Part shown: positions 1 to 64,000 of the stretch, in pieces
Layout of the letters: each line of letters begins with the position of its first letter
Position numbering within the stretch: position 1 is the stretch's first letter
NCBI RefSeq assembly: GCF_002119685.1
Contig: NZ_CP021108.1
Span: forward strand, 1,674,001-1,738,000
DNA: 64,000 nt
Direction of reading: 5' to 3'
From: Bordetella genomosp. 8
GTDB lineage: Bacteria > Pseudomonadota > Gammaproteobacteria > Burkholderiales > Burkholderiaceae_B
Notes under the pieces: generated by a model
Databases searched by the model: none
What the model was told of the DNA's origin: nothing
Seen by the model: only the letters and a program-made list of their open reading frames with translations
Made by a program: the position numbers and the translations under genes

Positions 1-473
1 AGGCGAAAGGCATCTCGCAGCCGATGATGGGGACGGCGCTTGCCCTGGTCTTCATCGGCGGCGCCGCCGGCAAGTTCGCATGCGGCTGGCTGGGCGCGCG
101 CGCCGGCGTGATCGGAACCGTGATCGCGACCGAAGGCGGGACGGCCGCCCTGATCCTCGCCTTGATCGTGCTGCCGCTGACCCCCGCGCTGGTGCTGCTG
201 CCCGTGCTCGGCCTGATGCTGAATGGCACGTCGTCCGTCCTGTACGGGACGGTGCCCGAGTTGACGCCCATCGAACGCACCGAGCGCGCGTTCGCGCTTT
301 TCTATACCGGCACGATCGCCTCGGGCGCGCTGTCGCCCGTCGCCTACGGCGTGCTCGGCGACCATCTCGGCGTGAACAGCGCAACGGTGGCGGCGGCGTT
401 GACGGCGCTGGTCATCGTCCCGCTGGCGCTCGCGCTTGCGCCACGCCTGCGCCGCATCAGCGACGCCTGCTGA
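1..473 (+). CDS. MFS transporter, C-terminal part (cut by left edge)
   Basis: The reading frame is open from the left edge (first full codon at base 3) and ends in TGA, so only about the last 155 residues of a membrane transporter are present. The visible part is nearly all Ala/Leu/Val/Gly-rich hydrophobic segments separated by short polar loops such as the one holding PELTPIERTERAFAL, which fits the C-terminal six-helix half of a major facilitator superfamily protein. The substrate cannot be told. The internal ATGs at 24 and 27 are probably not the true start because the frame continues upstream. The SDR gene follows after about 70 bases on the same strand. Confidence 0.75.
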   Translation, partial: AKGISQPMMGTALALVFIGGAAGKFACGWLGARAGVIGTVIATEGGTAALILALIVLPLTPALVLLPVLGLMLNGTSSVLYGTVPELTPIERTERAFALFYTGTIASGALSPVAYGVLGDHLGVNSATVAAALTALVIVPLALALAPRLRRISDAC

Positions 474-544
474 GTCTCGATGGACCCGGCAACGTCGCAG
501 GGTCCGACCGCAACACGCTTCGTTCAAACAGGAGGTCTTCATTC

Positions 545-1291
545 ATGGCAAGGACATTGATCATCACCGGCGGCAGCCGCGGCATCGGCGCCGCCACCGC
601 GAAGCTCGCGGCGCGGCAGGGGTACGCGGTGTGCATCGCCTATCGATCCGACACGACGTCGGCCGAAGAGGTGGTGAGCGCGATCAAGGCGGCCGGCGGC
701 GAGGCAATCGCCGTCAAGGTCGACGTCGCCAAGGAGGAGGACGTGATCGCTCTGTTCGACACGGCCGAACGCAGCCTGGGGCCCATCGCCGGACTGGTCA
801 ACAACGCGGCGATCATCGCCAGCCACAGCCGGGTCGAGGATATCTCGCATGAGCGGCTGCAGCGGATGTTCGCGGTGAATGCCATCGGCCCGTTCCTGTG
901 TTCGCGCGAGGCCGTGCGCCGCATGTCGACCCGTCGCGGCGGCGCGGGTGGCGCCATCGTCAACGTGTCGTCGTCTTCGGCCCAGATGGGTTCGGCCAAC
1001 GAATACGTCGACTATGCCGCCACCAAGGGCGCGCTGGAGACGATGACGATAGGCCTGGCCAAGGAAGTCGCGCGCGAGGGCATCCGCGTCAACGGCGTGC
1101 GCCCTGGCCACATCTACACCGAGATGCATGCCAGCGGTGGCGAACCGGGCCGGGTCGACCGGCTGAAGGACACCATACCCATGGGCCGGGGTGGCCAACC
1201 GGAGGAAGTGGCAGAGGCCATCGTCTGGCTGTTGAGCGACAAGGCGTCCTTCGCCACGGGCGGCTTCCTGAACGTCAACGGCGGCAAGTAG
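545..1291 (+). CDS. SDR family NAD(P)-dependent oxidoreductase
   Basis: This 248-residue classical short-chain dehydrogenase has the cofactor glycine motif TGGSRGIG at residues 8-15, the NNAA motif near 86, a serine cluster near 142-145 and the catalytic YAATK at Y157/K161. The C-terminal segment GGFLNVNGGK is typical of FabG-like members. The start is the ATG nine bases after a clear AGGAGG (530-535); the frame is open far upstream but nothing there resembles protein. It probably oxidises or reduces a hydroxyl/keto group on a small metabolite; the substrate is unknown. It lies tail to tail with the LysR gene that follows (3 bases apart). Confidence 0.93.
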   Translation: MARTLIITGGSRGIGAATAKLAARQGYAVCIAYRSDTTSAEEVVSAIKAAGGEAIAVKVDVAKEEDVIALFDTAERSLGPIAGLVNNAAIIASHSRVEDISHERLQRMFAVNAIGPFLCSREAVRRMSTRRGGAGGAIVNVSSSSAQMGSANEYVDYAATKGALETMTIGLAKEVAREGIRVNGVRPGHIYTEMHASGGEPGRVDRLKDTIPMGRGGQPEEVAEAIVWLLSDKASFATGGFLNVNGGK

Positions 1292-1294
1292 GGC

Positions 1295-2200
1295 TTATCG
1301 GGCGGCTTCTTCCATCTGCGTGGTTTCCTGCACGATCCACGCTTCGAAGGCCGCGATCAGCGGCGACGCCTGGCCGCCTTTCGGATAGGCCAGATAGTAG
1401 GCGTTGCCCGTCTCCACGCGCAGGTCGAGCGGTGCCAGCAGGCGCCCCGTGCGCAGGTCGTCTTCCACGAAGGCGCGCTGCGCCATGACGATACCCAGTT
1501 CATCGACGGCCGCCTGGTAGGCCAGCGCCGAGTTCTCGAACTTCAGGCCGCTGTTGCCGTCTATCGTCGCCACGCGCGCGGCGGCCAGCCAGTCGGGCCA
1601 ATCGGACGCCCGGTGCATCGAACAGAGCAGGACGAAGCGCGAGAGGTCCGCGGCGTCGCGGGGCGGCTCCGCGTTCCTGAACAGCCCCGGGCTGCAGACG
1701 GGCAGCAGGATTTCGCCGAACAGTCGCCGGCATATCGCGCCCGGAATGGGGGCGGGGCCGGAATGGATGCACAGGTCTACTTCATCGCGATCGAATTCCA
1801 CCTGCTGGTGCGACGTCGTGATGTGCACGTCGATGTGGCGGTGCAAGGCATGAAAGCGCGCCAGGCGAGGGACGAACCAGCGTATCGCGAAGGTGGGCGG
1901 CAGCTTGATACGCAGGATGTTGTCGGTCGGCCGCGCGCGCAGCTGGCGCGTCTGCGCTTCGATCAGGTCGAAGGCCGCGCGCAGGGTCGCGGCGTAGCTG
2001 GCGCCTTCCGCGGTGGTCTCGATGCCATGGCGCAAGCGCTGGCACAGCGCCACGCCCAGCCACGCTTCGAGCTGGCTGACGTGGCGGCTGACGGCACCCT
2101 GGGTCACCGACAACTCCTGTGCCGCGCGCGTCAGGCTGCCATTGCGGGCGGTGGCTTCGAAAGCCCGCAGCGCGTTCAAGGGGGGAAGGCGTCTGGCCAT
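1295..2200 (-). CDS. LysR-family transcriptional regulator (GcvA-like)
   Basis: The 301-residue protein opens with MARRLPPLNALRAFEATARN, an N-terminus typical of the GcvA-type branch of LysR regulators. It continues through a winged helix-turn-helix (NGSLTRAAQELSVTQGAVSR) and an effector-binding domain ending near WIVQE. I chose the ATG at 2200 because homologous alignment of this family starts there; an in-frame ATG at 2263 would add 21 residues with no family resemblance. The gene is divergent from the hydratase/lyase/ABC-transporter operon that starts at 2374, so it most likely controls that operon and itself from the 173-base gap. The effector is unknown. Confidence 0.9.
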   Translation of the reverse strand: MARRLPPLNALRAFEATARNGSLTRAAQELSVTQGAVSRHVSQLEAWLGVALCQRLRHGIETTAEGASYAATLRAAFDLIEAQTRQLRARPTDNILRIKLPPTFAIRWFVPRLARFHALHRHIDVHITTSHQQVEFDRDEVDLCIHSGPAPIPGAICRRLFGEILLPVCSPGLFRNAEPPRDAADLSRFVLLCSMHRASDWPDWLAAARVATIDGNSGLKFENSALAYQAAVDELGIVMAQRAFVEDDLRTGRLLAPLDLRVETGNAYYLAYPKGGQASPLIAAFEAWIVQETTQMEEAAR

Positions 2201-2257
2201 CTGCTCTGATTTTTTCTCAGGGGAGCCTGCATTAATTTTGGTTTGAGCCGCCAGGGC

Positions 2258-2277
2258 TTGCAATTATCCTAGCGCAA
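2258..2277. promoter_or_regulatory. Candidate LysR-type operator
   Basis: TTGCAATTATCCTAGCGCAA has inverted TTGC/GCAA ends and contains T-N11-A spacings, the usual shape of a LysR box. It sits in the divergent gap between the regulator start (2200) and the operon start (2374). Seen by eye only; no binding data. Confidence 0.35.
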
Positions 2278-2373
2278 AACCTCCGCGAACGAAGCGGAAA
2301 ACCGTGCGGCCTTCGGGCGGCGCGCCAAGGATAAGCCGGGGTGCGGTGCAGCATCCCTGGAGGAGAAAAAATC

Positions 2374-3855
2374 ATGCCAGCCACCATGCGCGATGGGGGC
2401 GGGGCGGGCGTTCCGCGCGCCGGCGGCCCCTTGCCGCCGGTCTCGGCGCAGCCGGCCACCGTCTTCGACAAGATATGGAACGCGCATCTCATCGCCCGCC
2501 TGGACGACGGGCGGGACCTGATCTTCGTCGATCGCCACGTGCTGCAGGAAACCACCAGCGCGGTGGCCTTCGCCAACCTGCAGCGGGAGGGCCGGGCAGT
2601 GCGGCATCCCGAGCTGACCATCGCCACGCAGGACCACATCGTTTCCACCGCACCGGGCCGCAACGAAGACAGCTATCCGGGCGGTCGAGAACTGCTGACC
2701 CTGATGCGGGCCAACGCCTTGCGGGGGCATATCCGGCATTTCGGCATCGAGGATCCGCGCCAGGGCATCGTGCACGTGATTGCGCCGGAGCTCGGCTTCG
2801 CCTTGCCGGGCAGCATCCTGGCCTGCGGCGACAGCCATACGTCGACGGCGGGCGGCCTGGGCGCCCTGGGCATAGGGGTGGGGACCAGCGAAGTCGAGCA
2901 CGTGCTGGCGACCCAGACCCTGGCGCTGGCGCGGCCGGGCACGATGCGCGTGCGGTTCCAGGGCAGGCCCGGGGCTGGCATTACCGCCAAGGACCTGATC
3001 CTGCTCGCCATGGGCGCGCTGGGTGTGGCGGGCGGCCGCGGCTGTGCGGTGGAATACACCGGCGAGGCCGTGCGCGCGCTGTCCGTGGAAGGGCGCCTGA
3101 CGCTGTGCAACATGTCCATCGAGCTGGGCGCGCGCATGGGGCTCGTCGCGCCGGACGACGCGACCTTCGATTATGTGCGCGGCCGCGAGTTCGCCCCGGT
3201 GGGCGCGGACTACGAGCGGGCGGTGCGGGCATGGCGTACCTTGCGCAGCGACGACGACGCGTCGTTCGATCGCGATGTGGTGGTCGATTGCGAGGGCGTG
3301 GCGCCGCAGGTGACCTGGGGCACCACGCCCGCCCACGTCGGCGGCGTCGACGGCAAGGTGCCGGATCCCGCCTTCTTTGCCGACGCAAGGCAGCGCGACG
3401 GCGTGGCGGCCGCGCTCGCCTATATGGGCCTGACACCCGGCACGCCGCTGGAGGGTATACCCGTGGACGTGGCCTTTATCGGTTCCTGTACCAATTCGCG
3501 GCTTTCCGATCTGCAGGCCGCGGCGGCCATCGTGCAGGGGCGTCGCGTCGCGCCGGGCGTGCGCGCCCTGGTGGTGCCAGGCTCGATGGCGGTGAAGCGG
3601 GAAGCCGAGGCCATGGGCCTGCACCGGATCTTCCGCGCCGCCGGCTTCGAGTGGCGCGAAGCGGGATGTTCGATGTGCGTCAGCATCAACGACGACATGG
3701 TGCCGGCGGGCGCACGCTGCATCGCCACCAGCAATCGCAATTTCGAGAACCGCCAGGGGCCGGGCAGCCGCACGCATCTGGCCAGCCCCGCCATGGTCGC
3801 GGCGGCCGCGCTGCGCGGGCACATCACCGACGTGCGCCGGGAGATGCGCTCATGA
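2374..3855 (+). CDS. 3-isopropylmalate dehydratase / aconitase family, large subunit
   Basis: The 493-residue protein is a LeuC-type hydro-lyase. It carries FVDRHVLQETTS near residue 55, GDSHTSTAGGLGALGIGVG, and the three 4Fe-4S ligands: C372 in GSCTNSR and C432/C435 in CSMC. It should bind the cluster and catalyse a dehydration-rehydration of a hydroxy-di- or tricarboxylate with the small subunit encoded next (ATGA overlap). The start at 2374 follows a GGAGGAG ribosome site; an upstream ATG at 2341 is less well placed. The neighbourhood (a PEP-mutase-like enzyme and an importer, no leuB) argues against leucine synthesis. Dimethylmaleate or citraconate-type hydratase activity is possible, but the substrate is not readable from sequence. 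Confidence 0.9.
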   Translation: MPATMRDGGGAGVPRAGGPLPPVSAQPATVFDKIWNAHLIARLDDGRDLIFVDRHVLQETTSAVAFANLQREGRAVRHPELTIATQDHIVSTAPGRNEDSYPGGRELLTLMRANALRGHIRHFGIEDPRQGIVHVIAPELGFALPGSILACGDSHTSTAGGLGALGIGVGTSEVEHVLATQTLALARPGTMRVRFQGRPGAGITAKDLILLAMGALGVAGGRGCAVEYTGEAVRALSVEGRLTLCNMSIELGARMGLVAPDDATFDYVRGREFAPVGADYERAVRAWRTLRSDDDASFDRDVVVDCEGVAPQVTWGTTPAHVGGVDGKVPDPAFFADARQRDGVAAALAYMGLTPGTPLEGIPVDVAFIGSCTNSRLSDLQAAAAIVQGRRVAPGVRALVVPGSMAVKREAEAMGLHRIFRAAGFEWREAGCSMCVSINDDMVPAGARCIATSNRNFENRQGPGSRTHLASPAMVAAAALRGHITDVRREMRS

Positions 3856-4499
3856 GACCCGCCGTCCGCGACATCGAGGGCGTCATGGCCGTGATGCCCA
3901 TGGCGAACATCAATACCGACGCCATCATTCCGTCGGTATGGCTGCGTACCGCCACGGCCGACATGGGCAAGGGCCTGTTCGGCGGCTATCGCTACGACGG
4001 CCAGGGCCGCGAGCAGCCGGATTTCGTGCTGAACCGCGGGCCGTACCGGCACGCGCGCATCCTGCTGGCCGACGAGAATTTCGGCTGCGGCAGCTCACGC
4101 GAAGCGGCGGTATGGGCGCTGACGGGGTTTGGCATCGGCTGCGTGCTGGCGCCCAGCTTCGCCGACATCTTCTACGAGAACGCCTTTCGCAATGGCCTGG
4201 TGGCGGCGATCATCGATGGCGAGACCTATCGGCGGCTGCGCGACAGCGCGTCCGCCGACCCGGCCGGGCCGGCGCCGACATGCCGCGTCGATCTCGCCAC
4301 CGCGACGGTCACCGGCCCCGACGGCGTCTCGCGTCCCTTCACGATTCCGGCGTCCCGCGCGCAGGCCCTGATGCGCGGCGACGACGAGATCGCCATGACC
4401 ATGGCCCATCTGCCGGCCATCGAAGCGCACTACGAACGCATGCGCGCGGCCAGCCCCTGGCTGTTTCCCGCCGCGCTGCAAAGGAGCAATGCATCATGA
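3852..4499 (+). CDS. 3-isopropylmalate dehydratase / aconitase family, small subunit
   Basis: This 215-residue LeuD-like swivel domain partners the large subunit encoded immediately upstream. It shows the substrate-loop motif ANINTDAIIPS near residue 18 and NFGCGSSREAAVWAL near residue 77, both hallmarks of the family. E. coli LeuD is of similar length (about 200 residues). The start codon overlaps the upstream stop (ATGA) and its own stop overlaps the next start, so the three genes are almost certainly translated together. The two-subunit architecture is shared by isopropylmalate, homoaconitate and dimethylmaleate hydratases, so the exact reaction stays open. Confidence 0.9.
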   Translation: MRPAVRDIEGVMAVMPMANINTDAIIPSVWLRTATADMGKGLFGGYRYDGQGREQPDFVLNRGPYRHARILLADENFGCGSSREAAVWALTGFGIGCVLAPSFADIFYENAFRNGLVAAIIDGETYRRLRDSASADPAGPAPTCRVDLATATVTGPDGVSRPFTIPASRAQALMRGDDEIAMTMAHLPAIEAHYERMRAASPWLFPAALQRSNAS

Positions 4500-5380
4500 C
4501 CCGTCCCAGCCTGCGCGATGCCTTGAAGCGCGAAACGCCGCTGGTCACGCCGCTGGCGCACGACGCTTTGTCGGCGCGGCTGATAGAGCAGGCCGGCTTC
4601 CATGCCTTCGCGGTCGGCGGCTCGGCCATGCTGGCCGCGCGCCATGCCTATCCCGACATCGGGCTGATCGGCCTGACCGATATGGTGCAGGGCCTGCGCG
4701 ATATCGCCGCCGCATCCAGCCTGCCGTTCATCGCCGATGCCGACGATGGCTATGGCGACGTCAAGAGCGTGGCGCGCCTGGTCGCCGCATACGAAGCCAT
4801 CGGCGTCAGCGGCTTCCTGGTGGAGGACCAAAGCCGCGACCACAAGCAGCAGCGCGCCGACAAGGCCGCCCTGGTGGTCGACGAGGCCGTCATCGAAGCC
4901 AAGCTGAAGGCCGCCATGCAGGCACGGCGCAACCCGGAGACCTTCATCATCGGGCGTACCGATGCCTACGGTCCGCTGGGCCTGGATGCCGCGCTGCGAC
5001 GCGCCGAACGCTTCCTGGCGCTGGGTGTCGATGGCGTCTTCATTGCCGGTTTGCGACGCGAAGAGGATTACCGGCGCGTAGGCGCGGCGCTGAAGGGCGC
5101 CTACCTGTCGGCGGCGATGTTCGAAGGCGGCGACACGCCCTGGTTGAGTCCCGCCGAACTCGGGGCGATGGGGTTCACGCAGGTTTCCTATCCGGCCAGC
5201 CTGATCCTGCGTGTGGTGCAGGCGTTGCGCGATGGCTTGTCCGCCTTGCGGCGCCATGCCGACGGCGCCGAGCGCCTGATTCCCATGTCGCGGGGCGCCG
5301 AAGTGCGGCAGGTGCTGGATGAGGCGACAGGCCTGGCCGGCTGGCGCGCCATCGAGGCAGGCCAGCCGCGCGGGCAATGA
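4496..5380 (+). CDS. Isocitrate lyase/PEP mutase superfamily enzyme lacking the usual catalytic Cys
   Basis: The 294-residue protein has the TIM-barrel signatures of the PEP mutase/isocitrate lyase superfamily: the metal-binding DADDGYGD at residues 81-88 and VEDQ at 109-112. In isocitrate and methylisocitrate lyases the gating loop after EDQ carries a K(K/R)CGH motif. Here the loop reads SRDHKQQRADKA, so the catalytic cysteine is absent. That leaves oxaloacetate decarboxylase-, hydrolase- or mutase-type chemistry as alternatives to C-C lyase action on a hydroxy diacid. It overlaps the LeuD-like gene by ATGA, so hydratase and lyase-like enzyme probably act in sequence on one compound taken up by the downstream ABC transporter. 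Confidence 0.85.
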   Translation: MTRPSLRDALKRETPLVTPLAHDALSARLIEQAGFHAFAVGGSAMLAARHAYPDIGLIGLTDMVQGLRDIAAASSLPFIADADDGYGDVKSVARLVAAYEAIGVSGFLVEDQSRDHKQQRADKAALVVDEAVIEAKLKAAMQARRNPETFIIGRTDAYGPLGLDAALRRAERFLALGVDGVFIAGLRREEDYRRVGAALKGAYLSAAMFEGGDTPWLSPAELGAMGFTQVSYPASLILRVVQALRDGLSALRRHADGAERLIPMSRGAEVRQVLDEATGLAGWRAIEAGQPRGQ

Positions 5381-5408
5381 AGAAACCTTGATGGAAACGG
5401 AGGAGACC

Positions 5409-6413
5409 ATGCATAAAAAAACCACCACTGGAGCCCTGGCGCGCTGTGCCGGCGTCGCCATACTGGCGCTTGCCATGCACGGCGCCGCGCAGGCCGAGGA
5501 AATCGTCGTCAGCAACTACGGCGTTTCCGCCAACGGCATGCCTTTCGCCGTGGCGATGGCCAAGGGCTTCTTCAAGCAGGAAGGCGCCAAAGTCACCGGC
5601 ATCCTGACGTCGGCCGGCGGCGGCACCACGCTGCGCAACATGCTGGCCGGCAACGCGCCGTATGCCGAAGTCAATCCCAACGCCGTCATTGCCGCCGCGC
5701 AGCAGGGCGCCGACATCAGGATCGTCAGCGACAACGTGCTGACGGTGGCCGAATTCGTCTGGGCCGTCAAAAAGGACTCGCCCATCAAGTCGGTACGCGA
5801 CCTCAAGGGCAGGAAGATGGGCTATACGAATCCACGCTCCACCAGCCAGGCGCTGGCGACCCTGGTGCTGCAATCGGGCGGCCTGAAGACGGAAGACGTG
5901 GAACTGGTCAAGACCGGCGGCTTCGGCGAAGGCGTCGCGGCGCTGGACACGGGGCTGGTCGACGCGGCGCCCATACCCGAGCCGCTGTGGTCCAAGTACC
6001 GCGACAAGTACCGCGCGGTTGCCGTGGCGCAGGACATGCTGCCGCCCATCGCCAACGTCATCGGCATCGCCGCCGGATCCGGCGTGTCGCCGGAACGGGA
6101 GGCCTTCATCAAGGGCGTGATCCGCGCGCGCCGGCTCGCCGTCGAATACATGGAAAAACACCCCGACGAGTCTGGCGATATCGTCGCCCAGGTCTACAAC
6201 CTGGAACCCGCCGTGGCGCGCGCCGCCGTGCGCAACCTGGTGACCAGCCGCACCAGCGGCGTGCCGTACTGGGGCCCGGGCGACATCCACATGGACGGGC
6301 TGAAGCGCGCTGTCGATGTCCAGAAGATGGTCGGCGCCATCAAGGGCGACGTCGACCTGGACAAGCTGATCGACACGCGCTACCTGCCCGACGATCTGAA
6401 AAAGGTGAAGTAG
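5409..6413 (+). CDS. ABC transporter substrate-binding protein, NitT/TauT (SsuA/THI5-like) family
   Basis: This 334-residue periplasmic binding protein starts with a signal peptide (MHKK..., hydrophobic core, cleavage probably after AAQA near residue 29). It continues as an SsuA/TauA-type fold: EIVVSNYGVSANGMPFAVA, then a conserved AGNAPYAEV segment. An ATG at 5391 is in frame, but the start at 5409 is preceded by GGAGGAG and gives a proper signal peptide. The next three genes encode the ATPase and two permeases of the same importer. The ligand is unknown; context suggests the organic acid, or a precursor of it, used by the hydratase and lyase-family enzymes upstream. Confidence 0.9.
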   Translation: MHKKTTTGALARCAGVAILALAMHGAAQAEEIVVSNYGVSANGMPFAVAMAKGFFKQEGAKVTGILTSAGGGTTLRNMLAGNAPYAEVNPNAVIAAAQQGADIRIVSDNVLTVAEFVWAVKKDSPIKSVRDLKGRKMGYTNPRSTSQALATLVLQSGGLKTEDVELVKTGGFGEGVAALDTGLVDAAPIPEPLWSKYRDKYRAVAVAQDMLPPIANVIGIAAGSGVSPEREAFIKGVIRARRLAVEYMEKHPDESGDIVAQVYNLEPAVARAAVRNLVTSRTSGVPYWGPGDIHMDGLKRAVDVQKMVGAIKGDVDLDKLIDTRYLPDDLKKVK

Positions 6414-7301
6414 ATGGCCCAGGTTGCGCAAGTCCTTCCGCATGCCTTGCCTGGGCGGCGGCCCGGCGATCCCCGGCCGGGGGCAGGGGTGGCGCACGTC
6501 TCCATGCGTGGCGTCGACAAGCTTTTCACCCGTCCCGGGGGCGATCCCGACGATGCCGTCCATGCGCTGGGTCCCATCGACCTGGAGTTGCGCCAGGGCG
6601 AGTTCTTCGCCGTCGTCGGCCCGTCCGGCTGCGGCAAGAGCACGCTGCTGGAGCTGGTGGCGGGCCTGTCCACCGCCACGCGCGGCGAAGTGTCCTTCGA
6701 AGGCGACCCCATCGTCGGCCGCATCCCGGATGGCGTCGGCGTGGTGTTCCAGGAAGACGCCTCCTTTCCCTGGCTGACGGTGCGCGAGAACATCGCCTTC
6801 GGGCTGCGCCGCCTGAAGATAGCCGCGGCGGAGAAAAACCGGCGGGTGGACCGCGCCCTGGCCATGATGGGCCTGGCGCCGTTCGCGGAAAGCTATCCGG
6901 CGCAGTTGTCCGGCGGCATGCGGCAACGCGTCTGCATCGCCCGTACGCTGGTGACGGAGCCGCGCCTGATCCTGCTGGACGAGCCCTTCGGGGCGCTGGA
7001 CCAGCAGACCCGGCTGCTGATGGGCGACGAAGTGCTGAACCTGTGGCGCAAGACGGGGGCGACGGTGTTCCTGATCACCCACGCGCTGGACGAGGCCGCG
7101 ATGCTGGCCGATCGCATCGGCGTGATGTCGGCGCGGCCCGGGCGCCTGATCGACATCGTGGAAACCGGCTGGCCCCGCGACCGCGACAGCCGCATCGTGC
7201 AGGACGAGCGTTTCGGCGCCATCACCGCTCGCCTGTGGCGCGCGCTGCGCGAAGAGTCCATGAAATCCATCGGCGCCATGCAGCCGGGAGCGCGGCCATG
7301 A
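6414..7301 (+). CDS. ABC transporter ATP-binding protein, NitT/TauT (SsuB/TauB) family
   Basis: The 295-residue ATPase has Walker A GPSGCGKS at residues 69-76, the signature LSGGMRQRV near 165 and Walker B LILLDEPFGALD near 185, followed by a switch histidine in LITHALDEA. It energises the importer formed with the binding protein before it and the two permeases after it. The start directly abuts the upstream stop codon. The first 30 residues are Pro/Gly-rich and less conserved, so an internal start (for example the Met of SMRGVDKLF) cannot be excluded. Confidence 0.93.
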   Translation: MAQVAQVLPHALPGRRPGDPRPGAGVAHVSMRGVDKLFTRPGGDPDDAVHALGPIDLELRQGEFFAVVGPSGCGKSTLLELVAGLSTATRGEVSFEGDPIVGRIPDGVGVVFQEDASFPWLTVRENIAFGLRRLKIAAAEKNRRVDRALAMMGLAPFAESYPAQLSGGMRQRVCIARTLVTEPRLILLDEPFGALDQQTRLLMGDEVLNLWRKTGATVFLITHALDEAAMLADRIGVMSARPGRLIDIVETGWPRDRDSRIVQDERFGAITARLWRALREESMKSIGAMQPGARP

Positions 7302-8050
7302 ATCGCGCGCGCGTCTGGCGTATCGCCATCCTGGCCGGCTGCGTGGCGCTGCTGGAGGTCCTGTGCCTGACCGGCGTCATCGACAAGCTGACCATGCAGC
7401 CGCCGCACCGCATGGTCGTCGACATGTTCAACATGCTGGTATCCGGTTCGCTGAACGGCGCCATCGCCAAGACGCTGGGCAACGCCGCCGTCGCCTTCGT
7501 GGCGGCCGTCGTGCTGGGCGTGTCCGGCGCCATCGTCATCCACCGGCTGCGGCGCGTGCGGGACACGCTGGAACCCCTGTTCGCCACCTATTATGCGATT
7601 CCCGTATTCGCGTTCTACCCGCTGCTGATCATCGTCTTCGGCCTGAACGCGGCGCCGCAGATTTTCATCGGCGCGATGCTGGGCGTCGTCGCGGTTATCG
7701 TGAACACCTTGAATGGCCTGGACCGCGTGCCCAATGTCCTGCTGAAGACGGCGCGCATCCAGCACATGGGCGTGCGCGAAACGGCCTGGCGCATCACGCT
7801 GCCCTACGCCACGCCCTATATCCTGACGGGTGCCAAGCTGGCGGTGGCGTATTCGCTGATCGGCATCATCGGGGCGGAGTTCATCATGTCCAACGGCGGG
7901 ATGGGGTACGAGATCAGTTTCGCGTACAACAACTTCGACAACACCACGATGTATCCCCTGATCCTGCTGATCCTGGCGGTGTCCGTGTCCATCAACATGC
8001 TGTTCGCCCGTTGGGAGAAGTCCATCCTGGCGCGCAGGGGATTGCGATGA
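7298..8050 (+). CDS. ABC transporter permease, NitT/TauT (SsuC/TauC) family
   Basis: This 250-residue inner-membrane protein has about six hydrophobic segments. It carries the EAA-type cytoplasmic loop of binding-protein-dependent permeases (ARIQHMGVRETAWRITLPYA near residues 147-166) that contacts the ATPase. It overlaps the ATPase gene by ATGA. A second, different permease follows with the same kind of overlap, so the importer is probably a heterodimeric-permease version of the usual SsuABC plan. Confidence 0.92.
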   Translation: MNRARVWRIAILAGCVALLEVLCLTGVIDKLTMQPPHRMVVDMFNMLVSGSLNGAIAKTLGNAAVAFVAAVVLGVSGAIVIHRLRRVRDTLEPLFATYYAIPVFAFYPLLIIVFGLNAAPQIFIGAMLGVVAVIVNTLNGLDRVPNVLLKTARIQHMGVRETAWRITLPYATPYILTGAKLAVAYSLIGIIGAEFIMSNGGMGYEISFAYNNFDNTTMYPLILLILAVSVSINMLFARWEKSILARRGLR

Positions 8051-8799
8051 AAGGCCGCGCTCCGATATTGCGCAATACCCTGACGCTGCTGGTGGCGATC
8101 GTGGTGCTGTGGCAGCTGCTTTACTGGTTGGTGGGCGACGTCGCCCTGCGGTCGCCGGCGCAGACCCTGGCGTTCACGCTGCGTTTCGTGACCACCCCGC
8201 AATTCGCCGCGCATCTGGCGGAAACGGCCGGCGCCTTCGGCATGGCACTGGTGCTCGCGGTGGTGATCGGGCTGGGCATCGGCTTCGTGCTGGGGGGCCA
8301 TCGTTTCCTGGGCGAAGTGTTCGAGCCCATGCTGATCGCCCTGTATTCGATTCCCAAGATCACGCTCTATCCCATCCTGCTGCTGGCTTTCGGGCTGGGC
8401 ATCTCGTCCAAGGTGGCCTTCGGCACCATCCATGGCGTGATCCCGATCGCCTTGTTCACCATCAATGCGGTGCGCAACGTCCGGACAGTGCATATGAAGA
8501 CCGGGCGGGTGATGGGGCTGCGGCCGTGGGACATGGTCACGCGCATCGTCTTCCCGTCCGCCTTGCCGGAAATCTTCGCCGGCCTGCGGATCGGGTTTTC
8601 CCTGACCCTGATCGGCACCTTGCTGGGGGAGATGTTCGCCTCGCAGCGCGGGCTGGGCTTCCTGCTGATGAGCGCCATCGGCCTGCACAACGTCGACCTG
8701 ATCATGACCCTGACGCTGCTGCTGACCTTGTTCGCCGGGACGGCCAGCGTGGTCCTGCTGGCGATCAACCAACGCTTGCGCGCACGCATGAGCGCCTGA
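8047..8799 (+). CDS. ABC transporter permease, NitT/TauT family (second permease)
   Basis: This is another 250-residue SsuC/TauC-type permease with about six transmembrane segments and the ATPase-contact loop TGRVMGLRPWDMVTRIVFPSA. It overlaps the preceding permease by ATGA and is the last gene of the operon that begins at 2374. Most SsuC/TauC systems use one permease as a homodimer, so two consecutive non-identical permeases suggest a heterodimeric channel. The substrate is not known. Confidence 0.92.
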   Translation: MKGRAPILRNTLTLLVAIVVLWQLLYWLVGDVALRSPAQTLAFTLRFVTTPQFAAHLAETAGAFGMALVLAVVIGLGIGFVLGGHRFLGEVFEPMLIALYSIPKITLYPILLLAFGLGISSKVAFGTIHGVIPIALFTINAVRNVRTVHMKTGRVMGLRPWDMVTRIVFPSALPEIFAGLRIGFSLTLIGTLLGEMFASQRGLGFLLMSAIGLHNVDLIMTLTLLLTLFAGTASVVLLAINQRLRARMSA

Positions 8800-8810
8800 A
8801 GCGCCGCCCC

Positions 8811-8825
8811 TGGACAATTTGTCCA
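8811..8825. promoter_or_regulatory. Perfect palindrome, candidate operator
   Basis: TGGACAATTTGTCCA is a perfect inverted repeat (7-bp arms, one central base) 12 bases after the ABC permease stop and upstream of the DUF2946/TonB-receptor genes. Its place and symmetry suggest a dimeric repressor or activator site. I do not recognise it as a named metal-regulator box. Confidence 0.4.
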
Positions 8826-8831
8826 CGCCAC

Positions 8832-8874
8832 GGCGGGATATGGGCGGTTAAACTCCAGCCGCTCATATCCCGCC
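8832..8874 (+). other. Long stable hairpin directly before the DUF2946 start codon
   Basis: GGCGGGATATG (8832-8842) pairs perfectly with CATATCCCGCC (8864-8874). The stem extends inward by GGCGG with GCCGCT (one G-U), giving about 16 base pairs around an 11-base loop. It ends three bases before the ATG at 8878, so any ribosome site would lie inside it. There is no U-run, so it is not an intrinsic terminator. It may limit translation, or the DNA palindrome may be bound by a protein. Confidence 0.5.
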
Positions 8875-8877
8875 ATC

Positions 8878-9378
8878 ATGACCTACCGCGCTCGCCGACA
8901 ACTGACCGCCTGGCTTGGCCTGATCGCCATGTGCCTGGTCGCGTTCGCGCCCACGGTCAGCCATTTCGTGCGGGCGGCCCGTACCGTCGTGCTTCCCGTA
9001 TGCACGGTGGAAGGCGAACAGGCGGCGCGGCCCGTCAATCTGCTTATCGGGTCGATGACGCCCATGCGGGCAGGCGCCATGACCGCCATGACGGCCATGG
9101 CGGCCGTGATGACCATGGGCGACATGCCGTCCATGCATCATGCCCCGTCCGCGGGCCATGGCGCGGATGGCCATGCCGACCATGAATCGCAGCCCATGGA
9201 CGACTGCGGATATTGCGACCTGCTCAATCACGTGCCCGCGCTGGCCATGGTCCCGCCGGCGCCGGTCGCGGCCCTGTTGCTGCTGTTCGCCGTCTTCCTC
9301 CTGCCGGCCCTGAGGCGCTATACGCCGCTGGGCGCCTTCCCCTCCGGCCGTCCCCGCGCCCCGCCCGCCTTTTCCTGA
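8878..9378 (+). CDS. DUF2946 family protein with Met/His-rich segment
   Basis: The 166-residue protein fits DUF2946, small membrane-associated proteins often found beside copper-related TonB receptors. It has an N-terminal hydrophobic segment (residues about 10-27), then nine methionines between residues 60 and 86, histidines at 87, 88, 94, 99 and 102, and a DCGYCDLL motif (C110, C113). A second hydrophobic segment lies near 122-148. Met-, His- and CxxC-rich periplasmic stretches are typical of Cu(I)/Cu(II) handling, so copper binding is inferred. No Shine-Dalgarno sequence is visible; a hairpin occupies that place. The TonB-dependent receptor follows 72 bases later. Confidence 0.8.
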   Translation: MTYRARRQLTAWLGLIAMCLVAFAPTVSHFVRAARTVVLPVCTVEGEQAARPVNLLIGSMTPMRAGAMTAMTAMAAVMTMGDMPSMHHAPSAGHGADGHADHESQPMDDCGYCDLLNHVPALAMVPPAPVAALLLLFAVFLLPALRRYTPLGAFPSGRPRAPPAFS

Positions 9379-9393
9379 CCACGCCTGGTAACC

Positions 9394-9423
9394 GGACGCC
9401 GCTTCATCGCGAAGCGGGTGTCC
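9394..9423 (+). other. Hairpin between DUF2946 and TonB-receptor genes
   Basis: CCGCTTC (9399-9405) pairs with GAAGCGG (9411-9417) around loop ATCGC, and GGAC/GTCC extend the stem beyond a small internal loop. It lacks a U-run, so it could be an mRNA processing or stabilising element that sets the ratio of the two proteins rather than a terminator. Confidence 0.35.
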
Positions 9424-9450
9424 GCCCGTCCTTTCCCGTCAGGAAATTCC

Positions 9451-11781
9451 ATGTCCTATCCTTGCTTTTGCCGCGCGCCGTTGCTGGCGCGCCTGGCGGC
9501 CGGGCGCATGGGCGGCGCCTTGCTGCCCTTGCTCTTCGCCGCCGGCCCCTGCCTGGCGCAGGGCGCCGAACCTGCCCCCGCCACCCTGGCCACCGTCAGC
9601 GTCACCGCCGATGCCGAAGCGCCGCCGCCCACCGATCCCAATCTGCCGGCCACCGTCGAGTCGGTGACCCGCGACCAGTTCGGCAAATGGAACGTCGTCA
9701 ACAGCGAAGACGCCCTCAAGTACATGCCGAACCTGGCGGTACGCAAACGCTTCATCGGCGACCAGAACTCCATCATCGCCGTGCGCGGCACCAGCAATAG
9801 CCAGAGCGCGCGCGGCCTGGTCTACGCCGATGGCCTCTTGCTCAGCAACCTGCTGGGCAACAGTTTCACGTACCCGCCGCGCTGGTCCATGGTGGCGCCC
9901 GACGAGATCGATCGCGTCGACGTCATCTACGGGCCGTATTCGGCCCTCTATCCCGGCAATTCCCTGGGCGCCACCGTCCTGATCACCACGCGCATGCCGG
10001 ACAGCTTCGAGACGCACGCCGACGCCAAGGGCTATACGCAGCATTTCAGCCTGTTCGGCGTCGATCGTGACTACACCGGCGGCCAGGCGTCCGCCTCCAT
10101 CGGCGATCGCATCGGCAAGCTGTCCTACGTGCTCGGCGTCAGCCATCTGGAGAACACCAGCCAGCCCTTGCAGTTCGCGACCTTGCCGCGCTCCACCACG
10201 CCGGCGCGTCCCGGCGATACCCCCGTGACCGGTGCCCGCTACTACAACAACCAGACCGGTGCGCCCACCGTCGTGCTTGGCGTCAACGGCGAGGGCATCG
10301 AGCGCACCATCGAGGATCAGCTCAAGTTCAGGCTCCAATACGACTTCACCCCCACGCTGCAGGGTGGGGCGACGTTCGGCTATTGGCGCGACCGCTATCG
10401 CAGCGATACGTCGAGCTTTCTGCGCGACGCCGACGGCAACAAGGTGTACCAGGGCAGGGTGGACATCGGCGGGTATGAGTACAACATCCCGGCTTCCGCC
10501 CTGGCGCCCAGCCGTGGCGACAGCGAGAACTACCTGTACGGCCTCTCGCTGAAGACGCGCCATGCCACGGGCTGGAATGCGGAGGCCATCGCGTCCTACT
10601 ACGACGTCGCCCGCAACGTGGCGCGCAACGCCAACCAGGGCGGACCGGGCGACGGCCCGGGCACCGCCACGTATGGCGACGGCACCGGCTGGAAGACGCT
10701 GGACCTGCGATCGACCTACACCCAGGCGCCTTCGGTGTCGGGCCTTGCCGCGCATGACCTGGCCTTCGGCTACCACGTCGATAGCTATTTCTCGGATAGC
10801 CGGACCTACAACACGGACGACTGGTCGGACGGCGGCGCGGGTGCCTTCGCGAATGCGTTCAAGGGCCGCACGCAGACCCAGGCCTGGTATGCCCAGGATG
10901 CCTGGCGCTTCCTGCCACGCTGGAAGCTGGTGTACGGGCTGCGCTACGAAGACTGGCGCGCCTATGGCGGATCGCAGGCAGTAGGCAGCGTGCAGGTGCC
11001 TTACGCGAATGCCGACCAGCAGCACGTATCGCCCAAGGCGTCGCTATCCTTCGACGCGACCGAGGAACTGACGCTGCGCGCGTCCTTCGGGCGGGCATAT
11101 CGCTTCCCGACGGTGGGCGAGCTGTTCCAGGGCAAGATCAACGGCTCGACGCTGGTCAATAACAATCCCAACCTGCAACCGGAAAACGACCTGTCCAAGG
11201 AGCTGACGGCGGAATGGACCCACGGCAACGGCATCTATCGGGTGTCGCTGTTCCAGGACGACGTGAAGAACACCATCTTCAGCCAGACCGATACGACGGC
11301 CATCCCCAACGTGACCAGCTTCCAGAACATCGACAAGGTGCGATCGCGGGGCGTGGAAACCAGCTACCAGGGCCAGGACGTAGGCATCGATGGCCTGGAT
11401 GTCATCGCCAATGTCGCCTATACGCAATCGAAGATACTGGCCAATTCGCAGAATCCGGACTCGGTGGGCAAGTACTTCTATCGCATCCCGCTGTGGCGCG
11501 CCAATCTGGTGGGCACCTATCGTTTTGGCGACAAGGCGTCGCTGACCGGCGCCGTGCGTTATTCAGGCCGCCAGTACAACACGCTGACGAACCAGGACAG
11601 CAACCCGGACGTGTTCGGCGGCACCAGCAGCTATACCGTGGTCGATGCCAAGTTCACGTACAAGCTGAACCGCTACAGCGAGGTCAGCGTGGGCGTGGAC
11701 AACCTGTTCGACGAACGGTATTTCGTCTATCACCCTTATCCGGGCCGCACCTTGTACGTCGAAACCCGTTTGCACCTGTAG
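9451..11781 (+). CDS. TonB-dependent outer-membrane receptor, probably metal (copper) related
   Basis: The 776-residue protein starts with a signal peptide ending near CLAQG. It then has a plug domain (TLATVSVTAD; IIAVRGTSNSQSARGLVYADGLLL; VDVIYGPYSALYPGNSLGATVLI) and a long beta-barrel. The barrel ends in a YVETRLHL strand, with the conserved TonB-receptor C-terminal motif EVSVGVDNLFDERYF just before it. The start follows AGGAAA at 9441-9446. It imports a ligand across the outer membrane using TonB energy. The ligand is inferred to be copper or a copper chelate only from the Met/His-rich DUF2946 neighbour; a siderophore cannot be excluded. Confidence 0.9.
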   Translation: MSYPCFCRAPLLARLAAGRMGGALLPLLFAAGPCLAQGAEPAPATLATVSVTADAEAPPPTDPNLPATVESVTRDQFGKWNVVNSEDALKYMPNLAVRKRFIGDQNSIIAVRGTSNSQSARGLVYADGLLLSNLLGNSFTYPPRWSMVAPDEIDRVDVIYGPYSALYPGNSLGATVLITTRMPDSFETHADAKGYTQHFSLFGVDRDYTGGQASASIGDRIGKLSYVLGVSHLENTSQPLQFATLPRSTTPARPGDTPVTGARYYNNQTGAPTVVLGVNGEGIERTIEDQLKFRLQYDFTPTLQGGATFGYWRDRYRSDTSSFLRDADGNKVYQGRVDIGGYEYNIPASALAPSRGDSENYLYGLSLKTRHATGWNAEAIASYYDVARNVARNANQGGPGDGPGTATYGDGTGWKTLDLRSTYTQAPSVSGLAAHDLAFGYHVDSYFSDSRTYNTDDWSDGGAGAFANAFKGRTQTQAWYAQDAWRFLPRWKLVYGLRYEDWRAYGGSQAVGSVQVPYANADQQHVSPKASLSFDATEELTLRASFGRAYRFPTVGELFQGKINGSTLVNNNPNLQPENDLSKELTAEWTHGNGIYRVSLFQDDVKNTIFSQTDTTAIPNVTSFQNIDKVRSRGVETSYQGQDVGIDGLDVIANVAYTQSKILANSQNPDSVGKYFYRIPLWRANLVGTYRFGDKASLTGAVRYSGRQYNTLTNQDSNPDVFGGTSSYTVVDAKFTYKLNRYSEVSVGVDNLFDERYFVYHPYPGRTLYVETRLHL

Positions 11782-11818
11782 CCGGCCAGTCCTAGGGTAT
11801 CCACCAATCCATGCCGCA

Positions 11819-11848
11819 TTGACAGCGTGGCGCGGCAATCCGGATAAT
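11819..11848 (+). promoter_or_regulatory. Sigma-70 promoter of the amide-utilisation operon
   Basis: A consensus -35 TTGACA (11819-11824) lies 18 bases before a -10 GATAAT (11843-11848), predicting a start near 11855. The -10 sits in the palindrome CGGATAATCCG (11841-11851), which could also be an operator. A strong promoter followed by a terminator is the layout expected for an operon controlled by antitermination. Confidence 0.65.
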
Positions 11849-11884
11849 CCGTCCAGGTTCGCGACACAGCCGCCGCGTTCCGAA

Positions 11885-11924
11885 CACAGCAGGATTGCTG
11901 TGCAAACCACTGGCTATGAAAGCC
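11885..11924 (+). promoter_or_regulatory. Leader hairpins, candidate AmiR/ANTAR antitermination target
   Basis: CACAGC/GCTGTG (11885-11890 with 11897-11902) close a six-base loop AGGATT. GGCT/AGCC (11912-11915 with 11921-11924) close a five-base loop. The 3' arm of the second hairpin is also the start of the terminator stem, so the two structures exclude each other. ANTAR proteins are known to bind paired hexaloop hairpins with A1 and G4 in the loops. Here the first loop has A1 but A at position 4, and the second loop is one base short, so the match is imperfect. Confidence 0.45.
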
Positions 11925-11960
11925 CTCGACTCGCGCCTCAGGCGTGTTCGAGGGCTTTTT
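11921..11960 (+). terminator. Intrinsic terminator in the leader of the amidohydrolase operon
   Basis: AGCCCTCGA (11921-11929) pairs with TCGAGGGCT (11948-11956); an inner CGCC/GGCG stem caps it, and TTTTT then GTTTTT follow. It ends 16 bases before the amidohydrolase ATG with the ribosome site TTGGAG in between. It could end TonB-receptor transcripts, but its place inside the leader downstream of a promoter suggests an attenuator. Confidence 0.8.
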
Positions 11961-11975
11961 GTTTTTGGAGTTTCC

Positions 11976-12878
11976 ATGTCGTCTTACGATTCCGCCGGCC
12001 TCCCCCCGCCTGGCGAGCGCGTGTTCCCGGACACCGTGGTTGCCGCGGTGCAGATGGATTGCCGTATCGGCCAGAAGGCCGCCAATGTGGCGCAGTCGCT
12101 GGCATTGATGGAGCAGGCGGCGCGGCAGGGCGCGGCTATCGTCGTGCTGCCGGAACTGTGCAATACGGGCTATGTCTTCGACAGCCGGGCGGAAGCGTTC
12201 GACCAGGCGGAAAGCGTGCCGGACGGCCCCACGGCGCAGGCCTGGATCGCCGCGGCCGCGCGGCTGGGCATCTACATCGTGGCCGGCATCACCGAGCGCG
12301 CGGGCGAACGCCTGTACAACGCGGCGGTGGTGATAGGCCCGCGCGGCTATATGGGCACCTATCGCAAGCTGCACTTGTGGGGAGAGGAAAACCTGTTCTT
12401 CGAGCCGGGCGACCTGGGCCTGCCGGTCTTCGATACGGAGCATGGCCGGCTGGGTGTGGCGATCTGCTACGACGGCTGGTTCCCGGAGGTCTATCGGCTG
12501 CTTGCCGGACAAGGCGTCGATATCGTCTGCATGCCGACCAACTGGGTGCCCATGCCGGGCCAGGATCCGCGCCATCCGACCATGGCCAATACCCTCGCGA
12601 TGGCGGCGGCCCACAGCAATGGCCTGAACATCGTTTGCGCCGACCGCGTGGGCGTGGAGCGCGGCCAGCCCTTCCTGGGGCAGAGCCTGGTGGTCGGCGC
12701 GCAGGGCTGGCCGCTGGCGGGGCCCGCCAGTCCGGACAGGGAAGAGGTCCTCTATGCCGCGATCAACCTGAAGCGGTCGCGCGCCGCCCGCCATCTGAAT
12801 CCCTACAACGTCGTGCTGCGCGATCGGCGCGATGACCTTTACCGGATCGTGTCCGGGCGCGAATCCGCGCGGACATAG
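11976..12878 (+). CDS. Nitrilase-superfamily carbon-nitrogen hydrolase (probable amidase)
   Basis: The 300-residue enzyme has the complete nitrilase-superfamily triad: E60 in LPELCNTGY, K131 in YRKLHLW and C164 in AICYDGWFPE. Such enzymes hydrolyse an amide or nitrile C-N bond through a cysteine thioester. The start at 11976 follows TTGGAG; an upstream in-frame ATG at 11895 would place the leader hairpins inside the gene and is rejected. The ABC importer and the AmiC/AmiR regulators in the same operon point to a small amide as substrate. It is shorter than the AmiE amidase of Pseudomonas (about 346 residues), so it is not simply that protein. Confidence 0.88.
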   Translation: MSSYDSAGLPPPGERVFPDTVVAAVQMDCRIGQKAANVAQSLALMEQAARQGAAIVVLPELCNTGYVFDSRAEAFDQAESVPDGPTAQAWIAAAARLGIYIVAGITERAGERLYNAAVVIGPRGYMGTYRKLHLWGEENLFFEPGDLGLPVFDTEHGRLGVAICYDGWFPEVYRLLAGQGVDIVCMPTNWVPMPGQDPRHPTMANTLAMAAAHSNGLNIVCADRVGVERGQPFLGQSLVVGAQGWPLAGPASPDREEVLYAAINLKRSRAARHLNPYNVVLRDRRDDLYRIVSGRESART

Positions 12879-12967
12879 TGTCAACCCAGGCCTGGTGACG
12901 GCCGGCGCGGCCGAGGCCGATAGCGCGCCATGCCGCAGTTCCCATCCATCTTGAAACAGGATCGACG

Positions 12968-14131
12968 ATGAAAACCACCGCGACTTCCCTCCTATCCATC
13001 GTGCTGGCCGCGGCCGGCGTGCTGACGCTTCCCGCAACGGCGGCGGAGCCTATCCGTATCGGCGTTGCCGTCGGCTTGTCCGGCGCCAATAGCGTGGTCG
13101 CGCCGGCGGCCGTGCAATCGTCGCAACTGGCCGTCGACGAAATCAATGCGTCCGGCGGCATCCTGGGCCGCCAGGTGCAGCTGGAAATCGCCGACGACGG
13201 CTCTGGCGCGGTCGGTGCGCAGAAGGCTTTCGACACGCTGGTTTTCCAGAAGAAGGTCGATGCCGTCATCGGCATGGAAACCAGCGCGGCGCGCAGCGCC
13301 GGACTGCCCGTGGTGGCGCGCGGCAAGACGCCGTACATCTACACCTCGTTCTACGAAGGCCGCTCGTGCAGCAAGTGGCTGTACGTCAACGGCTGGGTGC
13401 CGGAGCAGCAGGTCGCGCCGGTCGTCGATTACTTCACCGGGCATGAAAAGGCCAAGACATTTTTCCTGGTGGGCAGCGATTACTCCTTCGGCCGTGGGAT
13501 GCTGGGTTTCACCCGCAAGTACATCGAGCAGAAGGGCGGCAAGGTCGTGGGCGAGGAATACCTGCCCATGGACGGCAGCGACTGGACCGCCGTGATCGCC
13601 AAGATCCGCGCCGCCAAGCCCGACGCGTTGATCAGCTCCACCGCGGGCGGCGCGCCCAACGTGTCGCTGGCCAAGCAGCTCAAGGCGGCCGGTATCGCGA
13701 TTCCCTACGGCAACCTGGCCATCGACGAGGGCACGGCCAAAACCATGGGCGACGTGGCGTCGGGCATGTATCTTTCGGCCTCCTATCTGACCGGCATCGA
13801 TAACGCGGGGAACAAGCGTTTCCTGGATGCGATGCGCAAGAAGTTCGGCGGCGAGCTGAAGACGCCTAACGAATTGTCGGAGCCGCAGTACGAGGCTTTC
13901 TTCCTGTACAAGGCCGCCGTCGAGAAGGCCGGCACCACCGACTCCGACAAGGTCATTCCGGCGCTGGCCCAGGTGTCCTACGACGGTCCGCGCGGGCCGG
14001 TCAGCATGGACAAGAGCCGGCATGCGGCCTTGAATATGCACCTGGGACAGATCCAGGCCGACGGTTCCGTCAAGATCCTGCAGACCTTCGCCGCGGTCGA
14101 TCCGGGTCCGCAGTGTCCCAACATCAAGTAA
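12968..14131 (+). CDS. ABC transporter substrate-binding protein, amide/urea-type branched-chain family
   Basis: This 387-residue periplasmic protein has a signal peptide (cleavage probably after ATAA near residue 26) and a type I binding fold: IRIGVAVGLSGANSVV, DEINASGGILGRQ and YTSFYEGRSCSKWLY. The YxSFYEG motif recurs in the AmiC-like protein encoded downstream (YCSFYEGFEYS), which links the transported ligand to the regulatory ligand. The fold family includes the urea (UrtA) and short-chain amide (FmdD) receptors. It is the second gene of the operon; the fused permease-ATPase, a second permease and a second ATPase follow. Confidence 0.9.
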   Translation: MKTTATSLLSIVLAAAGVLTLPATAAEPIRIGVAVGLSGANSVVAPAAVQSSQLAVDEINASGGILGRQVQLEIADDGSGAVGAQKAFDTLVFQKKVDAVIGMETSAARSAGLPVVARGKTPYIYTSFYEGRSCSKWLYVNGWVPEQQVAPVVDYFTGHEKAKTFFLVGSDYSFGRGMLGFTRKYIEQKGGKVVGEEYLPMDGSDWTAVIAKIRAAKPDALISSTAGGAPNVSLAKQLKAAGIAIPYGNLAIDEGTAKTMGDVASGMYLSASYLTGIDNAGNKRFLDAMRKKFGGELKTPNELSEPQYEAFFLYKAAVEKAGTTDSDKVIPALAQVSYDGPRGPVSMDKSRHAALNMHLGQIQADGSVKILQTFAAVDPGPQCPNIK

Positions 14132-14185
14132 ACGCGGCATCGCGCCGGCGGCACGGGATGCCTACGCCGGCGCGGGGAGAACGAG

Positions 14186-15019
14186 ATGGGTCTGTTGCTG
14201 GATGTGCTGACCACGGCGGCCATGCTGTTCGTCGTGACCGTCGGCTTGATGGTGATCTTCGGCGTGATGAAGATCGTGAACTTCGCGCACGGGTCCTTGA
14301 TCACCCTGGGCGGCTACGTCAGCTACGTGGTCACCCGCCTGGGTCTGGATCCCTGGCTGGGCTGGCCGCTGGCCGTGCTGTGCGGCATCCTGGCCGGAAT
14401 GGCGATCGAATGGCTGGTGGTACGTCCCTTGTACCGGCGGCCGCTGGACGCCATCCTGGCCACCTGGGGCCTGGGCATCATCATCGGGCAACTGATCGTG
14501 CTCGCGTTCGGGCGCGAGGTGCAGTTCGCGGATGCGCCGCTGGCGGGCATCTGGAACCTGGGCGACATGGGCTATTCCGCCTATCGCATCCTGCTCATTC
14601 CCGTCGCCTTGGTGCTGTGGGCGCTGCTGGCCGCCTTGCTGAACGGTACGCGTTTCGGCGTGCGGACGCGCGCGGTGATCATGAACGAGCCGCTGGCCAG
14701 CGGCCTGGGCATCAACGCCTCGCGTATCCGCTTCATCACTTTCAGCCTGGGCGCGGGGCTGGGCACGCTGGGCGGTGCGCTGGTCACGCCGCTGTCCAGC
14801 GTCGACCCGAATATGGGCGTGGGCTGGCTGATCAGCGCCTTCATGCTGGTGATGGTGGCCGGGCATTCGATATCCAGCCTGATGCTGACGTGCCTGGTCT
14901 TCGGCGCCTGCCAGGTGCTGGTCAGCATATACGTGAATCCGGTCCTGGGCGGATTGACGATAGCCGTATTGGCCGCATTGACCTTGCGCGTGCGGCCCAA
15001 GGGGTTCGCGCATGAGTGA
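14186..15019 (+). CDS. Branched-chain-type ABC transporter permease (LivH/UrtB-like)
   Basis: The 277-residue protein has about eight hydrophobic segments and LivH-family landmarks: GLMVIFGVMKIVNFAHGSL near residues 18-36 and the RFGVRTRAVIMNEPLASGLG loop. It should form one half of the inner-membrane channel with the permease domain of the next gene. It starts 55 bases after the binding-protein gene; its stop overlaps the next start by 8 bases. The substrate is inferred to be a small amide from the operon context. Confidence 0.92.
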   Translation: MGLLLDVLTTAAMLFVVTVGLMVIFGVMKIVNFAHGSLITLGGYVSYVVTRLGLDPWLGWPLAVLCGILAGMAIEWLVVRPLYRRPLDAILATWGLGIIIGQLIVLAFGREVQFADAPLAGIWNLGDMGYSAYRILLIPVALVLWALLAALLNGTRFGVRTRAVIMNEPLASGLGINASRIRFITFSLGAGLGTLGGALVTPLSSVDPNMGVGWLISAFMLVMVAGHSISSLMLTCLVFGACQVLVSIYVNPVLGGLTIAVLAALTLRVRPKGFAHE

Positions 15020-16820
15020 TGCCACGATCGATCGCGACGCGGGGACGGACGCCGGTGCCGCCCGCCGTCACGCCAGCGGGCGCGGGCTGGCGGGATTGGC
15101 CGTCGCCGGCCTGGTCCTGGTGGCCGCGGGGCCTTTCCTGTTCGACACCTATTTGTTGAATGTTCTCATCAAGGCCTATTTCTTCGCCATCGCCGCCTTG
15201 ACCGTCGATGTGCTGTGGGGCTACACGGGCTACCTGACCTTCGGCCAGTCGGCGTTTTTCGGCATGGGTGCGTATGCGGCGGGACTGGCGTTCACCCATT
15301 ACGGGTTTTCTCCCGGCGTGGTGGCGCTGACCCTGCTCGCGGCGGTCGCCGGCACGGCGCTGCTGGCCGGCATCGTCGGCTGGCTGTCCTTTTACCGTGG
15401 CGCCTCGCCGTTCTTCGCCACGGTGATCTCGCTGGTGCTGCCCATCGTATTGACGCAGCTGGTGCTGTCGGGCGGCGAGTGGACGGGCTCCAGCTCGGGG
15501 CTGACGGGTTATGACAGCTTCGACCTGTCACTGCAGGGTTGGTACTGGGTGGCGGGCATCGCCCTGGCGGTGACCGGCGCCGCCGGTTGGCTGCTGGTGC
15601 GCAGCGATGCCGGCCGCGTGTTGACGGCGATCCGCGACAACGAGGTACGCTGCGAATACCTGGGGTTGCGCGTCTCCCGCGTGCGTATCCTGCTGCTGGT
15701 GGCAATGGCGGCGGTGGCCGGCCTGGCCGGTTTCGGCTATGGCGCGTTCAGCGGTGTGGTGGCGCCGGAGCTGACCGGTTTCGTGCTCGGCACGGAGCTG
15801 ATCATCTGGGTCGCGCTGGGCGGCCGCGGCACCCTGTGGGGGCCTTTGATCGGCGCCGTGTTGATCAACGTCGCCACCGCCTACCTGAGCGGCAGCATGC
15901 CCTTCGCGTGGCAACTGATACTGGGCGTGGCTTTTGTCGCCGTCATCCTGCTGCTGCCGCGCGGACTGGTGCCGGTCCTGCTGCGTCCTTTCGGCCTGGG
16001 CCGCCTGGCGCCGCGCATCCCGACGCTGGCGCGGCGAGATGCCCAGGCAAGGCCGCGCGCGGACGTGCCGGCGCTGGAAGTGCGCGACGTCAGCCGCAGC
16101 TTCGGTTCGTTGCACGTGCTGCGCGGCATCACGCTGACGGCGCGGCCTGGCGAGTTGGTGGGCCTGATCGGTCCCAATGGGGCCGGCAAGACCACGCTGA
16201 TGCGGGCATTGAGCGATGGCGCCGAACGCAGCGGCGGCAGCGTGGCGCTGTGCGGCCACGATATCGGCTGCCAGCCGCCGCAGGACTGCGTGCGCGATGG
16301 CCTGGGACGCAAATTCCAGAACGCCAATATCTTCGAGACGCTGACAGTCGCCGACAGCCTGCGCATCGCCGGCGCCTTGCATGACCGGCCGTCGCTGTGG
16401 CGGCGGTCGGACACGCTGCGCCTGCCGGACTATGCGCTGGAGGTATTGCGCGCCACCGATCTCGATCGCAAGCTGGGCGCCGTCGCGCGCGATCTTTCCC
16501 ATGGCGAGCAGCAGGCGCTGGAACTCGCGATGGTGCTCGCCCTGGCGCCGCGCGTTGTATTGCTGGACGAACCCACGGCGGGATTGAGCAGCCACGAGCG
16601 CGTCCGCGTCGGCGAAATCCTGGCCTCGCTGGCCCACCGCCATGGCTTGTGCTGCCTGCTGGTGGAGCACGATCTGGACTTTGTCGAGGAAGTCGCCACG
16701 CGCATCGTCGTGCTGCACCAGGGCGCCATCGTCATGGACGGCAGCTTCGCCGACGTGGTCGGGTCGGAGCTGGTCCGCACCATATACGCCGGCACCGGAC
16801 AGGCGGGAGGTACGCCATGA
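15012..16820 (+). CDS. Fused branched-chain-type ABC permease and ATPase (LivM-LivG fusion)
   Basis: This 602-residue protein joins two components that are usually separate. Residues about 25-325 are a LivM-type permease (VDVLWGYTGYLTFGQSAFFGMGAY; an RVRILLLVAMAAVAGLAGF region). Residues about 345-602 are a LivG-type ATPase with Walker A GPNGAGKT starting at 387, signature LSHGEQQALELAMVL and Walker B VVLLDEPTAGL. The reading frame runs through the junction with no stop or frameshift, and the linker RRDAQARPRADVPALEV is a plausible hinge. LivM-LivG fusions exist in other bacteria. It works with the LivH-like permease before it and the LivF-like ATPase after it. Confidence 0.93.
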   Translation: MSDATIDRDAGTDAGAARRHASGRGLAGLAVAGLVLVAAGPFLFDTYLLNVLIKAYFFAIAALTVDVLWGYTGYLTFGQSAFFGMGAYAAGLAFTHYGFSPGVVALTLLAAVAGTALLAGIVGWLSFYRGASPFFATVISLVLPIVLTQLVLSGGEWTGSSSGLTGYDSFDLSLQGWYWVAGIALAVTGAAGWLLVRSDAGRVLTAIRDNEVRCEYLGLRVSRVRILLLVAMAAVAGLAGFGYGAFSGVVAPELTGFVLGTELIIWVALGGRGTLWGPLIGAVLINVATAYLSGSMPFAWQLILGVAFVAVILLLPRGLVPVLLRPFGLGRLAPRIPTLARRDAQARPRADVPALEVRDVSRSFGSLHVLRGITLTARPGELVGLIGPNGAGKTTLMRALSDGAERSGGSVALCGHDIGCQPPQDCVRDGLGRKFQNANIFETLTVADSLRIAGALHDRPSLWRRSDTLRLPDYALEVLRATDLDRKLGAVARDLSHGEQQALELAMVLALAPRVVLLDEPTAGLSSHERVRVGEILASLAHRHGLCCLLVEHDLDFVEEVATRIVVLHQGAIVMDGSFADVVGSELVRTIYAGTGQAGGTP

Positions 16821-17536
16821 GAGGCGTGAGCGACACAATTGCATTGAAACTCGACGGGGTGACCAGCGGCTATGGCGCCTCGGTCGTCCTGCGCGACCTG
16901 TCGATGCAAATCGACGCTGGGCAGGCCGTGGCGCTGCTGGGCAAGAACGGCATGGGCAAGAGCACCCTGCTGAAGACCGTCATGGGCTATCTGCCCAAGC
17001 AGGGCGGCAGCGTGGCCCTGGGCGGCGAGGACATTACCCGCCTGCCCCCGCACCGGGTCGCCCGCAAGGGCGTGGCCTACGCCGCCCAGGAACAGGCGAT
17101 CTTCACCGAACTCAGCGTGCGCGACAACCTGCGCCTCGGCCTGGCCCGCGAAGCCGACTTCCCGGCGCGGTTCGCCGCCATCGAGCCGGTTTTCCCCGTG
17201 TTCAAGGACAGGCTACGGCAACCGGCAGGCACGCTGTCGGGCGGCGAGCAGAAAATGCTGCTGGTTGCACGCGCCCTGATGCTTCGTCCGTCCGTTATCC
17301 TTCTGGATGAGATCACGGAAGGATTGCAGCCTTCCGTCATCGAACGCCTGGCGCAGGCCCTGTTGTGGGAACGCCGGGAAAATGGCACCGCGATGCTGCT
17401 GATCGAACAGAACGTCGCCTTCGCCCTGCGCGTCACGGACCGCTTCCTGGTGTTGAAGCAGGGGCGGATAGTCGAACAGGGCGACGCCAGGGCGGACAGC
17501 GCGGCGGAAACGATATTTGCCCATTTGCGCGTGTAG
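16817..17536 (+). CDS. Branched-chain-type ABC transporter ATP-binding protein (LivF/UrtE-like)
   Basis: The 239-residue ATPase carries Walker A GKNGMGKS near residue 42, signature LSGGEQKMLLVARAL, Walker B VILLDEITEGLQPS and the switch region LLIEQNVAFAL. All are typical of LivF. It pairs with the ATPase domain of the preceding fusion protein and overlaps that gene by ATGA. It completes the importer; the AmiC-like sensor gene follows after 27 bases. Confidence 0.93.
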   Translation: MRGVSDTIALKLDGVTSGYGASVVLRDLSMQIDAGQAVALLGKNGMGKSTLLKTVMGYLPKQGGSVALGGEDITRLPPHRVARKGVAYAAQEQAIFTELSVRDNLRLGLAREADFPARFAAIEPVFPVFKDRLRQPAGTLSGGEQKMLLVARALMLRPSVILLDEITEGLQPSVIERLAQALLWERRENGTAMLLIEQNVAFALRVTDRFLVLKQGRIVEQGDARADSAAETIFAHLRV

Positions 17537-17563
17537 CGGCGCGCGACGGACCAGGACGGAGTC

Positions 17564-18706
17564 ATGACGGCAAGCAGGGGATCATCGGCGGATTGGCGCA
17601 TCGGCATACTGTTTTCGCGCACTGGCGTTACCCGCGTGACGGGGTCGGAGCACTTCCTGGGTACCGCGCTGGCGGTGGAGGAAATCAACGCCGCCGGCGG
17701 CGTGCTGGACCGCCAGCTGGCGCCGGTTTGCTACGACCCGGCCAGCGATCCGGCGGAATACCGGCGCCTGGCGACCAAGCTGATGGCCGACGACGACGTC
17801 AACGTCATCTTCGGCTGTTCGACGTCATCCAGCCGCAAGGCGGTCCTGCCGGTAGTGGAGCGCAACAACGGCCTGCTGTGGTACTGCTCGTTCTACGAGG
17901 GCTTCGAATATTCGCCCAACGTGGTGTACACGGGCGCGGTGCTGAACCAGAACGCCATGCAGCTGGCGGCCTATCTGTTGCAGCACAACGGCTCGCGCTT
18001 CTTTCTGGTGGGTTCGGACTACATCTATCCGCGCGAATCCAACCGGGTCATGCGCGACATGGTCGAGCAGCACGGCGGCGAGGTCCTGGACGAGGTCTAT
18101 CTGCCCTTGTCCGCCGGCGCCGCGGAAGTGGCCGAAGTCATCCGCGACATTCGCTCGGCGCAGCCGGAAGTCGTGTTCTCGACGGTGGTGGGGGACTCGG
18201 CGCGCATGCTGTACCGGCAGTACGCCGAAAGCGGCCTCGATCCTCACCGCATGCCCATCGCCAGCCTGTCCATGGCGGAAGAGGAAATCCGCCTGGTGGG
18301 GCCGCCCCTGTGCGCGGGCCACATCACCGCCGCCACCTATTTCAACTCCCTGGACAATGAAAGCAACCGCCGCTTCACCGCCTTGTGGCGTGCCCGCTAT
18401 GGCGACCGGCCGACCAGCACGTGGTCGGAGTCCGCCTACAACCAGGTCCATCTGTTCGCCCGGGCGCTGGAGCGCACCGGCAGCCTCGACCCCGCCAGGC
18501 TGGTTCGCATGGCACACTCGGTGCGTTACGATTCGCCCGAAGGTCTCCTGGCCATCGATTCGGAAAACAATCATTGCCTGCTGACTCCGCGTATCGGAGT
18601 CTGCCGCGAGGACGGCCAGTTCGATGTGGTGTGGCAGGGGGCGGAGCCGGTCAGGCCGGATCCCTATCTGTCCACTTTCGGCCTCGCGGAATTCTGGCTG
18701 AAGTAA
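17564..18706 (+). CDS. amiC: AmiC-like amide-sensing negative regulator
   Basis: The 380-residue protein has the same type I periplasmic-binding fold as the transporter receptor upstream but no signal peptide, so it should stay in the cytoplasm. It matches the AmiC family: RIGILFSRTGVTRVTGSEHF near the start, NVIFGCSTSSSRKAVLP and LWYCSFYEGFEYSPNVVYTG. AmiC is known to hold AmiR inactive and release it when amide binds. The amiR-like gene follows after 4 bases, as in Pseudomonas. The specific ligand cannot be read. Confidence 0.92.
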   Translation: MTASRGSSADWRIGILFSRTGVTRVTGSEHFLGTALAVEEINAAGGVLDRQLAPVCYDPASDPAEYRRLATKLMADDDVNVIFGCSTSSSRKAVLPVVERNNGLLWYCSFYEGFEYSPNVVYTGAVLNQNAMQLAAYLLQHNGSRFFLVGSDYIYPRESNRVMRDMVEQHGGEVLDEVYLPLSAGAAEVAEVIRDIRSAQPEVVFSTVVGDSARMLYRQYAESGLDPHRMPIASLSMAEEEIRLVGPPLCAGHITAATYFNSLDNESNRRFTALWRARYGDRPTSTWSESAYNQVHLFARALERTGSLDPARLVRMAHSVRYDSPEGLLAIDSENNHCLLTPRIGVCREDGQFDVVWQGAEPVRPDPYLSTFGLAEFWLK

Positions 18707-18710
18707 CGCC

Positions 18711-19322
18711 ATGAGCAGCATACGCCGCCTCTACGAAGATCTGCGCAGCATCAGCGTCGCGGTGGTCCATCCGCCGGGCGAAGACCGCGACCTGCTGATC
18801 GAGCAGCTCAAGCGCATCGGCTGCCGCCTGCAGGTGCTCTGGCCGTATTGCCAGGAGCCGCCGCGCGGTGCCGACGTGGTGTTCTTCCACTTGTCGCAGG
18901 ACATGCCCAGCGGCGGCATGTGGTGCGCCAGCGCGACCGACGCGACCCTGATCGCGCTGTCCGACTATGAAAGCCCGACGACGCTCAAGCTGCTGCTGGA
19001 CAGCAGCGCCCATGGCGTCCTCACCAAGCCTTTCCGCTCGTCCGGCGTGTTGAGCACACTGGTGCTGGCACGATCGGCGCAGGGTTTCCAGCAGCGCCAG
19101 CAGGCCAAGATCCAGAAACTGGAAGCCACCATCAAGTCGCGGCGCCAGATCGACAAGGCGATCAAGGTGCTGGTCGATCATCAAGGCATGGATGAGGTGA
19201 AGGCCTACGAACACATGCGGGCGCGCGCGACCAGCCTGAGGGTGACCGTGGCGGAAGTCGCGGCCATGGTCATCGATGCGCAGGAAGTCATGGAAAAGCT
19301 GGGGTTGGGGCGCCCGGGATAG
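18711..19322 (+). CDS. amiR: AmiR-like ANTAR-domain transcription antiterminator
   Basis: This 203-residue protein has an N-terminal pseudo-receiver domain (about residues 10-125), a coiled-coil stretch (QQRQQAKIQKLEATIKSRRQ) and a C-terminal three-helix ANTAR domain. The ANTAR part spans IDKAIKVLVDHQGMDEVKAY and TSLRVTVAEVAAMVIDAQE (about 145-195). ANTAR domains bind RNA hairpins and prevent terminator folding. The obvious target is the leader before the amidohydrolase gene at 11976. It is the last gene of the operon; about 180 bases without a clear gene separate it from the PAS kinase. Confidence 0.93.
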   Translation: MSSIRRLYEDLRSISVAVVHPPGEDRDLLIEQLKRIGCRLQVLWPYCQEPPRGADVVFFHLSQDMPSGGMWCASATDATLIALSDYESPTTLKLLLDSSAHGVLTKPFRSSGVLSTLVLARSAQGFQQRQQAKIQKLEATIKSRRQIDKAIKVLVDHQGMDEVKAYEHMRARATSLRVTVAEVAAMVIDAQEVMEKLGLGRPG

Positions 19323-19501
19323 CGGCGGCGCACGCTGTTACCCCATTTCGCGGCAAACTATGCTGCCCGCGGTGAACGGCGCGGGCGGAATCCCGCGCGT
19401 CGCGCGTCTCGCCCATAAGAACACATCCGGCGGGACGGCGCGGTTGAGCAGGCAGGGCAGGTAACTTGCTGGTATCCGTCGTGGATGCGCAAGGAGGCGT
19501 G

Positions 19502-21859
19502 ATGAGCCAAGTAGACAGGGAGCGGCGCGAAGCCACGGACCGCGTTGCCCGTGCCTTGCTGGAAAGCGCGACGGACTTCGCCATTTTCACGGTCGATCTG
19601 GCGCTGGTCGTCACCAGCTGGAACGCGGGCGCCCGCCATTTGTTCGGCTGGGAAGAGGAAGAAGCCCTGGGCGCCGATTCGTCGATGATCTTCACGCCGG
19701 AGTCGCGCGATCGCGGCGACCACCTGACGGAAGCGGAGACGGCTCGCGTGCACGGCCGCGCCGAGGACGAGCGATGGCACCTGCGCAAGGATGGCTCGAT
19801 GCTGTGGGCGTCGGGACTGATGCAGCCCTTCCTGGACGACATCACCGGTGAACACATCGGCTACCTGAAGATCGTGCGCGACCGCACGGAACAGCACCTG
19901 GCGGAGAACCGCGCCAAGGCCGTCGACGCACGTTTCCGCGCCCTGGTGGAAAGCTCGCCGCAGATGACGTTCTTCACCGACGCCAAGGGGCGCGTGATCT
20001 ACACCAGCCCGTACTGGGCCCGTTACACCGGTTGGGACCAGCAGGACGGGCAGCGCGGCGACTGGACCGAATCCCTCCATCCCGAAGACCGCCTGCCGCT
20101 GCAGCAGGCCTGGCGCGCCGCCATGGCGAACGGCACGGGCTGCGAGATGGAGATCCGCTTCAGGTGCGCGGCCGACGAGAGCTGGCGCTGGTTCATGGCG
20201 CGCGCCGCGCCCATCGAAGAGGATGGCCGGGTCAGCGGCTGGCTCATCATCGCCTTCGACATCGACCTGGTGGTGGCATCGCGCAACGATTTGCGTCGCA
20301 GCCAGAAGCTGTTGCTGAGCGAGGTGGCGCGCGGCAAGGCAGAGCGCGACCGCACCTGGCAGCTCGCCAACGACCTGATGGTGGTGACGGATTTCGATGG
20401 CTACGTGCTCGACGCCAACCCGGCGTGGACCGCGCGGCTGGGGTGGCAGCATGAAGAACTGCTCGGCAACGACATCCTGGGACTGGTCCACCCCGACTAC
20501 AGTTCGCTGGCGCAGAACCAGCTCGATCGCCTGCGGCGGGGCCACGCCGCGTCGCGTTTCGTGTGCGAATGCCGGCATCGGGACGGCAGCTACCGCACGC
20601 TGTCTTGGACCGCCGTCCCCGGCGACGGCCTGGTGCATGCCGTGGCCCAGGACGTCACCGCGGAAAACGAAGCCACCGCCGAGCTGGGACTGGCGCAGGA
20701 AGCGCTGCGCCAGTCGCAGAAAATGGAAGCGGTGGGACAGCTGACCGGCGGCATCGCGCACGACTTCAACAATCTGCTGACCGGCATCATGGGTGCGCTG
20801 CAGCTCATGCAGAAGCGCCTGGAGCGCGGCCAACCCATGGACATGCTGCGCTACACCGACATGGCGATGGAGTCGGCCAAGCGCGCGGCGGCGCTGACGC
20901 ACCGGCTGCTGGCGTTCTCGCGGCGCCAGCCATTGGCGCCCAAGCCCACCCAGCCGAACCGGCTGGTGGGCAACCTGACGGAACTGTTCGAGCGCACGCT
21001 GGGCGAAAGAATCGCCCTGGAGGTCGATCTGCAGGCGGATCTCTGGAATGTGCTGTGCGATGCCCACCAGCTGGAGAACGCCATCCTGAACCTGGTAATC
21101 AATGCGCGCGACGCCATGCCCGACGGCGGCACGCTGACCATCACCACGCGCAATGTGGATCTGGACAATATCGCGGTGGCGCGCGCCGTCATCCTGACCG
21201 CGGGCGAGTACGTCTGTATCTCCGTGGCGGACACCGGCCTGGGCATGCCGGCCGAAGTCGCCGCCAAGGCCTTCGAGCCTTTCTTCAGTACCAAGCCGCA
21301 GGGCGAAGGGACGGGGCTGGGGCTGTCCATGGTCTATGGCTTCGTGCGGCAGTCCGGCGGCCATACGGACCTGGACAGCCGGCCCGGCGAGGGAACCGCC
21401 ATCCGCATGTATCTGCCCCGTTACGCCGGGCCGCTCGTCGAGGAATCCGCCGCCGGCACGTTGCAGGACGGTCCAGCGCCGCGGCCGCCGCCACGGCATC
21501 CCCTGGTGCTCGTGGTGGAGGACGACCCGCGCGTGCGCAATCTGCTGGTCGAGGTCCTGCAGGACCAGCAGTGCCGTGTCGTGGAAGCGGCGGATGGACT
21601 GTCGGGCCTGCGCATCCTGCAGGAAACGCCGAGCATCCAGCTGGTGCTCAGCGACATCGGCCTGCCGGGCATGGACGGCAGGCTCATGGTCGAGAAAGCA
21701 CGCGCTTCGAATCCCGGGCTGAAGGTGATCCTGATGACCGGTTATGCGCAAAGCCTGGCCTTGACCGAAGGCCTGCGCGAGCCGGGCATCGAGCTGGTCA
21801 CCAAGCCCTTCGGCATCGACGAAATCACGCGGCGCATCTGCGCCATCCTGGGCAGTTGA
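19502..21859 (+). CDS. Hybrid PAS-domain sensor histidine kinase with C-terminal receiver
   Basis: The 785-residue protein has no clear transmembrane segment. It has three PAS domains (around residues 15-135, 140-260 and 280-400), a HisKA domain with phospho-acceptor H420 in GGIAHDFNNLL, a HATPase_c domain (NLVINARDAMPDGG; GEGTGLGLSMVYGF) and a receiver with D718 in LSDIGLPGMDG and TKPFG at its end. The start is the ATG 5 bases after AAGGAGG (19491-19497); a TTG at 19466 is less likely. The H-D-F-N-N-L-L box is typical of soluble PAS hybrid kinases. No separate response regulator lies nearby, so its output partner is unknown. Confidence 0.92.
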   Translation: MSQVDRERREATDRVARALLESATDFAIFTVDLALVVTSWNAGARHLFGWEEEEALGADSSMIFTPESRDRGDHLTEAETARVHGRAEDERWHLRKDGSMLWASGLMQPFLDDITGEHIGYLKIVRDRTEQHLAENRAKAVDARFRALVESSPQMTFFTDAKGRVIYTSPYWARYTGWDQQDGQRGDWTESLHPEDRLPLQQAWRAAMANGTGCEMEIRFRCAADESWRWFMARAAPIEEDGRVSGWLIIAFDIDLVVASRNDLRRSQKLLLSEVARGKAERDRTWQLANDLMVVTDFDGYVLDANPAWTARLGWQHEELLGNDILGLVHPDYSSLAQNQLDRLRRGHAASRFVCECRHRDGSYRTLSWTAVPGDGLVHAVAQDVTAENEATAELGLAQEALRQSQKMEAVGQLTGGIAHDFNNLLTGIMGALQLMQKRLERGQPMDMLRYTDMAMESAKRAAALTHRLLAFSRRQPLAPKPTQPNRLVGNLTELFERTLGERIALEVDLQADLWNVLCDAHQLENAILNLVINARDAMPDGGTLTITTRNVDLDNIAVARAVILTAGEYVCISVADTGLGMPAEVAAKAFEPFFSTKPQGEGTGLGLSMVYGFVRQSGGHTDLDSRPGEGTAIRMYLPRYAGPLVEESAAGTLQDGPAPRPPPRHPLVLVVEDDPRVRNLLVEVLQDQQCRVVEAADGLSGLRILQETPSIQLVLSDIGLPGMDGRLMVEKARASNPGLKVILMTGYAQSLALTEGLREPGIELVTKPFGIDEITRRICAILGS

Positions 21860-21971
21860 GATAAAGAATCTCTTTGCTCGAATCGCACAATTATTCGCTT
21901 TCGCTTTCCGACGGCGTCCGTCCACAATACGTCCCACCGGAGGCCTGCCTCCGTACCGTGGACGAGACGGC

Positions 21972-22685
21972 ATGGACATGTTGCAAGCAAGGATATGGCG
22001 CAGCGCCGGCGCGGGCGCTTTCGTGACCTACCGCGTGCCGCGCCACACCAGCCAGACCGTGCTGGATGTGGTGACCTATATCCAGCGCGAACTGCAGCCC
22101 GACCTGGGCTACCGCTATGCCTGCCGCGTGGGCATGTGCGGCTCCTGCGCGATGACCGTCAACGGCAAGGCCCGCTGGACCTGCCGCACCCATGTGTCCA
22201 AGGTGGCGCCGGACGGGCTGCTGGAAATCGCGCCGCTGTCGAACCTGCCGGTGATCAAGGACCTGGTGACCGACATGAGCGGTTTCTTCGACAAGTGGAG
22301 CCAGGCCAAGGGCAGCTTCGCCGGGTCGCTGTCGCGCCATGACGACTTCGCGCGCGTGCCGCCCGCCTCGCCCCGGCGCCAGGCGGTGGATGCCGGCATC
22401 GAATGCATCGGTTGCGGCGTGTGCTACGCGTCCTGCGATGTGGTGACGTGGCGGCCCGAATATCTGGGGCCGGCCGCATTGAATCGCGCCTGGACCCTGA
22501 TGAACGACGAGCGCGATGTGGAAGGGCCGCAGCGCCTGCGCGCCGTGGCGGGCGACGCCGGCTGCCATTCCTGCCATACGCAGGGCAGCTGTACGGAGCG
22601 CTGCCCCAAGGCGCTGGCGCCGACCGCCGGCATCGCGGGCCTGAAACGGCTGGCCGCCAAGGCGGCGATCAAGGGCGAGTTGTGA
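21972..22685 (+). CDS. Succinate dehydrogenase/fumarate reductase-type iron-sulfur subunit
   Basis: The 237-residue protein has the SdhB/FrdB layout. A plant-type 2Fe-2S domain has ligands C51, C56, C59 and C71 in CRVGMCGSC...C. A C-terminal domain has two Cys clusters (CIGCGVCYASC and CHSCHTQGSCTERCP) for the 4Fe-4S and 3Fe-4S centres. It should carry electrons from the flavoprotein (encoded at 26030) to the membrane quinone site. It heads the operon; an inverted repeat CGGAGGC/GCCTCCG lies at 21938-21953 upstream. Unusually, the flavoprotein gene is last, separated by four unrelated genes. Confidence 0.92.
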   Translation: MDMLQARIWRSAGAGAFVTYRVPRHTSQTVLDVVTYIQRELQPDLGYRYACRVGMCGSCAMTVNGKARWTCRTHVSKVAPDGLLEIAPLSNLPVIKDLVTDMSGFFDKWSQAKGSFAGSLSRHDDFARVPPASPRRQAVDAGIECIGCGVCYASCDVVTWRPEYLGPAALNRAWTLMNDERDVEGPQRLRAVAGDAGCHSCHTQGSCTERCPKALAPTAGIAGLKRLAAKAAIKGEL

Positions 22686-23032
22686 TGGCCGGCATGAACC
22701 TGCGCACGCAGGCCGGGCTCTGGTATCTGCAGCGCATCAGCGCGATGGCCCTGGCGCTGTTCGTCGCGGTCCATATCGCGATCATCGTGTATGCCGTGCA
22801 AGGTGGGCTGAGCGGTGCCGAGATCCTGGCGCGCACGCGCGGCAGCATCGGGTTCGCCGCGTTCTATGGCCTGTTCGTGCTGGCCTGCGCGGTGCACGTG
22901 CCGATCGGCCTGCTGCGTATCGCGGAGGAATGGCTGCGCTGGCGCGGGCGTTCGGCCGTGGTGGCCGCGCTCGCCTTCGCCGTGCTGCTCGCCGTCATGG
23001 GCCTGCGGGCCGTGTACGGGGTGGTGGCGTGA
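22685..23032 (+). CDS. Succinate dehydrogenase-like cytochrome b556/membrane anchor subunit 1
   Basis: This 115-residue membrane protein has three predicted helices (about residues 17-39, 57-79, 92-113) with histidines in VAVHIAIIV and CAVHVPIGLL suited to haem b binding. It matches the short SdhC/FrdC-like anchors. The ATG overlaps the stop of the Fe-S subunit gene by one base and its own stop overlaps the next start. It should anchor the dehydrogenase and help form the quinone site. Confidence 0.82.
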   Translation: MAGMNLRTQAGLWYLQRISAMALALFVAVHIAIIVYAVQGGLSGAEILARTRGSIGFAAFYGLFVLACAVHVPIGLLRIAEEWLRWRGRSAVVAALAFAVLLAVMGLRAVYGVVA

Positions 23033-23385
23033 TGCGTCGCAATGACTTCCGCGCGCGCAATCACCCTGCGTACTGGGCGTTCCTGGTGCATCGGCTTTCC
23101 GGCCTGGCGCTGGCCCTGTTCCTGCCCGTGCATTTCTGGGCATTGGGCCAGGCCATCGCCGGAGAGCAGGCCTTGGACGGCTTCCTGCACCTTGCCGATC
23201 GTCCGCTGTTCAAGTTTGCCGAATGGGGACTGGTGGTGCTGCTGTCGCTGCACCTGATGGGCGGCCTGCGCCTGCTCGTCATCGAATTCGCCCCGTGGAC
23301 CCACCTGCGCAAGGACTGGCTGGCGGTGGGCCTGGGCGTGGGCGCCTGTACGGGCCTGGCGTTTCTGCTGGCGCTGTTGCGGTAA
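23032..23385 (+). CDS. Succinate dehydrogenase-like membrane anchor subunit 2
   Basis: The 117-residue protein has the SdhC/D pattern HRLSGLALALFLPVHFWAL (His near residues 20 and 34) and a second helix with LSLHLMGGLRLLVIE, plus a third C-terminal helix. The sequence HRLSG...H is the classical SdhC signature for the quinone site and haem ligand. Together with the preceding small protein it makes a two-subunit anchor. The Bug receptor gene follows after 67 bases. Confidence 0.85.
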   Translation: MRRNDFRARNHPAYWAFLVHRLSGLALALFLPVHFWALGQAIAGEQALDGFLHLADRPLFKFAEWGLVVLLSLHLMGGLRLLVIEFAPWTHLRKDWLAVGLGVGACTGLAFLLALLR

Positions 23386-23452
23386 GGGCGGCGCTTGTCG
23401 CGGTACGAGCCTCGCCCCGATGCGAGGCCGCATAACCAAGGAGACAAGCATC

Positions 23453-24478
23453 ATGCACGACTACCTGTACGAGTTGTCCCTGCGCGCCCGCCAAGCTGGA
23501 CGCAGGCGCTGGCTGCATACCTGTATCCTGGCCTTCGCCACCACGGCGCTGGCGATCTCGGGCGGCGCTCATGCCGATGCGCCCTGGCCCGACAAGCCGG
23601 TGCGCATCATCGTTCCTTTCACCGCGGGTGGCACCACGGACGTGGTCGCCCGTGTGCTGGGCGCGGAGCTGGGCCAGCTGTGGCACCAGTCGGTGGTCAT
23701 CGACAACCGGCCCGGCGCGGGCGGCGCCATCGGCGCCACGCTGACGGCCAAGGCACCGCCCGACGGCTACACCCTGCTGATGGCGTCCGGCAGCATGTTC
23801 ACCGTCAATCCCTATCTGTACCGCAACCTCCCATACACCCTGAAGGATTTCGACTACATCACCAACGTGGCCAGCGGTCCCATGCTCGTGCTGGTGAACA
23901 ACGCGCTGCCCGCCCATGACCTGAAGGCGCTGATCGCGCTGGCCAAGGCGCAGCCGAAGAAGCTGAACTTCGGCTCGGCGGGCAACGGCAGCCAGGTGCA
24001 TATGGCCGGCGAGGCCTTGGCCGACGCCGCCGGCATCCAGATCACGCATGTGCCGTACAAGGGCGAGGCACTGGCCTACAACGACCTGCTTGCCGGCCAG
24101 GTGCAACTGGTGGTCGGCAATATCGCCGCGGCCTCCGTATTCGCCAAGAGCGGCAAGGCCCGCGCGCTGGCGGTCACGGGGCCCGTGCGCTCGCCGATGA
24201 TGCCGGACGTGCCGACCGCGAAGGAAGCCGGCCTGCCGGACTACGAGACGACGGGCTGGTTCGCCCTGGTCACCGCGGTGGGGACGCCCAAGGACGTCGT
24301 CGACAAGATCCAGCGCGATACCGCCATGGTGCTGCGCAACCCGGCCGTGCGCGAGAAGCTGGCCGGGCAGGGCATGACGCCGGTGGGCAATACGCCGGCC
24401 GAGCTCGTCAAGAGCATCCAGGACGAATCCGGGAAGTGGAAGGCCATCGTCGCCCGCCGCAATCTTTCCATTGAATGA
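23453..24478 (+). CDS. Bug/TctC-family periplasmic tricarboxylate-type receptor
   Basis: The 341-residue protein has a long basic N-region and signal peptide (cleavage probably at AHA, residues 39-41). Then follow the Bug-family landmarks WPDKPVRIIVPFTAGGTTDVVAR, ...PPDGYTLLM... and the VPTAKEAGLPDYE segment. Bug proteins bind organic acids in the periplasm; many have no transporter of their own and some act as sensors. Its place between the dehydrogenase and fumarase genes suggests that it binds the dicarboxylate handled by this operon. The start at 23453 follows AAGGAGA. Confidence 0.92.
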   Translation: MHDYLYELSLRARQAGRRRWLHTCILAFATTALAISGGAHADAPWPDKPVRIIVPFTAGGTTDVVARVLGAELGQLWHQSVVIDNRPGAGGAIGATLTAKAPPDGYTLLMASGSMFTVNPYLYRNLPYTLKDFDYITNVASGPMLVLVNNALPAHDLKALIALAKAQPKKLNFGSAGNGSQVHMAGEALADAAGIQITHVPYKGEALAYNDLLAGQVQLVVGNIAAASVFAKSGKARALAVTGPVRSPMMPDVPTAKEAGLPDYETTGWFALVTAVGTPKDVVDKIQRDTAMVLRNPAVREKLAGQGMTPVGNTPAELVKSIQDESGKWKAIVARRNLSIE

Positions 24479-24540
24479 ACGCCGCGCTCGGTCGCGGCGG
24501 CCGGTGCGGCCGCGACGACGCGTGCGATGGGAGCAGCAGC

Positions 24541-25416
24541 ATGAATCCAGATCTCGCGGCGGTGGAAGAAGCCGCCAAGGACCTTTACATCCGCGCATTG
24601 AAAATCCTGCCGCCGGACGTCAAGGCCGGCATAGACAGGCTGGCCGCCGATGAAACGCATGAAGTCGCGCGCGGCGTGCTGCAGACGATGCGCACGAATA
24701 TCCGCGTCGCCGAGGACAACGAGAACCTGCTGTGCCAGGACACCGGCATACCCATCTACAACGTCGCCATCGGCCGCAATGTCCACGTCGACGGCCACGC
24801 GTTGAAGCAGGCCATCCGTCGTGGCTGCGAGCGGGCCACCCGCGAGCATCCGCTGCGATCGTCGGTCGTGCATCCGCTGACGCGCAGCAACAACCACACC
24901 TCCTGCGGTTTCGAGGTGCCCGTCATCCATATCGATTTCGACGATGCGCCGGACCGCCTGTCCATCGAGATGATACCCAAGGGCAGCGGCTCGGAGAACA
25001 ACTCCTTCCTGAAGATGGCGGTCCCGGCGGAAGGCATCGACGCCATCAAGACCTTCGTGGTCGATTGCGTCATCGCGGCGGGCGGCAAGACCTGTCCGCC
25101 CACCATCGTCGGCGTGGGCGTGGGCGGTACCTCGGATCTGTGCGTGGCGCTGGCCAAGCGGGCGGCCACGCGGCCATTGGGGACGCAATGCGCCGATCCC
25201 GAGGGCGCGCGGCTGGAGCAGGTGCTGTCCGCCGCGGTCAACCAGTTGGGCGTCGGGCCGCAAGGCCTGGGCGGCGATGGCACCGCGTTCGCCGTGCACA
25301 TCGAGCTGGCCCATACCCACATCACCATGAACCCGGTGGCGGTGAACATGCAATGCCACTCGGCGCGGCGGGCCCGCGCCGTCATCACGCCGCAAGGCAT
25401 CGATTACGGATTCTGA
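24541..25416 (+). CDS. Class I fumarase / tartrate dehydratase, alpha (N-terminal) subunit
   Basis: The 291-residue protein matches the TtdA-type N-terminal half of iron-sulfur fumarases. Landmarks are ENLLCQDTGIPIYNV (first cluster Cys), RSNNHTSCGFEVPV, PKGSGSENNSFLKM and GVGVGGTSDLCVALAK. It needs the beta subunit encoded 2 bases downstream. Two-subunit members hydrate fumarate, mesaconate or dehydrate tartrate; the exact substrate is open. The start is the ATG after GAGCAGC; an upstream in-frame ATG at 24475 overlaps the Bug gene. Confidence 0.92.
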   Translation: MNPDLAAVEEAAKDLYIRALKILPPDVKAGIDRLAADETHEVARGVLQTMRTNIRVAEDNENLLCQDTGIPIYNVAIGRNVHVDGHALKQAIRRGCERATREHPLRSSVVHPLTRSNNHTSCGFEVPVIHIDFDDAPDRLSIEMIPKGSGSENNSFLKMAVPAEGIDAIKTFVVDCVIAAGGKTCPPTIVGVGVGGTSDLCVALAKRAATRPLGTQCADPEGARLEQVLSAAVNQLGVGPQGLGGDGTAFAVHIELAHTHITMNPVAVNMQCHSARRARAVITPQGIDYGF

Positions 25417-25418
25417 CC

Positions 25419-26033
25419 ATGGCGCACCACGAACTGATCATGCCGGTGACCGAGGCGCAGGCGCGGCAGCTGCGCGTCAACGATACCGTCACCTTGCAAC
25501 GTACGCTCTACGGTATCCGCGACGCCACGCAGATCCATATGTTCGACAAGAGCCGCAGGACGCGCATGGACCTGGCCGGCCATGCGGTCATCCATACGGC
25601 GCCCAATGTCCGCAAGGTGCCGCCCAGCGACGCGCACCCGGCGGGCTATGAGCCTGTCTGCATCGGCACGACCACGTCCGACCGCATGGAGCGCTTCACC
25701 CGGCCCCTGATGCAGCAATACGGCGTAAGGCTGGTCATCGGCAAGGGCGGCCTGAGGCAAGGCTCGCAGGATGCCTTCCGCGAACTGGGCGGCGCCTATC
25801 TGGCCATCATCGGCGGCACGGCGGCGCTGGAAACCACCTGGATCGAGCAGATCGAGGACGTCGACCTCGACGACCTGAATCCCGAATCGCTATGGCGCTT
25901 CCGTATCCGCGACTTCGGCCCCCTGCTGGTCGCGATGGACAGCCACGGCGGCAGCCTGTACGACGCCGTCAGGCAGGACACCGAGGCGCGCCGCGCCGCC
26001 GTGCTGGCCGGCCTGGGAGTCAGCGCGTCATGA
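25419..26033 (+). CDS. Class I fumarase / tartrate dehydratase, beta (C-terminal) subunit
   Basis: The 204-residue protein matches the TtdB-type swivel subunit: VTLQRTLYGIRDATQ, GTTTSDRMERF, VIGKGGLRQGSQDAF and GGTAALETTWIEQIE. The KGG loop region contributes to the active site in single-chain fumarases. It overlaps the flavoprotein gene that follows (ATGA), which couples hydration and dehydrogenation steps in one transcript. Confidence 0.92.
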   Translation: MAHHELIMPVTEAQARQLRVNDTVTLQRTLYGIRDATQIHMFDKSRRTRMDLAGHAVIHTAPNVRKVPPSDAHPAGYEPVCIGTTTSDRMERFTRPLMQQYGVRLVIGKGGLRQGSQDAFRELGGAYLAIIGGTAALETTWIEQIEDVDLDDLNPESLWRFRIRDFGPLLVAMDSHGGSLYDAVRQDTEARRAAVLAGLGVSAS

Positions 26034-27766
26034 ACCTGGTCCAGCCCATCAAGCGCCTGCGCACCGATATCCTGATCCTGGGCGCCGGTGGCGCGGGATT
26101 GTTCGCGGCGCTCCATGCGCACCAGCGCGCACCCGAGCTGTCGATCACGGTGGCCGTCAAGGGCCTGCTCGGCAAATGCGGCTGTACGCGCATGGTGCAG
26201 GGCGGCTACAACGTCGCGCTGGCGCCCGGCGATTCCGTGGAACGCCACTTCATGGACACCATAGAAGGCAGCAAGTGGCTGGCGAACCAGGACCTGGCAT
26301 GGACGCTGGTCAGCACGGCCATCGAACGCATCCACGAACTGGAAAACGAGCTGGGCTGCTTCTTCGATCGCAACCCGGACGGCACGGTGCACCAGAAGGC
26401 CTTTGCCGGACAGACCTTCGACCGCACCGTCCACAAGGGCGACCTGACCGGCATCGAGATCATCAACCGCCTGGCCGAGCAGGTATGGCGGCGCGGCATC
26501 GGCAGGCTGGAGGAACATCGCGCGCTGGCCCTGGTGCGTACGGCCGACGGCCTATCGCTGGCGGGCGTGCTGATGATAGACGTCCGCACCGGCGGCTTCG
26601 TTTTCGTGCAGGCGCGCGCCGTGTTGCTCGCGACCGGCGGCGGCCCGACCATGTACAAGTACCACACGCCGTCCGGCGACAAGAGCTGCGACGGGCTGGC
26701 CATGGCCCTGGCGGCGGGGTTGCCGCTGCGCGATATGGAGATGGTGCAATTCCATCCCACCGGCCTGCTGGCCGGCACCCAGACGCGCATGACCGGCACC
26801 GTGCTGGAAGAAGGCCTGCGTGGCGCCGGCGGCTACCTGTTGAACGGCGACAAGGAACGCTTCATGGAGCGCTACGATGCGCGCGCCGACCGGGCCACGC
26901 GTGACATCGTCTCACGCGGCATCTATGCGGAAATGCGCGCCGGGCGCACGTCTCCCAATGGCGGCGTCTATATCCAGATGCACCACCTGGGCGTCGACGA
27001 AGTGCGGCGCCAGTTCAAGGGCATGGTGGAGCGCTGCGCCGACTGCGGTTTCGACCTGGCCGGCGGCCTGGTCGAAGTGGTGCCCACGGCGCATTACATG
27101 ATGGGCGGCGTGGTGTTCCAGCCTGACTGCCGGACGGCGCTGCGCGGCCTGTTCGCCGCCGGCGAGGACACGGGTGGCGTGCATGGCGCGAACCGCCTGG
27201 GCGGCAACGGCGTGGCGAATTCCACCGTGTTCGGCGGCATCGCCGGCGACAGCATGGCGGACTGGGTGCGGCGGGAAGGACAGTGGCACGCGCCCGACGA
27301 AGCAGCCATGGCCGCCGCCGTCGACGACGCGCTGGCCCCCTTCACGCGGCCGGCGGACGGACTCAACGCCATACGCGAAGCCTTGTACGACTGCATGTGG
27401 GACGACGTGGGCATCATGCGAGACGCCACCGGCCTGCTGCGTGCCCGTGGCACGCTGGCCGGCCTGCGCGATCGCCTGGCGCTGACCGGCGTGGCGGGCG
27501 CGGACCGGGCTTTCAATCCGACCTGGCATGACTGGTTGAACCTGCGCAGCCTGATTACCGTCAGCCAGGTCATCGCCGAAGCGGCGCTGGCGCGTGAGGA
27601 TTCGCGGGGCGCCCATTTTCGGGAAGACTTTCCCTTGGCGGGCGATATGCTGGGGTCCGCATACACGGTGGCGCGGTGGCGGGACGGCGCGGTGGGCATC
27701 GCGCGTGAGCCCGTGGGCTTCACGCGGGTCGCACCGGGAACGACGCTGCTGCGCGACGCCGCCTGA
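26030..27766 (+). CDS. Succinate dehydrogenase/fumarate reductase-like flavoprotein subunit
   Basis: The 578-residue protein has an N-terminal FAD motif GAGGAGLFAALHA (18-30) and substrate-site motifs QFHPTGL (240-246), THYMMGG-like TAHYMMGG (353-360) and HGANRLGGNG (385-394). SdhA/FrdA proteins carry a His in an SHT motif that binds FAD covalently. Here the aligned segment is GCTRMVQGG with C52 in that place, so covalent His-FAD attachment is not expected. RGAGG (264-268) also replaces the usual RGEGG. The overall fold also covers L-aspartate oxidase, but the Fe-S and anchor genes in the operon favour a respiratory dehydrogenase or reductase with a modified substrate. Confidence 0.9.
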   Translation: MNLVQPIKRLRTDILILGAGGAGLFAALHAHQRAPELSITVAVKGLLGKCGCTRMVQGGYNVALAPGDSVERHFMDTIEGSKWLANQDLAWTLVSTAIERIHELENELGCFFDRNPDGTVHQKAFAGQTFDRTVHKGDLTGIEIINRLAEQVWRRGIGRLEEHRALALVRTADGLSLAGVLMIDVRTGGFVFVQARAVLLATGGGPTMYKYHTPSGDKSCDGLAMALAAGLPLRDMEMVQFHPTGLLAGTQTRMTGTVLEEGLRGAGGYLLNGDKERFMERYDARADRATRDIVSRGIYAEMRAGRTSPNGGVYIQMHHLGVDEVRRQFKGMVERCADCGFDLAGGLVEVVPTAHYMMGGVVFQPDCRTALRGLFAAGEDTGGVHGANRLGGNGVANSTVFGGIAGDSMADWVRREGQWHAPDEAAMAAAVDDALAPFTRPADGLNAIREALYDCMWDDVGIMRDATGLLRARGTLAGLRDRLALTGVAGADRAFNPTWHDWLNLRSLITVSQVIAEAALAREDSRGAHFREDFPLAGDMLGSAYTVARWRDGAVGIAREPVGFTRVAPGTTLLRDAA

Positions 27767-27806
27767 CGGCGGCCGCTCGGGCGATCCTGGCCCTGGCGGC
27801 CGCTGC

Positions 27807-28589
27807 TCAACCCGCGATCGCGTTCACGAGCAGGCTGATGCTGCCCAGGATCAGCACCGTCCACAGCAGACGGAAGATGTGCATGGGCGAGATGCGATGC
27901 CGTAGCCAGGAGCCCACGCGCATCCCGAAGAGGCAGCATGGCACCAGCCACACCATCAGGGCCAGTACCGCCGGCTGCAGCAGCAGTCCCGTGATCGCGA
28001 ACATCACCAGGCGGGTCACGCCGGTGAGCATGATCAGGGTCCCGACCGTCGCCCGCAATGCATGGCGATCTTCCAGGCGGCCTGCCAGGTAGATCGTGTA
28101 CAGCGGCCCGCCGGTGCCGAACATCGCCGTGAGTCCGCCGCCGCCCACGCCCAGGGGTATGGCCCAGCCCGCGTTCAAGCGGCGGAACACGTCGCCGCCT
28201 CGCAGCCGCCATAACGAATAGCCGAGCACGCCCACGCCGAGCACGATCAGGAGCGGCCGCTCCGGGACGTACATCAGCAGGGCCAGGCCGGCGACCATGC
28301 CGAGCAGCATCCATGGAACGATGCGGCGCAACTCCGTCATCTCCACGTCGCGGCGGCTGGTGGCGCCCAGCAGCAGGCCGGAGATCATGTCGCAAACCAG
28401 CATGATGGGCACCGCGCGGTGCAGGGGCATGACTTGCGTCAGCAAAGGCATGGCCACGATGGCCGAACCGAAGCCCGTCATCCCGAAAATGATGTAGCCG
28501 CCGGTCAGCGCCATGCCGGCGACCAGCAGCGGCCATGGGTCCACGCCGGTGACGGACGCGCCCAGATGCGATACCAGGAAATCCCACAT
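27807..28589 (-). CDS. TauE/SafE (TSUP) family membrane permease
   Basis: The 260-residue protein has about eight hydrophobic segments and TSUP landmarks: GYIIFGMTGFGSAIVAMPLL near the start and GVGGGGLTAMFGTGGPLYTIYL in the second half. TSUP proteins export or import sulfite, sulfoacetate and other small organic anions. It is the last gene of a three-gene reverse-strand operon after a Bug receptor and a ThDP enzyme, so it may move the substrate or product of that enzyme. It ends tail to tail with the flavoprotein gene, with 40 bases between. Confidence 0.9.
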   Translation of the reverse strand: MWDFLVSHLGASVTGVDPWPLLVAGMALTGGYIIFGMTGFGSAIVAMPLLTQVMPLHRAVPIMLVCDMISGLLLGATSRRDVEMTELRRIVPWMLLGMVAGLALLMYVPERPLLIVLGVGVLGYSLWRLRGGDVFRRLNAGWAIPLGVGGGGLTAMFGTGGPLYTIYLAGRLEDRHALRATVGTLIMLTGVTRLVMFAITGLLLQPAVLALMVWLVPCCLFGMRVGSWLRHRISPMHIFRLLWTVLILGSISLLVNAIAG

Positions 28590-28609
28590 CGTCGTCGATC
28601 CGCCTCGGC

Positions 28610-30256
28610 TCAGGCGCCCGCCGGACGGCTGACGGTGGGGGCGGGAAAACCTTCGATCATGATATTCAGGCAGGCCGGAAGCCCCGAGCGGTAGGCCTCG
28701 TCGATGGCCGGCGCCACTTGCGCCGGGTCGGTCACCTGCTTGCCGAAACCGCCGAACGCGGCGGTGACCGCGTCGTAGCGCGCCGGCAACAGTTCGCAGC
28801 CGATCAGCCGGTCCTTGCCATAGTCGCGCAGCTGGATCTGGTATTCGGCGTTCCAGCGCGCGTCGTTGCCGACCACGGCGATGAAGGGCAGGCGATAGCG
28901 CACCGCCGTGTCCATTTCGGCGGTATGGAAGCCGAAGGTGCCGTCGCCCATCACGGTGACCACCGGGGCATCCGGGCGCGCCAGGCGCGCGGCCAGCGCG
29001 AAGGGCAGGGCGGCGCCGATGGAACCGGCCACGCCGTTCACCACCCGGTTCGGCGCATGCAGGCAGGCTTGCGCCCATTGGCCGATTTCGCCGCCGTCGG
29101 CGATGAGTACGGAGTCGGGATGGCTGTCCAGCAGTTGCTGCACGGGCGCCAGCGCCTGGACGGGATGCATGCGCCCGTCCAGGGCGGAAGAGGCCGTCCG
29201 CCAGGCCTCGGGCCTGTAGGCGATGGCGTCGCGCACGTCCCGCGTCCACGATCCGTGCCGTGGCGATCTGGCGGACGCCATGGCGGCCCGCAGCAGCGCG
29301 TTCATCGCCGATGCCGCGTCGGCCAGGGCCCACGCCTCCAGCCGCGATCCCACCGCCCGGCGCGTGCGTTCGAGCTCGGGCGCATCGGCATCGACCTGCA
29401 GGAAAGCGCAGTCGGCCGCGATGGCGGGAGGCTTGCCGAACTTCAGCGTGAAATCCACGCGCTTGCCCAGCAGCAGGATGCAATCGGCCTGCGCCAGCAT
29501 CTGCGCGAAAGCGCCCAGGCTGGGGTCGGCGACGCCGCGCGGGCTTTCCATGCCGATGACGGGGATGCCGCTGGCGGCCTCCAGTTCGCGCGCACGTGCC
29601 AGCGCCGGTCCCATCATCGTGGCCGGACCGGTCAGGATCAGCGGCCGCTGCGCGGCCCGCAGGCGCTGGAGCAGGGACGCGGCGACGCCGGCATCCAGCG
29701 CCTGCGCGATGGCATCGAAGGATTGCGGCGTGTCCGTCTGCGCGGTACATGCCGCTTCCAGCGCATCGGTGGGCAGGCCCAGGCTGACCGGGCCCGGGCG
29801 TCCCGAACGCGCGATGCGCATGGCCGTGCCGACGTCGCCTGCCATGGCGTCGGCGCTGCCGACCGTGGCGGACCACTTGGCCAGCGGCTCCGCGACGTCG
29901 GCCTGTCGCATTTCCTGGAAGGCGCCCATGCCGATCTGGTTGTTGGGCGCGTGGCCGGACAGCAGCAGCACCGGCGATTCCGCCATGGACGCGGTGTACA
30001 ACGCCGACACCGCATTGGCGTGGCCGGGCCCGCCGGTGACCATGGCCACGCCGACTTCTCCCGTCAAACGCGCCCAGGCATCGGCCATATGCACCGCGGC
30101 GGCCTCGTGGCGCACGTGCACCAGCTCGATACGGGCGTCGACGCATGCATCGAACACCGGCATGATGTGATTGCCGGACAGCGTAAAGATGCGCTTCACG
30201 CCGGCGGCGCCCAGGGTCTGCACGAGCGCGTCGGCGCCATTGCGGGATCGGGTCAT
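28610..30256 (-). CDS. Thiamine pyrophosphate-dependent enzyme, acetolactate synthase-like
   Basis: The 548-residue protein has the three-domain layout of the acetolactate synthase/benzoylformate decarboxylase family. It has the ThDP-activating glutamate in HVRHEAAAVHMADAW, the central domain (RPLILTGPATMMGPAL) and the ThDP/Mg motif GDGTFGFHTAEMDTAV...GNDARW. The ATG at 30256 follows GGAGGAA. Enzymes of this type decarboxylate 2-oxo acids or join them to an acceptor. No acetolactate synthase small subunit is nearby, which favours a catabolic decarboxylase or lyase role. It is co-transcribed with a Bug receptor and a TSUP permease. Confidence 0.9.
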   Translation of the reverse strand: MTRSRNGADALVQTLGAAGVKRIFTLSGNHIMPVFDACVDARIELVHVRHEAAAVHMADAWARLTGEVGVAMVTGGPGHANAVSALYTASMAESPVLLLSGHAPNNQIGMGAFQEMRQADVAEPLAKWSATVGSADAMAGDVGTAMRIARSGRPGPVSLGLPTDALEAACTAQTDTPQSFDAIAQALDAGVAASLLQRLRAAQRPLILTGPATMMGPALARARELEAASGIPVIGMESPRGVADPSLGAFAQMLAQADCILLLGKRVDFTLKFGKPPAIAADCAFLQVDADAPELERTRRAVGSRLEAWALADAASAMNALLRAAMASARSPRHGSWTRDVRDAIAYRPEAWRTASSALDGRMHPVQALAPVQQLLDSHPDSVLIADGGEIGQWAQACLHAPNRVVNGVAGSIGAALPFALAARLARPDAPVVTVMGDGTFGFHTAEMDTAVRYRLPFIAVVGNDARWNAEYQIQLRDYGKDRLIGCELLPARYDAVTAAFGGFGKQVTDPAQVAPAIDEAYRSGLPACLNIMIEGFPAPTVSRPAGA

Positions 30257-30282
30257 GATGCGGTCTTCCTCCGATTGTGGTT

Positions 30283-31353
30283 CTACTTGATCTGTATGTT
30301 CAGCTTGCCGCCCAGGTCGCGGAACAGTCGGTACTGTTCTTCCGCGAAGCGCGCGGTGGCGGCCGGCGCCATGACGTTCGGCACGGAACCGATATTGCGC
30401 ACGCCGGCAAGCCATTCATTGTCCTTGGACAAGCGTAGCAGCACATCGGCCCATTGCCGCACCAGGGGCGCCGGCATGCCGGGCGGCCCGTACAACGCGC
30501 TCCAGCCGCTGATACGTTCCAACTGGGGAAAGCCGGCTTCCTTGGCGGTGGGCACGTCGGGCAATTCGGGCAGGCGCTGCGCCGTGGTGGTGACGAGGGC
30601 GCGCAGGCGGCCCGCCTTGACGTTGCCGATCAAGGCCGTGACGTTGTTGCAGCTGAACTGCACTTCCCTGGACAGTACGGCGGCCGTTGCCTCGCCGCCG
30701 CCCTTGTAGACGATTTGCGCGGCGGCCTGCGGCGGCAGGCCGGCGGCATCCAGCAGCATCTGGGTCGCCAGATTCAGCACGGTGGCCGGGCCAGACGTGC
30801 TGTAGTTAAGCTTGCCCGGCTGTTCGCGGATGGCCTGCACCAGTTCGCCCAGGGTTCGGTAGGGCGCATCGCCGTTGACGACGCACACCATGGGGTTCAG
30901 GTCGAGCAGGCCCAGCGGCGTGAAGTCGTTCCACTTGTATTTCAGGTCGGCCTGCAGCGCCGGCAGGATGGCTTGCGAGCCGACGCGCGCCAACAGCAGC
31001 GTGTAGCCGTCGGGCGCCGCTTCGCGCACGAACATCGAGCCGATGGCGCCGTTGGCGCCGCCCTTGTTCAACACCACCATGGGTTGGGGCAGCATGGCCT
31101 GCACCGCCTTGGCCAGGTTGCGCGCCGCCAGGTCGGCATCGCCGCCGGCGCTGAAGGGCACGACGATGGTGATCGGATGTTCAGGATAGCGGGGTGCGGC
31201 GGCCGCCGCCGCGGCGTTGAGCGCGCAGGCGAGCAGGGCGGCACAGGTCAGGATGGCCGTGCCGGGGAATGCGGCCCGGCCGCGCGCCGCGCGGGCGAGC
31301 GTCCGGTGCCTCGGACGGGCCGCGGCGAACGCGCGGCATGCGATGCGTTTCAT
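30283..31353 (-). CDS. Bug/TctC-family periplasmic receptor
   Basis: The 356-residue protein has an unusually long N-terminus: about 33 Arg/Ala-rich residues precede a hydrophobic core ending in a polyalanine stretch (residues 47-53). The Bug fold follows (PEHPITIVVPFSAGGDADLAAR; AAPDGYTLLLARVGSQAI; DVPTAKEAGFPQLE). It is the first gene of the operon with the ThDP enzyme and TSUP permease and is divergent from a LysR gene 257 bases away. The ligand is probably a carboxylate related to the ThDP enzyme substrate. Confidence 0.92.
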   Translation of the reverse strand: MKRIACRAFAAARPRHRTLARAARGRAAFPGTAILTCAALLACALNAAAAAAAPRYPEHPITIVVPFSAGGDADLAARNLAKAVQAMLPQPMVVLNKGGANGAIGSMFVREAAPDGYTLLLARVGSQAILPALQADLKYKWNDFTPLGLLDLNPMVCVVNGDAPYRTLGELVQAIREQPGKLNYSTSGPATVLNLATQMLLDAAGLPPQAAAQIVYKGGGEATAAVLSREVQFSCNNVTALIGNVKAGRLRALVTTTAQRLPELPDVPTAKEAGFPQLERISGWSALYGPPGMPAPLVRQWADVLLRLSKDNEWLAGVRNIGSVPNVMAPAATARFAEEQYRLFRDLGGKLNIQIK

Positions 31354-31609
31354 AAGGGTCTCCTCCGGCGGCGTCCAGTCCGCAGGGGGACCGGCGCCAC
31401 GCTGTTATCGATGTTTTTGTCCTGACCGGAGTCGCATTGCCGCCGGCGGCCCCCGGATGCCTTAGGGATAGCGATGCATGCGCCAGGCAGCGGCGCGGCT
31501 TATTGTTCTATATCATCTATATAAATCAAAAGCTAAATATTCTTCGGTCGAGACAAAGCAAATCTTCCTCTGCGCGACGCTCGCGCCAGAGGTGGCGCGC
31601 GCCCCACCC

Positions 31610-32566
31610 ATGTCGTCCATCCGCACCCTGAAGACCTTCCTGGCCGTGGCCCGGCACGGCACCTTCGCCGCCGCCGGCAAGGAGATCGGCCTGACGCCCG
31701 CCGCGGTGGGCCTGCAGATCCGCGCCCTGGAAGAAAGCCTGAACTGCCGCCTGTTCGACCGTACCGCCCGGTCCGCCGTGCTGAATCCCGCGGGCCGCGC
31801 GCTGGTACCGGAAGTCGCCGACATCGTGCGCCGCTATGAGTCGCTGGGCACCGAGGCCGGCGGCGACGGCATGTCCGGGACCATGGTGATAGGCGCGCTG
31901 GTGTCCGCCCTGATGGGCGCGTTCGCCGATGCCTTGTGGACGGTGCGCCAGCGCTATCCGCGGCTGGACGTGCGCCTGTTCGCCGGCCTGTCCAGCGATT
32001 TCGCGATGCGCGTCGAGCGCGGCGAGCTGGACGCCGCGATCGTCACCCAGCCGCCGCATCCCTTGTCGTCCAACCTGTTGTGGACGCCGCTGTACGCGGA
32101 GCCCATGATCCTTATCGTGCCGCGCAAGCCGCATTTTCCCCTGGCGTCCAGGGTGGAAGACGTGCTGGGGGACTCGCCTTTCCTGCGTTTCGAGCGCAAC
32201 ACATGGACGGGGATCCTGGTGCAGGAGGTGCTGGACCGGCTGGGCGCGAGCGTGCGCGAAAGCATGGAGCTGAATTCGGTGGAGGCCATCGTCGAGCTGG
32301 TGCGGCATGGCTTCGGCGTGTCCATCGTGCCCCGGCTGGCCAATGTCGCCTGGGCGCAGGACCGGGCGCTACGGGTCGTGCCGCTGCCGGGCGTGGAAGT
32401 CTATCGCCGCGTCGGCCTGCTGGAGCGGGGCCGCCACAGCCGGACTGCCTTCACCGAAGCGGTCAAGGAATACTTTGCCCTGGCATCCGAAGCTCCCCAG
32501 CCGCCGCACGAGCCCCGCGCGGATACCCGGCGCGGCAGTCGCCGCAAGACCGTGGCGGCTTTCTGA
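31610..32566 (+). CDS. LysR-family transcriptional regulator
   Basis: The 318-residue regulator starts with MSSIRTLKTFLAVARHGTFA and has a helix-turn-helix (AAAGKEIGLTPAAVGLQIRA) and an effector domain with GMSGTMVIGALVSALMG. I chose the ATG at 31610 because it begins the conserved DNA-binding domain; the in-frame ATG at 31478 would add 44 unconserved residues from AT-rich leader DNA. It is divergent from the Bug-ThDP-TSUP operon and probably regulates it. The C-terminus has a 25-residue polar, Arg-rich tail. Confidence 0.9.
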   Translation: MSSIRTLKTFLAVARHGTFAAAGKEIGLTPAAVGLQIRALEESLNCRLFDRTARSAVLNPAGRALVPEVADIVRRYESLGTEAGGDGMSGTMVIGALVSALMGAFADALWTVRQRYPRLDVRLFAGLSSDFAMRVERGELDAAIVTQPPHPLSSNLLWTPLYAEPMILIVPRKPHFPLASRVEDVLGDSPFLRFERNTWTGILVQEVLDRLGASVRESMELNSVEAIVELVRHGFGVSIVPRLANVAWAQDRALRVVPLPGVEVYRRVGLLERGRHSRTAFTEAVKEYFALASEAPQPPHEPRADTRRGSRRKTVAAF

Positions 32567-32637
32567 TATAGTTGCGCCCTTCCCGCGAAACCGGGTCCCG
32601 CCGTTGATCGGCGGACAGGCCCAGGAACGGGGGAGAC

Positions 32638-32689
32638 TTGAAGAGAAAGAAATCCGTGCTATAATCTTTCTTCTGTACTTAAGCTTAAG
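32638..32689 (+). promoter_or_regulatory. tRNA-Arg promoter and palindromic AT-rich leader
   Basis: TTGAAG (32638-32643) lies 16 bases before a perfect TATAAT (32660-32665), predicting a start near 32672, about 50 bases before the tRNA. The leader is AT-rich and holds the 12-bp palindrome CTTAAGCTTAAG (32678-32689) and further TTAAG repeats up to 32710. The repeats could fold as a 5' processing signal. Confidence 0.65.
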
Positions 32690-32722
32690 TTACTTAAAAA
32701 GTTATTTAAGCCTGAGTGCTCA

Positions 32723-32799
32723 GCGCCCGTAGCTCAGTTGGATAGAGTACTTGGCTACGAACCAAGGGGTCGTGGGTTCGAATCCTGCCGGGCGCGCCA
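32723..32799 (+). tRNA. tRNA-Arg (anticodon ACG)
   Basis: The 77-base gene folds as a cloverleaf. Acceptor GCGCCCG pairs with CGGGCGC, the D-arm follows TAGCTCAGTTGGATAGAGTA, the anticodon stem CTTGG/CCAAG encloses loop CTACGAA with anticodon ACG, the T-arm is GTGGGTTCGAATCCTGC-like, and the discriminator is G. CCA is encoded (32797-32799). It reads CGU/CGC/CGA after wobble editing of A34. It has its own promoter and terminator and stands alone. Confidence 0.97.
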
Positions 32800-32852
32800 A
32801 TATCACTGCTTGATTTGCTGCTTGATTCATCAAACAATCAACTCAGGCAGTC

Positions 32853-32894
32853 AAAGCGGCTTGAAGGTTTATCCTTCAAGCCGCTTTTTCTTTT
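32853..32894 (+). terminator. Intrinsic terminator after tRNA-Arg
   Basis: AAAGCGGCTTGAAGG (32853-32867) pairs perfectly with CCTTCAAGCCGCTTT (32873-32887) around loop TTTAT and is followed by a T-rich run. It ends the tRNA transcript 54 bases downstream and protects the convergent Bug gene. Confidence 0.92.
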
Positions 32895-32924
32895 CCTGGC
32901 GAGTCTTGGCGATTTTCCGGCGCT

Positions 32925-33893
32925 CTAATCGATCGTCGCCCCCGACCGCTTCACCAGCGGCACCCACTTGTCGATGTCCTGCTGGATGAACTTGGCGAAC
33001 TGCGCCGGCGTCTCGTCGCGGTACACCTCATAGCCCAGCGCCTTGAGTCGTTCCTGCAGCTTGGGGTCGTTCATCACCGCGCGCGTGGTCTCGTTCAAGC
33101 GGTCGATCACGGCCTGGGGGGTGCGGGCCGGTGCCAGCAGGCCGAAATCGACGGAGATCACGTATCCCGGCACGCCGGCTTCGATCATCGTGGGGATTTC
33201 AGGCAGCAGTGGCGAGCGTGCTTCGCCGGTGGTGGCCAGCGCCTTGACCTTGCCTTCCTTCACCAGCCCCGAGACGCTGGGCGTGTTGTAGAAGCCGAAA
33301 TCGACTTCTCCCGCCATGACGGCGGTGACGCCCTGCGGCGCTCCCCGGTAGGGAATATGCGTGGCATTGGTATCGGTCAAGGCCTTGAGGTTTTCGGCCG
33401 ACAGGTGATGGGTCGTGCCATTGCCACCCGAAGAAAACGTCAGGCGGCCGGGGTGCTGGCGCATCGCGTCGATCAGCGCCTTGACGGAGTCGTACTTGCC
33501 GCCCTGCTTGACGATCAGCACATTCGATCCCCCGGCCAGGTAGGCCACCGGCGCGAAGTCCTTCTGCGGATCGTAGGGCATGGTCTTGAACAGCCCCAGG
33601 TTGATGGCCCAGGTATTGTTCGATCCCATGACGAGCGTGTAGCCATCGGGGGCCGATCGCGCCACGTAGTTCATGGCGATCAGCCCGCTGCCGCCGGCCT
33701 TGTTTTCCACCACGACGCTCTGGCCCAGCCGCTCGGACAGTCCGGGCTGGATGGCGCGCGCCAGGATATCCGCGGTGCTGCCGGCGGCCAGCGGCACGAC
33801 GAGCGTGATGGGACGTGACGGGAAATTGTCGGCCTGCGCCGAAAAGCCATAGCCGGCCAGGGCGGCCAGGCAAACCCCTAGTATTTTTTTCAT
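32925..33893 (-). CDS. Bug/TctC-family periplasmic receptor
   Basis: The 322-residue protein has a clean signal peptide (MKKILGVCLAALAGYGFSAQA, cut near residue 21) and the Bug fold: FPSRPITLVVPLAAGSTADILAR, APDGYTLVMGSNNTWAINLG and PTMIEAGVPGYVIS. It lies downstream of a LysR gene on the same strand. No transporter or enzyme is directly attached, so it is one of the solitary Bug receptors. The adjacent catabolic cluster from 35060 may supply its functional partner. Confidence 0.93.
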   Translation of the reverse strand: MKKILGVCLAALAGYGFSAQADNFPSRPITLVVPLAAGSTADILARAIQPGLSERLGQSVVVENKAGGSGLIAMNYVARSAPDGYTLVMGSNNTWAINLGLFKTMPYDPQKDFAPVAYLAGGSNVLIVKQGGKYDSVKALIDAMRQHPGRLTFSSGGNGTTHHLSAENLKALTDTNATHIPYRGAPQGVTAVMAGEVDFGFYNTPSVSGLVKEGKVKALATTGEARSPLLPEIPTMIEAGVPGYVISVDFGLLAPARTPQAVIDRLNETTRAVMNDPKLQERLKALGYEVYRDETPAQFAKFIQQDIDKWVPLVKRSGATID

Positions 33894-34041
33894 GACGACT
33901 CCGACGGTCGATAATTGGCGATACGCGGCGAACCGCTACATGCCTGTCGCTGGCGTTCCGCAGCGCATCAAAGCCTAGCCAGCGTATCGGACGCCGCGTG
34001 TCGTCCCTAGGCCGCCGCGCCTATACCGTCATGTCGTCGCG

Positions 34042-34965
34042 TTATGCCCCGGCGCGCTTGCCGCAGGCCTTGATCGTGTCGCGCGCCACGGACGCGAAGG
34101 CCTGCGCGGCGGGAGACAAGGGATAGTTCGCCAGCCGGACCAGCGAAATCGGCCACTCCAGCTCCGGTTCGCTCAAGGGTATTCCCTTGATGCCGCGGGG
34201 CATCACCATGGTCGCGATGCGCGGCATCATCGCCACGCCCATATCCGCCTGGATCAGGCCCAGGGCGGTGGAAACCAGCACGGCGCGCTGTTCCACCCGG
34301 GGATAGATGTTGTGGGCGATCAGCTTGCGGCTGATGGCCAGCCAGGCATGCGCGTTCGGATTGAGCTGGATACAGGGGAGCTCGGCCAGGATCCGGGCGT
34401 CGACCGACGCGCGCCGCGCCAGCGGATGGTCGTCGCGCACGAACAGCGCCATCCCGCAGTCCCAGAGATTTTCGACGACCAGCTTGGAGTCGTCGGGGGC
34501 GATCAAGGCCCCCAGGCCGATATCGGCTTCGTGGGCCAGCAGCTTGGCGCGGATGTGATCGACCACGCAGTCCACGACGGTGACTTCGAGCTCCGGGTGC
34601 TTCTTGTGGAAGCGGCGCAGGATCTCCGGCAGCAGGGTGGCGGCGGTAACGTGTCCCACGGCGACATTCACCGAGCCCGCCTTCAACTGCGTCATGTCGC
34701 GGCATTCCCGCAACACGCCGTCGATCGACAGCACGGCGCGCCGCGCGACGTCGACGATGGCGCGGCCTTGCGGGGTCAGGCAGGCGTCCCGGCCCCTGAC
34801 CACCAGCGTCTGCCCCAGTTCGGCTTCCAGCCGCCGGACCAGGTGGCTGACCGAGGGCTGCGACATGCCGAGCTGCTCGGCGGCGCCGGTGAAACTACCC
34901 GAATCGCCCACGGCGATCAGCGCGCGCAGTTGCCGCAGCGAGACGGGTTCCGAAGTGTCTTCCAT
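34042..34965 (-). CDS. LysR-family transcriptional regulator
   Basis: The 307-residue regulator has a helix-turn-helix in GSFTGAAEQLGMSQPSVSHL and an effector domain ending near KACGKRAGA. It is divergent from the DUF3604 gene at 35060 (94-base gap) and lies upstream of the Bug gene on its own strand. It is the natural candidate to control the DUF3604/dehydrogenase group, although the shared 19-bp motif found further along that group is absent from this gap. Confidence 0.92.
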   Translation of the reverse strand: MEDTSEPVSLRQLRALIAVGDSGSFTGAAEQLGMSQPSVSHLVRRLEAELGQTLVVRGRDACLTPQGRAIVDVARRAVLSIDGVLRECRDMTQLKAGSVNVAVGHVTAATLLPEILRRFHKKHPELEVTVVDCVVDHIRAKLLAHEADIGLGALIAPDDSKLVVENLWDCGMALFVRDDHPLARRASVDARILAELPCIQLNPNAHAWLAISRKLIAHNIYPRVEQRAVLVSTALGLIQADMGVAMMPRIATMVMPRGIKGIPLSEPELEWPISLVRLANYPLSPAAQAFASVARDTIKACGKRAGA

Positions 34966-35059
34966 AGCCTGGCGTCATGGAGAAATAGCGTGTATACCAT
35001 AGGAGCATGCCCGGCGCGCGCTTAGGATGCAAGGGTCCACATCGACCCGCGAGTCATCC

Positions 35060-37306
35060 ATGCCGCATTCCCAGTATGCCCGCCACCTGATGGGCGCCGC
35101 CGCCATCGAGCCGACCGGCGAGTTCGAGGCCGGCAGCTTTGCCTGCTTCACGTTGACCTACACGGCCGGTTACTTCGGCATCGACGACACGGGTTCGCTG
35201 AAGATCGTGCACCGCTTCGCCAGCGACATGGGCAAGCCGCAGTTCGACGATCCGCAAGGGTGGAACTACACGACGGTGGAAGCCAGCAACGGCGCCGTGC
35301 TGCAGGTCGAATACGACGGCAAGCGCAACATCCGCCCCTGGGACAAGACGCTGTTCATCCGCGTCGTGCGCGGCTACCTGGAAGAGGGCGATCGCATCGT
35401 GGTGCGTTTCGGCGACACGCGGCAGGGCTCGCCCGGCATGCGGGTCCAGACCTTTCACGAACCTACCTTCGAGTTCCGTGTGCTGGTCGACGCCTTCGCC
35501 ACCTACAACTACACCGAGCTGCCCAGCTCGCCGACGATATCGGTCGTGGCCGGGCCGGCGGCCAGCTACAAGGCGGTCCTTCCTTCGCTGGTGGAACTTG
35601 GCCAGCCCGTGCGGCTGGGTTTCAAGGGCGAGGACAAATGGGGCAATCCCTCGCATCGCGTGGCGGGCACATTCACCTTGCGCAGCAACCTGGACGTCGC
35701 CGGCCTGCCGGCCGGTTTCACGGTGACGGCGGGCGACTATGCCACCGTGATGGAGAACCTCGTGCCGACGCAGGAAGGAGACCTCGAGATCGAAGTGCTG
35801 CGCGACGGCCACGTTGTGGCGCGCAGCAATCCCTGCCGCGTGTCCGCCCGCGTCGCGCGCCGCCATTTCTGGGGCGACCTGCATGGCCAGTCGGAAGAGA
35901 CCATAGGCACCAATTCGGCGGAAGAGCTGATCGTCTTCGCGCGCGACCGCGCTTTCCTGGACGTCATGAGCCACCAGGGCAACGACTTCCAGATCACCAG
36001 CGAATTCTGGCGGGAACTGAATGGCCTCACCGCCAAATACAACGAGGATGGTCGCTTCGTCATCTTTCCAGGGTACGAATGGTCGGGCAACACAGGCCTG
36101 GGGGGCGACCGCAACGTCATGTACCTGCGCGAAGGGCGCCCCCTCCATCGCTCTTCCCACGCACTGGTCGATGACCTGAGCGACATGGACAGCGATTGCA
36201 ACAGCGCCGACCAGCTGTTCGACGCCCTGAAGGACGAGGACGTCGTCGTCTTCGCGCATATCGGCGGACGCTATGCGGACATCACCTTGTCGCACGACGC
36301 GCGCATCGAACGGTCGGTGGAAATCCATTCCGATTGGGGCACGTTCGAATGGCTGCTGGAGGACGCCTTCAAGCTCGGCTACCGGGTGGGCATCCTGGCC
36401 AACAGCGATGGCCACAAAGGACGTCACGGCGCCAGCCATCCCGGCGCTTCGCTGTTCGGCGCCTACGGCGGCCTGAGCTGCCTGGTCGCCGACGAACTGA
36501 CGCGCCCCGCGATCGCCGAAGCGCTGCGCCAGCGGCGTCATTACGCGACGACCGGCTGTCGCGCCTATCTGGACGTGCGTGCGCATTTCCCCCAGCCGGC
36601 GCAGTGCTGGTCGGATGACCCGAAGCTGGGCCAGCCGGTGACGCAACGCCAGGTCGACAGCGTCGAGATGGGTGCGATCGTCGATTACGGCGGCGACTTC
36701 GTCGAGTTCGAGTTCGACGTCGCCACCCACGGGGCGATCGAACGCGTCGAAGTGCGCAACCGGATGGAGGTCGCGCATACGCTGTATCCCTACGCCCCCG
36801 GCGACCTGGGCAGCCGCATCCGCATGGTCTGGGAGGGATCCGGTTATCGCGGGCGAGGGCGGCAGACCGTCTGGGATGGCGAGGCTACCCTGGAAGGCAA
36901 CGCCTTCGTGGATCCCCGGCCGATCAATTTCTGGAACCTGGACAAGACGCTGGACCATCCGGATCCCGCGCGCCTCTGCTGGAAGTCGCTTACGACAGGC
37001 GGGTTCAGCGGCGTCGACGTGCGCCTGGCGGATTCGAACGCCGGCGTATTGAAGGTGCGTACCCCGCTGATCGAGGTGGACGTCGACGTGGCGGACATCG
37101 GCCTGTCGCCCATCGTGCGGGAGAACGGCGGCCTGCAGCGGCGCTTGCAGATCTACCGCCTGCCGGATGTGAACGAGGTCCGCCGCATGCGCCGCCGCGT
37201 GCGCGTGCCGCTGCATGCCGGCGAGGATAATGCGATCTACGTACGCGTGACGACGGAGGACGGTTTCTTCATCTACTCCAGTCCCATCTACATCGCGAGA
37301 AAATAG
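35060..37306 (+). CDS. DUF3604-like PHP-type metal-dependent hydrolase
   Basis: The 748-residue protein has an N-terminal beta-rich region (residues about 1-265) and then PHP-like metal motifs: FWGDLHGQSE (His near 275), DVMSHQGNDF, VFAHIGG, EIHSDWG and ANSDGHKG at 447-454. A C-terminal beta-rich region completes it. This order fits DUF3604, whose members are predicted phosphoesterase-like or hydrolase enzymes of unknown substrate. No signal peptide is visible. The ATG at 35060 is used because the upstream alternative at 35027 adds only unconserved residues. It is divergent from LysR and leads a catabolic group; I infer that it opens or trims the group's substrate. Confidence 0.78.
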   Translation: MPHSQYARHLMGAAAIEPTGEFEAGSFACFTLTYTAGYFGIDDTGSLKIVHRFASDMGKPQFDDPQGWNYTTVEASNGAVLQVEYDGKRNIRPWDKTLFIRVVRGYLEEGDRIVVRFGDTRQGSPGMRVQTFHEPTFEFRVLVDAFATYNYTELPSSPTISVVAGPAASYKAVLPSLVELGQPVRLGFKGEDKWGNPSHRVAGTFTLRSNLDVAGLPAGFTVTAGDYATVMENLVPTQEGDLEIEVLRDGHVVARSNPCRVSARVARRHFWGDLHGQSEETIGTNSAEELIVFARDRAFLDVMSHQGNDFQITSEFWRELNGLTAKYNEDGRFVIFPGYEWSGNTGLGGDRNVMYLREGRPLHRSSHALVDDLSDMDSDCNSADQLFDALKDEDVVVFAHIGGRYADITLSHDARIERSVEIHSDWGTFEWLLEDAFKLGYRVGILANSDGHKGRHGASHPGASLFGAYGGLSCLVADELTRPAIAEALRQRRHYATTGCRAYLDVRAHFPQPAQCWSDDPKLGQPVTQRQVDSVEMGAIVDYGGDFVEFEFDVATHGAIERVEVRNRMEVAHTLYPYAPGDLGSRIRMVWEGSGYRGRGRQTVWDGEATLEGNAFVDPRPINFWNLDKTLDHPDPARLCWKSLTTGGFSGVDVRLADSNAGVLKVRTPLIEVDVDVADIGLSPIVRENGGLQRRLQIYRLPDVNEVRRMRRRVRVPLHAGEDNAIYVRVTTEDGFFIYSSPIYIARK

Positions 37307-37362
37307 CGCGGCGCGCTCCCACGGAGCGCAATCCCCCAAGGTGAATCCGAGGGTAAACCCCA

Positions 37363-37402
37363 GGTCAATAATATTGACCGATTGTATGACGAGATTTAGT
37401 CT
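37363..37402 (+). promoter_or_regulatory. Palindrome, 19-bp shared motif (copy A) and promoter before the first dehydrogenase
   Basis: GGTCAATA-A-TATTGACC (37363-37379) is a perfect palindrome. Its right arm begins the 19-base motif TATTGACCGATTGTATGAC (37372-37390), which recurs at 38441 and 42417 with three differences each. TTGACC (37374-37379), 17 bases, then TAGTCT form a plausible promoter, so the motif overlaps the -35 region. Confidence 0.6.
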
Positions 37403-37481
37403 TGGCATGAGCCGGCGCGGGCACCGCGCCGGCCGGCCGACACGCACATCGATCACGTACATACAGAGACAAGGTTTCCCC

Positions 37482-38387
37482 ATGACGCAATCCCCCCCGC
37501 ATCGCATCGGTTTCATCGGCCTGGGTATGATGGGCACGCCCATGTCGCGCTGCCTGGCCAACGCGGGCTTTTCCCTGTTCCTGGCGGACGCGGACCCCGC
37601 CCGCACCGACGCTCTTTGCAAGGAGCTGAACGCCGCCGCCCTGACGGAGAACAATGCCGGCGCGCTCGACGCGCTGGTTACCATGCTGCCCAATTCCGCC
37701 ATCGTCGAAAAAGTCCTGCTGGGCGACGGCGCCGCGGGCTGGGCCCGCCGCCTGAAGCGGGGCGCCGTGGTCATCGACATGAGTTCATCCGAACCCGCGC
37801 GCTCTCGTGACCTGGGCGCCAGCTTGCGCGATATGGGCCTGTCCTATCTGGACGCGCCCGTCTCCGGCGGCGTCAGGCGCGCCACGGACGGCAGCCTGGC
37901 CATCCTGGTGGGTGGAGACCCGGCGGTCCTGGAGCGTTGCATGCCGCTGCTGCAAGCCATGGGCAAGAGCATCCTGCGCATCGGCGATGCGGGTGCCGGC
38001 CATGCGGCCAAGGCCTTGAACAACTACGTGTCCGCCGCGGGTTTGCTGGCCACCGTCGAGGCCCTGCACGTGGCGGCCCGCTTCGGCATCGACCCGGCCG
38101 TCATGACCGACGTGCTGAATGCCTCCACCGGCCGCAGCAATACCTCCGAAAACAAGGTCAAGCAGTTCATGCTGAGCGGATCCTATGCATCCGGCTTCTT
38201 CATGCAACTGATGAACAAGGACCTGAAGATCGCACGCGCGCTGGCCGCGACGGTGGACTACCCCTTGCGCGTCGGCGAGACCGTGACCGACGTCTGGGAC
38301 CAGGTTTCCCAGGACGCCACGCCCACTACGGACCACACCGAGATGTACCGGATGCTCGACCCCGACGCCGGCGCCCGCCATTCCTGA
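37482..38387 (+). CDS. 3-hydroxyisobutyrate dehydrogenase-family (beta-hydroxyacid) oxidoreductase
   Basis: The 301-residue protein opens with the Rossmann motif RIGFIGLGMMGTPMSRCL. It carries the substrate motif DAPVSGGVRRA near residue 125 and the catalytic-lysine motif GAGHAAKALNNY near 176. It should oxidise a 3-hydroxy acid to the semialdehyde or keto acid with NAD(P)+. The start at 37482 follows AAGG; the frame is open upstream to 37341 but that part covers the promoter. A second, divergent family member lies at 39881, after the MFS gene. Confidence 0.93.
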   Translation: MTQSPPHRIGFIGLGMMGTPMSRCLANAGFSLFLADADPARTDALCKELNAAALTENNAGALDALVTMLPNSAIVEKVLLGDGAAGWARRLKRGAVVIDMSSSEPARSRDLGASLRDMGLSYLDAPVSGGVRRATDGSLAILVGGDPAVLERCMPLLQAMGKSILRIGDAGAGHAAKALNNYVSAAGLLATVEALHVAARFGIDPAVMTDVLNASTGRSNTSENKVKQFMLSGSYASGFFMQLMNKDLKIARALAATVDYPLRVGETVTDVWDQVSQDATPTTDHTEMYRMLDPDAGARHS

Positions 38388-38440
38388 ACATCGAGCATCG
38401 CCGCCGGCAGCCCGGCGGAATTTTTTTTGCCCGGATTGCG

Positions 38441-38459
38441 ATCAGACAATCCGTCAATA
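38441..38459 (-). promoter_or_regulatory. 19-bp shared motif, copy B, before the MFS gene
   Basis: Read on the reverse strand this is TATTGACGGATTGTCTGAT, 16 of 19 identical to copy A. It lies 26 bases before the MFS start codon. On the forward strand the adjoining sequence repeats TCAATAA twice at 9-base spacing. Orientation is opposite to the gene, which fits an operator better than a promoter element. Confidence 0.55.
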
Positions 38460-38484
38460 AGATCAATAACGTGGAAGGAGCACC

Positions 38485-39867
38485 ATGGCTACATTCGTAC
38501 AGGCCGGCCACGCGCCCGCCGCCGAGACCTCCATCGAGCAGAAACGCCGCAATGCAATCAAAGGCGCGTTCTTCTCCGAATTCATCGACATGTTCGACAT
38601 CTACCTGCCGGTGGTCGTGCTGGCGCCGGTGCTGTTCTACTTCCAACCGCGCGGCGTGGCGCCGGCGACCGAAGCGATCCTGGCGTCGCTGGTGTTCATC
38701 ACCACGTTGTTGGGCCGTCCCATAGGTGCGCTGATCTTCGGCATGGTGGCGGACCGCATCGGCCGACGCATGGCGTCGATCTGGTCCGTGTCGGGATTCG
38801 GCGTGGTGACGCTTTTGATCGGGCTGCTGCCCGGCTACGACAGCATAGGTATCGCGTCCTACCTGCTGCTGGTGGCGCTGCGCTTCGTCGACGGGATATT
38901 CCTGGGCGGGGGCTACACCGGCGCGATGCCCTTGGCCATCGAATACTCGCGCAAATCGCAGCGTGGCTTCGTCGGCGGCCTGATACTCGCGGGCTTCCCC
39001 GCGGCCTATGTCTGCATCAACCTGGTGGCGATGCTGATGTTCGCCCTGTTTCCGCTGGACGGCGCGCAGTCGCCCTACGCCCAGGTGGGTTGGCGCATCC
39101 CCTTCCTGATCGGGGCGGTGCTGGCCGGCGTGCTGGCCTGGTACTACATCCACAAGGTCGCCGAATCCGAAATCTGGCAGAGCGAGGCAAAGAAGGGCGC
39201 TGCCGCCAGGAACCAGGCCACGGCCACGGCCGCGGGCCAGAGGCGGGAGAAGCTGCCGTTGATGGACCTGGTCAGCGGCCGCAGCGGCCGCAACCTGCTG
39301 CAGGTACTGCTGCTGATGACGGGCTTCTGGCTGACGCAGAACCTGATCACGATCTACATGCCGACCGGCCTGCTCTCGGGCACGCTGCACATGAGCGCCT
39401 TCGATACCGCCGCCACGCTGCTGGTCTGCTACGCGGCGCTGTTCTTCAGCTATATCGCCTCGGGGGTGCTGGGCCAGCGCATCGGCCGCCGCCGCTTCTT
39501 CCTGCTGGCCGGGCCGCTGATCGCCACCGTGGGCGCGGTGCTGTTCTATCTGCTGTCGCATGCGGCGGGCATGCCGCTGCCGGTGATCATGCTGCTGGTG
39601 GTGCTGCTGTCGATCCTGGTCACATCGCCGTGGGGCGTCATCGTCACGTATATCAACGAGCGCTTCGTGACGGACGTACGCGCGACGGGCTTCGGCGTCG
39701 GTTTCAGCCTGTCCGTGATCATTCCCTCGTTCTACGCCTTCTACATGAACTGGCTGGGCCGCTTCATGCCCATGCGGGCCGCGCCGGTGGCGCTGCTGGT
39801 CATCGGCGCGGTGATAGGCACGATAGGCGCCTTGATGGGTCCCGAAACGCGGGACGTCGATTTCTAA
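38485..39867 (+). CDS. MFS transporter, metabolite:H+ symporter-like
   Basis: The 460-residue protein has about 12 hydrophobic segments. It carries the MFS loop motif GMVADRIGRRMA after helix 2-3, an RxFDG-like region (LRFVDGIFLGGGYTGAMPLAIEYS) and a large central loop rich in Lys/Ala (about residues 230-260). These features suit the metabolite:H+ symporter branch that imports organic acids. The ATG follows GGAAGGAG. The second dehydrogenase follows after 13 bases and the CMD-domain gene after it. Confidence 0.92.
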   Translation: MATFVQAGHAPAAETSIEQKRRNAIKGAFFSEFIDMFDIYLPVVVLAPVLFYFQPRGVAPATEAILASLVFITTLLGRPIGALIFGMVADRIGRRMASIWSVSGFGVVTLLIGLLPGYDSIGIASYLLLVALRFVDGIFLGGGYTGAMPLAIEYSRKSQRGFVGGLILAGFPAAYVCINLVAMLMFALFPLDGAQSPYAQVGWRIPFLIGAVLAGVLAWYYIHKVAESEIWQSEAKKGAAARNQATATAAGQRREKLPLMDLVSGRSGRNLLQVLLLMTGFWLTQNLITIYMPTGLLSGTLHMSAFDTAATLLVCYAALFFSYIASGVLGQRIGRRRFFLLAGPLIATVGAVLFYLLSHAAGMPLPVIMLLVVLLSILVTSPWGVIVTYINERFVTDVRATGFGVGFSLSVIIPSFYAFYMNWLGRFMPMRAAPVALLVIGAVIGTIGALMGPETRDVDF

Positions 39868-39880
39868 AAGGATGGTTGCC

Positions 39881-40771
39881 ATGCGCAATGACAAGGTGGG
39901 TTTCATCGGCCTGGGGAATATGGGCGGACGCATGACGCGGCGCCTGGTGGACGCCGGCATCCCGGTGCTGGGCTTCGACACGGATGCATCGCGCGCCGCG
40001 GCATGCGGGGCGACGGCGGCGGGCGGCGTACGCGACGTCGTCCAGGCCTGCGACGTGGTGCTGATGTCGCTGCCCGACAGCCACGTGGTCGAGGCGGTCG
40101 TGGAAGGCCAGGACGGCGTGCTGGCGCACTGCCGGCCCGGCCAGACCGTGGTCGACCTGAGCACCGCGGCCGCCAGTTCGACCAAGCGCCTGCACGGCTT
40201 GTTTCGCGACAAGGGCGTGCACTACATCGACGCCGGCATCTCCGGCGGCGCGGCCGCCGCCGAGAAGGGCACGCTGACGCTGATGATAGGTGGCGACGCG
40301 CAGGCCGTGGAGGCCGTGCGCTGGGTCTTCCAGCCCTTCAGCACGAAGGCGCTGCACATGGGCGCCAGCGGCGCCGGGCACACCACCAAGCTGCTGAACA
40401 ACTTCCTGAATGCCGTCAGCCTGGCGGCAACGGCGGAAGTGATGGTGGCGGGCAAGAAAGCGGGGCTGGATCTGCATCAACTGCTGGACGTACTGAATAG
40501 CAGCAGCGGCGTGAACTTCGCCACGCAGAACCGCTTTCCGTACATCGTCGACGGCAATTACCTGGAAGGCGGCCTGACCAGCAAGCTCATGACCAAGGAC
40601 GTGGTGCTGTACGTGGACCTGACGCATGAACTGGGCGTCGCGTCTTTCAACGCGTCCGGCCCCATGTCCTGCTTCGGCCTGGCCACGGCGCTGGGCTATG
40701 GGGACAAGATCAGCAACCGCGTCGTCGACGCGATCGGCGACGTGTCGGGCGGCGTCCGGCTCAAGGACTGA
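39881..40771 (+). CDS. 3-hydroxyisobutyrate dehydrogenase-family oxidoreductase (second)
   Basis: The 296-residue protein shows VGFIGLGNMGGRMTRRL at the start, DAGISGGAAAAEKGTL near 118 and the lysine motif GAGHTTKLLNNF near 166. It is only distantly similar to the dehydrogenase at 37482, so the two probably act on different intermediates. I place the start at the ATG at 39881 because AAAGGAT is well spaced from it; the ATG at 39872 directly touches that ribosome site. The gene lies between the MFS transporter and the CMD-domain gene in one transcript. Confidence 0.92.
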   Translation: MRNDKVGFIGLGNMGGRMTRRLVDAGIPVLGFDTDASRAAACGATAAGGVRDVVQACDVVLMSLPDSHVVEAVVEGQDGVLAHCRPGQTVVDLSTAAASSTKRLHGLFRDKGVHYIDAGISGGAAAAEKGTLTLMIGGDAQAVEAVRWVFQPFSTKALHMGASGAGHTTKLLNNFLNAVSLAATAEVMVAGKKAGLDLHQLLDVLNSSSGVNFATQNRFPYIVDGNYLEGGLTSKLMTKDVVLYVDLTHELGVASFNASGPMSCFGLATALGYGDKISNRVVDAIGDVSGGVRLKD

Positions 40772-40790
40772 AGAACAGGAAGCGACAGCC

Positions 40791-41555
40791 ATGGAAATGA
40801 CGGAACGGCAGCACGCGCTCAAGGAAGCCTTCGTCCGCCTGCGCGGCACCTGGGGGCCGGAGTGGGAAAGCATCCTGCGGCTGGATGCCGGTTTCTTCGA
40901 AGCCTATCTGAACCTGGCCACCGTGCCCTGGAAGAAGAACCATCTGGAAGACAAGGTCAAGGACTTCATCCACATCGCCGCGGACGCCGCCGCGACCCAG
41001 CTGTATCGCCCGGGCATACGCGCCCATATCGAATCCGCCATCCGTCACGGCGCCACCCGCGAGGAACTGATGGAAGTGCTGGCGCTGACCAGCACCCTGG
41101 GCATCCATGCGTCGAATGTGGGCGTACCGGTGCTGCTGGAAGTCCTGCGCGAAGAAGGGCTGCGCGATGCGCCCGCGCCGTTGGACGCGCGCCGCGAGGC
41201 GCTGAAGGCGGACTTCCACAAGCAGCGCGGCTACTGGCATGAAACCTTCGAAGGCCTGCTGGAACTCGATCCGGACTTCTTCCAGGCCTATCTGGATTTC
41301 TCGTCCGTACCCTGGCGCGCCGGTGTGCTGCCACCCAAGGTCAAGGAGCTGATGTACTGCGCCTTCGACGCGTCCGCGACGCATCTCTATGTGCCGGGAC
41401 TGAAACTGCACATGCGCAATGCGCTGGGCTACGGCGCCACGGCCCATGAACTCATGGAGATGCTGGAGATCGTGAGCACCATCGGCATCCATGCCGCGGA
41501 GGTCGGCGCGCCTCTCCTGGAGCAGGCATGGGCGGTGCGCCGCGACCCGCGCTAG
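40791..41555 (+). CDS. Tandem carboxymuconolactone decarboxylase-like (CMD/AhpD fold) protein
   Basis: The 254-residue protein holds two CMD-like repeats: KVKDFIHIAADAAATQLYRP...HIESAIRHGATREELMEVL (about residues 60-115) and KVKELMYCAFDASATHLYVP...HMRNALGYGATAHELMEML (about 183-240). AhpD-type peroxidase members use a CxxC pair. Here the positions read ATQLYRP and ATHLYVP, so it cannot be a thiol peroxidase of that type. Gamma-CMD members lack these cysteines and use other residues. The protein therefore probably decarboxylates or isomerises an intermediate of this pathway; the substrate is unknown. Confidence 0.82.
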   Translation: MEMTERQHALKEAFVRLRGTWGPEWESILRLDAGFFEAYLNLATVPWKKNHLEDKVKDFIHIAADAAATQLYRPGIRAHIESAIRHGATREELMEVLALTSTLGIHASNVGVPVLLEVLREEGLRDAPAPLDARREALKADFHKQRGYWHETFEGLLELDPDFFQAYLDFSSVPWRAGVLPPKVKELMYCAFDASATHLYVPGLKLHMRNALGYGATAHELMEMLEIVSTIGIHAAEVGAPLLEQAWAVRRDPR

Positions 41556-41572
41556 CGCCCCGCCGCGCGAGC

Positions 41573-42367
41573 CTATTGCCGAGGCGCGACGTGCAGGGTT
41601 GCCACCAATCCAGCCAGGGCAGGCGATGGCGGCGGATAACGCAGCAGCACCTGCGGGTCGTGCCCTGGCACGATATGGGCGTGGCTGTCGGCCAGCGCGT
41701 CCAGGCGGCGATGCCCTTCCAGCATCTCGCCCACGTTGAAGACGGCGGGGAAGGGCCGTCCTTCCTCCATGTTCCGGTAGTAGTGCGATGCGTCGGACGC
41801 CAGCACGACCCAGCCGCGCGCCGTATGTACCCTGACGACCTGCAGGCCCCGGGTGTGCCCGCCGATGCGGTGCACCGTGATGCCCGGGGCGATTTCGGCG
41901 TCACCGTCGTGGAATTGGACCCGGCCGGCATAGACCTGTTCCACCATCTGCAGCACGTCGCGCAGGTTGAAGGCTTCGGCGATGCAGCGATGCGCCATGT
42001 AGCGGCCCGTGGCGTATTCCATCTCGCGGTCCTGCAGATGGAAGGTGGCGTTGGGATAGGAGGCCAGATTGCCCACATGGTCGTAATGCATGTGGGTGAC
42101 GATCAGGTCGCGCACCGCGTCGACATCGACGTCCATCAATTTCAGGGCGTCGCGCATGGGATGGATCAGTTTGCGGCCCCGCTTGCGGGCTTCTTCGGCA
42201 TCGAATCCGGCATCGACCACCCACACGCGCGCGCCATCGCGGATCAGCCACACGAAATAGTCCATGGGCATGGGACCGTCGTGGGGATCGCCGCCGATGA
42301 AGTTGGCGCTGGCCATGCGCTGATGTTCGCCGTACTTGATCGCGAAGACTTCGTACTCGGGCAGCAT
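41573..42367 (-). CDS. Metallo-beta-lactamase-fold hydrolase (AHL-lactonase-like)
   Basis: The 264-residue protein has the metal motif THMHYDHVGN (H92, H94, D96, H97) near the middle of its first half. Further ligands are expected in GGHTRGLQV (H near 149) and ASDASHYY, with a terminal VPGHDP. This pattern is typical of the AttM/AiiA-like lactonase branch. The ATG at 42367 follows AAGGAGA; longer frames to 42466 cover the promoter. It is convergent with the CMD gene. With copy C of the 19-bp motif in its promoter it probably belongs to the same pathway, perhaps opening a lactone. Confidence 0.9.
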   Translation of the reverse strand: MLPEYEVFAIKYGEHQRMASANFIGGDPHDGPMPMDYFVWLIRDGARVWVVDAGFDAEEARKRGRKLIHPMRDALKLMDVDVDAVRDLIVTHMHYDHVGNLASYPNATFHLQDREMEYATGRYMAHRCIAEAFNLRDVLQMVEQVYAGRVQFHDGDAEIAPGITVHRIGGHTRGLQVVRVHTARGWVVLASDASHYYRNMEEGRPFPAVFNVGEMLEGHRRLDALADSHAHIVPGHDPQVLLRYPPPSPALAGLVATLHVAPRQ

Positions 42368-42403
42368 GGGTGTCTCCTTCGTTCTTCGGCTCTGGAGCGG
42401 CCG

Positions 42404-42435
42404 ATGATAGGGTAATGTCGTACAGTCAGTCAATA
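42404..42435 (-). promoter_or_regulatory. 19-bp shared motif (copy C) and promoter of the lactonase-like gene
   Basis: On the reverse strand 42435-42417 reads TATTGACTGACTGTACGAC, 16 of 19 identical to copy A. TTGACT (42433-42428), 18 bases, then TATCAT (42409-42404) form a promoter for the gene at 42367. As in copy A, the motif overlaps the -35 and spacer, where a bound regulator would block or assist polymerase. Confidence 0.6.
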
Positions 42436-42515
42436 ATACAATCATGGCCCGGCATGCGGGTATCATGCATCCGCAAACGGCGCCGGGCCGTTTCGGGAAA
42501 CAAGGAGTTGAACCG

Positions 42516-42842
42516 ATGATCGTCGAAATGCGCGTCTATCACTGCGCTCCGGGCCGCTTGCCGGCCCTGAACGAGCGTTTTACCAACATCACGCTGGATT
42601 TCTTCAAGAAGTACGGCATCGAGCAGATCGGCTTCTGGACCACGCTGGTGGGCAGCAGCAACCATGCGCTGACCTATCTGTTGAAGTGGGAAAGCCTGGC
42701 CGAGCGCGAGCAGAAGTGGAACGCCTTCCAGGCCGATCCCGAATGGATACGCCAGCGCAATGCGACGGAAGCCGAAAAACCCATCGTCGAGCGCGTCGAA
42801 AACCAGTTCCTGGCGCCGACCGCGTATTCGGCCATGCGCTGA
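42516..42842 (+). CDS. NIPSNAP family protein
   Basis: The 108-residue protein has the family pattern MIVEMRVYHCAPGRLPAL at the start and GFWTTLVGSSNHALTYLLKW in the middle: a ferredoxin-like dimeric alpha/beta-barrel fold. Functions of bacterial NIPSNAP proteins are mostly unknown; they often accompany catabolic operons. The start follows AAGGAG. It is divergent from the lactonase-like gene and shares the 149-base gap that holds motif copy C. Confidence 0.9.
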   Translation: MIVEMRVYHCAPGRLPALNERFTNITLDFFKKYGIEQIGFWTTLVGSSNHALTYLLKWESLAEREQKWNAFQADPEWIRQRNATEAEKPIVERVENQFLAPTAYSAMR

Positions 42843-42935
42843 GGGCCGCAACCGCCGGCTCCCGGCCGGCCGCGTGGCGGCTGGTCCGGGCATGCCGTTT
42901 GCTGGCGGATGGGGTTCAATTCGGGGAGAAGCACC

Positions 42936-43154
42936 ATGGACTCAGGCCGCGATGGGCGCACGGTACGGCACGGCGGTAGTTTCTACCACTTCCGCACCGT
43001 GGAACAGGCCACGGGCTTCTACCGCGGCATCCTGGAAGGCAAGAGCGTCGAGTCATGCCGCCAGCGCTGGCGGCCCAGCCTGGTGCAAGTCGCCGTGGCT
43101 CCGCGGGCGCTGCCGGCGGCGGGCAGCCGGCACGCCGGATCGGAGCTTATTTGA
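42936..43154 (+). CDS. Small hypothetical protein (72 residues), doubtful
   Basis: A short frame starts 5-6 bases after GGGGAG and encodes an Arg/Gly-rich, polar product with no motif I recognise (SFYHFRTVEQATGFYRGI is its most ordered part). Its last 8 bases overlap the end of the convergent msrA gene. The ribosome site favours a gene, but the C-terminal half (Arg/Pro/Ala-rich) looks like chance high-GC coding. Confidence 0.35.
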   Translation: MDSGRDGRTVRHGGSFYHFRTVEQATGFYRGILEGKSVESCRQRWRPSLVQVAVAPRALPAAGSRHAGSELI

Positions 43155-43869
43155 CCGCCACCAGGACGGGCTGCTCCTGGTAGATATCGGCGAACATGTG
43201 CTTCAGATTGTCGACCTTGGGCAGGTCGTTGAACACGATGTACGGATAGCGGGGATTGTTCACCAGGAAATTCTGGTGGTAGGCCTCGGCGGGATAGAAG
43301 CCCCGCAGATTCTCCAGCGTGGTGACGATGGGTTTGCCGTAGACTCCGGCCCGGCCGAGCTGCGCGATATAGGCCTGTGCGACGCGCTGCTGCGTTTCGT
43401 TGCTGGTGAAAATGGTGGAGCGGTACTGCGTGCCGGTGTCCGGCCCCTGGCGATTCAGCTGGGTGGGATCGTGGGCCACCGAGAAATACACCTGCAGCAG
43501 CTTGCCGTAGCTGACCTGGCGCGGATCGTAGGTGACCTGGACCGACTCCGCGTGGCCGGTGTCGCCGCCGCTCACCTGATCGTAGGACGCGGTGCCCGGC
43601 TTGCCGCCCGCATACCCGGACACGGCCTGGGTCACGCCCTTCACGTGCTGGAATACGCCCTGTACGCCCCAGAAGCAGCCGCCGGCGAAGACGGCGGTTT
43701 CGGTCGCCGCCGTCGTGGCGGGTTCGTCCAGCGCGGGTGGCGGGATGGCGACGGCGTCCTCGGCCGCCACGGCTGGCGCATGGCCGGCGAACAGGGCGGC
43801 GGCGACGGCGGCGCCGGCAGCCAGGACCAGGGCGGGGAATCTGGCGCGGGAGAGGGTGGCGAACGGCAT
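43147..43869 (-). CDS. msrA: Peptide methionine sulfoxide reductase MsrA, exported, single cysteine
   Basis: The 240-residue protein has a signal peptide-like N-terminus (hydrophobic residues about 11-36, AVAA cleavage) and the MsrA active site GGCFWGVQGVF with C65. It also has the family motifs GYAGGKPGTASYDQV, GHAESVQVTYDP and FYPAEAYHQNFL. It reduces methionine-S-sulfoxide in proteins, here probably in the periplasm. C65 is the only cysteine in the whole sequence. E. coli MsrA uses two additional C-terminal resolving cysteines, so this enzyme needs another way to be regenerated. The ATG follows AAGGAGT. Confidence 0.95.
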   Translation of the reverse strand: MPFATLSRARFPALVLAAGAAVAAALFAGHAPAVAAEDAVAIPPPALDEPATTAATETAVFAGGCFWGVQGVFQHVKGVTQAVSGYAGGKPGTASYDQVSGGDTGHAESVQVTYDPRQVSYGKLLQVYFSVAHDPTQLNRQGPDTGTQYRSTIFTSNETQQRVAQAYIAQLGRAGVYGKPIVTTLENLRGFYPAEAYHQNFLVNNPRYPYIVFNDLPKVDNLKHMFADIYQEQPVLVAVK

Positions 43870-44076
43870 GGCGGACTCCTTGGAAGGTACGGGGCATTAT
43901 CCCGCGCGCCCGCGCACGCAAACTTAAATTAAACGTGATATTCGCCCGCGGGCGCCGACAGCGGCGCCGCGCTGCGCGACAATAGCCGCCGGAATATCGC
44001 CGGGCGGCCGAACCCGTCCGACCCCGCCCGACCGGCGCCGCGCCGACGCGCCGCCCGAGCCACCGCCACCACCGCC

Positions 44077-44796
44077 ATGACTACCCTGAAACGCATCCTG
44101 ATCGTCGAAGACGACGCCCACATCGCCGAGCTGCTGCGCCTGCATCTGCGCGACGAAGGCTATGACGTCGTCCATGCGGCGGATGGCGACAGCGGCCTGC
44201 GCCTGCTGGAAGGCGGCGGCTGGGATCTGCTGGTGCTGGACCTGATGCTGCCCGGTGTCGACGGCCTGGAGATCTGCCGGCGCGCGCGGGCGATGAGCCG
44301 CTATACGCCCATCATCATCACCAGCGCCCGCGCCAGCGAAGTGCATCGCATCATCGGCCTGGAGCTGGGCGCCGACGATTACCTGGCCAAGCCCTTCTCC
44401 ATGATGGAGCTGGTGGCGCGGGTGAAGGCCTTGCTGCGCCGGGTCGATGCCCTGGCCCGGGACGCCCGCATGGAAGGCGGCACCCTCGAACTGGCCGGCT
44501 TGCGCATCGACCCGATCACGCGCGTGGCGCAGGTGGATGGCAAGGACGTCGACCTGACGCCGCGCGAATTCGATCTGCTGTATTTCTTCGCCCGCCATCC
44601 CGGCAAGGTGTTTTCCCGGATGGAGCTGCTGCATCACGTCTGGGGCTACCAGCATGACGGCTATGAACACACGGTGAACACCCACATCAATCGCCTGCGC
44701 CTGAAAGTCGAGGCCGATCCGGCGGAACCGCGGCGCATCCTGACCGTATGGGGCAAGGGCTACCGCTACGCGACCGGCGCCGGGGAAGACGCATGA
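44077..44796 (+). CDS. OmpR-family response regulator
   Basis: The 239-residue regulator has a receiver domain with acidic pocket E11/D12/D13 and phospho-acceptor D55 in LVLDLMLPGVDG, then a winged-helix DNA-binding domain (DLTPREFDLLYFFARHPGKV; HVWGYQHDGYEHTVNTHINR). It is the partner of the histidine kinase that follows (ATGA overlap). No ribosome site stands out; the leader is very GC-rich. Targets are unknown. Confidence 0.94.
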   Translation: MTTLKRILIVEDDAHIAELLRLHLRDEGYDVVHAADGDSGLRLLEGGGWDLLVLDLMLPGVDGLEICRRARAMSRYTPIIITSARASEVHRIIGLELGADDYLAKPFSMMELVARVKALLRRVDALARDARMEGGTLELAGLRIDPITRVAQVDGKDVDLTPREFDLLYFFARHPGKVFSRMELLHHVWGYQHDGYEHTVNTHINRLRLKVEADPAEPRRILTVWGKGYRYATGAGEDA

Positions 44797-46295
44797 AACG
44801 CCTGAGCCTGACGCAACGCCTCTCCCTGGTCTTCGCCGTGCTGCTGCTGGCCTGCATGGCGGCGGCCGCCTGGCTGCAGATCGGCGCCAACCGCTTGCGC
44901 GAGGAAGAAACCGCGCAGCGCCTGTCCATCGGACTGGCGCGGCATATCGCCGAAACCACGCCCTTGATGGACGAAGGCGGCCTGCGTCCCGGCGCGGTGC
45001 GCGACCTGTTCGCCAAGCTGATGGCGGTGAATCCCAGCGTGGAGGTCTATCTGCTGGACAACGAAGGCCGCATCGTCGGCGACGCCGCCCCGCGCGGCCG
45101 CCTCAAGCGCGATCGCGTGGATATCGAACCGGTGCGGCGCCTGCTGTCCGGCGCGTCGCTGCCGATCTTCGGCGACGATCCGCGCAGCGAAACGGCGCGC
45201 AAGGTCTTCGACGCCGCGCCCCTGCAGGTCGGCGGGCGCGACGCCGGCTATGTGTACGTGGTATTGCAGGGCGAGCGGCTGGAAGCCGTCGCCGCCAACC
45301 TTGCCGCCAGCAGCGTCCTGCGCACCACACTGTGGTCGCTGGCCCTGGTGGCCCTGTGCTGCCTGATCGCCGGTCTGGTGGCCTTCAACCTGATCACGCG
45401 GCCGCTGCGGCGGCTGACCGGCGTGGTGCGGGACTTCGACGGCAACGAGGCCGCCGCGACGGCGACGCTGCAAGCCGCGCCGGCGCACGCGCTGCCGCCC
45501 GCGGGCGGCGACGAGATCGGCGTGCTGGAGCACGCTTTCCGCCAGATGGCCGCTCGCATCGCGGAGCAATGGCGCGAACTCAGCCGCCAGGACCAGCAGC
45601 GCCGCGAGCTGGTCGCCAACATCTCGCACGATCTGCGCACGCCCTTGACGTCCCTGCACGGCTATCTGGAAACGCTGCTGGTCAAGGCCGATACGCTGGA
45701 TGGCGCCGAGCGACGGCGCTACCTGGAGACGGCGCTGGGACAGAGTCGCAAGGTGGGACGGCTGGCGCAATCGCTGTTCGAGCTGGCGCGACTGGAGTCG
45801 GGACTGATCCAGCCTGACAAGGAAGTCTTCGTGCTGCCGGATCTGGTCCAGGATGTCTTCCAGAAGTTCGAACTTTCGGCGGAGGCGCGCGGTGTACGCC
45901 TGGCGGCCGATTTCGACCGAGACCTACCGCCGGTGGAGGCGGACGTCGGGATGATCGAGCGCGTTCTTACCAACCTGCTCGACAACGCCATCCGCCATAG
46001 CCCGGCGGGTGGCACCGTGGACGTTCGCATGAGCACGGTGGACGGCGGAGCACGGGTTTGCGTCAGCGACGACGGGCCCGGCATACCCGAACCCCTGCGG
46101 GCGAACCTGTTCACGCGCGCGTCGGTGTGGCGCGCGGATGACGCCCAGGCCGGTGGCCTCGGGCTGCTGACGGTGCATCGGATACTCGCGCTGCACGGCT
46201 GCGAAATACGGCTGGCGCGGCACGCCAGCCGCGGTGCCGTCTTCGAATTCCGCTTGCCTGCCCGCGCGGCATCGCCGGCGCTGCTGGACGTTTGA
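44793..46295 (+). CDS. Two-component sensor histidine kinase
   Basis: The 500-residue membrane kinase has an N-terminal helix (about residues 10-30), a periplasmic sensor region (about 31-175), a second helix (about 180-203), a HAMP linker with the RPLRRLTGVVRDF segment, and a HisKA box with H279 in NISHDLRTPLTSLHG. A HATPase_c domain follows (NLLDNAIRHSP; DDGPGIPE; GGLGLLTVHRIL). It should phosphorylate the OmpR-type regulator encoded just before it. The stimulus is unknown. Confidence 0.94.
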   Translation: MKRLSLTQRLSLVFAVLLLACMAAAAWLQIGANRLREEETAQRLSIGLARHIAETTPLMDEGGLRPGAVRDLFAKLMAVNPSVEVYLLDNEGRIVGDAAPRGRLKRDRVDIEPVRRLLSGASLPIFGDDPRSETARKVFDAAPLQVGGRDAGYVYVVLQGERLEAVAANLAASSVLRTTLWSLALVALCCLIAGLVAFNLITRPLRRLTGVVRDFDGNEAAATATLQAAPAHALPPAGGDEIGVLEHAFRQMAARIAEQWRELSRQDQQRRELVANISHDLRTPLTSLHGYLETLLVKADTLDGAERRRYLETALGQSRKVGRLAQSLFELARLESGLIQPDKEVFVLPDLVQDVFQKFELSAEARGVRLAADFDRDLPPVEADVGMIERVLTNLLDNAIRHSPAGGTVDVRMSTVDGGARVCVSDDGPGIPEPLRANLFTRASVWRADDAQAGGLGLLTVHRILALHGCEIRLARHASRGAVFEFRLPARAASPALLDV

Positions 46296-46317
46296 CTCCA
46301 CTCCCTGTGACGCAGGT

Positions 46318-46337
46318 GGCGGGGTAAAGACCCCGCC
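46318..46337 (+). other. GC-rich hairpin after the two-component operon
   Basis: GGCGGGGT (46318-46325) pairs with ACCCCGCC (46330-46337) around loop AAAG. It starts 22 bases after the kinase stop. No U-run follows, so it may stabilise the 3' end or act with Rho rather than as a classical terminator. Confidence 0.4.
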
Positions 46338-46505
46338 GCGTTCCGTCCTGTCCATCGATAGATGTAGAGCCGTGCTTTCGATCTAGGAGGGCCCGCGCGG
46401 GCGCTCGCTCGTCCGTCCTAGGATGAACGCATTCTGGAGCTCTCGCATTACTGCGCGCACTATCTGCGCGGAGTAGGTACGACTGAACGCCCAATCGGAT
46501 ACGAC

Positions 46506-48134
46506 ATGGACAAGAAGACCGTTGCGTTGCTTGTGAGTGCCACGAACCAGGCGGGGTGGATACATGAAATCGCCCAGTGGCTCGCGCGCGAGGAGGATTT
46601 TCGTGTTGCCGCGCTGATCGTCGCATGGGACGACACCCCATCGGCGGAGCGCAGCCTGCCCTGGACGCGCGACCCGTTGGGCACCGTCGCCCGGCTGGAG
46701 TCCCGCATGCTGGAGACGCGCCATCGCGCGCAACTGGCGACCAGCGACCTGAGCGCTTCGCTGCCGCCCGGCACGCCGGTGCTGGACCTGGCCATCACGC
46801 GCGGCCCTGGCGGCCGTATCGCCGCCGACGCCGAGCAGCTGCGCGCGCTGATGGCGTTGCACCTGGACGTGATCCTGGTGCTGGGCGCGCCGGCGGTGCG
46901 GGGCGAGCTGGCTTCGCTGCCGGCTGCCGGCGTATGGATGCCGGTGCATTCCGAACTGAAGGATCAGCAGGATGTGGCGCATGCCGGCTTCTGGGAGGTC
47001 TACCAGCGCGCCGATCACACCACCGTCAAGTTGTGGCGCCTGGGCGCCACGGAGCAGGCCGACGAGTTGATCGACGCCCGCAGCTTCAATACGGAAGTGT
47101 TCTGGCTGAAGAACCGCGCGCGCGCCTTGAGTCTCGGCAACCTGATGATCTTCGATACGCTGCAGGCCATGGCGCAACCGGAACGCCGCAAGGAATCATC
47201 GTCGTCGCTGCAGATCCACACCGCCATGACGCGGCCCCAGCCCGTCCAGCGCGATGGCATGGCCTACCTGGCGCGGCAGGCCTGGCTGGCTTCCAGCATG
47301 GTCCTGCGGCGGGCGATGAAGCGCAATGTTCGCTGGCGCATCGGCATGTGTCCCACCGGCCGCGAAGAAGTCGTGACGTCGGAGGCCGCCGTCATGGAGC
47401 CGCCGAAAGACCGTTTCTTCGCCGATCCTTTCGTCTACACCCGCAACGGGCAGCCCTTTATTTTCTTCGAGGATTACTACTTCCGCGAACGTAAAGGGAA
47501 GATATCCGTGGCGACGTATATCGATGGCGCCTTCCGCTTCCTGGGGGTCGTGCTGGACCTGCCGTACCACCTGAGCTTTCCCTACATTTTCGAATACGGC
47601 GGCGCGACCTATATGGTCCCGGAAACCTGCGGTAACCGTACCATCGAACTGTGGAAATGCACCGAATTCCCGCTGAAATGGGAACTGCATTGCACGTTGA
47701 TGAATAATATTTCCGCTGTGGACACCATCGTTTTCCCTTACGGCGGGCGCTGGTGGCTGTTCACGAATATCGACCGCACCGACGGCTTGAGCCACTGCGA
47801 CGAGCTTTTCGCCTTCCACGCGGACCGTCCGGATACGGACAACTGGCAGCCGCACGCGCTGAATCCCATCGTGCGCAGCCCCGTGAAGGCGCGCAACGCC
47901 GGCATGATCATGGCGCAGGACGGCAGCGTGGTGCGATGTGCCCAGTCTCAGGGTTTCCAGCACTACGGCAAGGGCGTATCGCTCAACCGTATTGAGGAGC
48001 TGACCCCGCGCACCTATCGCGAGGCCGACGGCCCGGTCCATTACCCCAATTTCCTGCGCAAGCCATTCGCGTCGATGCACCACTGGCACCACCATGGCGG
48101 GCATACCGTGTTCGACTTTGCATTTATGGAATAA
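46506..48134 (+). CDS. Formyltransferase-like / GINT1-like two-domain protein
   Basis: The 542-residue protein has two parts. Residues 1 to about 240 resemble a formyltransferase/hydrolase Rossmann domain (LDVILVLGAPAVRGEL; GVWMPVHSELKDQQDVAHAG), but the N-x-H active-site pattern of Fmt-type enzymes reads M-P-V-H here. Residues about 280-542 match the beta-propeller-like domain found at the N-terminus of glucosamine inositolphosphorylceramide transferases: DRFFADPFVYTRNGQPFIFF, HLSFPYIFEYGGATYMVPET, GGRWWLFTN. Such proteins are often near polysaccharide loci. The ATG at 46506 has only a weak ribosome site. I infer a role in modifying a sugar of the nearby exopolysaccharide. Confidence 0.75.
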   Translation: MDKKTVALLVSATNQAGWIHEIAQWLAREEDFRVAALIVAWDDTPSAERSLPWTRDPLGTVARLESRMLETRHRAQLATSDLSASLPPGTPVLDLAITRGPGGRIAADAEQLRALMALHLDVILVLGAPAVRGELASLPAAGVWMPVHSELKDQQDVAHAGFWEVYQRADHTTVKLWRLGATEQADELIDARSFNTEVFWLKNRARALSLGNLMIFDTLQAMAQPERRKESSSSLQIHTAMTRPQPVQRDGMAYLARQAWLASSMVLRRAMKRNVRWRIGMCPTGREEVVTSEAAVMEPPKDRFFADPFVYTRNGQPFIFFEDYYFRERKGKISVATYIDGAFRFLGVVLDLPYHLSFPYIFEYGGATYMVPETCGNRTIELWKCTEFPLKWELHCTLMNNISAVDTIVFPYGGRWWLFTNIDRTDGLSHCDELFAFHADRPDTDNWQPHALNPIVRSPVKARNAGMIMAQDGSVVRCAQSQGFQHYGKGVSLNRIEELTPRTYREADGPVHYPNFLRKPFASMHHWHHHGGHTVFDFAFME

Positions 48135-48675
48135 CAAATACTGGTAAACGTTACGGCGCTTCGTGCGCCGGCTATTTGCTGGACCCCGCAGCATAATCGC
48201 GGCGAATTGCAAGTGTCAGTAGCAGCGTTTCGTCGTTCCCCCTTGGAAACCCCCTTGAAATAAGGCTTGGAGCTTGAAATGAAGACACAACTCGCCCTGG
48301 ACCGCTTGCAAAATCTTGCAGTCCGACTCCATTCAAAACTTTTTTAGTTCCGCTTTTAAACCGGCGTGGCAGTGCTGTTTATTCGTACGGAAAAAATCAG
48401 GGAAGGACGGTGAGGAGCATTCGATTGATACTAACGGATGACTTCGCTTCCTGTCGGTTTATGTCCATTGGACAAGCTTGATTTTGAAGCGGCCTACCCA
48501 TAACATGGTGCGTCATCCAAACGATGACTACTCAAGTTTCGGTCGGTTCGCCAACATCTCGTCCATGTGGTCGGCAGGCACACCGAACAATAATATAAAT
48601 CGCCGTGTGTTCGCGCTACGTACCATTCACTGCTGCATCTCTGCTGCATCTAATTGATGTCTTATGGGGAAAGCT
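48135..48675. other. 541-base gene-poor region before the LuxR pair
   Basis: No convincing protein gene. It holds a hairpin CGGCGC/GCGCCG at 48154-48170 just after the upstream gene; a 22-codon frame at 48279-48347 with TTGGAG before it (leader peptide or chance); a palindrome TGTCCATTGGACA at 48461-48473; an AT-rich AATAATATAAAT stretch near 48589; and a perfect tandem 11-bp repeat CTGCTGCATCT at 48630-48651. Base composition is visibly lower in GC than the neighbours. It probably contains the promoter and operators of the LuxR-type gene at 48676, and possibly a small RNA. Confidence 0.5.
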
Positions 48676-49452
48676 ATGTCGAAAATGGTCTTGATCGAGG
48701 CTCATCCACTCTTGAGGTTGGGTCTACGTCAAATTCTGGGCAAGGTCGAAGGCGTGTGGGAAATCGTCGGATTGGATCTGGCGAATCTGGACGAAGCCGC
48801 TGAGCAGAACCGCAGTGCCGAATTGCTTATTTTCGGCCTGCCGATCGAAACCGAAACGGGCTGGCAAGCGCTGGCCGATGTGCGTCGGGTGTTGGCGCCC
48901 AAGCGCATCCTCCTGCTGGTGGACAACATGCCCATGCAGGCGTTGTCGCGTCTCCCGGAAGGCAGTATCCATGGCTGCCTCATGAAGACGGCCTCGATCG
49001 AGGTGCTTGAAGCAGCCATCCGGTTGGTGATGGCTGGTGGCCAATGTTTTCCTAGCGGCCAGATGGGCCAGGCGCCCTCGTCCGTCGAAGTGTCGATGGC
49101 GTCGACCATGCAGCATGCTCCGGCGGCGGCCTCGATGATGATGTCCAGCGACGTCGATCATGGCAATGGACCGAAGGCGATGCCGATCACCGCGGGCGCG
49201 CAATTGTTGAAGATCACGCCGCGGCAATACGAAGTGCTGGTGCTGTTGTCGCGTGGCTATCCGATCAAGACGGTAAGCCGCATGCTCAATATTTCCGTGG
49301 CGACTGCGAAGACCCATGCCTGCACGCTGTACCAGCGGCTGCAGGTGAAAAACAAAGGGGAGGCGGTATATACAGCCTTGCAACGTGGCGCGACGCTGGA
49401 TTGGGATGCTGGCGGCGCCAATGGATCCAGCTATGAGCGCAACCGGCTCTAG
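48676..49452 (+). CDS. LuxR-type regulator with degenerate receiver domain (first of a pair)
   Basis: The 258-residue protein has a receiver-like N-terminus and a C-terminal LuxR helix-turn-helix (LKITPRQYEVLVLLSRGYPI; MLNISVATAKTHACTLYQRL, about residues 180-240). In a functional receiver the acidic pair and phospho-Asp would be present. Here residue 54 is Gly (LLIFGLP) and the N-terminal acidic pocket is reduced to E8, while the conserved Lys is K104. Phosphorylation is therefore unlikely. GGGGAAA precedes the ATG at 48676; the in-frame ATG at 48664 has no ribosome site. A paralogue follows after a terminator; both precede the convergent exopolysaccharide cluster. Confidence 0.88.
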   Translation: MSKMVLIEAHPLLRLGLRQILGKVEGVWEIVGLDLANLDEAAEQNRSAELLIFGLPIETETGWQALADVRRVLAPKRILLLVDNMPMQALSRLPEGSIHGCLMKTASIEVLEAAIRLVMAGGQCFPSGQMGQAPSSVEVSMASTMQHAPAAASMMMSSDVDHGNGPKAMPITAGAQLLKITPRQYEVLVLLSRGYPIKTVSRMLNISVATAKTHACTLYQRLQVKNKGEAVYTALQRGATLDWDAGGANGSSYERNRL

Positions 49453-49484
49453 CACGGCAGGATCGCGAAGCAGGCCGGCAACCG

Positions 49485-49522
49485 AAGCAAGCCTTCCGAC
49501 GTGAGTCGGGGCTTGCTTTTTT
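49485..49522 (+). terminator. Intrinsic terminator between the two LuxR-type genes
   Basis: AAGCAAGCC (49485-49493) pairs with GGCTTGCTT (49510-49518); an inner CCGAC/GTCGG stem closes loop GTGA, with a TT bulge. TTTTTT follows. It separates the two paralogous regulators into different transcripts. Confidence 0.9.
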
Positions 49523-49704
49523 GCTTGGGGACGAAGGCCGACGTACACGTACCTGTCCCCATGCGTTTGCCGTCATGCGCACGGCCGAGAGTCACGGGGA
49601 CGCGTCGCTGATACGATGGCGCAGGCAGTTCCCTAGCGGGCCGCGATCGATCCGATCCCGTGCGTGGCTGGGACGCTCAGCACATCGTGAGAGGCTCCCG
49701 GCGA

Positions 49705-50394
49705 ATGACTACCGTCCTGATCGAGGAATATGCCATTCTGCGCATCGCTATCCAACACATACTGGAAACGGCGCGCAGTCCAGAAAGCGTCATGGCAATG
49801 GCGCCCATCAAATTGAATGAGTTATCGCTGTCCGCCGTCAGACCGGTCGAATTGCTGGTATTGGGCGTGACGGGGATGACCGAAAACGATCTACATATGT
49901 TGTCGGCGTCGATGACGCTGCTGGCGCCACGCCATACGCTGGTGCTGCACGATACGCTGGATCCGCGTTTCCTGCTGGAAGCGGCGCGCGCGGGGGCCTG
50001 CGGGCTGCTGCCCAAGTCGTCGACACCCGAGGCGATTACAGCGGCGGTGCATCTGGTGCTGGCCGGTGGACAGTGCTTTCCGCGGACCATCGTCGAAGCG
50101 ACGCAAGCCACGCCGCATGTGCCGGGGCGTGGGCATACGGCGATACGCATGCTGACACCGCGGCAGGAGGAGATCCTGCGCCTGCTTGCGAAAGGCCGCA
50201 CCATGCGCGAAATCAGCCGCGAGATCGGGATATCCGTGGCGACGGTCAAAAGCCACGCGCGGACCCTGTATTGGAAGCTGAACGCGCGGAACCAGGCCGA
50301 GGCGGCCTATATCGCGGTACAGGAGGGTTTGCTGCGGGACGATCCGCCCGCGCCTTCCATCACGCATGAAAATGGTGATGCGCCGCCCGGGTAG
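49705..50394 (+). CDS. LuxR-type regulator with degenerate receiver domain (second of a pair)
   Basis: The 229-residue protein is a paralogue of the regulator before it: receiver-like N-terminus (VLIEEYAILRIAIQHIL) and LuxR helix-turn-helix (MLTPRQEEILRLLAKGRTMR; EIGISVATVKSHARTLYWKL). Residue 54 is again Gly (LVLGVTG) instead of the phospho-Asp and K104 is again kept, at the same numbers as in the paralogue. It probably senses something other than phosphorylation or acts constitutively. It ends 117 bases before the convergent wcaI-like gene, so control of exopolysaccharide is a reasonable guess. Confidence 0.88.
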   Translation: MTTVLIEEYAILRIAIQHILETARSPESVMAMAPIKLNELSLSAVRPVELLVLGVTGMTENDLHMLSASMTLLAPRHTLVLHDTLDPRFLLEAARAGACGLLPKSSTPEAITAAVHLVLAGGQCFPRTIVEATQATPHVPGRGHTAIRMLTPRQEEILRLLAKGRTMREISREIGISVATVKSHARTLYWKLNARNQAEAAYIAVQEGLLRDDPPAPSITHENGDAPPG

Positions 50395-50511
50395 GCGACA
50401 GGCCTCCCCCGCGGTATCGCGGGGCCGCCATGCGCGGGCCCGCGTCGATTCATAATCCGATTGCCGATGGAAGGCGATCGCGTGCCCGCGCTGTCAAGCG
50501 GTCGGGCGCCC

Positions 50512-51759
50512 TCAGCGCGTCTTCAACGCGGCCGCATTGGGCGCGACCAGCGCTTGCAGCTGTTGTTCCAGCTTCTCCAGCACCGTATCGGTATGGAGCT
50601 GCGTGCGCGCGTACTCGAGCGCGGCGCGGCCCAGCGCGTCGCGCCGGGTGGGCGAGGCGGCCAGGCGCAGCACCGCGCGCGCCATGGCCGGCGCGTTCTC
50701 GGGCTGCACGATGATGCCGCACAAGGACACGACGTGGGCCAGCTCAGTGCCAGCCGCCGTGCCGCAGATGACGGGCCGGCCGCTGGCCAGCATGCCGGTC
50801 AGCTTGGACGGCATGACCAGGTCGGCGGCTCCCGCGCGCTGCGGCAGCAAATGCATGTCGGCGGTCGCGAGCAGCGCGGGCAGGCGTTCCGCGGGCTGCA
50901 GGGGCAGGAAGTGGACGTTGGCCAGGTCCGCGCAGCGTCGCTGCAGGTCCTCGCGCTGGTGTCCTTCGCCGCAGAAGATGAAATGGATATCCGGGCGGCG
51001 CCGCAGTATGCGCGCCAGGTCGGCCAGCGTTTCCAGGCCCTGCTTGCCGCCCATGTTGCCGGAATAGACGGCCACGATATCGTCGTGGCCGATGCCCAGC
51101 AGGCCGCGGTAGTCGAAGGCATCGCGGCCGTCGCGCGCCGCGGCGACGTCGATCCAATTGGGGAAGAGCACCAGGCGCGATTCGTCGACACCCTTGCGGC
51201 GGGCCAGGGCCAGCATGCGGGTGGAAATGGTCGATACCCGGTCGAAGCGGCGCATCAGCCAGCGCTCCATGCCGGCGACCATGCGCTTTAATGCGCGCCC
51301 CTTCAACAGGCCGAGCTCGAAGGCGGCATCCACTTCGTAGTCCTGTATGTGCAGCCAGGCACGCGCGCCGCACAGGCGTGCCATGGCGGCGGCAGCGGGC
51401 GCGCAGAAGAGCGGCGGCTCGACCACGAGTATCACGTCCGGACGGCGCGCGCCGCAGGCCAGCAGCAGTGGCAGGCTGGATAGGGCGAACGTGGCGAGGT
51501 GCAGCAGCCGCTTGACGCCGCCGGGCTTGGGCGGCACCCAGAGCGGTGCGCGCATCACCTTTACACCTTGCCACTCCTGCGTCGCATAGCGCCCCGCCCG
51601 ATAGCCGGGCTGGACCTTCCACTGCGGGTAGTAGGGCGGCGCGGTGATCGCCGTCACGTCATGCCCGCGCGCCGCCAGCCAGGCGGCCATTTCACCGGTG
51701 TATTTGCCGGTGCCGGTGAGCTCGGGCGCGAAGTTGATGCCGTACAGGACGATCTTCAT
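50512..51759 (-). CDS. wcaI: Glycosyltransferase family 4, WcaI-like
   Basis: The 415-residue GT-B enzyme matches colanic acid WcaI: MKIVLYGINFAPELTGTGKY at the start, DVTAITAPPYYPQWKV, the acceptor-side LHIQDYEVDAAFELGLL and the donor-side YSGNMGGKQGLETL and MPSKLTGMLASGRPVI segments. It adds one sugar (fucose in the E. coli system) to the lipid-linked repeat unit at the inner face of the membrane. It is the last gene of the 12-gene reverse-strand cluster and overlaps the acetyltransferase gene by ATGA. Confidence 0.92.
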   Translation of the reverse strand: MKIVLYGINFAPELTGTGKYTGEMAAWLAARGHDVTAITAPPYYPQWKVQPGYRAGRYATQEWQGVKVMRAPLWVPPKPGGVKRLLHLATFALSSLPLLLACGARRPDVILVVEPPLFCAPAAAAMARLCGARAWLHIQDYEVDAAFELGLLKGRALKRMVAGMERWLMRRFDRVSTISTRMLALARRKGVDESRLVLFPNWIDVAAARDGRDAFDYRGLLGIGHDDIVAVYSGNMGGKQGLETLADLARILRRRPDIHFIFCGEGHQREDLQRRCADLANVHFLPLQPAERLPALLATADMHLLPQRAGAADLVMPSKLTGMLASGRPVICGTAAGTELAHVVSLCGIIVQPENAPAMARAVLRLAASPTRRDALGRAALEYARTQLHTDTVLEKLEQQLQALVAPNAAALKTR

Positions 51760-52316
51760 GGGAGTGTCCGGACGCGTGGACGTACCGGGCGGCAAGGCGT
51801 GCCGTGGCAGACCATGTCGGACGGCATATCCTTGAAGACGGAGCTGCGCGCGCCCACCACGGCATTGCGGTGGATGGTGACGCCCGGCGCGATGAACACG
51901 TCCGTCGCGATCCAGGCGCCGTCCTCGATGACGATGGGCCTGCCGCGGATCGGAAACTCCGGCAGGGCGGCGTCATGGTCGCCGGCACAGAGATAGCCGC
52001 GCTGCGAAACGACCGCATGGTTGCCGATATCGATGTCGGCCAGGCTGTAGAGCACGACGTCGTCGCCGATCCAGGAGTAATCGCCGATGCGCACCTTCCA
52101 GGGGTAGGTGATCTTGGCGCTGGCACGCACCAGCACCTTGTGTCCCACCTGCGCGCCGAACAGGCGCAACAGGAAGCGGCGGAAGCCGTAGGCGAACTGT
52201 GGCGAATAGCGGAACGCGGTGCTTTGCACCATCCACCACAGTTGCACGTACAGGGCGTTCCTGCCGCGGAAGCCGGCCGGCATCTGGAATTGGTTGAGTC
52301 TCTGGAAAGTATCCAT
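51756..52316 (-). CDS. wcaF: Hexapeptide-repeat acetyltransferase, WcaF-like
   Basis: The 186-residue protein carries left-handed beta-helix hexapeptide repeats (VLVRASAKITYPWKVRIGDY; VIEDGAWIATDVFIAPGVTI; NAVVGARSSVFKDMP) typical of WcaF-type O-acetyltransferases. It should place an acetyl group on a sugar of the exopolysaccharide. It starts 15 bases after the preceding glycosyltransferase gene and its stop overlaps the WcaI-like start, which is the colanic acid gene neighbourhood. Confidence 0.92.
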   Translation of the reverse strand: MDTFQRLNQFQMPAGFRGRNALYVQLWWMVQSTAFRYSPQFAYGFRRFLLRLFGAQVGHKVLVRASAKITYPWKVRIGDYSWIGDDVVLYSLADIDIGNHAVVSQRGYLCAGDHDAALPEFPIRGRPIVIEDGAWIATDVFIAPGVTIHRNAVVGARSSVFKDMPSDMVCHGTPCRPVRPRVRTLP

Positions 52317-52331
52317 GGCCGACTCCTTCTT

Positions 52332-53225
52332 CTAGTGGGTACCGCCACGCAGGGCGTCTGCTTCCGCGTCGGCGGTGGGTGAGGCGGTGGCCATCGCGGC
52401 GCGCAGTTCGCGCGACTTGATGCCGATCTGCCAGTAGTACATGGACCGTGCCACGGCGTAGTCCAGCCCGGCCTTGCCGTCCAGGAAACCCAGGCGCAGG
52501 ATGTAGCAATGCACGAAGGCGGCGACGGCCTTGAAGGGCATGGCCGCGAAGATCCGCTTCATCAGGGAACGCATGCCGACGTTGGCCTCGCGCGGGTCGT
52601 TCAGCAGGCCCTTGACGCGCAGGTTGGCTTCCCAGTCGGAATACTTGTTGTGCTTGTCGAAGTAGTGGTACAGGCCATCGTGGTCGTGATGCGCCATGCG
52701 GCCCTTGAGCAGGAACACCGGGCCGGTCACCTGCGGCTGGTAGTGGCCTTCCACTTCCCACATATTCGCCACGTCCAGGTCGTTGTAGTCCAGGAAGCGC
52801 GAGCGCGTCCGCGACAGCAGGATCAGTTTGTAGACCCGATGGCCGTAGTTCAGCTGCTTGCCGCAGAATACGTAGTTGAAGCCTACGAAAGCGCCGCCGG
52901 CGCCCTGGGCGAAGCGTGGCAGGCAGGCGTCGATTTCGCGCGCCAGCTCGGGACTCATCACTTCGTCGGCGTCGACGTACAGAACCACGTCATGCTTGAA
53001 GGGCAGGTTGTCCAGGCACCATTGCTTCTTCTTGGGATAGCGCTTGTTCCATTGGAACTGCACCACATGGGCGCCGAGGCCGGTGGCGAGTTCGACGGTG
53101 CGATCCGTGCTGTGGGAATCGACCACGAACACTTCGTCGAAATCGGCCAGCGCCCTCAGGCACTTTTCGATGTTCCGTTCCTCGTTCTTGGTCATGACGA
53201 TGACGGATACCGGTACGCGGTTCAT
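52332..53225 (-). CDS. Glycosyltransferase family 2
   Basis: The 297-residue GT-A enzyme has the nucleotide-binding start VPVSVIVMTKNEERNIEKCL, VDSHSTDRTVEL and the metal motif LYVDADEVMS near residue 85. It closely follows the WaaE/KdtX-like pattern (WNKRYPKKKQWCLDNLP), enzymes that add a beta-linked hexose. The start overlaps the end of the GT4 gene upstream (ATGA). The C-terminal 20 residues are Ala-rich and unconserved. The acceptor sugar is unknown. Confidence 0.92.
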   Translation of the reverse strand: MNRVPVSVIVMTKNEERNIEKCLRALADFDEVFVVDSHSTDRTVELATGLGAHVVQFQWNKRYPKKKQWCLDNLPFKHDVVLYVDADEVMSPELAREIDACLPRFAQGAGGAFVGFNYVFCGKQLNYGHRVYKLILLSRTRSRFLDYNDLDVANMWEVEGHYQPQVTGPVFLLKGRMAHHDHDGLYHYFDKHNKYSDWEANLRVKGLLNDPREANVGMRSLMKRIFAAMPFKAVAAFVHCYILRLGFLDGKAGLDYAVARSMYYWQIGIKSRELRAAMATASPTADAEADALRGGTH

Positions 53226-54376
53226 GTGCGTGCTCCTACGCGGTCCAAGCCACCTTTGCGCAGCAGGGGCTGGAAGAGGTCGGCCACATTGCGGCAATGG
53301 CGTTCCAGGGAAAAGTCCGCGGCCCGCTGGGGACCGAGGTCGGAAAGATGTTCGCGGCGCGGGCGGTCGGCGGCGAGCGACTGGATGGCGTGGGCCACGG
53401 CAGCCGCGTCGCCCACCGGGACCAGCTCGCCGAACTTGCCGTCTTCCAGGATCTCGGCGGGGCCGGATGGGCAATCGGTGGCCACCACCGGCACGCCCAG
53501 GCACAGCGCTTCGACCAGGACGATGCCGAAGCTTTCGCGCTCGGAACACGACAGGAAGATGTCGGCGCTGGCCAGCATGGGGAAGGGATTGTCCACGTGG
53601 CCGACCAGCCTGACCGGGCTGCCGGGCTTGCGCGCGGCGATCTGGGCTTCGAACTCGGCGCGTTGCGGGCCTTCCCCGATGACGGTGAAGACCACGTCCG
53701 GATCGTCCAGGCGGCAGGCGGCGTCGATCAGGGTCTGGAAGCCCTTGGTACTGACCAGGCGGCCGACGGACACCACGTGCAGCTTGCCGTCCTCCGGCAA
53801 CGCCTGGCCCGGCGCACGGGCCTGCGCGCGCACTTCTTCCAGCGGAATGCCGTTGTAGATATGCCGGCACTTCTCCTTCAGGGACGGCACCATGGCGACC
53901 AGGTCCCGCACCACGCCGCGCGATACGCCGACGACTTCGTCATGAGCCCCGTAGCAGACGCGCAGCAGGGCGCGCTTGAGCGCGCCCAGGCTGGTGGAGC
54001 GGTAGTGCGCCGAGGGACTGTTGTGCTCGAAGGCGACCGTGCGGAAGCTGCCGGGCATGAACAGGCGCGCGGCGGCCACCAGGATGTTGCAGATCAATCC
54101 GTGCGAGCACACCACGGCGGGTTGTTCGCGGCGGATCGTCGACATCAGCTTGAGCAGGCTCCAGGGGGCGGACAACTGCATCGCGCGGTTGCCCAGCTTG
54201 CGGGCGACGCCGCGGGTCACATTGGCCTTGCTGGGCGTGAACTCATGCTCGATTTCGCGCATGCAGAACAGGGAAGTGCTGAGCCCGTGCTTGGGCAGTT
54301 CTTCCAGCATGAAGTGGACGCATCGGCCCACGCCACCGCGATGCAGGTCCGGGACAACGAATAGGATATCAACCAT
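53222..54376 (-). CDS. Glycosyltransferase family 4
   Basis: The 384-residue GT-B enzyme shows PDLHRGGVGRCVHFMLEEL at the start (acceptor domain). The donor-site motifs SVGRLVSTKGFQTLIDA, GEGPQRAEFE and SCSERESFGIVLVEALCLGVPVV then follow, including the E-x7-E signature. It transfers a sugar from a nucleotide donor onto the growing repeat unit. It overlaps the polymerase gene upstream by 8 bases and the GT2 gene downstream by ATGA. Confidence 0.93.
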   Translation of the reverse strand: MVDILFVVPDLHRGGVGRCVHFMLEELPKHGLSTSLFCMREIEHEFTPSKANVTRGVARKLGNRAMQLSAPWSLLKLMSTIRREQPAVVCSHGLICNILVAAARLFMPGSFRTVAFEHNSPSAHYRSTSLGALKRALLRVCYGAHDEVVGVSRGVVRDLVAMVPSLKEKCRHIYNGIPLEEVRAQARAPGQALPEDGKLHVVSVGRLVSTKGFQTLIDAACRLDDPDVVFTVIGEGPQRAEFEAQIAARKPGSPVRLVGHVDNPFPMLASADIFLSCSERESFGIVLVEALCLGVPVVATDCPSGPAEILEDGKFGELVPVGDAAAVAHAIQSLAADRPRREHLSDLGPQRAADFSLERHCRNVADLFQPLLRKGGLDRVGART

Positions 54377-55727
54377 GGTGCGGCAACCTCGGGTAGGCGG
54401 TTTTGCCGGGCGACTGCCCGGTCACGATCGGACGCGGATCGCCCTGGGGCGGCCACGCGGGCGGAACAGGCCGTACCGGCGCCACTGGCCGTGCCGCTGC
54501 CGCCTCGAAGGGAGGTTGCGGCGCACGGTAGTTGCGCAACAGGGATAGGCAGTAGGTCAACAGGAAACCGGTCAAGGCGGTCTTGGGCGCGTAGGCCAGG
54601 CCGCCCGAGAGCGAGTCGATGAACACGTAGATAGGCACGCAGGCGATCAGGTAGCGGCGATGCATGTCCAGTCCGACATTGCCGTTGCGCCTGGTCAGCG
54701 ACAGGATCAGGAGCAGCAATGGCGGACCCATGATGATGATCGTGCCGACCAGGCCGAACTTCATCAGGTAGAAGGCCCAGGAGTTGTGGGCGAAGGTGCC
54801 CAGCTCGAATCCGTCTTCGCCCATGACCCAGAAGCGATAGCCCGCGCCGTGGCCGAAGAAGGGCTTCTCGCGGAACTGGCCCATCTGGCCTTCGTACTCC
54901 TGCACGCGCGCGCCGTAGCTGGAATCGTCGTCCAGCGCTTCGACGGTCAGCACGCGGCTGGCCAGCACGTCCAGGTAGCCGATGGCATAGAACACCACCA
55001 GGCCCGCGACGATGGCCGGCGCGAAGATCACCGTGACGCGCTTGAGGGCGCCGACCTTGCCGCCCAGCACCACGGCGATGCCAACCGTGATCGCCAGTTG
55101 CAGGTACTGGCTGCGGTTCAGCGAGAACACCAGGGCCATGAACATGAACATGATCAGGAAATAGGCCGTGCGCGATTTCAACCCCAGTACTTCGCGGAAG
55201 TACAGGATGGAGGTGATCGCCATCGGTATCCCCCAGATCCCCAGGTTCACGTCGCGCACGGGATCCACCGTGCTGAAGCCGATCGCCACCTTGATGATCA
55301 TTTGCGCCGCGACCGCCAGGCCCGCCGCCACGATGGCCCATTGCAGCTTGCGGTAGGCCGCCGGTCCGTCGATGTCCTTGTAGCAAAGGTAGGGCGTGAT
55401 CAGGAAGTACACGACGATGCGCATGTCCCGCAGGGTGTCGCTCAGCTCGATGCCCGGCGGGGGCGGCGCCATGTAGATCAGGTAGCCCCAGGCCAGCAGG
55501 TTCAGGCCCATCAGCGCGGTGATGGGCGGCGAGGGCAGGCGGTAGGCATCGGGGTCGGCCAGCCTGAAGAACTTGACCGCCAGTATGGCGACGAAGATCA
55601 GGTCGAACAGCGACAGCTTGAATCCGCCCACCGCGATCACCAGCGCCTCGTTGCTCATCGCAAGCGAAGTGAACAGGAAGGCGCACAGCAGCGGGACGGT
55701 CGAATAATGCCTTTGGACGTGGCGCAT
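54369..55727 (-). CDS. Polysaccharide polymerase / O-antigen ligase-like membrane protein (Wzy-like)
   Basis: The 452-residue protein has about ten hydrophobic segments and a large periplasmic loop near the C-terminal half (EYEGQMGQFREKPFFGHGAGY, then AHNSWAFYLMKFGLVG), the Wzy_C pattern. Wzy-type proteins polymerise repeat units in the periplasm. The C-terminal 50 residues are Pro/Ala-rich and cytoplasmic. Its place among glycosyltransferases and beside a flippase favours polymerase over ligase. Confidence 0.85.
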   Translation of the reverse strand: MRHVQRHYSTVPLLCAFLFTSLAMSNEALVIAVGGFKLSLFDLIFVAILAVKFFRLADPDAYRLPSPPITALMGLNLLAWGYLIYMAPPPPGIELSDTLRDMRIVVYFLITPYLCYKDIDGPAAYRKLQWAIVAAGLAVAAQMIIKVAIGFSTVDPVRDVNLGIWGIPMAITSILYFREVLGLKSRTAYFLIMFMFMALVFSLNRSQYLQLAITVGIAVVLGGKVGALKRVTVIFAPAIVAGLVVFYAIGYLDVLASRVLTVEALDDDSSYGARVQEYEGQMGQFREKPFFGHGAGYRFWVMGEDGFELGTFAHNSWAFYLMKFGLVGTIIIMGPPLLLLILSLTRRNGNVGLDMHRRYLIACVPIYVFIDSLSGGLAYAPKTALTGFLLTYCLSLLRNYRAPQPPFEAAAARPVAPVRPVPPAWPPQGDPRPIVTGQSPGKTAYPRLPHHG

Positions 55728-55739
55728 GATGGCGGGCCT

Positions 55740-56645
55740 CTAGTGCGCGTTCCAGTCGTCGCGACCGGCCACTTTGTGCAGCAGCTTGTCGAACAGATAG
55801 TCCAGGTCGCCTTGCCGCGCGTGCGCCGCCACCTTGGCGGCACGGCAGGACAGGCCGAACAGCGGGCCGATGCCGCGTTCGGTGGCGCGGATATCGCCGA
55901 TGATCTGCTCGCGTTCGCTTTCCAGCACGTCCTGCAGCAGCGCGGTCTTGGTTTCCTCATGGGCGGTGTAGACGCCCATGGCCGAAGGCACCAGGACGTT
56001 CGGGCCGTCGTGCAGCAGGCGGCTCCACAGCTCCAGGTCCATGCAATAACGCATTTCTTCCTTCAGCAGGCCGTGCCGCTCCAGGCAGTCGCGGCGGAAC
56101 AGCGCCACCTGGTTGGGAATGGACGCCTTGATGATGGTCAGCTTGGAGCGCGTCAGCGGGGTGTAGAAGACCTGGCGGAAGATGCGGTTGTCGGCGTCGG
56201 CGATGTACAGATGGCCGTTGACGATGGGCGGGCGCCGCTTGGCGGCGGCCCGGCCCAGCTTGACCAGGGCGCCGGCGCAATACAGGTCGTCGGAGTTCTG
56301 CCAGCCGACATAGTCGCCGGTGGCCATGGCGAAGCCCTTGTTGATGGCATGCGACTGGCCGCGGTCCTTCTTGCTTTCCCAGTAGGTCAGGTACGGTTCG
56401 TACTTGCGGATGATGTCCACGCTGCCATCGGTGGAGCCGCCGTCCATGATGATGTATTCCAGGTTGGGATAGCCCTGGTTGAGCACGGACAGGATGGTGC
56501 GCTCCAGGAAGCGGGCCTGGTTGTACGACGGCGTGACCACCGTGACCTTAGGCAGGCTGTCGGCGTCTTGCGGCGGCGGCGGGATCTGCAGCCGGCTGAC
56601 GAAGTCGACCAGGGCCCGGGTGGATTTCAAATGGCGCTTGCGCAT
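55740..56645 (-). CDS. Glycosyltransferase family 2
   Basis: The 301-residue GT-A enzyme has KVTVVTPSYNQARFLERTIL, the metal/nucleotide motif IIMDGGSTDGSVDIIRKY and GQSHAINKGFAMATGDYVGW with NSDD. I choose the ATG at 56645, which has GAGG at the right distance; the ATG at 56660 lacks a ribosome site. The frame remains open to 56792 but that overlaps the flippase gene. The donor and linkage are unknown. Confidence 0.9.
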   Translation of the reverse strand: MRKRHLKSTRALVDFVSRLQIPPPPQDADSLPKVTVVTPSYNQARFLERTILSVLNQGYPNLEYIIMDGGSTDGSVDIIRKYEPYLTYWESKKDRGQSHAINKGFAMATGDYVGWQNSDDLYCAGALVKLGRAAAKRRPPIVNGHLYIADADNRIFRQVFYTPLTRSKLTIIKASIPNQVALFRRDCLERHGLLKEEMRYCMDLELWSRLLHDGPNVLVPSAMGVYTAHEETKTALLQDVLESEREQIIGDIRATERGIGPLFGLSCRAAKVAAHARQGDLDYLFDKLLHKVAGRDDWNAH

Positions 56646-56671
56646 CAAAGACCTCAGCATAGGCGTGAAAC

Positions 56672-58003
56672 TTATCGTGTTGCGGTGGTGACCGGCCGTT
56701 GCGCGTGCGGCACCAGTGGCGGCGGCCGCGACTGGCGCAGGGCCAGGTAGATGCCGTACAGCGTCGTGACCGAATAGGCGATGCGAGCCCAACCCGCGGC
56801 GCTTTCGCCCACCGGCGCCACCAGCATGAACAGCACGCAGACCATGCTCAGGCCGGCCAGCCCGTTCAGCACGGCCACCGCGCGGCTATTACCCAATCCC
56901 AACAGGGAAAAGTGCGCCACGACGTTCAGCGACAGCAGGCCGGCGGCGACGATCAGCAGCCGGAAGGTCAGCAGGTGGCCCGGCGTATAGGCATGGCCCA
57001 GCATCAGGGAGAGCACGGGCGCGCTGATGGCCAGGGCGACCGCGGTGCCCAGGACGGACAGCGTCAGGTTGACCGCCATCAGCCGGCGCACTTCCCGGTA
57101 CACGGCGCGCACGCTGTCGGCGCCCGCGGCCAGGTGGCTGATGCGCGGCATGGTCTTCTGGAACACGGCGACGGACGCGGTATGGATCATCTGGCCGATC
57201 TGCGCGCCCACCGTATAGATCGCCAGCGTCGCGGGACCCAGCAACGATCCCACCAGGATGCGGTCCACCGAGCCGAAGGCCACGGCGCTCAGGCTGTTCA
57301 GCCAGGACCACCGCGAAAACCGGAAGGCCGCGCCCATGGCGCCACGGTCCATCAGCGGACGCACCACGTAGTGTCCGTCGTGCCGCGCGAACAGGTGCAT
57401 CTTGATCAGTCCGGTCGCCAGCAGGCCGCCCGCCTGCGTCATGGCGGCCATGGTGGGCGACTGGGTGATCACCGCCACCGTGCAGGTGACGGTGTAGGCC
57501 GCGAGGCGGCCGCCGACCTCGCACAGCGCGGTGGTGGCGAAAGCCTCGCGTCCTTTCAGGCAGCCGGTGAACAACTGGTCGAATTGCTGGCTCAGGTAGA
57601 CGATCATCGCCGGGAGCGCCAGCGTCGATACGGCGATGCCGCCGAACGTCGCGTGCGGCCACAGCCAGGACACGCCTCCCCAGGCCAGCAGGGCGACCGC
57701 CATCACGAAAACCAGCGCACAGCCCACCAGGGCGAAGCTCACGCTGGCGCCGCGCATGGCGCCTCCCGGCTCGTGCAGGCGCTCGGACACCAGCTTGGTG
57801 CCGGTGACCGCGGCGCCCAGGTTGGCGACGTTGCCGAAGCCGGCCAGCGCCATGATCATGGCGAACTGGCCGAAGCCCACCGTGCCGAGCTGGCGCAGGA
57901 GTATGGGCGTGGCCGCCAGCGCGACCAGCGGTCCCAGCCCATATTCCATCAGCCCCCAGAACGAAGCGTTTCCGGAGATGTACTTCTTGACGAGCACACG
58001 CAT
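56672..58003 (-). CDS. Polysaccharide flippase (Wzx-like)
   Basis: The 443-residue protein has about 12-14 hydrophobic segments spread over its whole length and starts with SFWGLMEYGLGPLVALAATP, the N-terminal pattern of oligosaccharide flippases (MOP superfamily). It should move the undecaprenyl-linked repeat unit across the inner membrane for the polymerase to join. A 58-base gap separates it from the fcl gene upstream. Confidence 0.88.
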   Translation of the reverse strand: MRVLVKKYISGNASFWGLMEYGLGPLVALAATPILLRQLGTVGFGQFAMIMALAGFGNVANLGAAVTGTKLVSERLHEPGGAMRGASVSFALVGCALVFVMAVALLAWGGVSWLWPHATFGGIAVSTLALPAMIVYLSQQFDQLFTGCLKGREAFATTALCEVGGRLAAYTVTCTVAVITQSPTMAAMTQAGGLLATGLIKMHLFARHDGHYVVRPLMDRGAMGAAFRFSRWSWLNSLSAVAFGSVDRILVGSLLGPATLAIYTVGAQIGQMIHTASVAVFQKTMPRISHLAAGADSVRAVYREVRRLMAVNLTLSVLGTAVALAISAPVLSLMLGHAYTPGHLLTFRLLIVAAGLLSLNVVAHFSLLGLGNSRAVAVLNGLAGLSMVCVLFMLVAPVGESAAGWARIAYSVTTLYGIYLALRQSRPPPLVPHAQRPVTTATR

Positions 58004-58060
58004 GAGCGCGATTCCCCTACGTCGGTTGTCGGTTTGCGCGAGCCCTGGTGACGGGCCTGC

Positions 58061-59014
58061 CTAGGCAAGCGGTAGCGCCTGCCTTGGGGCGTGGCGCAGG
58101 TAGTCGTGGTAGGTGGATTCGATACCCTGGCGCAGGCCCATTTCCGCGCGCCAGCCCAGCGCCTGTATGCGGCTGACGTCCAGCAGCTTGCGCGGCGTGC
58201 CGTCCGGCTTGCTGGTGTCGTACACCAGCTCGCCGTGATAGCCCACCGCCTGCGCCACCATGGCGGCCAGTTCCGCGATCGACACGTCGGTACCGACGCC
58301 GATGTTGTAGACGCCTTGGGCGCTATCCGATTCGGCCAGCGTGACGCAGGCGCGCGCCAGGTCGTCCACGTGCAGGAACTCGCGCCGCGGCTGCCCGGTG
58401 CCCCAGATGGTGACGGTGGGCGAGCCCTGTTCCCGCGCCTCATGGAACTTGCGGATCAGCGCCGGCAGCACGTGGCTGCTTTCCAGGTCGTAGTTGTCGT
58501 TGGGGCCGTACAGGTTCGTCGGCATGGCGCACAGGTAGCGTGCGCCATACTGTCGGTTGTAGGCCTCGCACAGCTTCAGCCCGGCGATCTTGGCGATGGC
58601 ATAGGGTTCGTTGGTCGGCTCCAGCGGCCCGGTCAGCAGTACGTCCTCGCCCATGGGTTGCGGCGCCATCTTGGGATAGATGCACGACGATCCCAGGAAC
58701 AGCAGGCGCTTGACGCCGGCCGCGTGTGCCGCATGGATGACGTTGCATTCCATCATCAGGTTGCGGTACAGGAAGTCTACCGGATAATCCCGGTTGGCCA
58801 GGATGCCGCCCACCTTGGCCGCCGCCAGGTACACCGTATCCACCTTCTGCGTGCAGAAGAAGCGGTTGACCTGGTTCTGGTTCTCCAGGTCCAGCTCGGC
58901 GTGCGTGCGCGTGATGATGTTGCGATACCCGCGCTGCCGCAGTTCGCGTTCGATCGCCGAGCCGACCATGCCCCGATGTCCGGCAACGAAGATATGCTGT
59001 TCCAGGTCCGCCAT
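58061..59014 (-). CDS. fcl: GDP-L-fucose synthase
   Basis: The 317-residue NADPH-dependent epimerase/reductase has the dinucleotide motif [18 protein letters not shown] (residues about 12-29) and the catalytic [18 protein letters not shown] with the Y-x3-K pair, plus [13 protein letters not shown]. It converts GDP-4-keto-6-deoxymannose, the product of the gmd gene 4 bases upstream, to GDP-L-fucose. Length matches E. coli WcaG (about 321). It shows that this exopolysaccharide contains fucose. Confidence 0.96.
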
Positions 59015-59018
59015 GACG

Positions 59019-60131
59019 CTACTCCTTGTAGGCGTACACTTCGTAGCCGTTCTGCTCGACCAGGGCGTCGCGCTGGGCTTCCTTCAGGTCGCTGGCGATC
59101 ATTTCCTTCACCAGGCCTTCGAAGCTCGTGCGCGGCGTCCAGCCCAGCTTCTCGCGGGCCTTGGTCGGATCGCCCAGCAGGGTCTCGACTTCGGTGGGGC
59201 GGAAGTAGCGCGGGTCGACACGCACGATCACCTGGCCGGGCTTGACGGCGTCATAGGCCGGGCTCAGCAGCACCGTCGCGGTTTCGTTCACGCCTTCGCC
59301 TTCCCAGGCCAGCAGCAGGCCCAGCTCGCGCGCGGCGACGTTGATGAAGTCGCGCACGCTGTATTGCATCCCCGTGGCGATCACGAAATCTTCCGGCTTG
59401 TCCTGCTGCAGCATCAGCCACTGCATCTCGACGTAGTCGCGTGCATGGCCCCAGTCGCGCAGCGCGGACAGGTTGCCCAGGTAGAGGCAGTCTTCCAGGC
59501 CCAGGGCGATGCGGGCCAGCGCACGCGTGATCTTGCGCGTGACGAAGGTTTCCCCGCGGCGCGGCGATTCGTGGTTGAACAGGATGCCGTTGCAGGCATA
59601 CATGCCGTAGGCTTCGCGATAGTTCACGCAGATCCAGTAGGCGTACAGCTTGGCGACCGCGTAGGGGCTGCGCGGGTAGAAGGGCGTGGTTTCCTTCTGG
59701 GGGACTTCCTGCACCATCCCGTACAGCTCGGACGTGGACGCCTGGTACAGGCGGGTGCGATCCTCCATTTTCAGGATGCGCATCGCTTCCAGCAGGCGCA
59801 GGGTGCCCAGGCCATCGGCGTTGGCGGTGTACTCGGGTTCTTCGAACGAGACGCCGACGTGGCTTTGCGCGGCCAGGTTGTAGATTTCATCCGGCTGCAC
59901 GGCCTGGACGATGCGGATCAGGCTGCAGGCGTCGGTCATGTCGCCGTGATGCAGCACGAAGTTGCGCGGGCTGGTGTGCGGATCCTGGTACAGATGGTCG
60001 ATACGGGCGGTATTGAACAAGGAGGCGCGGCGCTTGATGCCATGCACCTCGTAGCCCTTGTCCAGCAGGAATTCGGCGAGATAGGCGCCGTCCTGGCCGG
60101 TAATTCCCGTAATCAATGCCCGTTTTGGCAT
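59019..60131 (-). CDS. gmd: GDP-mannose 4,6-dehydratase
   Basis: The 370-residue enzyme has [20 protein letters not shown] (residues 7-26), the catalytic [12 protein letters not shown] with the Y-x3-K pair, and the [18 protein letters not shown] segment, all diagnostic of Gmd. It makes GDP-4-keto-6-deoxy-D-mannose for fcl. A hairpin-bearing 147-base gap separates it from manC upstream. Confidence 0.97.
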
Positions 60132-60240
60132 GGCTGTGTCCTTAAGGCTGAGAGGTCCAAGAAGAGTACTGAGGTAGCGCTAGCCGGGGTATCGGCCGGA
60201 AGGTCTAAGACACGGCCCTGGGGGCCGGCCACACGAAGGA

Positions 60241-60271
60241 GGCGCCGGGCCCGTCTCCCGGGCGCGGCGCC
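60241..60271 (-). other. GC-rich hairpin between manC and gmd
   Basis: GGCGCC arms (60241-60246 and 60266-60271) enclose an inner GCCCG/CGGGC stem (60249-60253 with 60259-60263) and loop TCTCC. It begins a few bases after the manC stop in transcript order. No U-run follows, so it may stabilise or process the mRNA, or weaken read-through into gmd. Confidence 0.4.
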
Positions 60272-60278
60272 GCGGGCG

Positions 60279-61703
60279 TCAGACGCGCCCGTACATGTCC
60301 TCGAAACGCACGATGTCGTCCTCGCCCAGGTAGGCGCCGGACTGCACTTCGATGAGCTCCAGCGGGATCTTGCCGGGGTTCTCCAGGCAGTGGACCTCGC
60401 CGAGCGGGATGTAGGTGGACTGGTTTTCGGAGAGCAGGAAGGTGCGGTCGCCGTTGTGGATGCGCGCCGTGCCCGAGACGACCACCCAGTGTTCCGCGCG
60501 ATGATGATGCATTTGTGACGACAGGCGCGCGCCCGGCTTCACGGTGATGCGCTTGATCTGGTAACGCGGGCCCTGGCCGATGGAGTCGTAGGATCCCCAT
60601 GGGCGCTTGACTTCGCGGTGGTGGGTCATCTCGTGCCGGTGCTGGGCGCGGAAGGTCTCCACCACGCGCTTGACGTCCTGGGTGTGGTCCTTGTGCACCA
60701 CCAGGACCGCGTCGGCGGTCTCGATGACCACGATGTTGTCCAGGCCGATGGTGGCGACCAGCCGGTTGGTGGAGTGCACCAGGCAGTTGCGCGAGTCCTC
60801 GATCAACACGTCGCCCGCCGTCGAGTTGCCGTCGGCGCACTTGGTCGCGATGTCCCAGACCGCGTCCCAGGCGCCGACGTCGCTCCAGCCGGCATCCAGG
60901 GGCACGGCGACCGCGCTGTCGGTACGTTCCATCACCGCATAGTCGATGGAATCGCTGGGGCAGGCCGCGAAGGCGGCCGCGTCCAGGCGGAACGCGCTGT
61001 CGTCGCCCACGCCGTCGCGCACCGCGGCGCGGACGGCGTCCAGCATGGCCGGCGCCAGCCGTTCCAGTTCGCCCAGGAATACCGAGGCGCGGAAGGCGAA
61101 CATGCCGCTGTTCCAGTAGTAGCCGCCATCGCGCAGGAATTCTTCGGCGCGTTCGGCATTGGGCTTTTCCACGAAAGCCTCTACGCGGCGCCATGCGCCG
61201 TCGGATGGCTCGGTGCGCAGGTAGCCATAGCCGGTGAGCGGCGCGCTCGGCCGTATGCCGAAGGTCACCAGGGCGCCGTTGCTGGCGGCCTCATGGGCCA
61301 CACGGAAGGCGTCGCGCAGGGCTTCGCCTTCTTCCATGACGTGGTCCGAGGGCACGACCAGCATGACCGGATCCTCGCCATCGCGCATGGCGCGCAGCGC
61401 GGCGGCCGCGATGGCGGGTGCCGTATTGCGCGCGCAGGGTTCGAGCAGAAGTTCGGGCTGGATGTCGTCCAGCTCCTGCAGCTGCTCGGCGGCGATGAAG
61501 CGGTGCGCGTCGTTGCAGACCAGCAACGGACGCGTGGCGTCGGCGCTGTTTGCGAGGCGCATCACGGTGTTCTGCAGCAGGCTGCGCTCGCCCGTCAGGC
61601 GGATGAACTGCTTGGGCAGCAGCTCACGCGAAAGCGGCCACAGGCGCGAACCGGATCCGCCGCAGAGGATGACGGGGCGAAACTCGGGATAGGGTCCAGT
61701 CAT
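60279..61703 (-). CDS. manC: Mannose-1-phosphate guanylyltransferase / mannose-6-phosphate isomerase
   Basis: The 474-residue bifunctional enzyme starts with the pyrophosphorylase signature LCGGSGSRLWPLSRELLPKQ, has FVEKPN near residue 177, and ends with a type II PMI cupin (KPGARLSSQMHHHRAEHWVV). It makes mannose-6-phosphate from fructose-6-phosphate and GDP-mannose from mannose-1-phosphate. The phosphomannomutase that links them is not in this window. It overlaps the gmm gene upstream by ATGA. Confidence 0.96.
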   Translation of the reverse strand: MTGPYPEFRPVILCGGSGSRLWPLSRELLPKQFIRLTGERSLLQNTVMRLANSADATRPLLVCNDAHRFIAAEQLQELDDIQPELLLEPCARNTAPAIAAAALRAMRDGEDPVMLVVPSDHVMEEGEALRDAFRVAHEAASNGALVTFGIRPSAPLTGYGYLRTEPSDGAWRRVEAFVEKPNAERAEEFLRDGGYYWNSGMFAFRASVFLGELERLAPAMLDAVRAAVRDGVGDDSAFRLDAAAFAACPSDSIDYAVMERTDSAVAVPLDAGWSDVGAWDAVWDIATKCADGNSTAGDVLIEDSRNCLVHSTNRLVATIGLDNIVVIETADAVLVVHKDHTQDVKRVVETFRAQHRHEMTHHREVKRPWGSYDSIGQGPRYQIKRITVKPGARLSSQMHHHRAEHWVVVSGTARIHNGDRTFLLSENQSTYIPLGEVHCLENPGKIPLELIEVQSGAYLGEDDIVRFEDMYGRV

Positions 61704-62203
61704 GGATGTTGCTCCGTGAAGTAGGCCTTCGTATAGGGATGTACGTCCGCGTCGCGCGCGGCATCCTCGGGGGTGTCCCAGCGGTAGCCCAGGTGCTGGG
61801 TGGCCGGCAAAGCCGTGGCCAGGGGGCCGGACGGCAGCTGCGCTTCGTATGCCAGCACCACGTAGTGGGTAGGCATGCCCGATTCGCCGGCGAAGTTGAC
61901 GTCGTAAAAGTGTTCGTACACGCCGTGCAGCCGCCAACTGGCCGGCGGCAGCGTCATGCCCAGTTCCTCGGCGGCCAGGCGCTCCAGCGCCTGCGCCAGC
62001 GTTTCACTCTTGCGGATGCGGCCGCCCGGCACGAACCAGCGGCCCTGCGCCGGCGGATTGCCGCGCAGCCCCAGCAGATAGCGTCCGCCCGCGTCGCGCA
62101 GCAACAGGTCGATGGAGACCAGCGGAAGCATGTCCACCGCTTCGCGGAAGCGCTCGGTGCTGAGCCGGCCGGCGCCGGATGAAGCGCGCAGCTCAATAGA
62201 CAT
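61700..62203 (-). CDS. gmm: GDP-mannose mannosyl hydrolase (Nudix family)
   Basis: The 167-residue protein matches Gmm/WcaH: a Nudix-like helix RIRKSETLAQALERLAAEEL with the altered box (R-L instead of R-E) known for GDP-mannose hydrolases. It cleaves GDP-mannose to GDP and mannose and may tune the sugar-nucleotide pool. Its start overlaps the WcaJ-like gene end by 11 bases, so it is translated with its neighbours. Confidence 0.92.
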   Translation of the reverse strand: MSIELRASSGAGRLSTERFREAVDMLPLVSIDLLLRDAGGRYLLGLRGNPPAQGRWFVPGGRIRKSETLAQALERLAAEELGMTLPPASWRLHGVYEHFYDVNFAGESGMPTHYVVLAYEAQLPSGPLATALPATQHLGYRWDTPEDAARDADVHPYTKAYFTEQHP

Positions 62204-63599
62204 TTTTTCCGGTCCAGCCTGACACGGCGGTCCTGGCGATGATGCGCATGTCCATCAGGAAGGTCCAGTTCTGGATGTAGTACAGGTCGAACTCGACGCG
62301 GCTGCGCATCTTGTTGACCGTATCGGTCTGGCCGCGATAGCCGTTGACCTGCGCCCAGCCAGTGATGCCGGGCTTGACGCGATGGCGCAGCATGTAGCGC
62401 GCGACCACGTCCTTGTATTGCTCGTTGTGTTCCAGCGCGTGCGGGCGCGGACCGACCACCGACATCTCGCCGCGCAGCACGTTGATGAACTGCGGCAGTT
62501 CATCCAGGCTGGTACGGCGCAGGAAGGCGCCGATGGACGTCACGCGCGCATCGTTGCGGGTGGCCTGCGTGACGGTTCCCTTTTCCTGGTGCACCGTCAT
62601 GCTGCGGAATTTGTAGACCTGGAACACCCTGCCGTCCACGCCCAGGCGCTTTTGCGTGAACAGCACGGGTCCGCGCGAGGTCAGCTTGATCATCAATGCG
62701 ATCGAAAGAAGTACCGGCGACAGCCCCAGCAGGACGAAGAAGGCGAAAACGCGGTCGAACACTTCCTTGGCCATGCCGCGGATGCCGGCGGCCGGCAGGC
62801 TGTTCAGCTCGATGGCGGGCACGCCCAGGAACTCGTCGACGCGATGGCCCAGCAGCCGTACCGACATCACGTCGGGGATCCAGCGCACGTCGATGGGATC
62901 GTGGCGCAGGTGGTAGATGGCTTCGCGCACCAGCGCGCTGGATTCCACGGGCAGGGCGATCCAGACTTCGCGTACCTCGTGCTCGCGTATGAAGGCCGAT
63001 AGTTCGGTCAGTGCATTCAGTCGATGCGCCTTGGCGGGGAGCTGCTCCTTGGTGTTGACGTAGATGCCGGCAATTTCGTAGCCGCTGCTGCGCGCGGCGG
63101 CCGCGCGCCGCCACAGGTCGTGGCCCAGGGTGCCGAAGCCGATCATCAGGACGCGCTTGCGGTCCAGGCCGCGATCGCGCGCTTCGCGCAGGATGCCGTG
63201 CACGGCCAGGCGCAGGCCGATCAACCCGGCCGCCGTTCCGGCATACCAGCTCAGGGCCCAGAGCCGCGAGATTGCGCCGACCTGGTGATTCAGGAAGCTG
63301 ATAAGGATGCCCAGCGCGAATACCGTGGTCCATGCCGCGAAGCTGCGCGCGGACAGATCGAACAGGCTGCGTCCGCGCCACGAACTGTACAGGCGAAAGG
63401 CCGGGAAGATGGCGATGGTGCCGAAGCTGCACAGGTACACCAGCATCGCGTGTATGGGCGCGACGTCGGGACCTTGCCGTGCGTCCAGCCATGTGGTCGC
63501 CCCCAGTCCGACCGCCGCGACCACGGCGGCATCGGTCAGTCTAAACAGCAGGCTGGTATCGGCCAGCTTGCCCGATACGTTCACCGGCGATGTGTCCAT
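62193..63599 (-). CDS. wcaJ: Undecaprenyl-phosphate glucose phosphotransferase, WcaJ-like
   Basis: The 468-residue membrane protein has four N-terminal helices (about residues 20-130), a central CoA-binding-like domain and, after one more helix near 280, the polyprenol-phosphate sugar-1-phosphate transferase domain ([52 protein letters not shown]). It loads the first sugar on the lipid carrier and so starts repeat-unit synthesis. I place the start at the ATG 63599, preceded by GGAGC. It is the first gene of the reverse-strand cluster. Confidence 0.95.
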
Positions 63600-63840
63600 G
63601 ACGTGCTCCAGGGTGATTCGATCGGCGCGCCCAATGCGCTGCGCGGCGTCGCAACATCGCGACTGAAAAATCATAGGGAGCGCTCATCCTGGTCGAAACG
63701 TCCAAAGGGCTTATGCGAGGTATTAGGCCATCAGCCCAATGTGCGGCACCGCGGAAATCGCGTGCAATGTCGCAACCCGTTACGCGGCCGTAGTACCGCG
63801 AAACAGTAGGCCTAGAAAGGTCTTTAACCGTGGAAAGCCA
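63600..63840. promoter_or_regulatory. Divergent intergenic region between wcaJ and wza
   Basis: The 241-base gap lies between two divergent exopolysaccharide genes, so it must hold promoters in both directions. I see no perfect sigma-70 pair and no JUMPStart-like element. The inverted motif GTTACGCGGCCGTAGTAC near 63779-63796 and a CGGGTTTC-poor stretch have no clear meaning. Confidence 0.4.
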
Positions 63841-64000
63841 ATGAATACGATCCTTCGCACGCTTTGCCGGGGCGGCCTCATGGTCGCTCTCGTATCTTTG
63901 TTGGGCGCCTGCGCATTCGCGCCCGGCATGCGCTACAAGGCCGACTTCCTTGTGGATCCGAATGATCCAAACTCACGTGTGGCGGTCAAGGACATCACGC
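63841..64000 (+). CDS. wza: Polysaccharide export outer-membrane lipoprotein (Wza-like), N-terminal part
   Basis: Only the first 53 residues are visible; the frame runs off the right edge. It starts after GGAAAG with a signal peptide and lipobox LLGAC (Cys 23), followed by AFAPGMRY, which is the pattern of Wza-type export proteins. Wza forms the outer-membrane channel for capsule or exopolysaccharide. The gene is divergent from wcaJ and presumably begins the export part of the locus, which lies outside the window. Confidence 0.75.
   Translation, partial: MNTILRTLCRGGLMVALVSLLGACAFAPGMRYKADFLVDPNDPNSRVAVKDIT

Follow-up and report, generated by a model that had tools for sequence, protein, structure and literature searches.

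A conserved two-hairpin leader with a pentaloop P2, very probably an AmiC/AmiR-controlled antitermination switch, in Bordetella genomosp. 8

A putative amide-utilisation operon in the window (the whole 64,000-nucleotide stretch of DNA analysed here) is preceded by a leader that very probably works as an AmiC/AmiR-controlled transcription-antitermination switch of the ANTAR type. This view rests on the anatomy and conservation of the leader, on compensatory changes in P1 and the terminator, on predicted folds that exclude one another and on the gene content of the operon. The leader nevertheless stands outside the published ANTAR-RNA consensus, as a hexaloop in the second hairpin (P2) and a G at loop position 4 (G4) both fail. 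The type of switch is already known; what is new is the U-A-closed pentaloop P2 of this clade, which the published rule bars.

Anatomy of the leader and genes of the operon

All parts of the leader lie on the forward strand. A sigma-70-like promoter, read directly, consists of TTGACA (11819-11824), an 18-nt spacer and GATAAT (11843-11848), and would place the transcription start near 11855. It is followed by the P1 hairpin CACAGC[AGGATT]GCTGTG (11885..11902), a 6-bp stem whose C:G-closed six-base loop carries A at positions 1 and 4, and, after a linker of 9 nt, by the P2 (antiterminator) hairpin GGCT[ATGAA]AGCC (11912..11924), a pentaloop on a 4-bp stem. An intrinsic terminator (11919..11958) is formed by the arms AAAGCCCTCGA (11919-11929) and TCGAGGGCTTT (11948-11958), and its 5' arm includes the 3' arm of P2, AGCC (11921-11924), as it does in the 33 aligned leaders. 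The T-rich U-tract (11956..11966) and the ribosome-binding site GGAG (11967..11970) were read directly, and the start codon ATG at 11976 is the 16th base past the first T-run. An earlier note on this DNA had described the same arrangement of promoter, two hairpins, overlapping terminator and spacing of ribosome-binding site and ATG, and every part of it was found again on re-reading.

The leader opens a seven-gene operon, with amiC-amiR as its last two genes, all on the forward strand. Gene 1 (11976..12878) encodes a carbon-nitrogen hydrolase of the nitrilase superfamily (PF00795). Its scores for the 11 NCBIfam models listed all stay under the respective cut-offs, and by model it is not the aliphatic amidase AmiE (NF009802, 55.8 bits versus a cut-off of 427). 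It is followed by genes for a UrtA-like substrate-binding protein (12968..14131), a UrtB-like permease (14186..15019), a UrtC-UrtD-like permease-ATPase fusion (15012..16820) and a UrtE-like ATPase (16817..17536). The AmiC-like amide sensor (17564..18706) matches P. aeruginosa AmiC 1pea with 300.7 bits as its second-best PDB match, the top match being 8tg1, an extracellular ligand-binding receptor (303.1 bits). The AmiR-like ANTAR antiterminator (18711..19322) carries the Pfam domains AmiR_N (126 bits, cut-off 27) and ANTAR (43.7 bits, cut-off 27.3); its best PDB match is AmiR 1qo0 (92.9 bits), and the nearest AmiR found, at 94% identity, belongs to a cluster of proteins that takes its name from Bordetella flabilis. 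Pfam domains and PDB matches thus uphold the AmiC-like and AmiR-like assignments that had been proposed for the last two genes.

Amide utilisation is suggested by the nitrilase-superfamily hydrolase, the urea/amide-type ABC transporter and an asparaginase in many relatives. In nine loci read (L005, L007, L009, L013, L014, L017, L022, L025 and L031), an extra gene of 311-355 codons is located between the ATPase gene and amiC. Pfam asparaginase was found in 4/4 of those scanned, and the remaining five have the start motif TGGTIAMK in common. This extra gene is a hint that asparagine or similar amides serve as substrates. Directly 3' of amiR, the window contains a gene for a hybrid histidine kinase that carries PAS domains plus a receiver (19466-21859), which as a query gave only partial, low-identity matches in the fetched loci of relatives.

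Chance expectation within the window

The promoter-like site alone is no proof, because one such site was found in 10-20 kb where shuffles give 1.2. A composite score for P1, P2 and terminator reached 51.5 at the leader, the highest value on either strand of the window (runner-up, 39.1), and was unmatched by 40 surrogates, each 64 kb long and drawn from a first-order Markov model, which peaked at 48.4. The folding energy of the leader is -52.8 kcal/mol versus -38.1 +/- 3.6 kcal/mol in shuffles, of which 1/200 was equally low. The stretch ending with P2, folded alone, is of ordinary stability (z -1.1; 29/200 shuffles equally low). The family pattern described below occurs once in the window and in none of 100 shuffles.

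Conservation and covariation in relatives

Relatives were collected by scanning 84,980 species, each represented by a single genome, with an AmiR alignment and two peptide patterns. This yielded 34 loci, whose genera we take to belong without exception to the Burkholderiales. Thirty loci possess the nitrilase gene, and from the regions upstream of it, which were read in all 30, a leader pattern (CAGC-loop-GCTG, linker, GGCTAT-N3-AGCC) was built. A single match each was found in 32/34 fetched loci; L032 and L033, both with partial amiR matches only, gave none. P1, P2, the overlap of P2 with the terminator and the terminator itself are kept in these 32/34 loci, in line with the conservation that the earlier note had asked relatives to display, and amiC-amiR lie downstream of the leader in 32/32. 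In L005 and L008 the leader precedes permease genes in a fetched piece that contains no nitrilase gene; the nitrilase gene of L005 follows a separate copy of the leader at a more upstream position. Because the rows were collected by pattern, all 33 of them, window included, have identical core letters, and we count this invariance as 32/34 loci rather than as 33 independent confirmations.

Pairing was counted in the 29 distinct rows of the alignment. The P1 and terminator cells are paired in 99.8%, versus 31-54% with slid partners. The outer P1 pair is GC in 20 rows, UA in six and AU in one, with one mismatch and one gap. All 9 counted terminator pairs are formed in 29/29 rows, and two of these stem pairs vary on both sides (CG 21, UA 8 each). 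The compensatory pairs of P1 and terminator are located outside the collecting pattern; they track lineages and so represent few events. By contrast, the P2 stem does not vary among the aligned leaders and therefore provides no covariation support for P2 itself. The covariation analysis that had been suggested for this leader supports P1 and the terminator and is silent on P2.

Mean pairwise identity is 0.714 over the leader element, a figure raised by the shared pattern, versus 0.24 in the preceding 84 bases, 0.184 in the 84 before those and 0.485 over an 84-base stretch where the next gene begins. A promoter-like site with at least 9/12 matches is present within 110 nt upstream of P1 in 24/33 leaders, compared with 0/33 in the next 110 nt upstream and 12/660 shuffles; within the same 110 nt, five leaders have a site with only 8/12 matches and four have none. 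A second, shortened amiR, with a match starting at residue 71, was observed in Variovorax sp. OV700 (L032 and L074), with no matching operon or leader within the fetched stretch.

Loops of P1 and P2 and the published ANTAR-RNA rule

Current descriptions of ANTAR targets, and searches for them, assume paired hexaloops in which A1 and G4 are present. In the consulted parts of the literature, the criteria are a pair of stem-loops, each with no fewer than 3 bp, separated by a linker of 2-25 nt (PMC8164766), with hexaloops carrying A1 and G4 (PMC8164766, PMC3369931); the search in PMC8164766 tolerated a single point variation. The stems and the linker of the window's leader (6 bp, 9 nt and 4 bp) fall within these limits, and the 3' arm of P2 lies within the 5' arm of the terminator. 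The loops do not conform. P2 reads GGCU-AUNNN-AGCC in all 33 leaders, and closing its loop by C:G instead gives seven bases rather than six. A1 together with G4 in both loops is likewise absent, as the window's P1 is A1/A4 and its P2 is no hexaloop.

Between CAGC and GCTG of P1 there are six bases in 19/33 leaders and seven in 14/33. The loops are AATAATT (8), AACATT (6), AATGATT (6), AACATC (4), AGCATT (3), AATATT (3), AACAGC (2) and, in one, AGGATT. All 33 start with A. Position 4 is occupied by A in 27 loops and by G in the other six, which are all seven-base loops. In the minimum-energy fold of the window's P1, A1 pairs with U6 and leaves four loop bases. Inner A-U pairs could shorten most P1 loops in a comparable way; six of the 19 six-base loops (AACATC, AACAGC) are incapable of an inner pair between A1 and position 6. 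The P2 loops are ATGAA (18), ATAGA (6), ATAAC (4), ATATG (2) and ATTGA, ATTAA and ATAAG (1 each). If the U-A pair is left uncounted, P2 becomes a seven-base loop with G (18), A (13) or T (2) at position 4.

The earlier note had remarked that P1 has A1 without G4 and that P2 has five bases, which is correct for the C:G-closed reading, and had treated both as deviations from the consensus. These deviations are real in the window, but they are not quirks of a single leader, being clade-wide in the 33 leaders. Further loci with AmiR or NasT-like proteins (51 stretches, six more, and eight plasmid regions) reveal two other kinds of P2: 1) GGCT[4 bases]AGCC, the form seen in sister groups; and 2) hexaloops starting with A, in which position 4 is often A. 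In the main texts of open-licence papers we found no description of short-loop leaders. A clade that departs only from the A1/G4 hexaloop rule suggests that this rule is drawn too narrowly to cover AmiR-type regulators. Leaders with hexaloops, tetraloops and pentaloops form a natural series on how ANTAR proteins read RNA, with residues and loops to swap.

Predicted folding and proposed mechanism

In folds of the growing transcript, P2 is predicted up to 11952 and the terminator by 11956. The terminator is the predicted optimum of the full-length leader in 33/33 cases, and P2 is formed in 31/33 predicted transcripts ending 8 nt past P2. Keeping P2 is predicted to cost 3.0 to 12.4 kcal/mol among the 33 leaders, a price that a bound protein would have to pay.

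The consulted parts of PMC3369931 and PMC3369936 describe, for other members of the family, how an amide makes AmiC let go of AmiR and how P1 and P2 act. For the window's leader we infer the start site, the AmiC signal, AmiR binding, read-through and feedback as follows. Transcription would begin near 11855. Without inducer, AmiC would retain AmiR, the terminator would displace P2, and most transcripts would end at about 11960. An amide-like inducer would cause AmiC to release AmiR, and the ANTAR dimer of AmiR would bind P1 and P2 as they emerge. With P2 held closed, the 5' arm of the terminator would be withheld and the operon read through. Read-through would cover amiC and amiR, and positive feedback is likely because these genes close the operon and 10-20 kb contains no second promoter-like site. 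The proposal that AmiR acts here by antitermination had been made from the window alone; the conserved leader and the presence of amiC and amiR in the operon now support it.

Alternative explanations

The hairpin could be a mere terminator of the upstream TonB-receptor gene, which ends at 11781 on the same strand, or a constitutive insulator, with P1 and P2 idle. The strength of the terminator would suit this role. However, a promoter-like site separates the receptor gene from the terminator, P1 and GGCTAT are conserved though a terminator does not need them, and a search for the receptor at E 1e-10 gave nothing in the 34 fetched stretches, each reaching about 2-4 kb upstream of the leader, while the leader stays with the operon. 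We regard this explanation as extremely improbable. A ligand-binding riboswitch, or another RNA-based attenuator acting without AmiR, would likewise show up as conserved RNA ahead of a metabolic operon, folding into structures that exclude one another. Yet Rfam, at gathering and relaxed thresholds, gave no family at gathering score and three weak microRNA-family matches far below it; the conserved core consists of two short hairpins without a large aptamer; and an ANTAR gene within the operon argues against an attenuator free of AmiR. Such a device is thus very improbable here. Against control by AmiR antitermination stand the following: 1) the A4 of P1 and the non-hexaloop P2 of the window, as A1 and G4 matter in both loops of the EutV system according to the consulted part of PMC3369931; 2) the solved complex being that of EutV, to which the window's AmiR is only distantly related (28.5 bits); 3) the four leaders without a promoter-like site and the five with 8/12 matches; and 4) the invariant P2 stem. 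Control by AmiR antitermination remains by far the most probable explanation.

A further proposal, compatible with AmiR antitermination, is that AmiR and the P2 loop evolved together, from Met172 with a hexaloop to Thr with four or five bases. In the consulted part of PMC8934654, G4 of the EutV-bound RNA stacks on Tyr164, with contacts from Arg142, Lys149 and Glu160, and Met172 may plug the RNA loop. An ungapped alignment of the window's AmiR to EutV 6wsh equates Tyr166, Arg144 and Glu162 with EutV Tyr164, Arg142 and Glu160, and places Ile151 and Thr174 at the positions of Lys149 and Met172. In EutV numbering, the contacts R142, K147, E160, Y164, R168 and R175 are kept, and K143, K149, M172, N173 and R177 are replaced by Arg, Ile, Thr, Ser and Thr, respectively. 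Among AmiR genes of the Thr172 type (one with Lys, L025) that have a leader, the P2 loop is short in 50/50, window included, with five bases in 33 and four in 17. The Thr rows without a leader (L032, L033 and L074) are incomplete genes without exception, two of these rows representing one gene, and no leader was found at L080, which has Gln at the Met172 position. With the prediction fixed before 12 further plasmid loci were read, 7/7 held-out Thr loci had GGCT[4-5]AGCC, although five of them (L245, L246, L247, L248 and L252) are near loci already seen. Of the four held-out Met loci, L255 fits, L256 contradicts, L249 has no candidate, and L253 has a weak candidate that was not accepted; no leader was found at the held-out Leu locus L254. 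In total, the short P2 loop GGCT[4-5]AGCC accompanies 57/57 Thr/Lys AmiR genes with a leader (window included), and an A1 hexaloop is present in 12/13 Met172 loci with an accepted leader, acceptance being by eye and 36/49 Met loci having none, some of them with weak candidates.

The exception lies on plasmid pB of Ancylobacter polymorphus (L256, 10640-10720), where P2 is GGCT[AGGT]AGCC despite Met172 and Lys149 in AmiR; this short loop is possibly an independent gain or an intermediate. A strict coupling of Met172 to hexaloops was rejected as a rule because of this locus. Lys149 was rejected as the deciding residue, since Met172 rows also carry Val, Thr, Ile or Gln there. Two AmiR trees, both from quick searches, place the Thr group almost in a single clade, interrupted by long-branch Met rows (P. 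aeruginosa AmiR among them in the second tree), and in both the pentaloop rows form one clade (33 rows, support 95; thinned to 18, support 96). Only 1 independent Thr/Met contrast was found on well-supported branches, essentially one evolutionary event, and co-evolution thus has no statistical support. The match of Thr172 with short loops, with its one counterexample, suggests co-evolution of AmiR and the loop, a proposal that we hold tentatively and consider rather doubtful. It would mean, with the same hesitation, that a large proteobacterial AmiR branch has a changed ANTAR code, in which the plugging Met and the G4-contacting Lys were replaced while the A1 hexaloop gave way to a U-A-closed loop of four, then five bases. 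If this were true, searches demanding two hexaloops would miss whole classes of leaders.

Comparison with known systems

The amiE leader of P. aeruginosa resembles the window's in having an AmiC-like sensor, an AmiR-like ANTAR protein, P1 and P2, and a terminator overlapping P2. In contrast to amiE, the operon in the window begins with a hydrolase gene from a different branch of the nitrilase superfamily and continues with genes for a urea/amide-type ABC transporter, and amiC-amiR stand last. Both amiE loops are A1/G4 by the description in PMC3369936, as far as consulted, whereas the window has a P2 pentaloop and A4 in P1. The eut leaders controlled by EutV in E. faecalis likewise contain two hairpins, the second exclusive with a terminator, and an ANTAR protein (PMC3369931); in the consulted parts of PMC3369931 and PMC8934654, EutV differs in being activated by phosphorylation, in its A1/G4 hexaloops and in having Lys149/Met172 where the window's AmiR has Ile/Thr. 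The NasR-nasF system of Klebsiella oxytoca shares ANTAR antitermination, a nitrogen operon and a P1 loop closed by C:G, and differs by a nitrate-sensing NIT domain in the same protein and a SELEX preference for A1/G4 hexaloops, according to the consulted parts of PMC7496416 and PMC3369936.

The AmiC/AmiR leaders with tetraloops (Rhizobium, Comamonas, Cupriavidus, Paracoccus and Paraburkholderia plasmids) share with the window a GGCT...AGCC P2 and a Thr172-type AmiR, and differ in their four-base P2 loop. Their P1 has G4 in many cases (AGGGCT, AACGAT) and lacks it in some (AGGAAT, AGGATT). At several of these loci, amiC-amiR are located upstream of the leader and not inside the operon. At the plasmid loci L076, L078, L246, L252, L254 and L256, AmiC/AmiR are linked with urease genes and urea/amide transporters. 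Plasmid pBN4 of Paraburkholderia aromaticivorans (L255) carries two divergent hexaloop leaders, at about 4682 (minus strand) and 4929 (plus strand), with one amiR; one precedes an aliphatic-amidase gene and the other apparently a cytosine-permease gene.

Copy number per genome

A covariance model of the leader was used to score the best 150 first-look candidates in each clade genome. Matches of at least 80 bits were found once in 14/15 clade genomes and twice in the 15th (Acidovorax, G008), and all other matches among the best 150 candidates were below 27 bits. When 399 genomes of the same order were searched under stricter filters with 11 candidates scored per genome, matches above 35 bits appeared only in G001, itself one of the 399; AmiR_N was matched in 25/399. 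The idea of a regulon is unsupported within the clade, strong matches being confined to the operon. In Acidovorax sp. A1169 (L244), the reverse strand contains two complete leaders (P2 at 3968 and 9385). Both have a promoter-like site of their own, and the gene cluster that they share contains just one amiR. One leader is located before the nitrilase gene and the other before permease genes; the presence of two full copies suggests that the switch can be moved as a unit.
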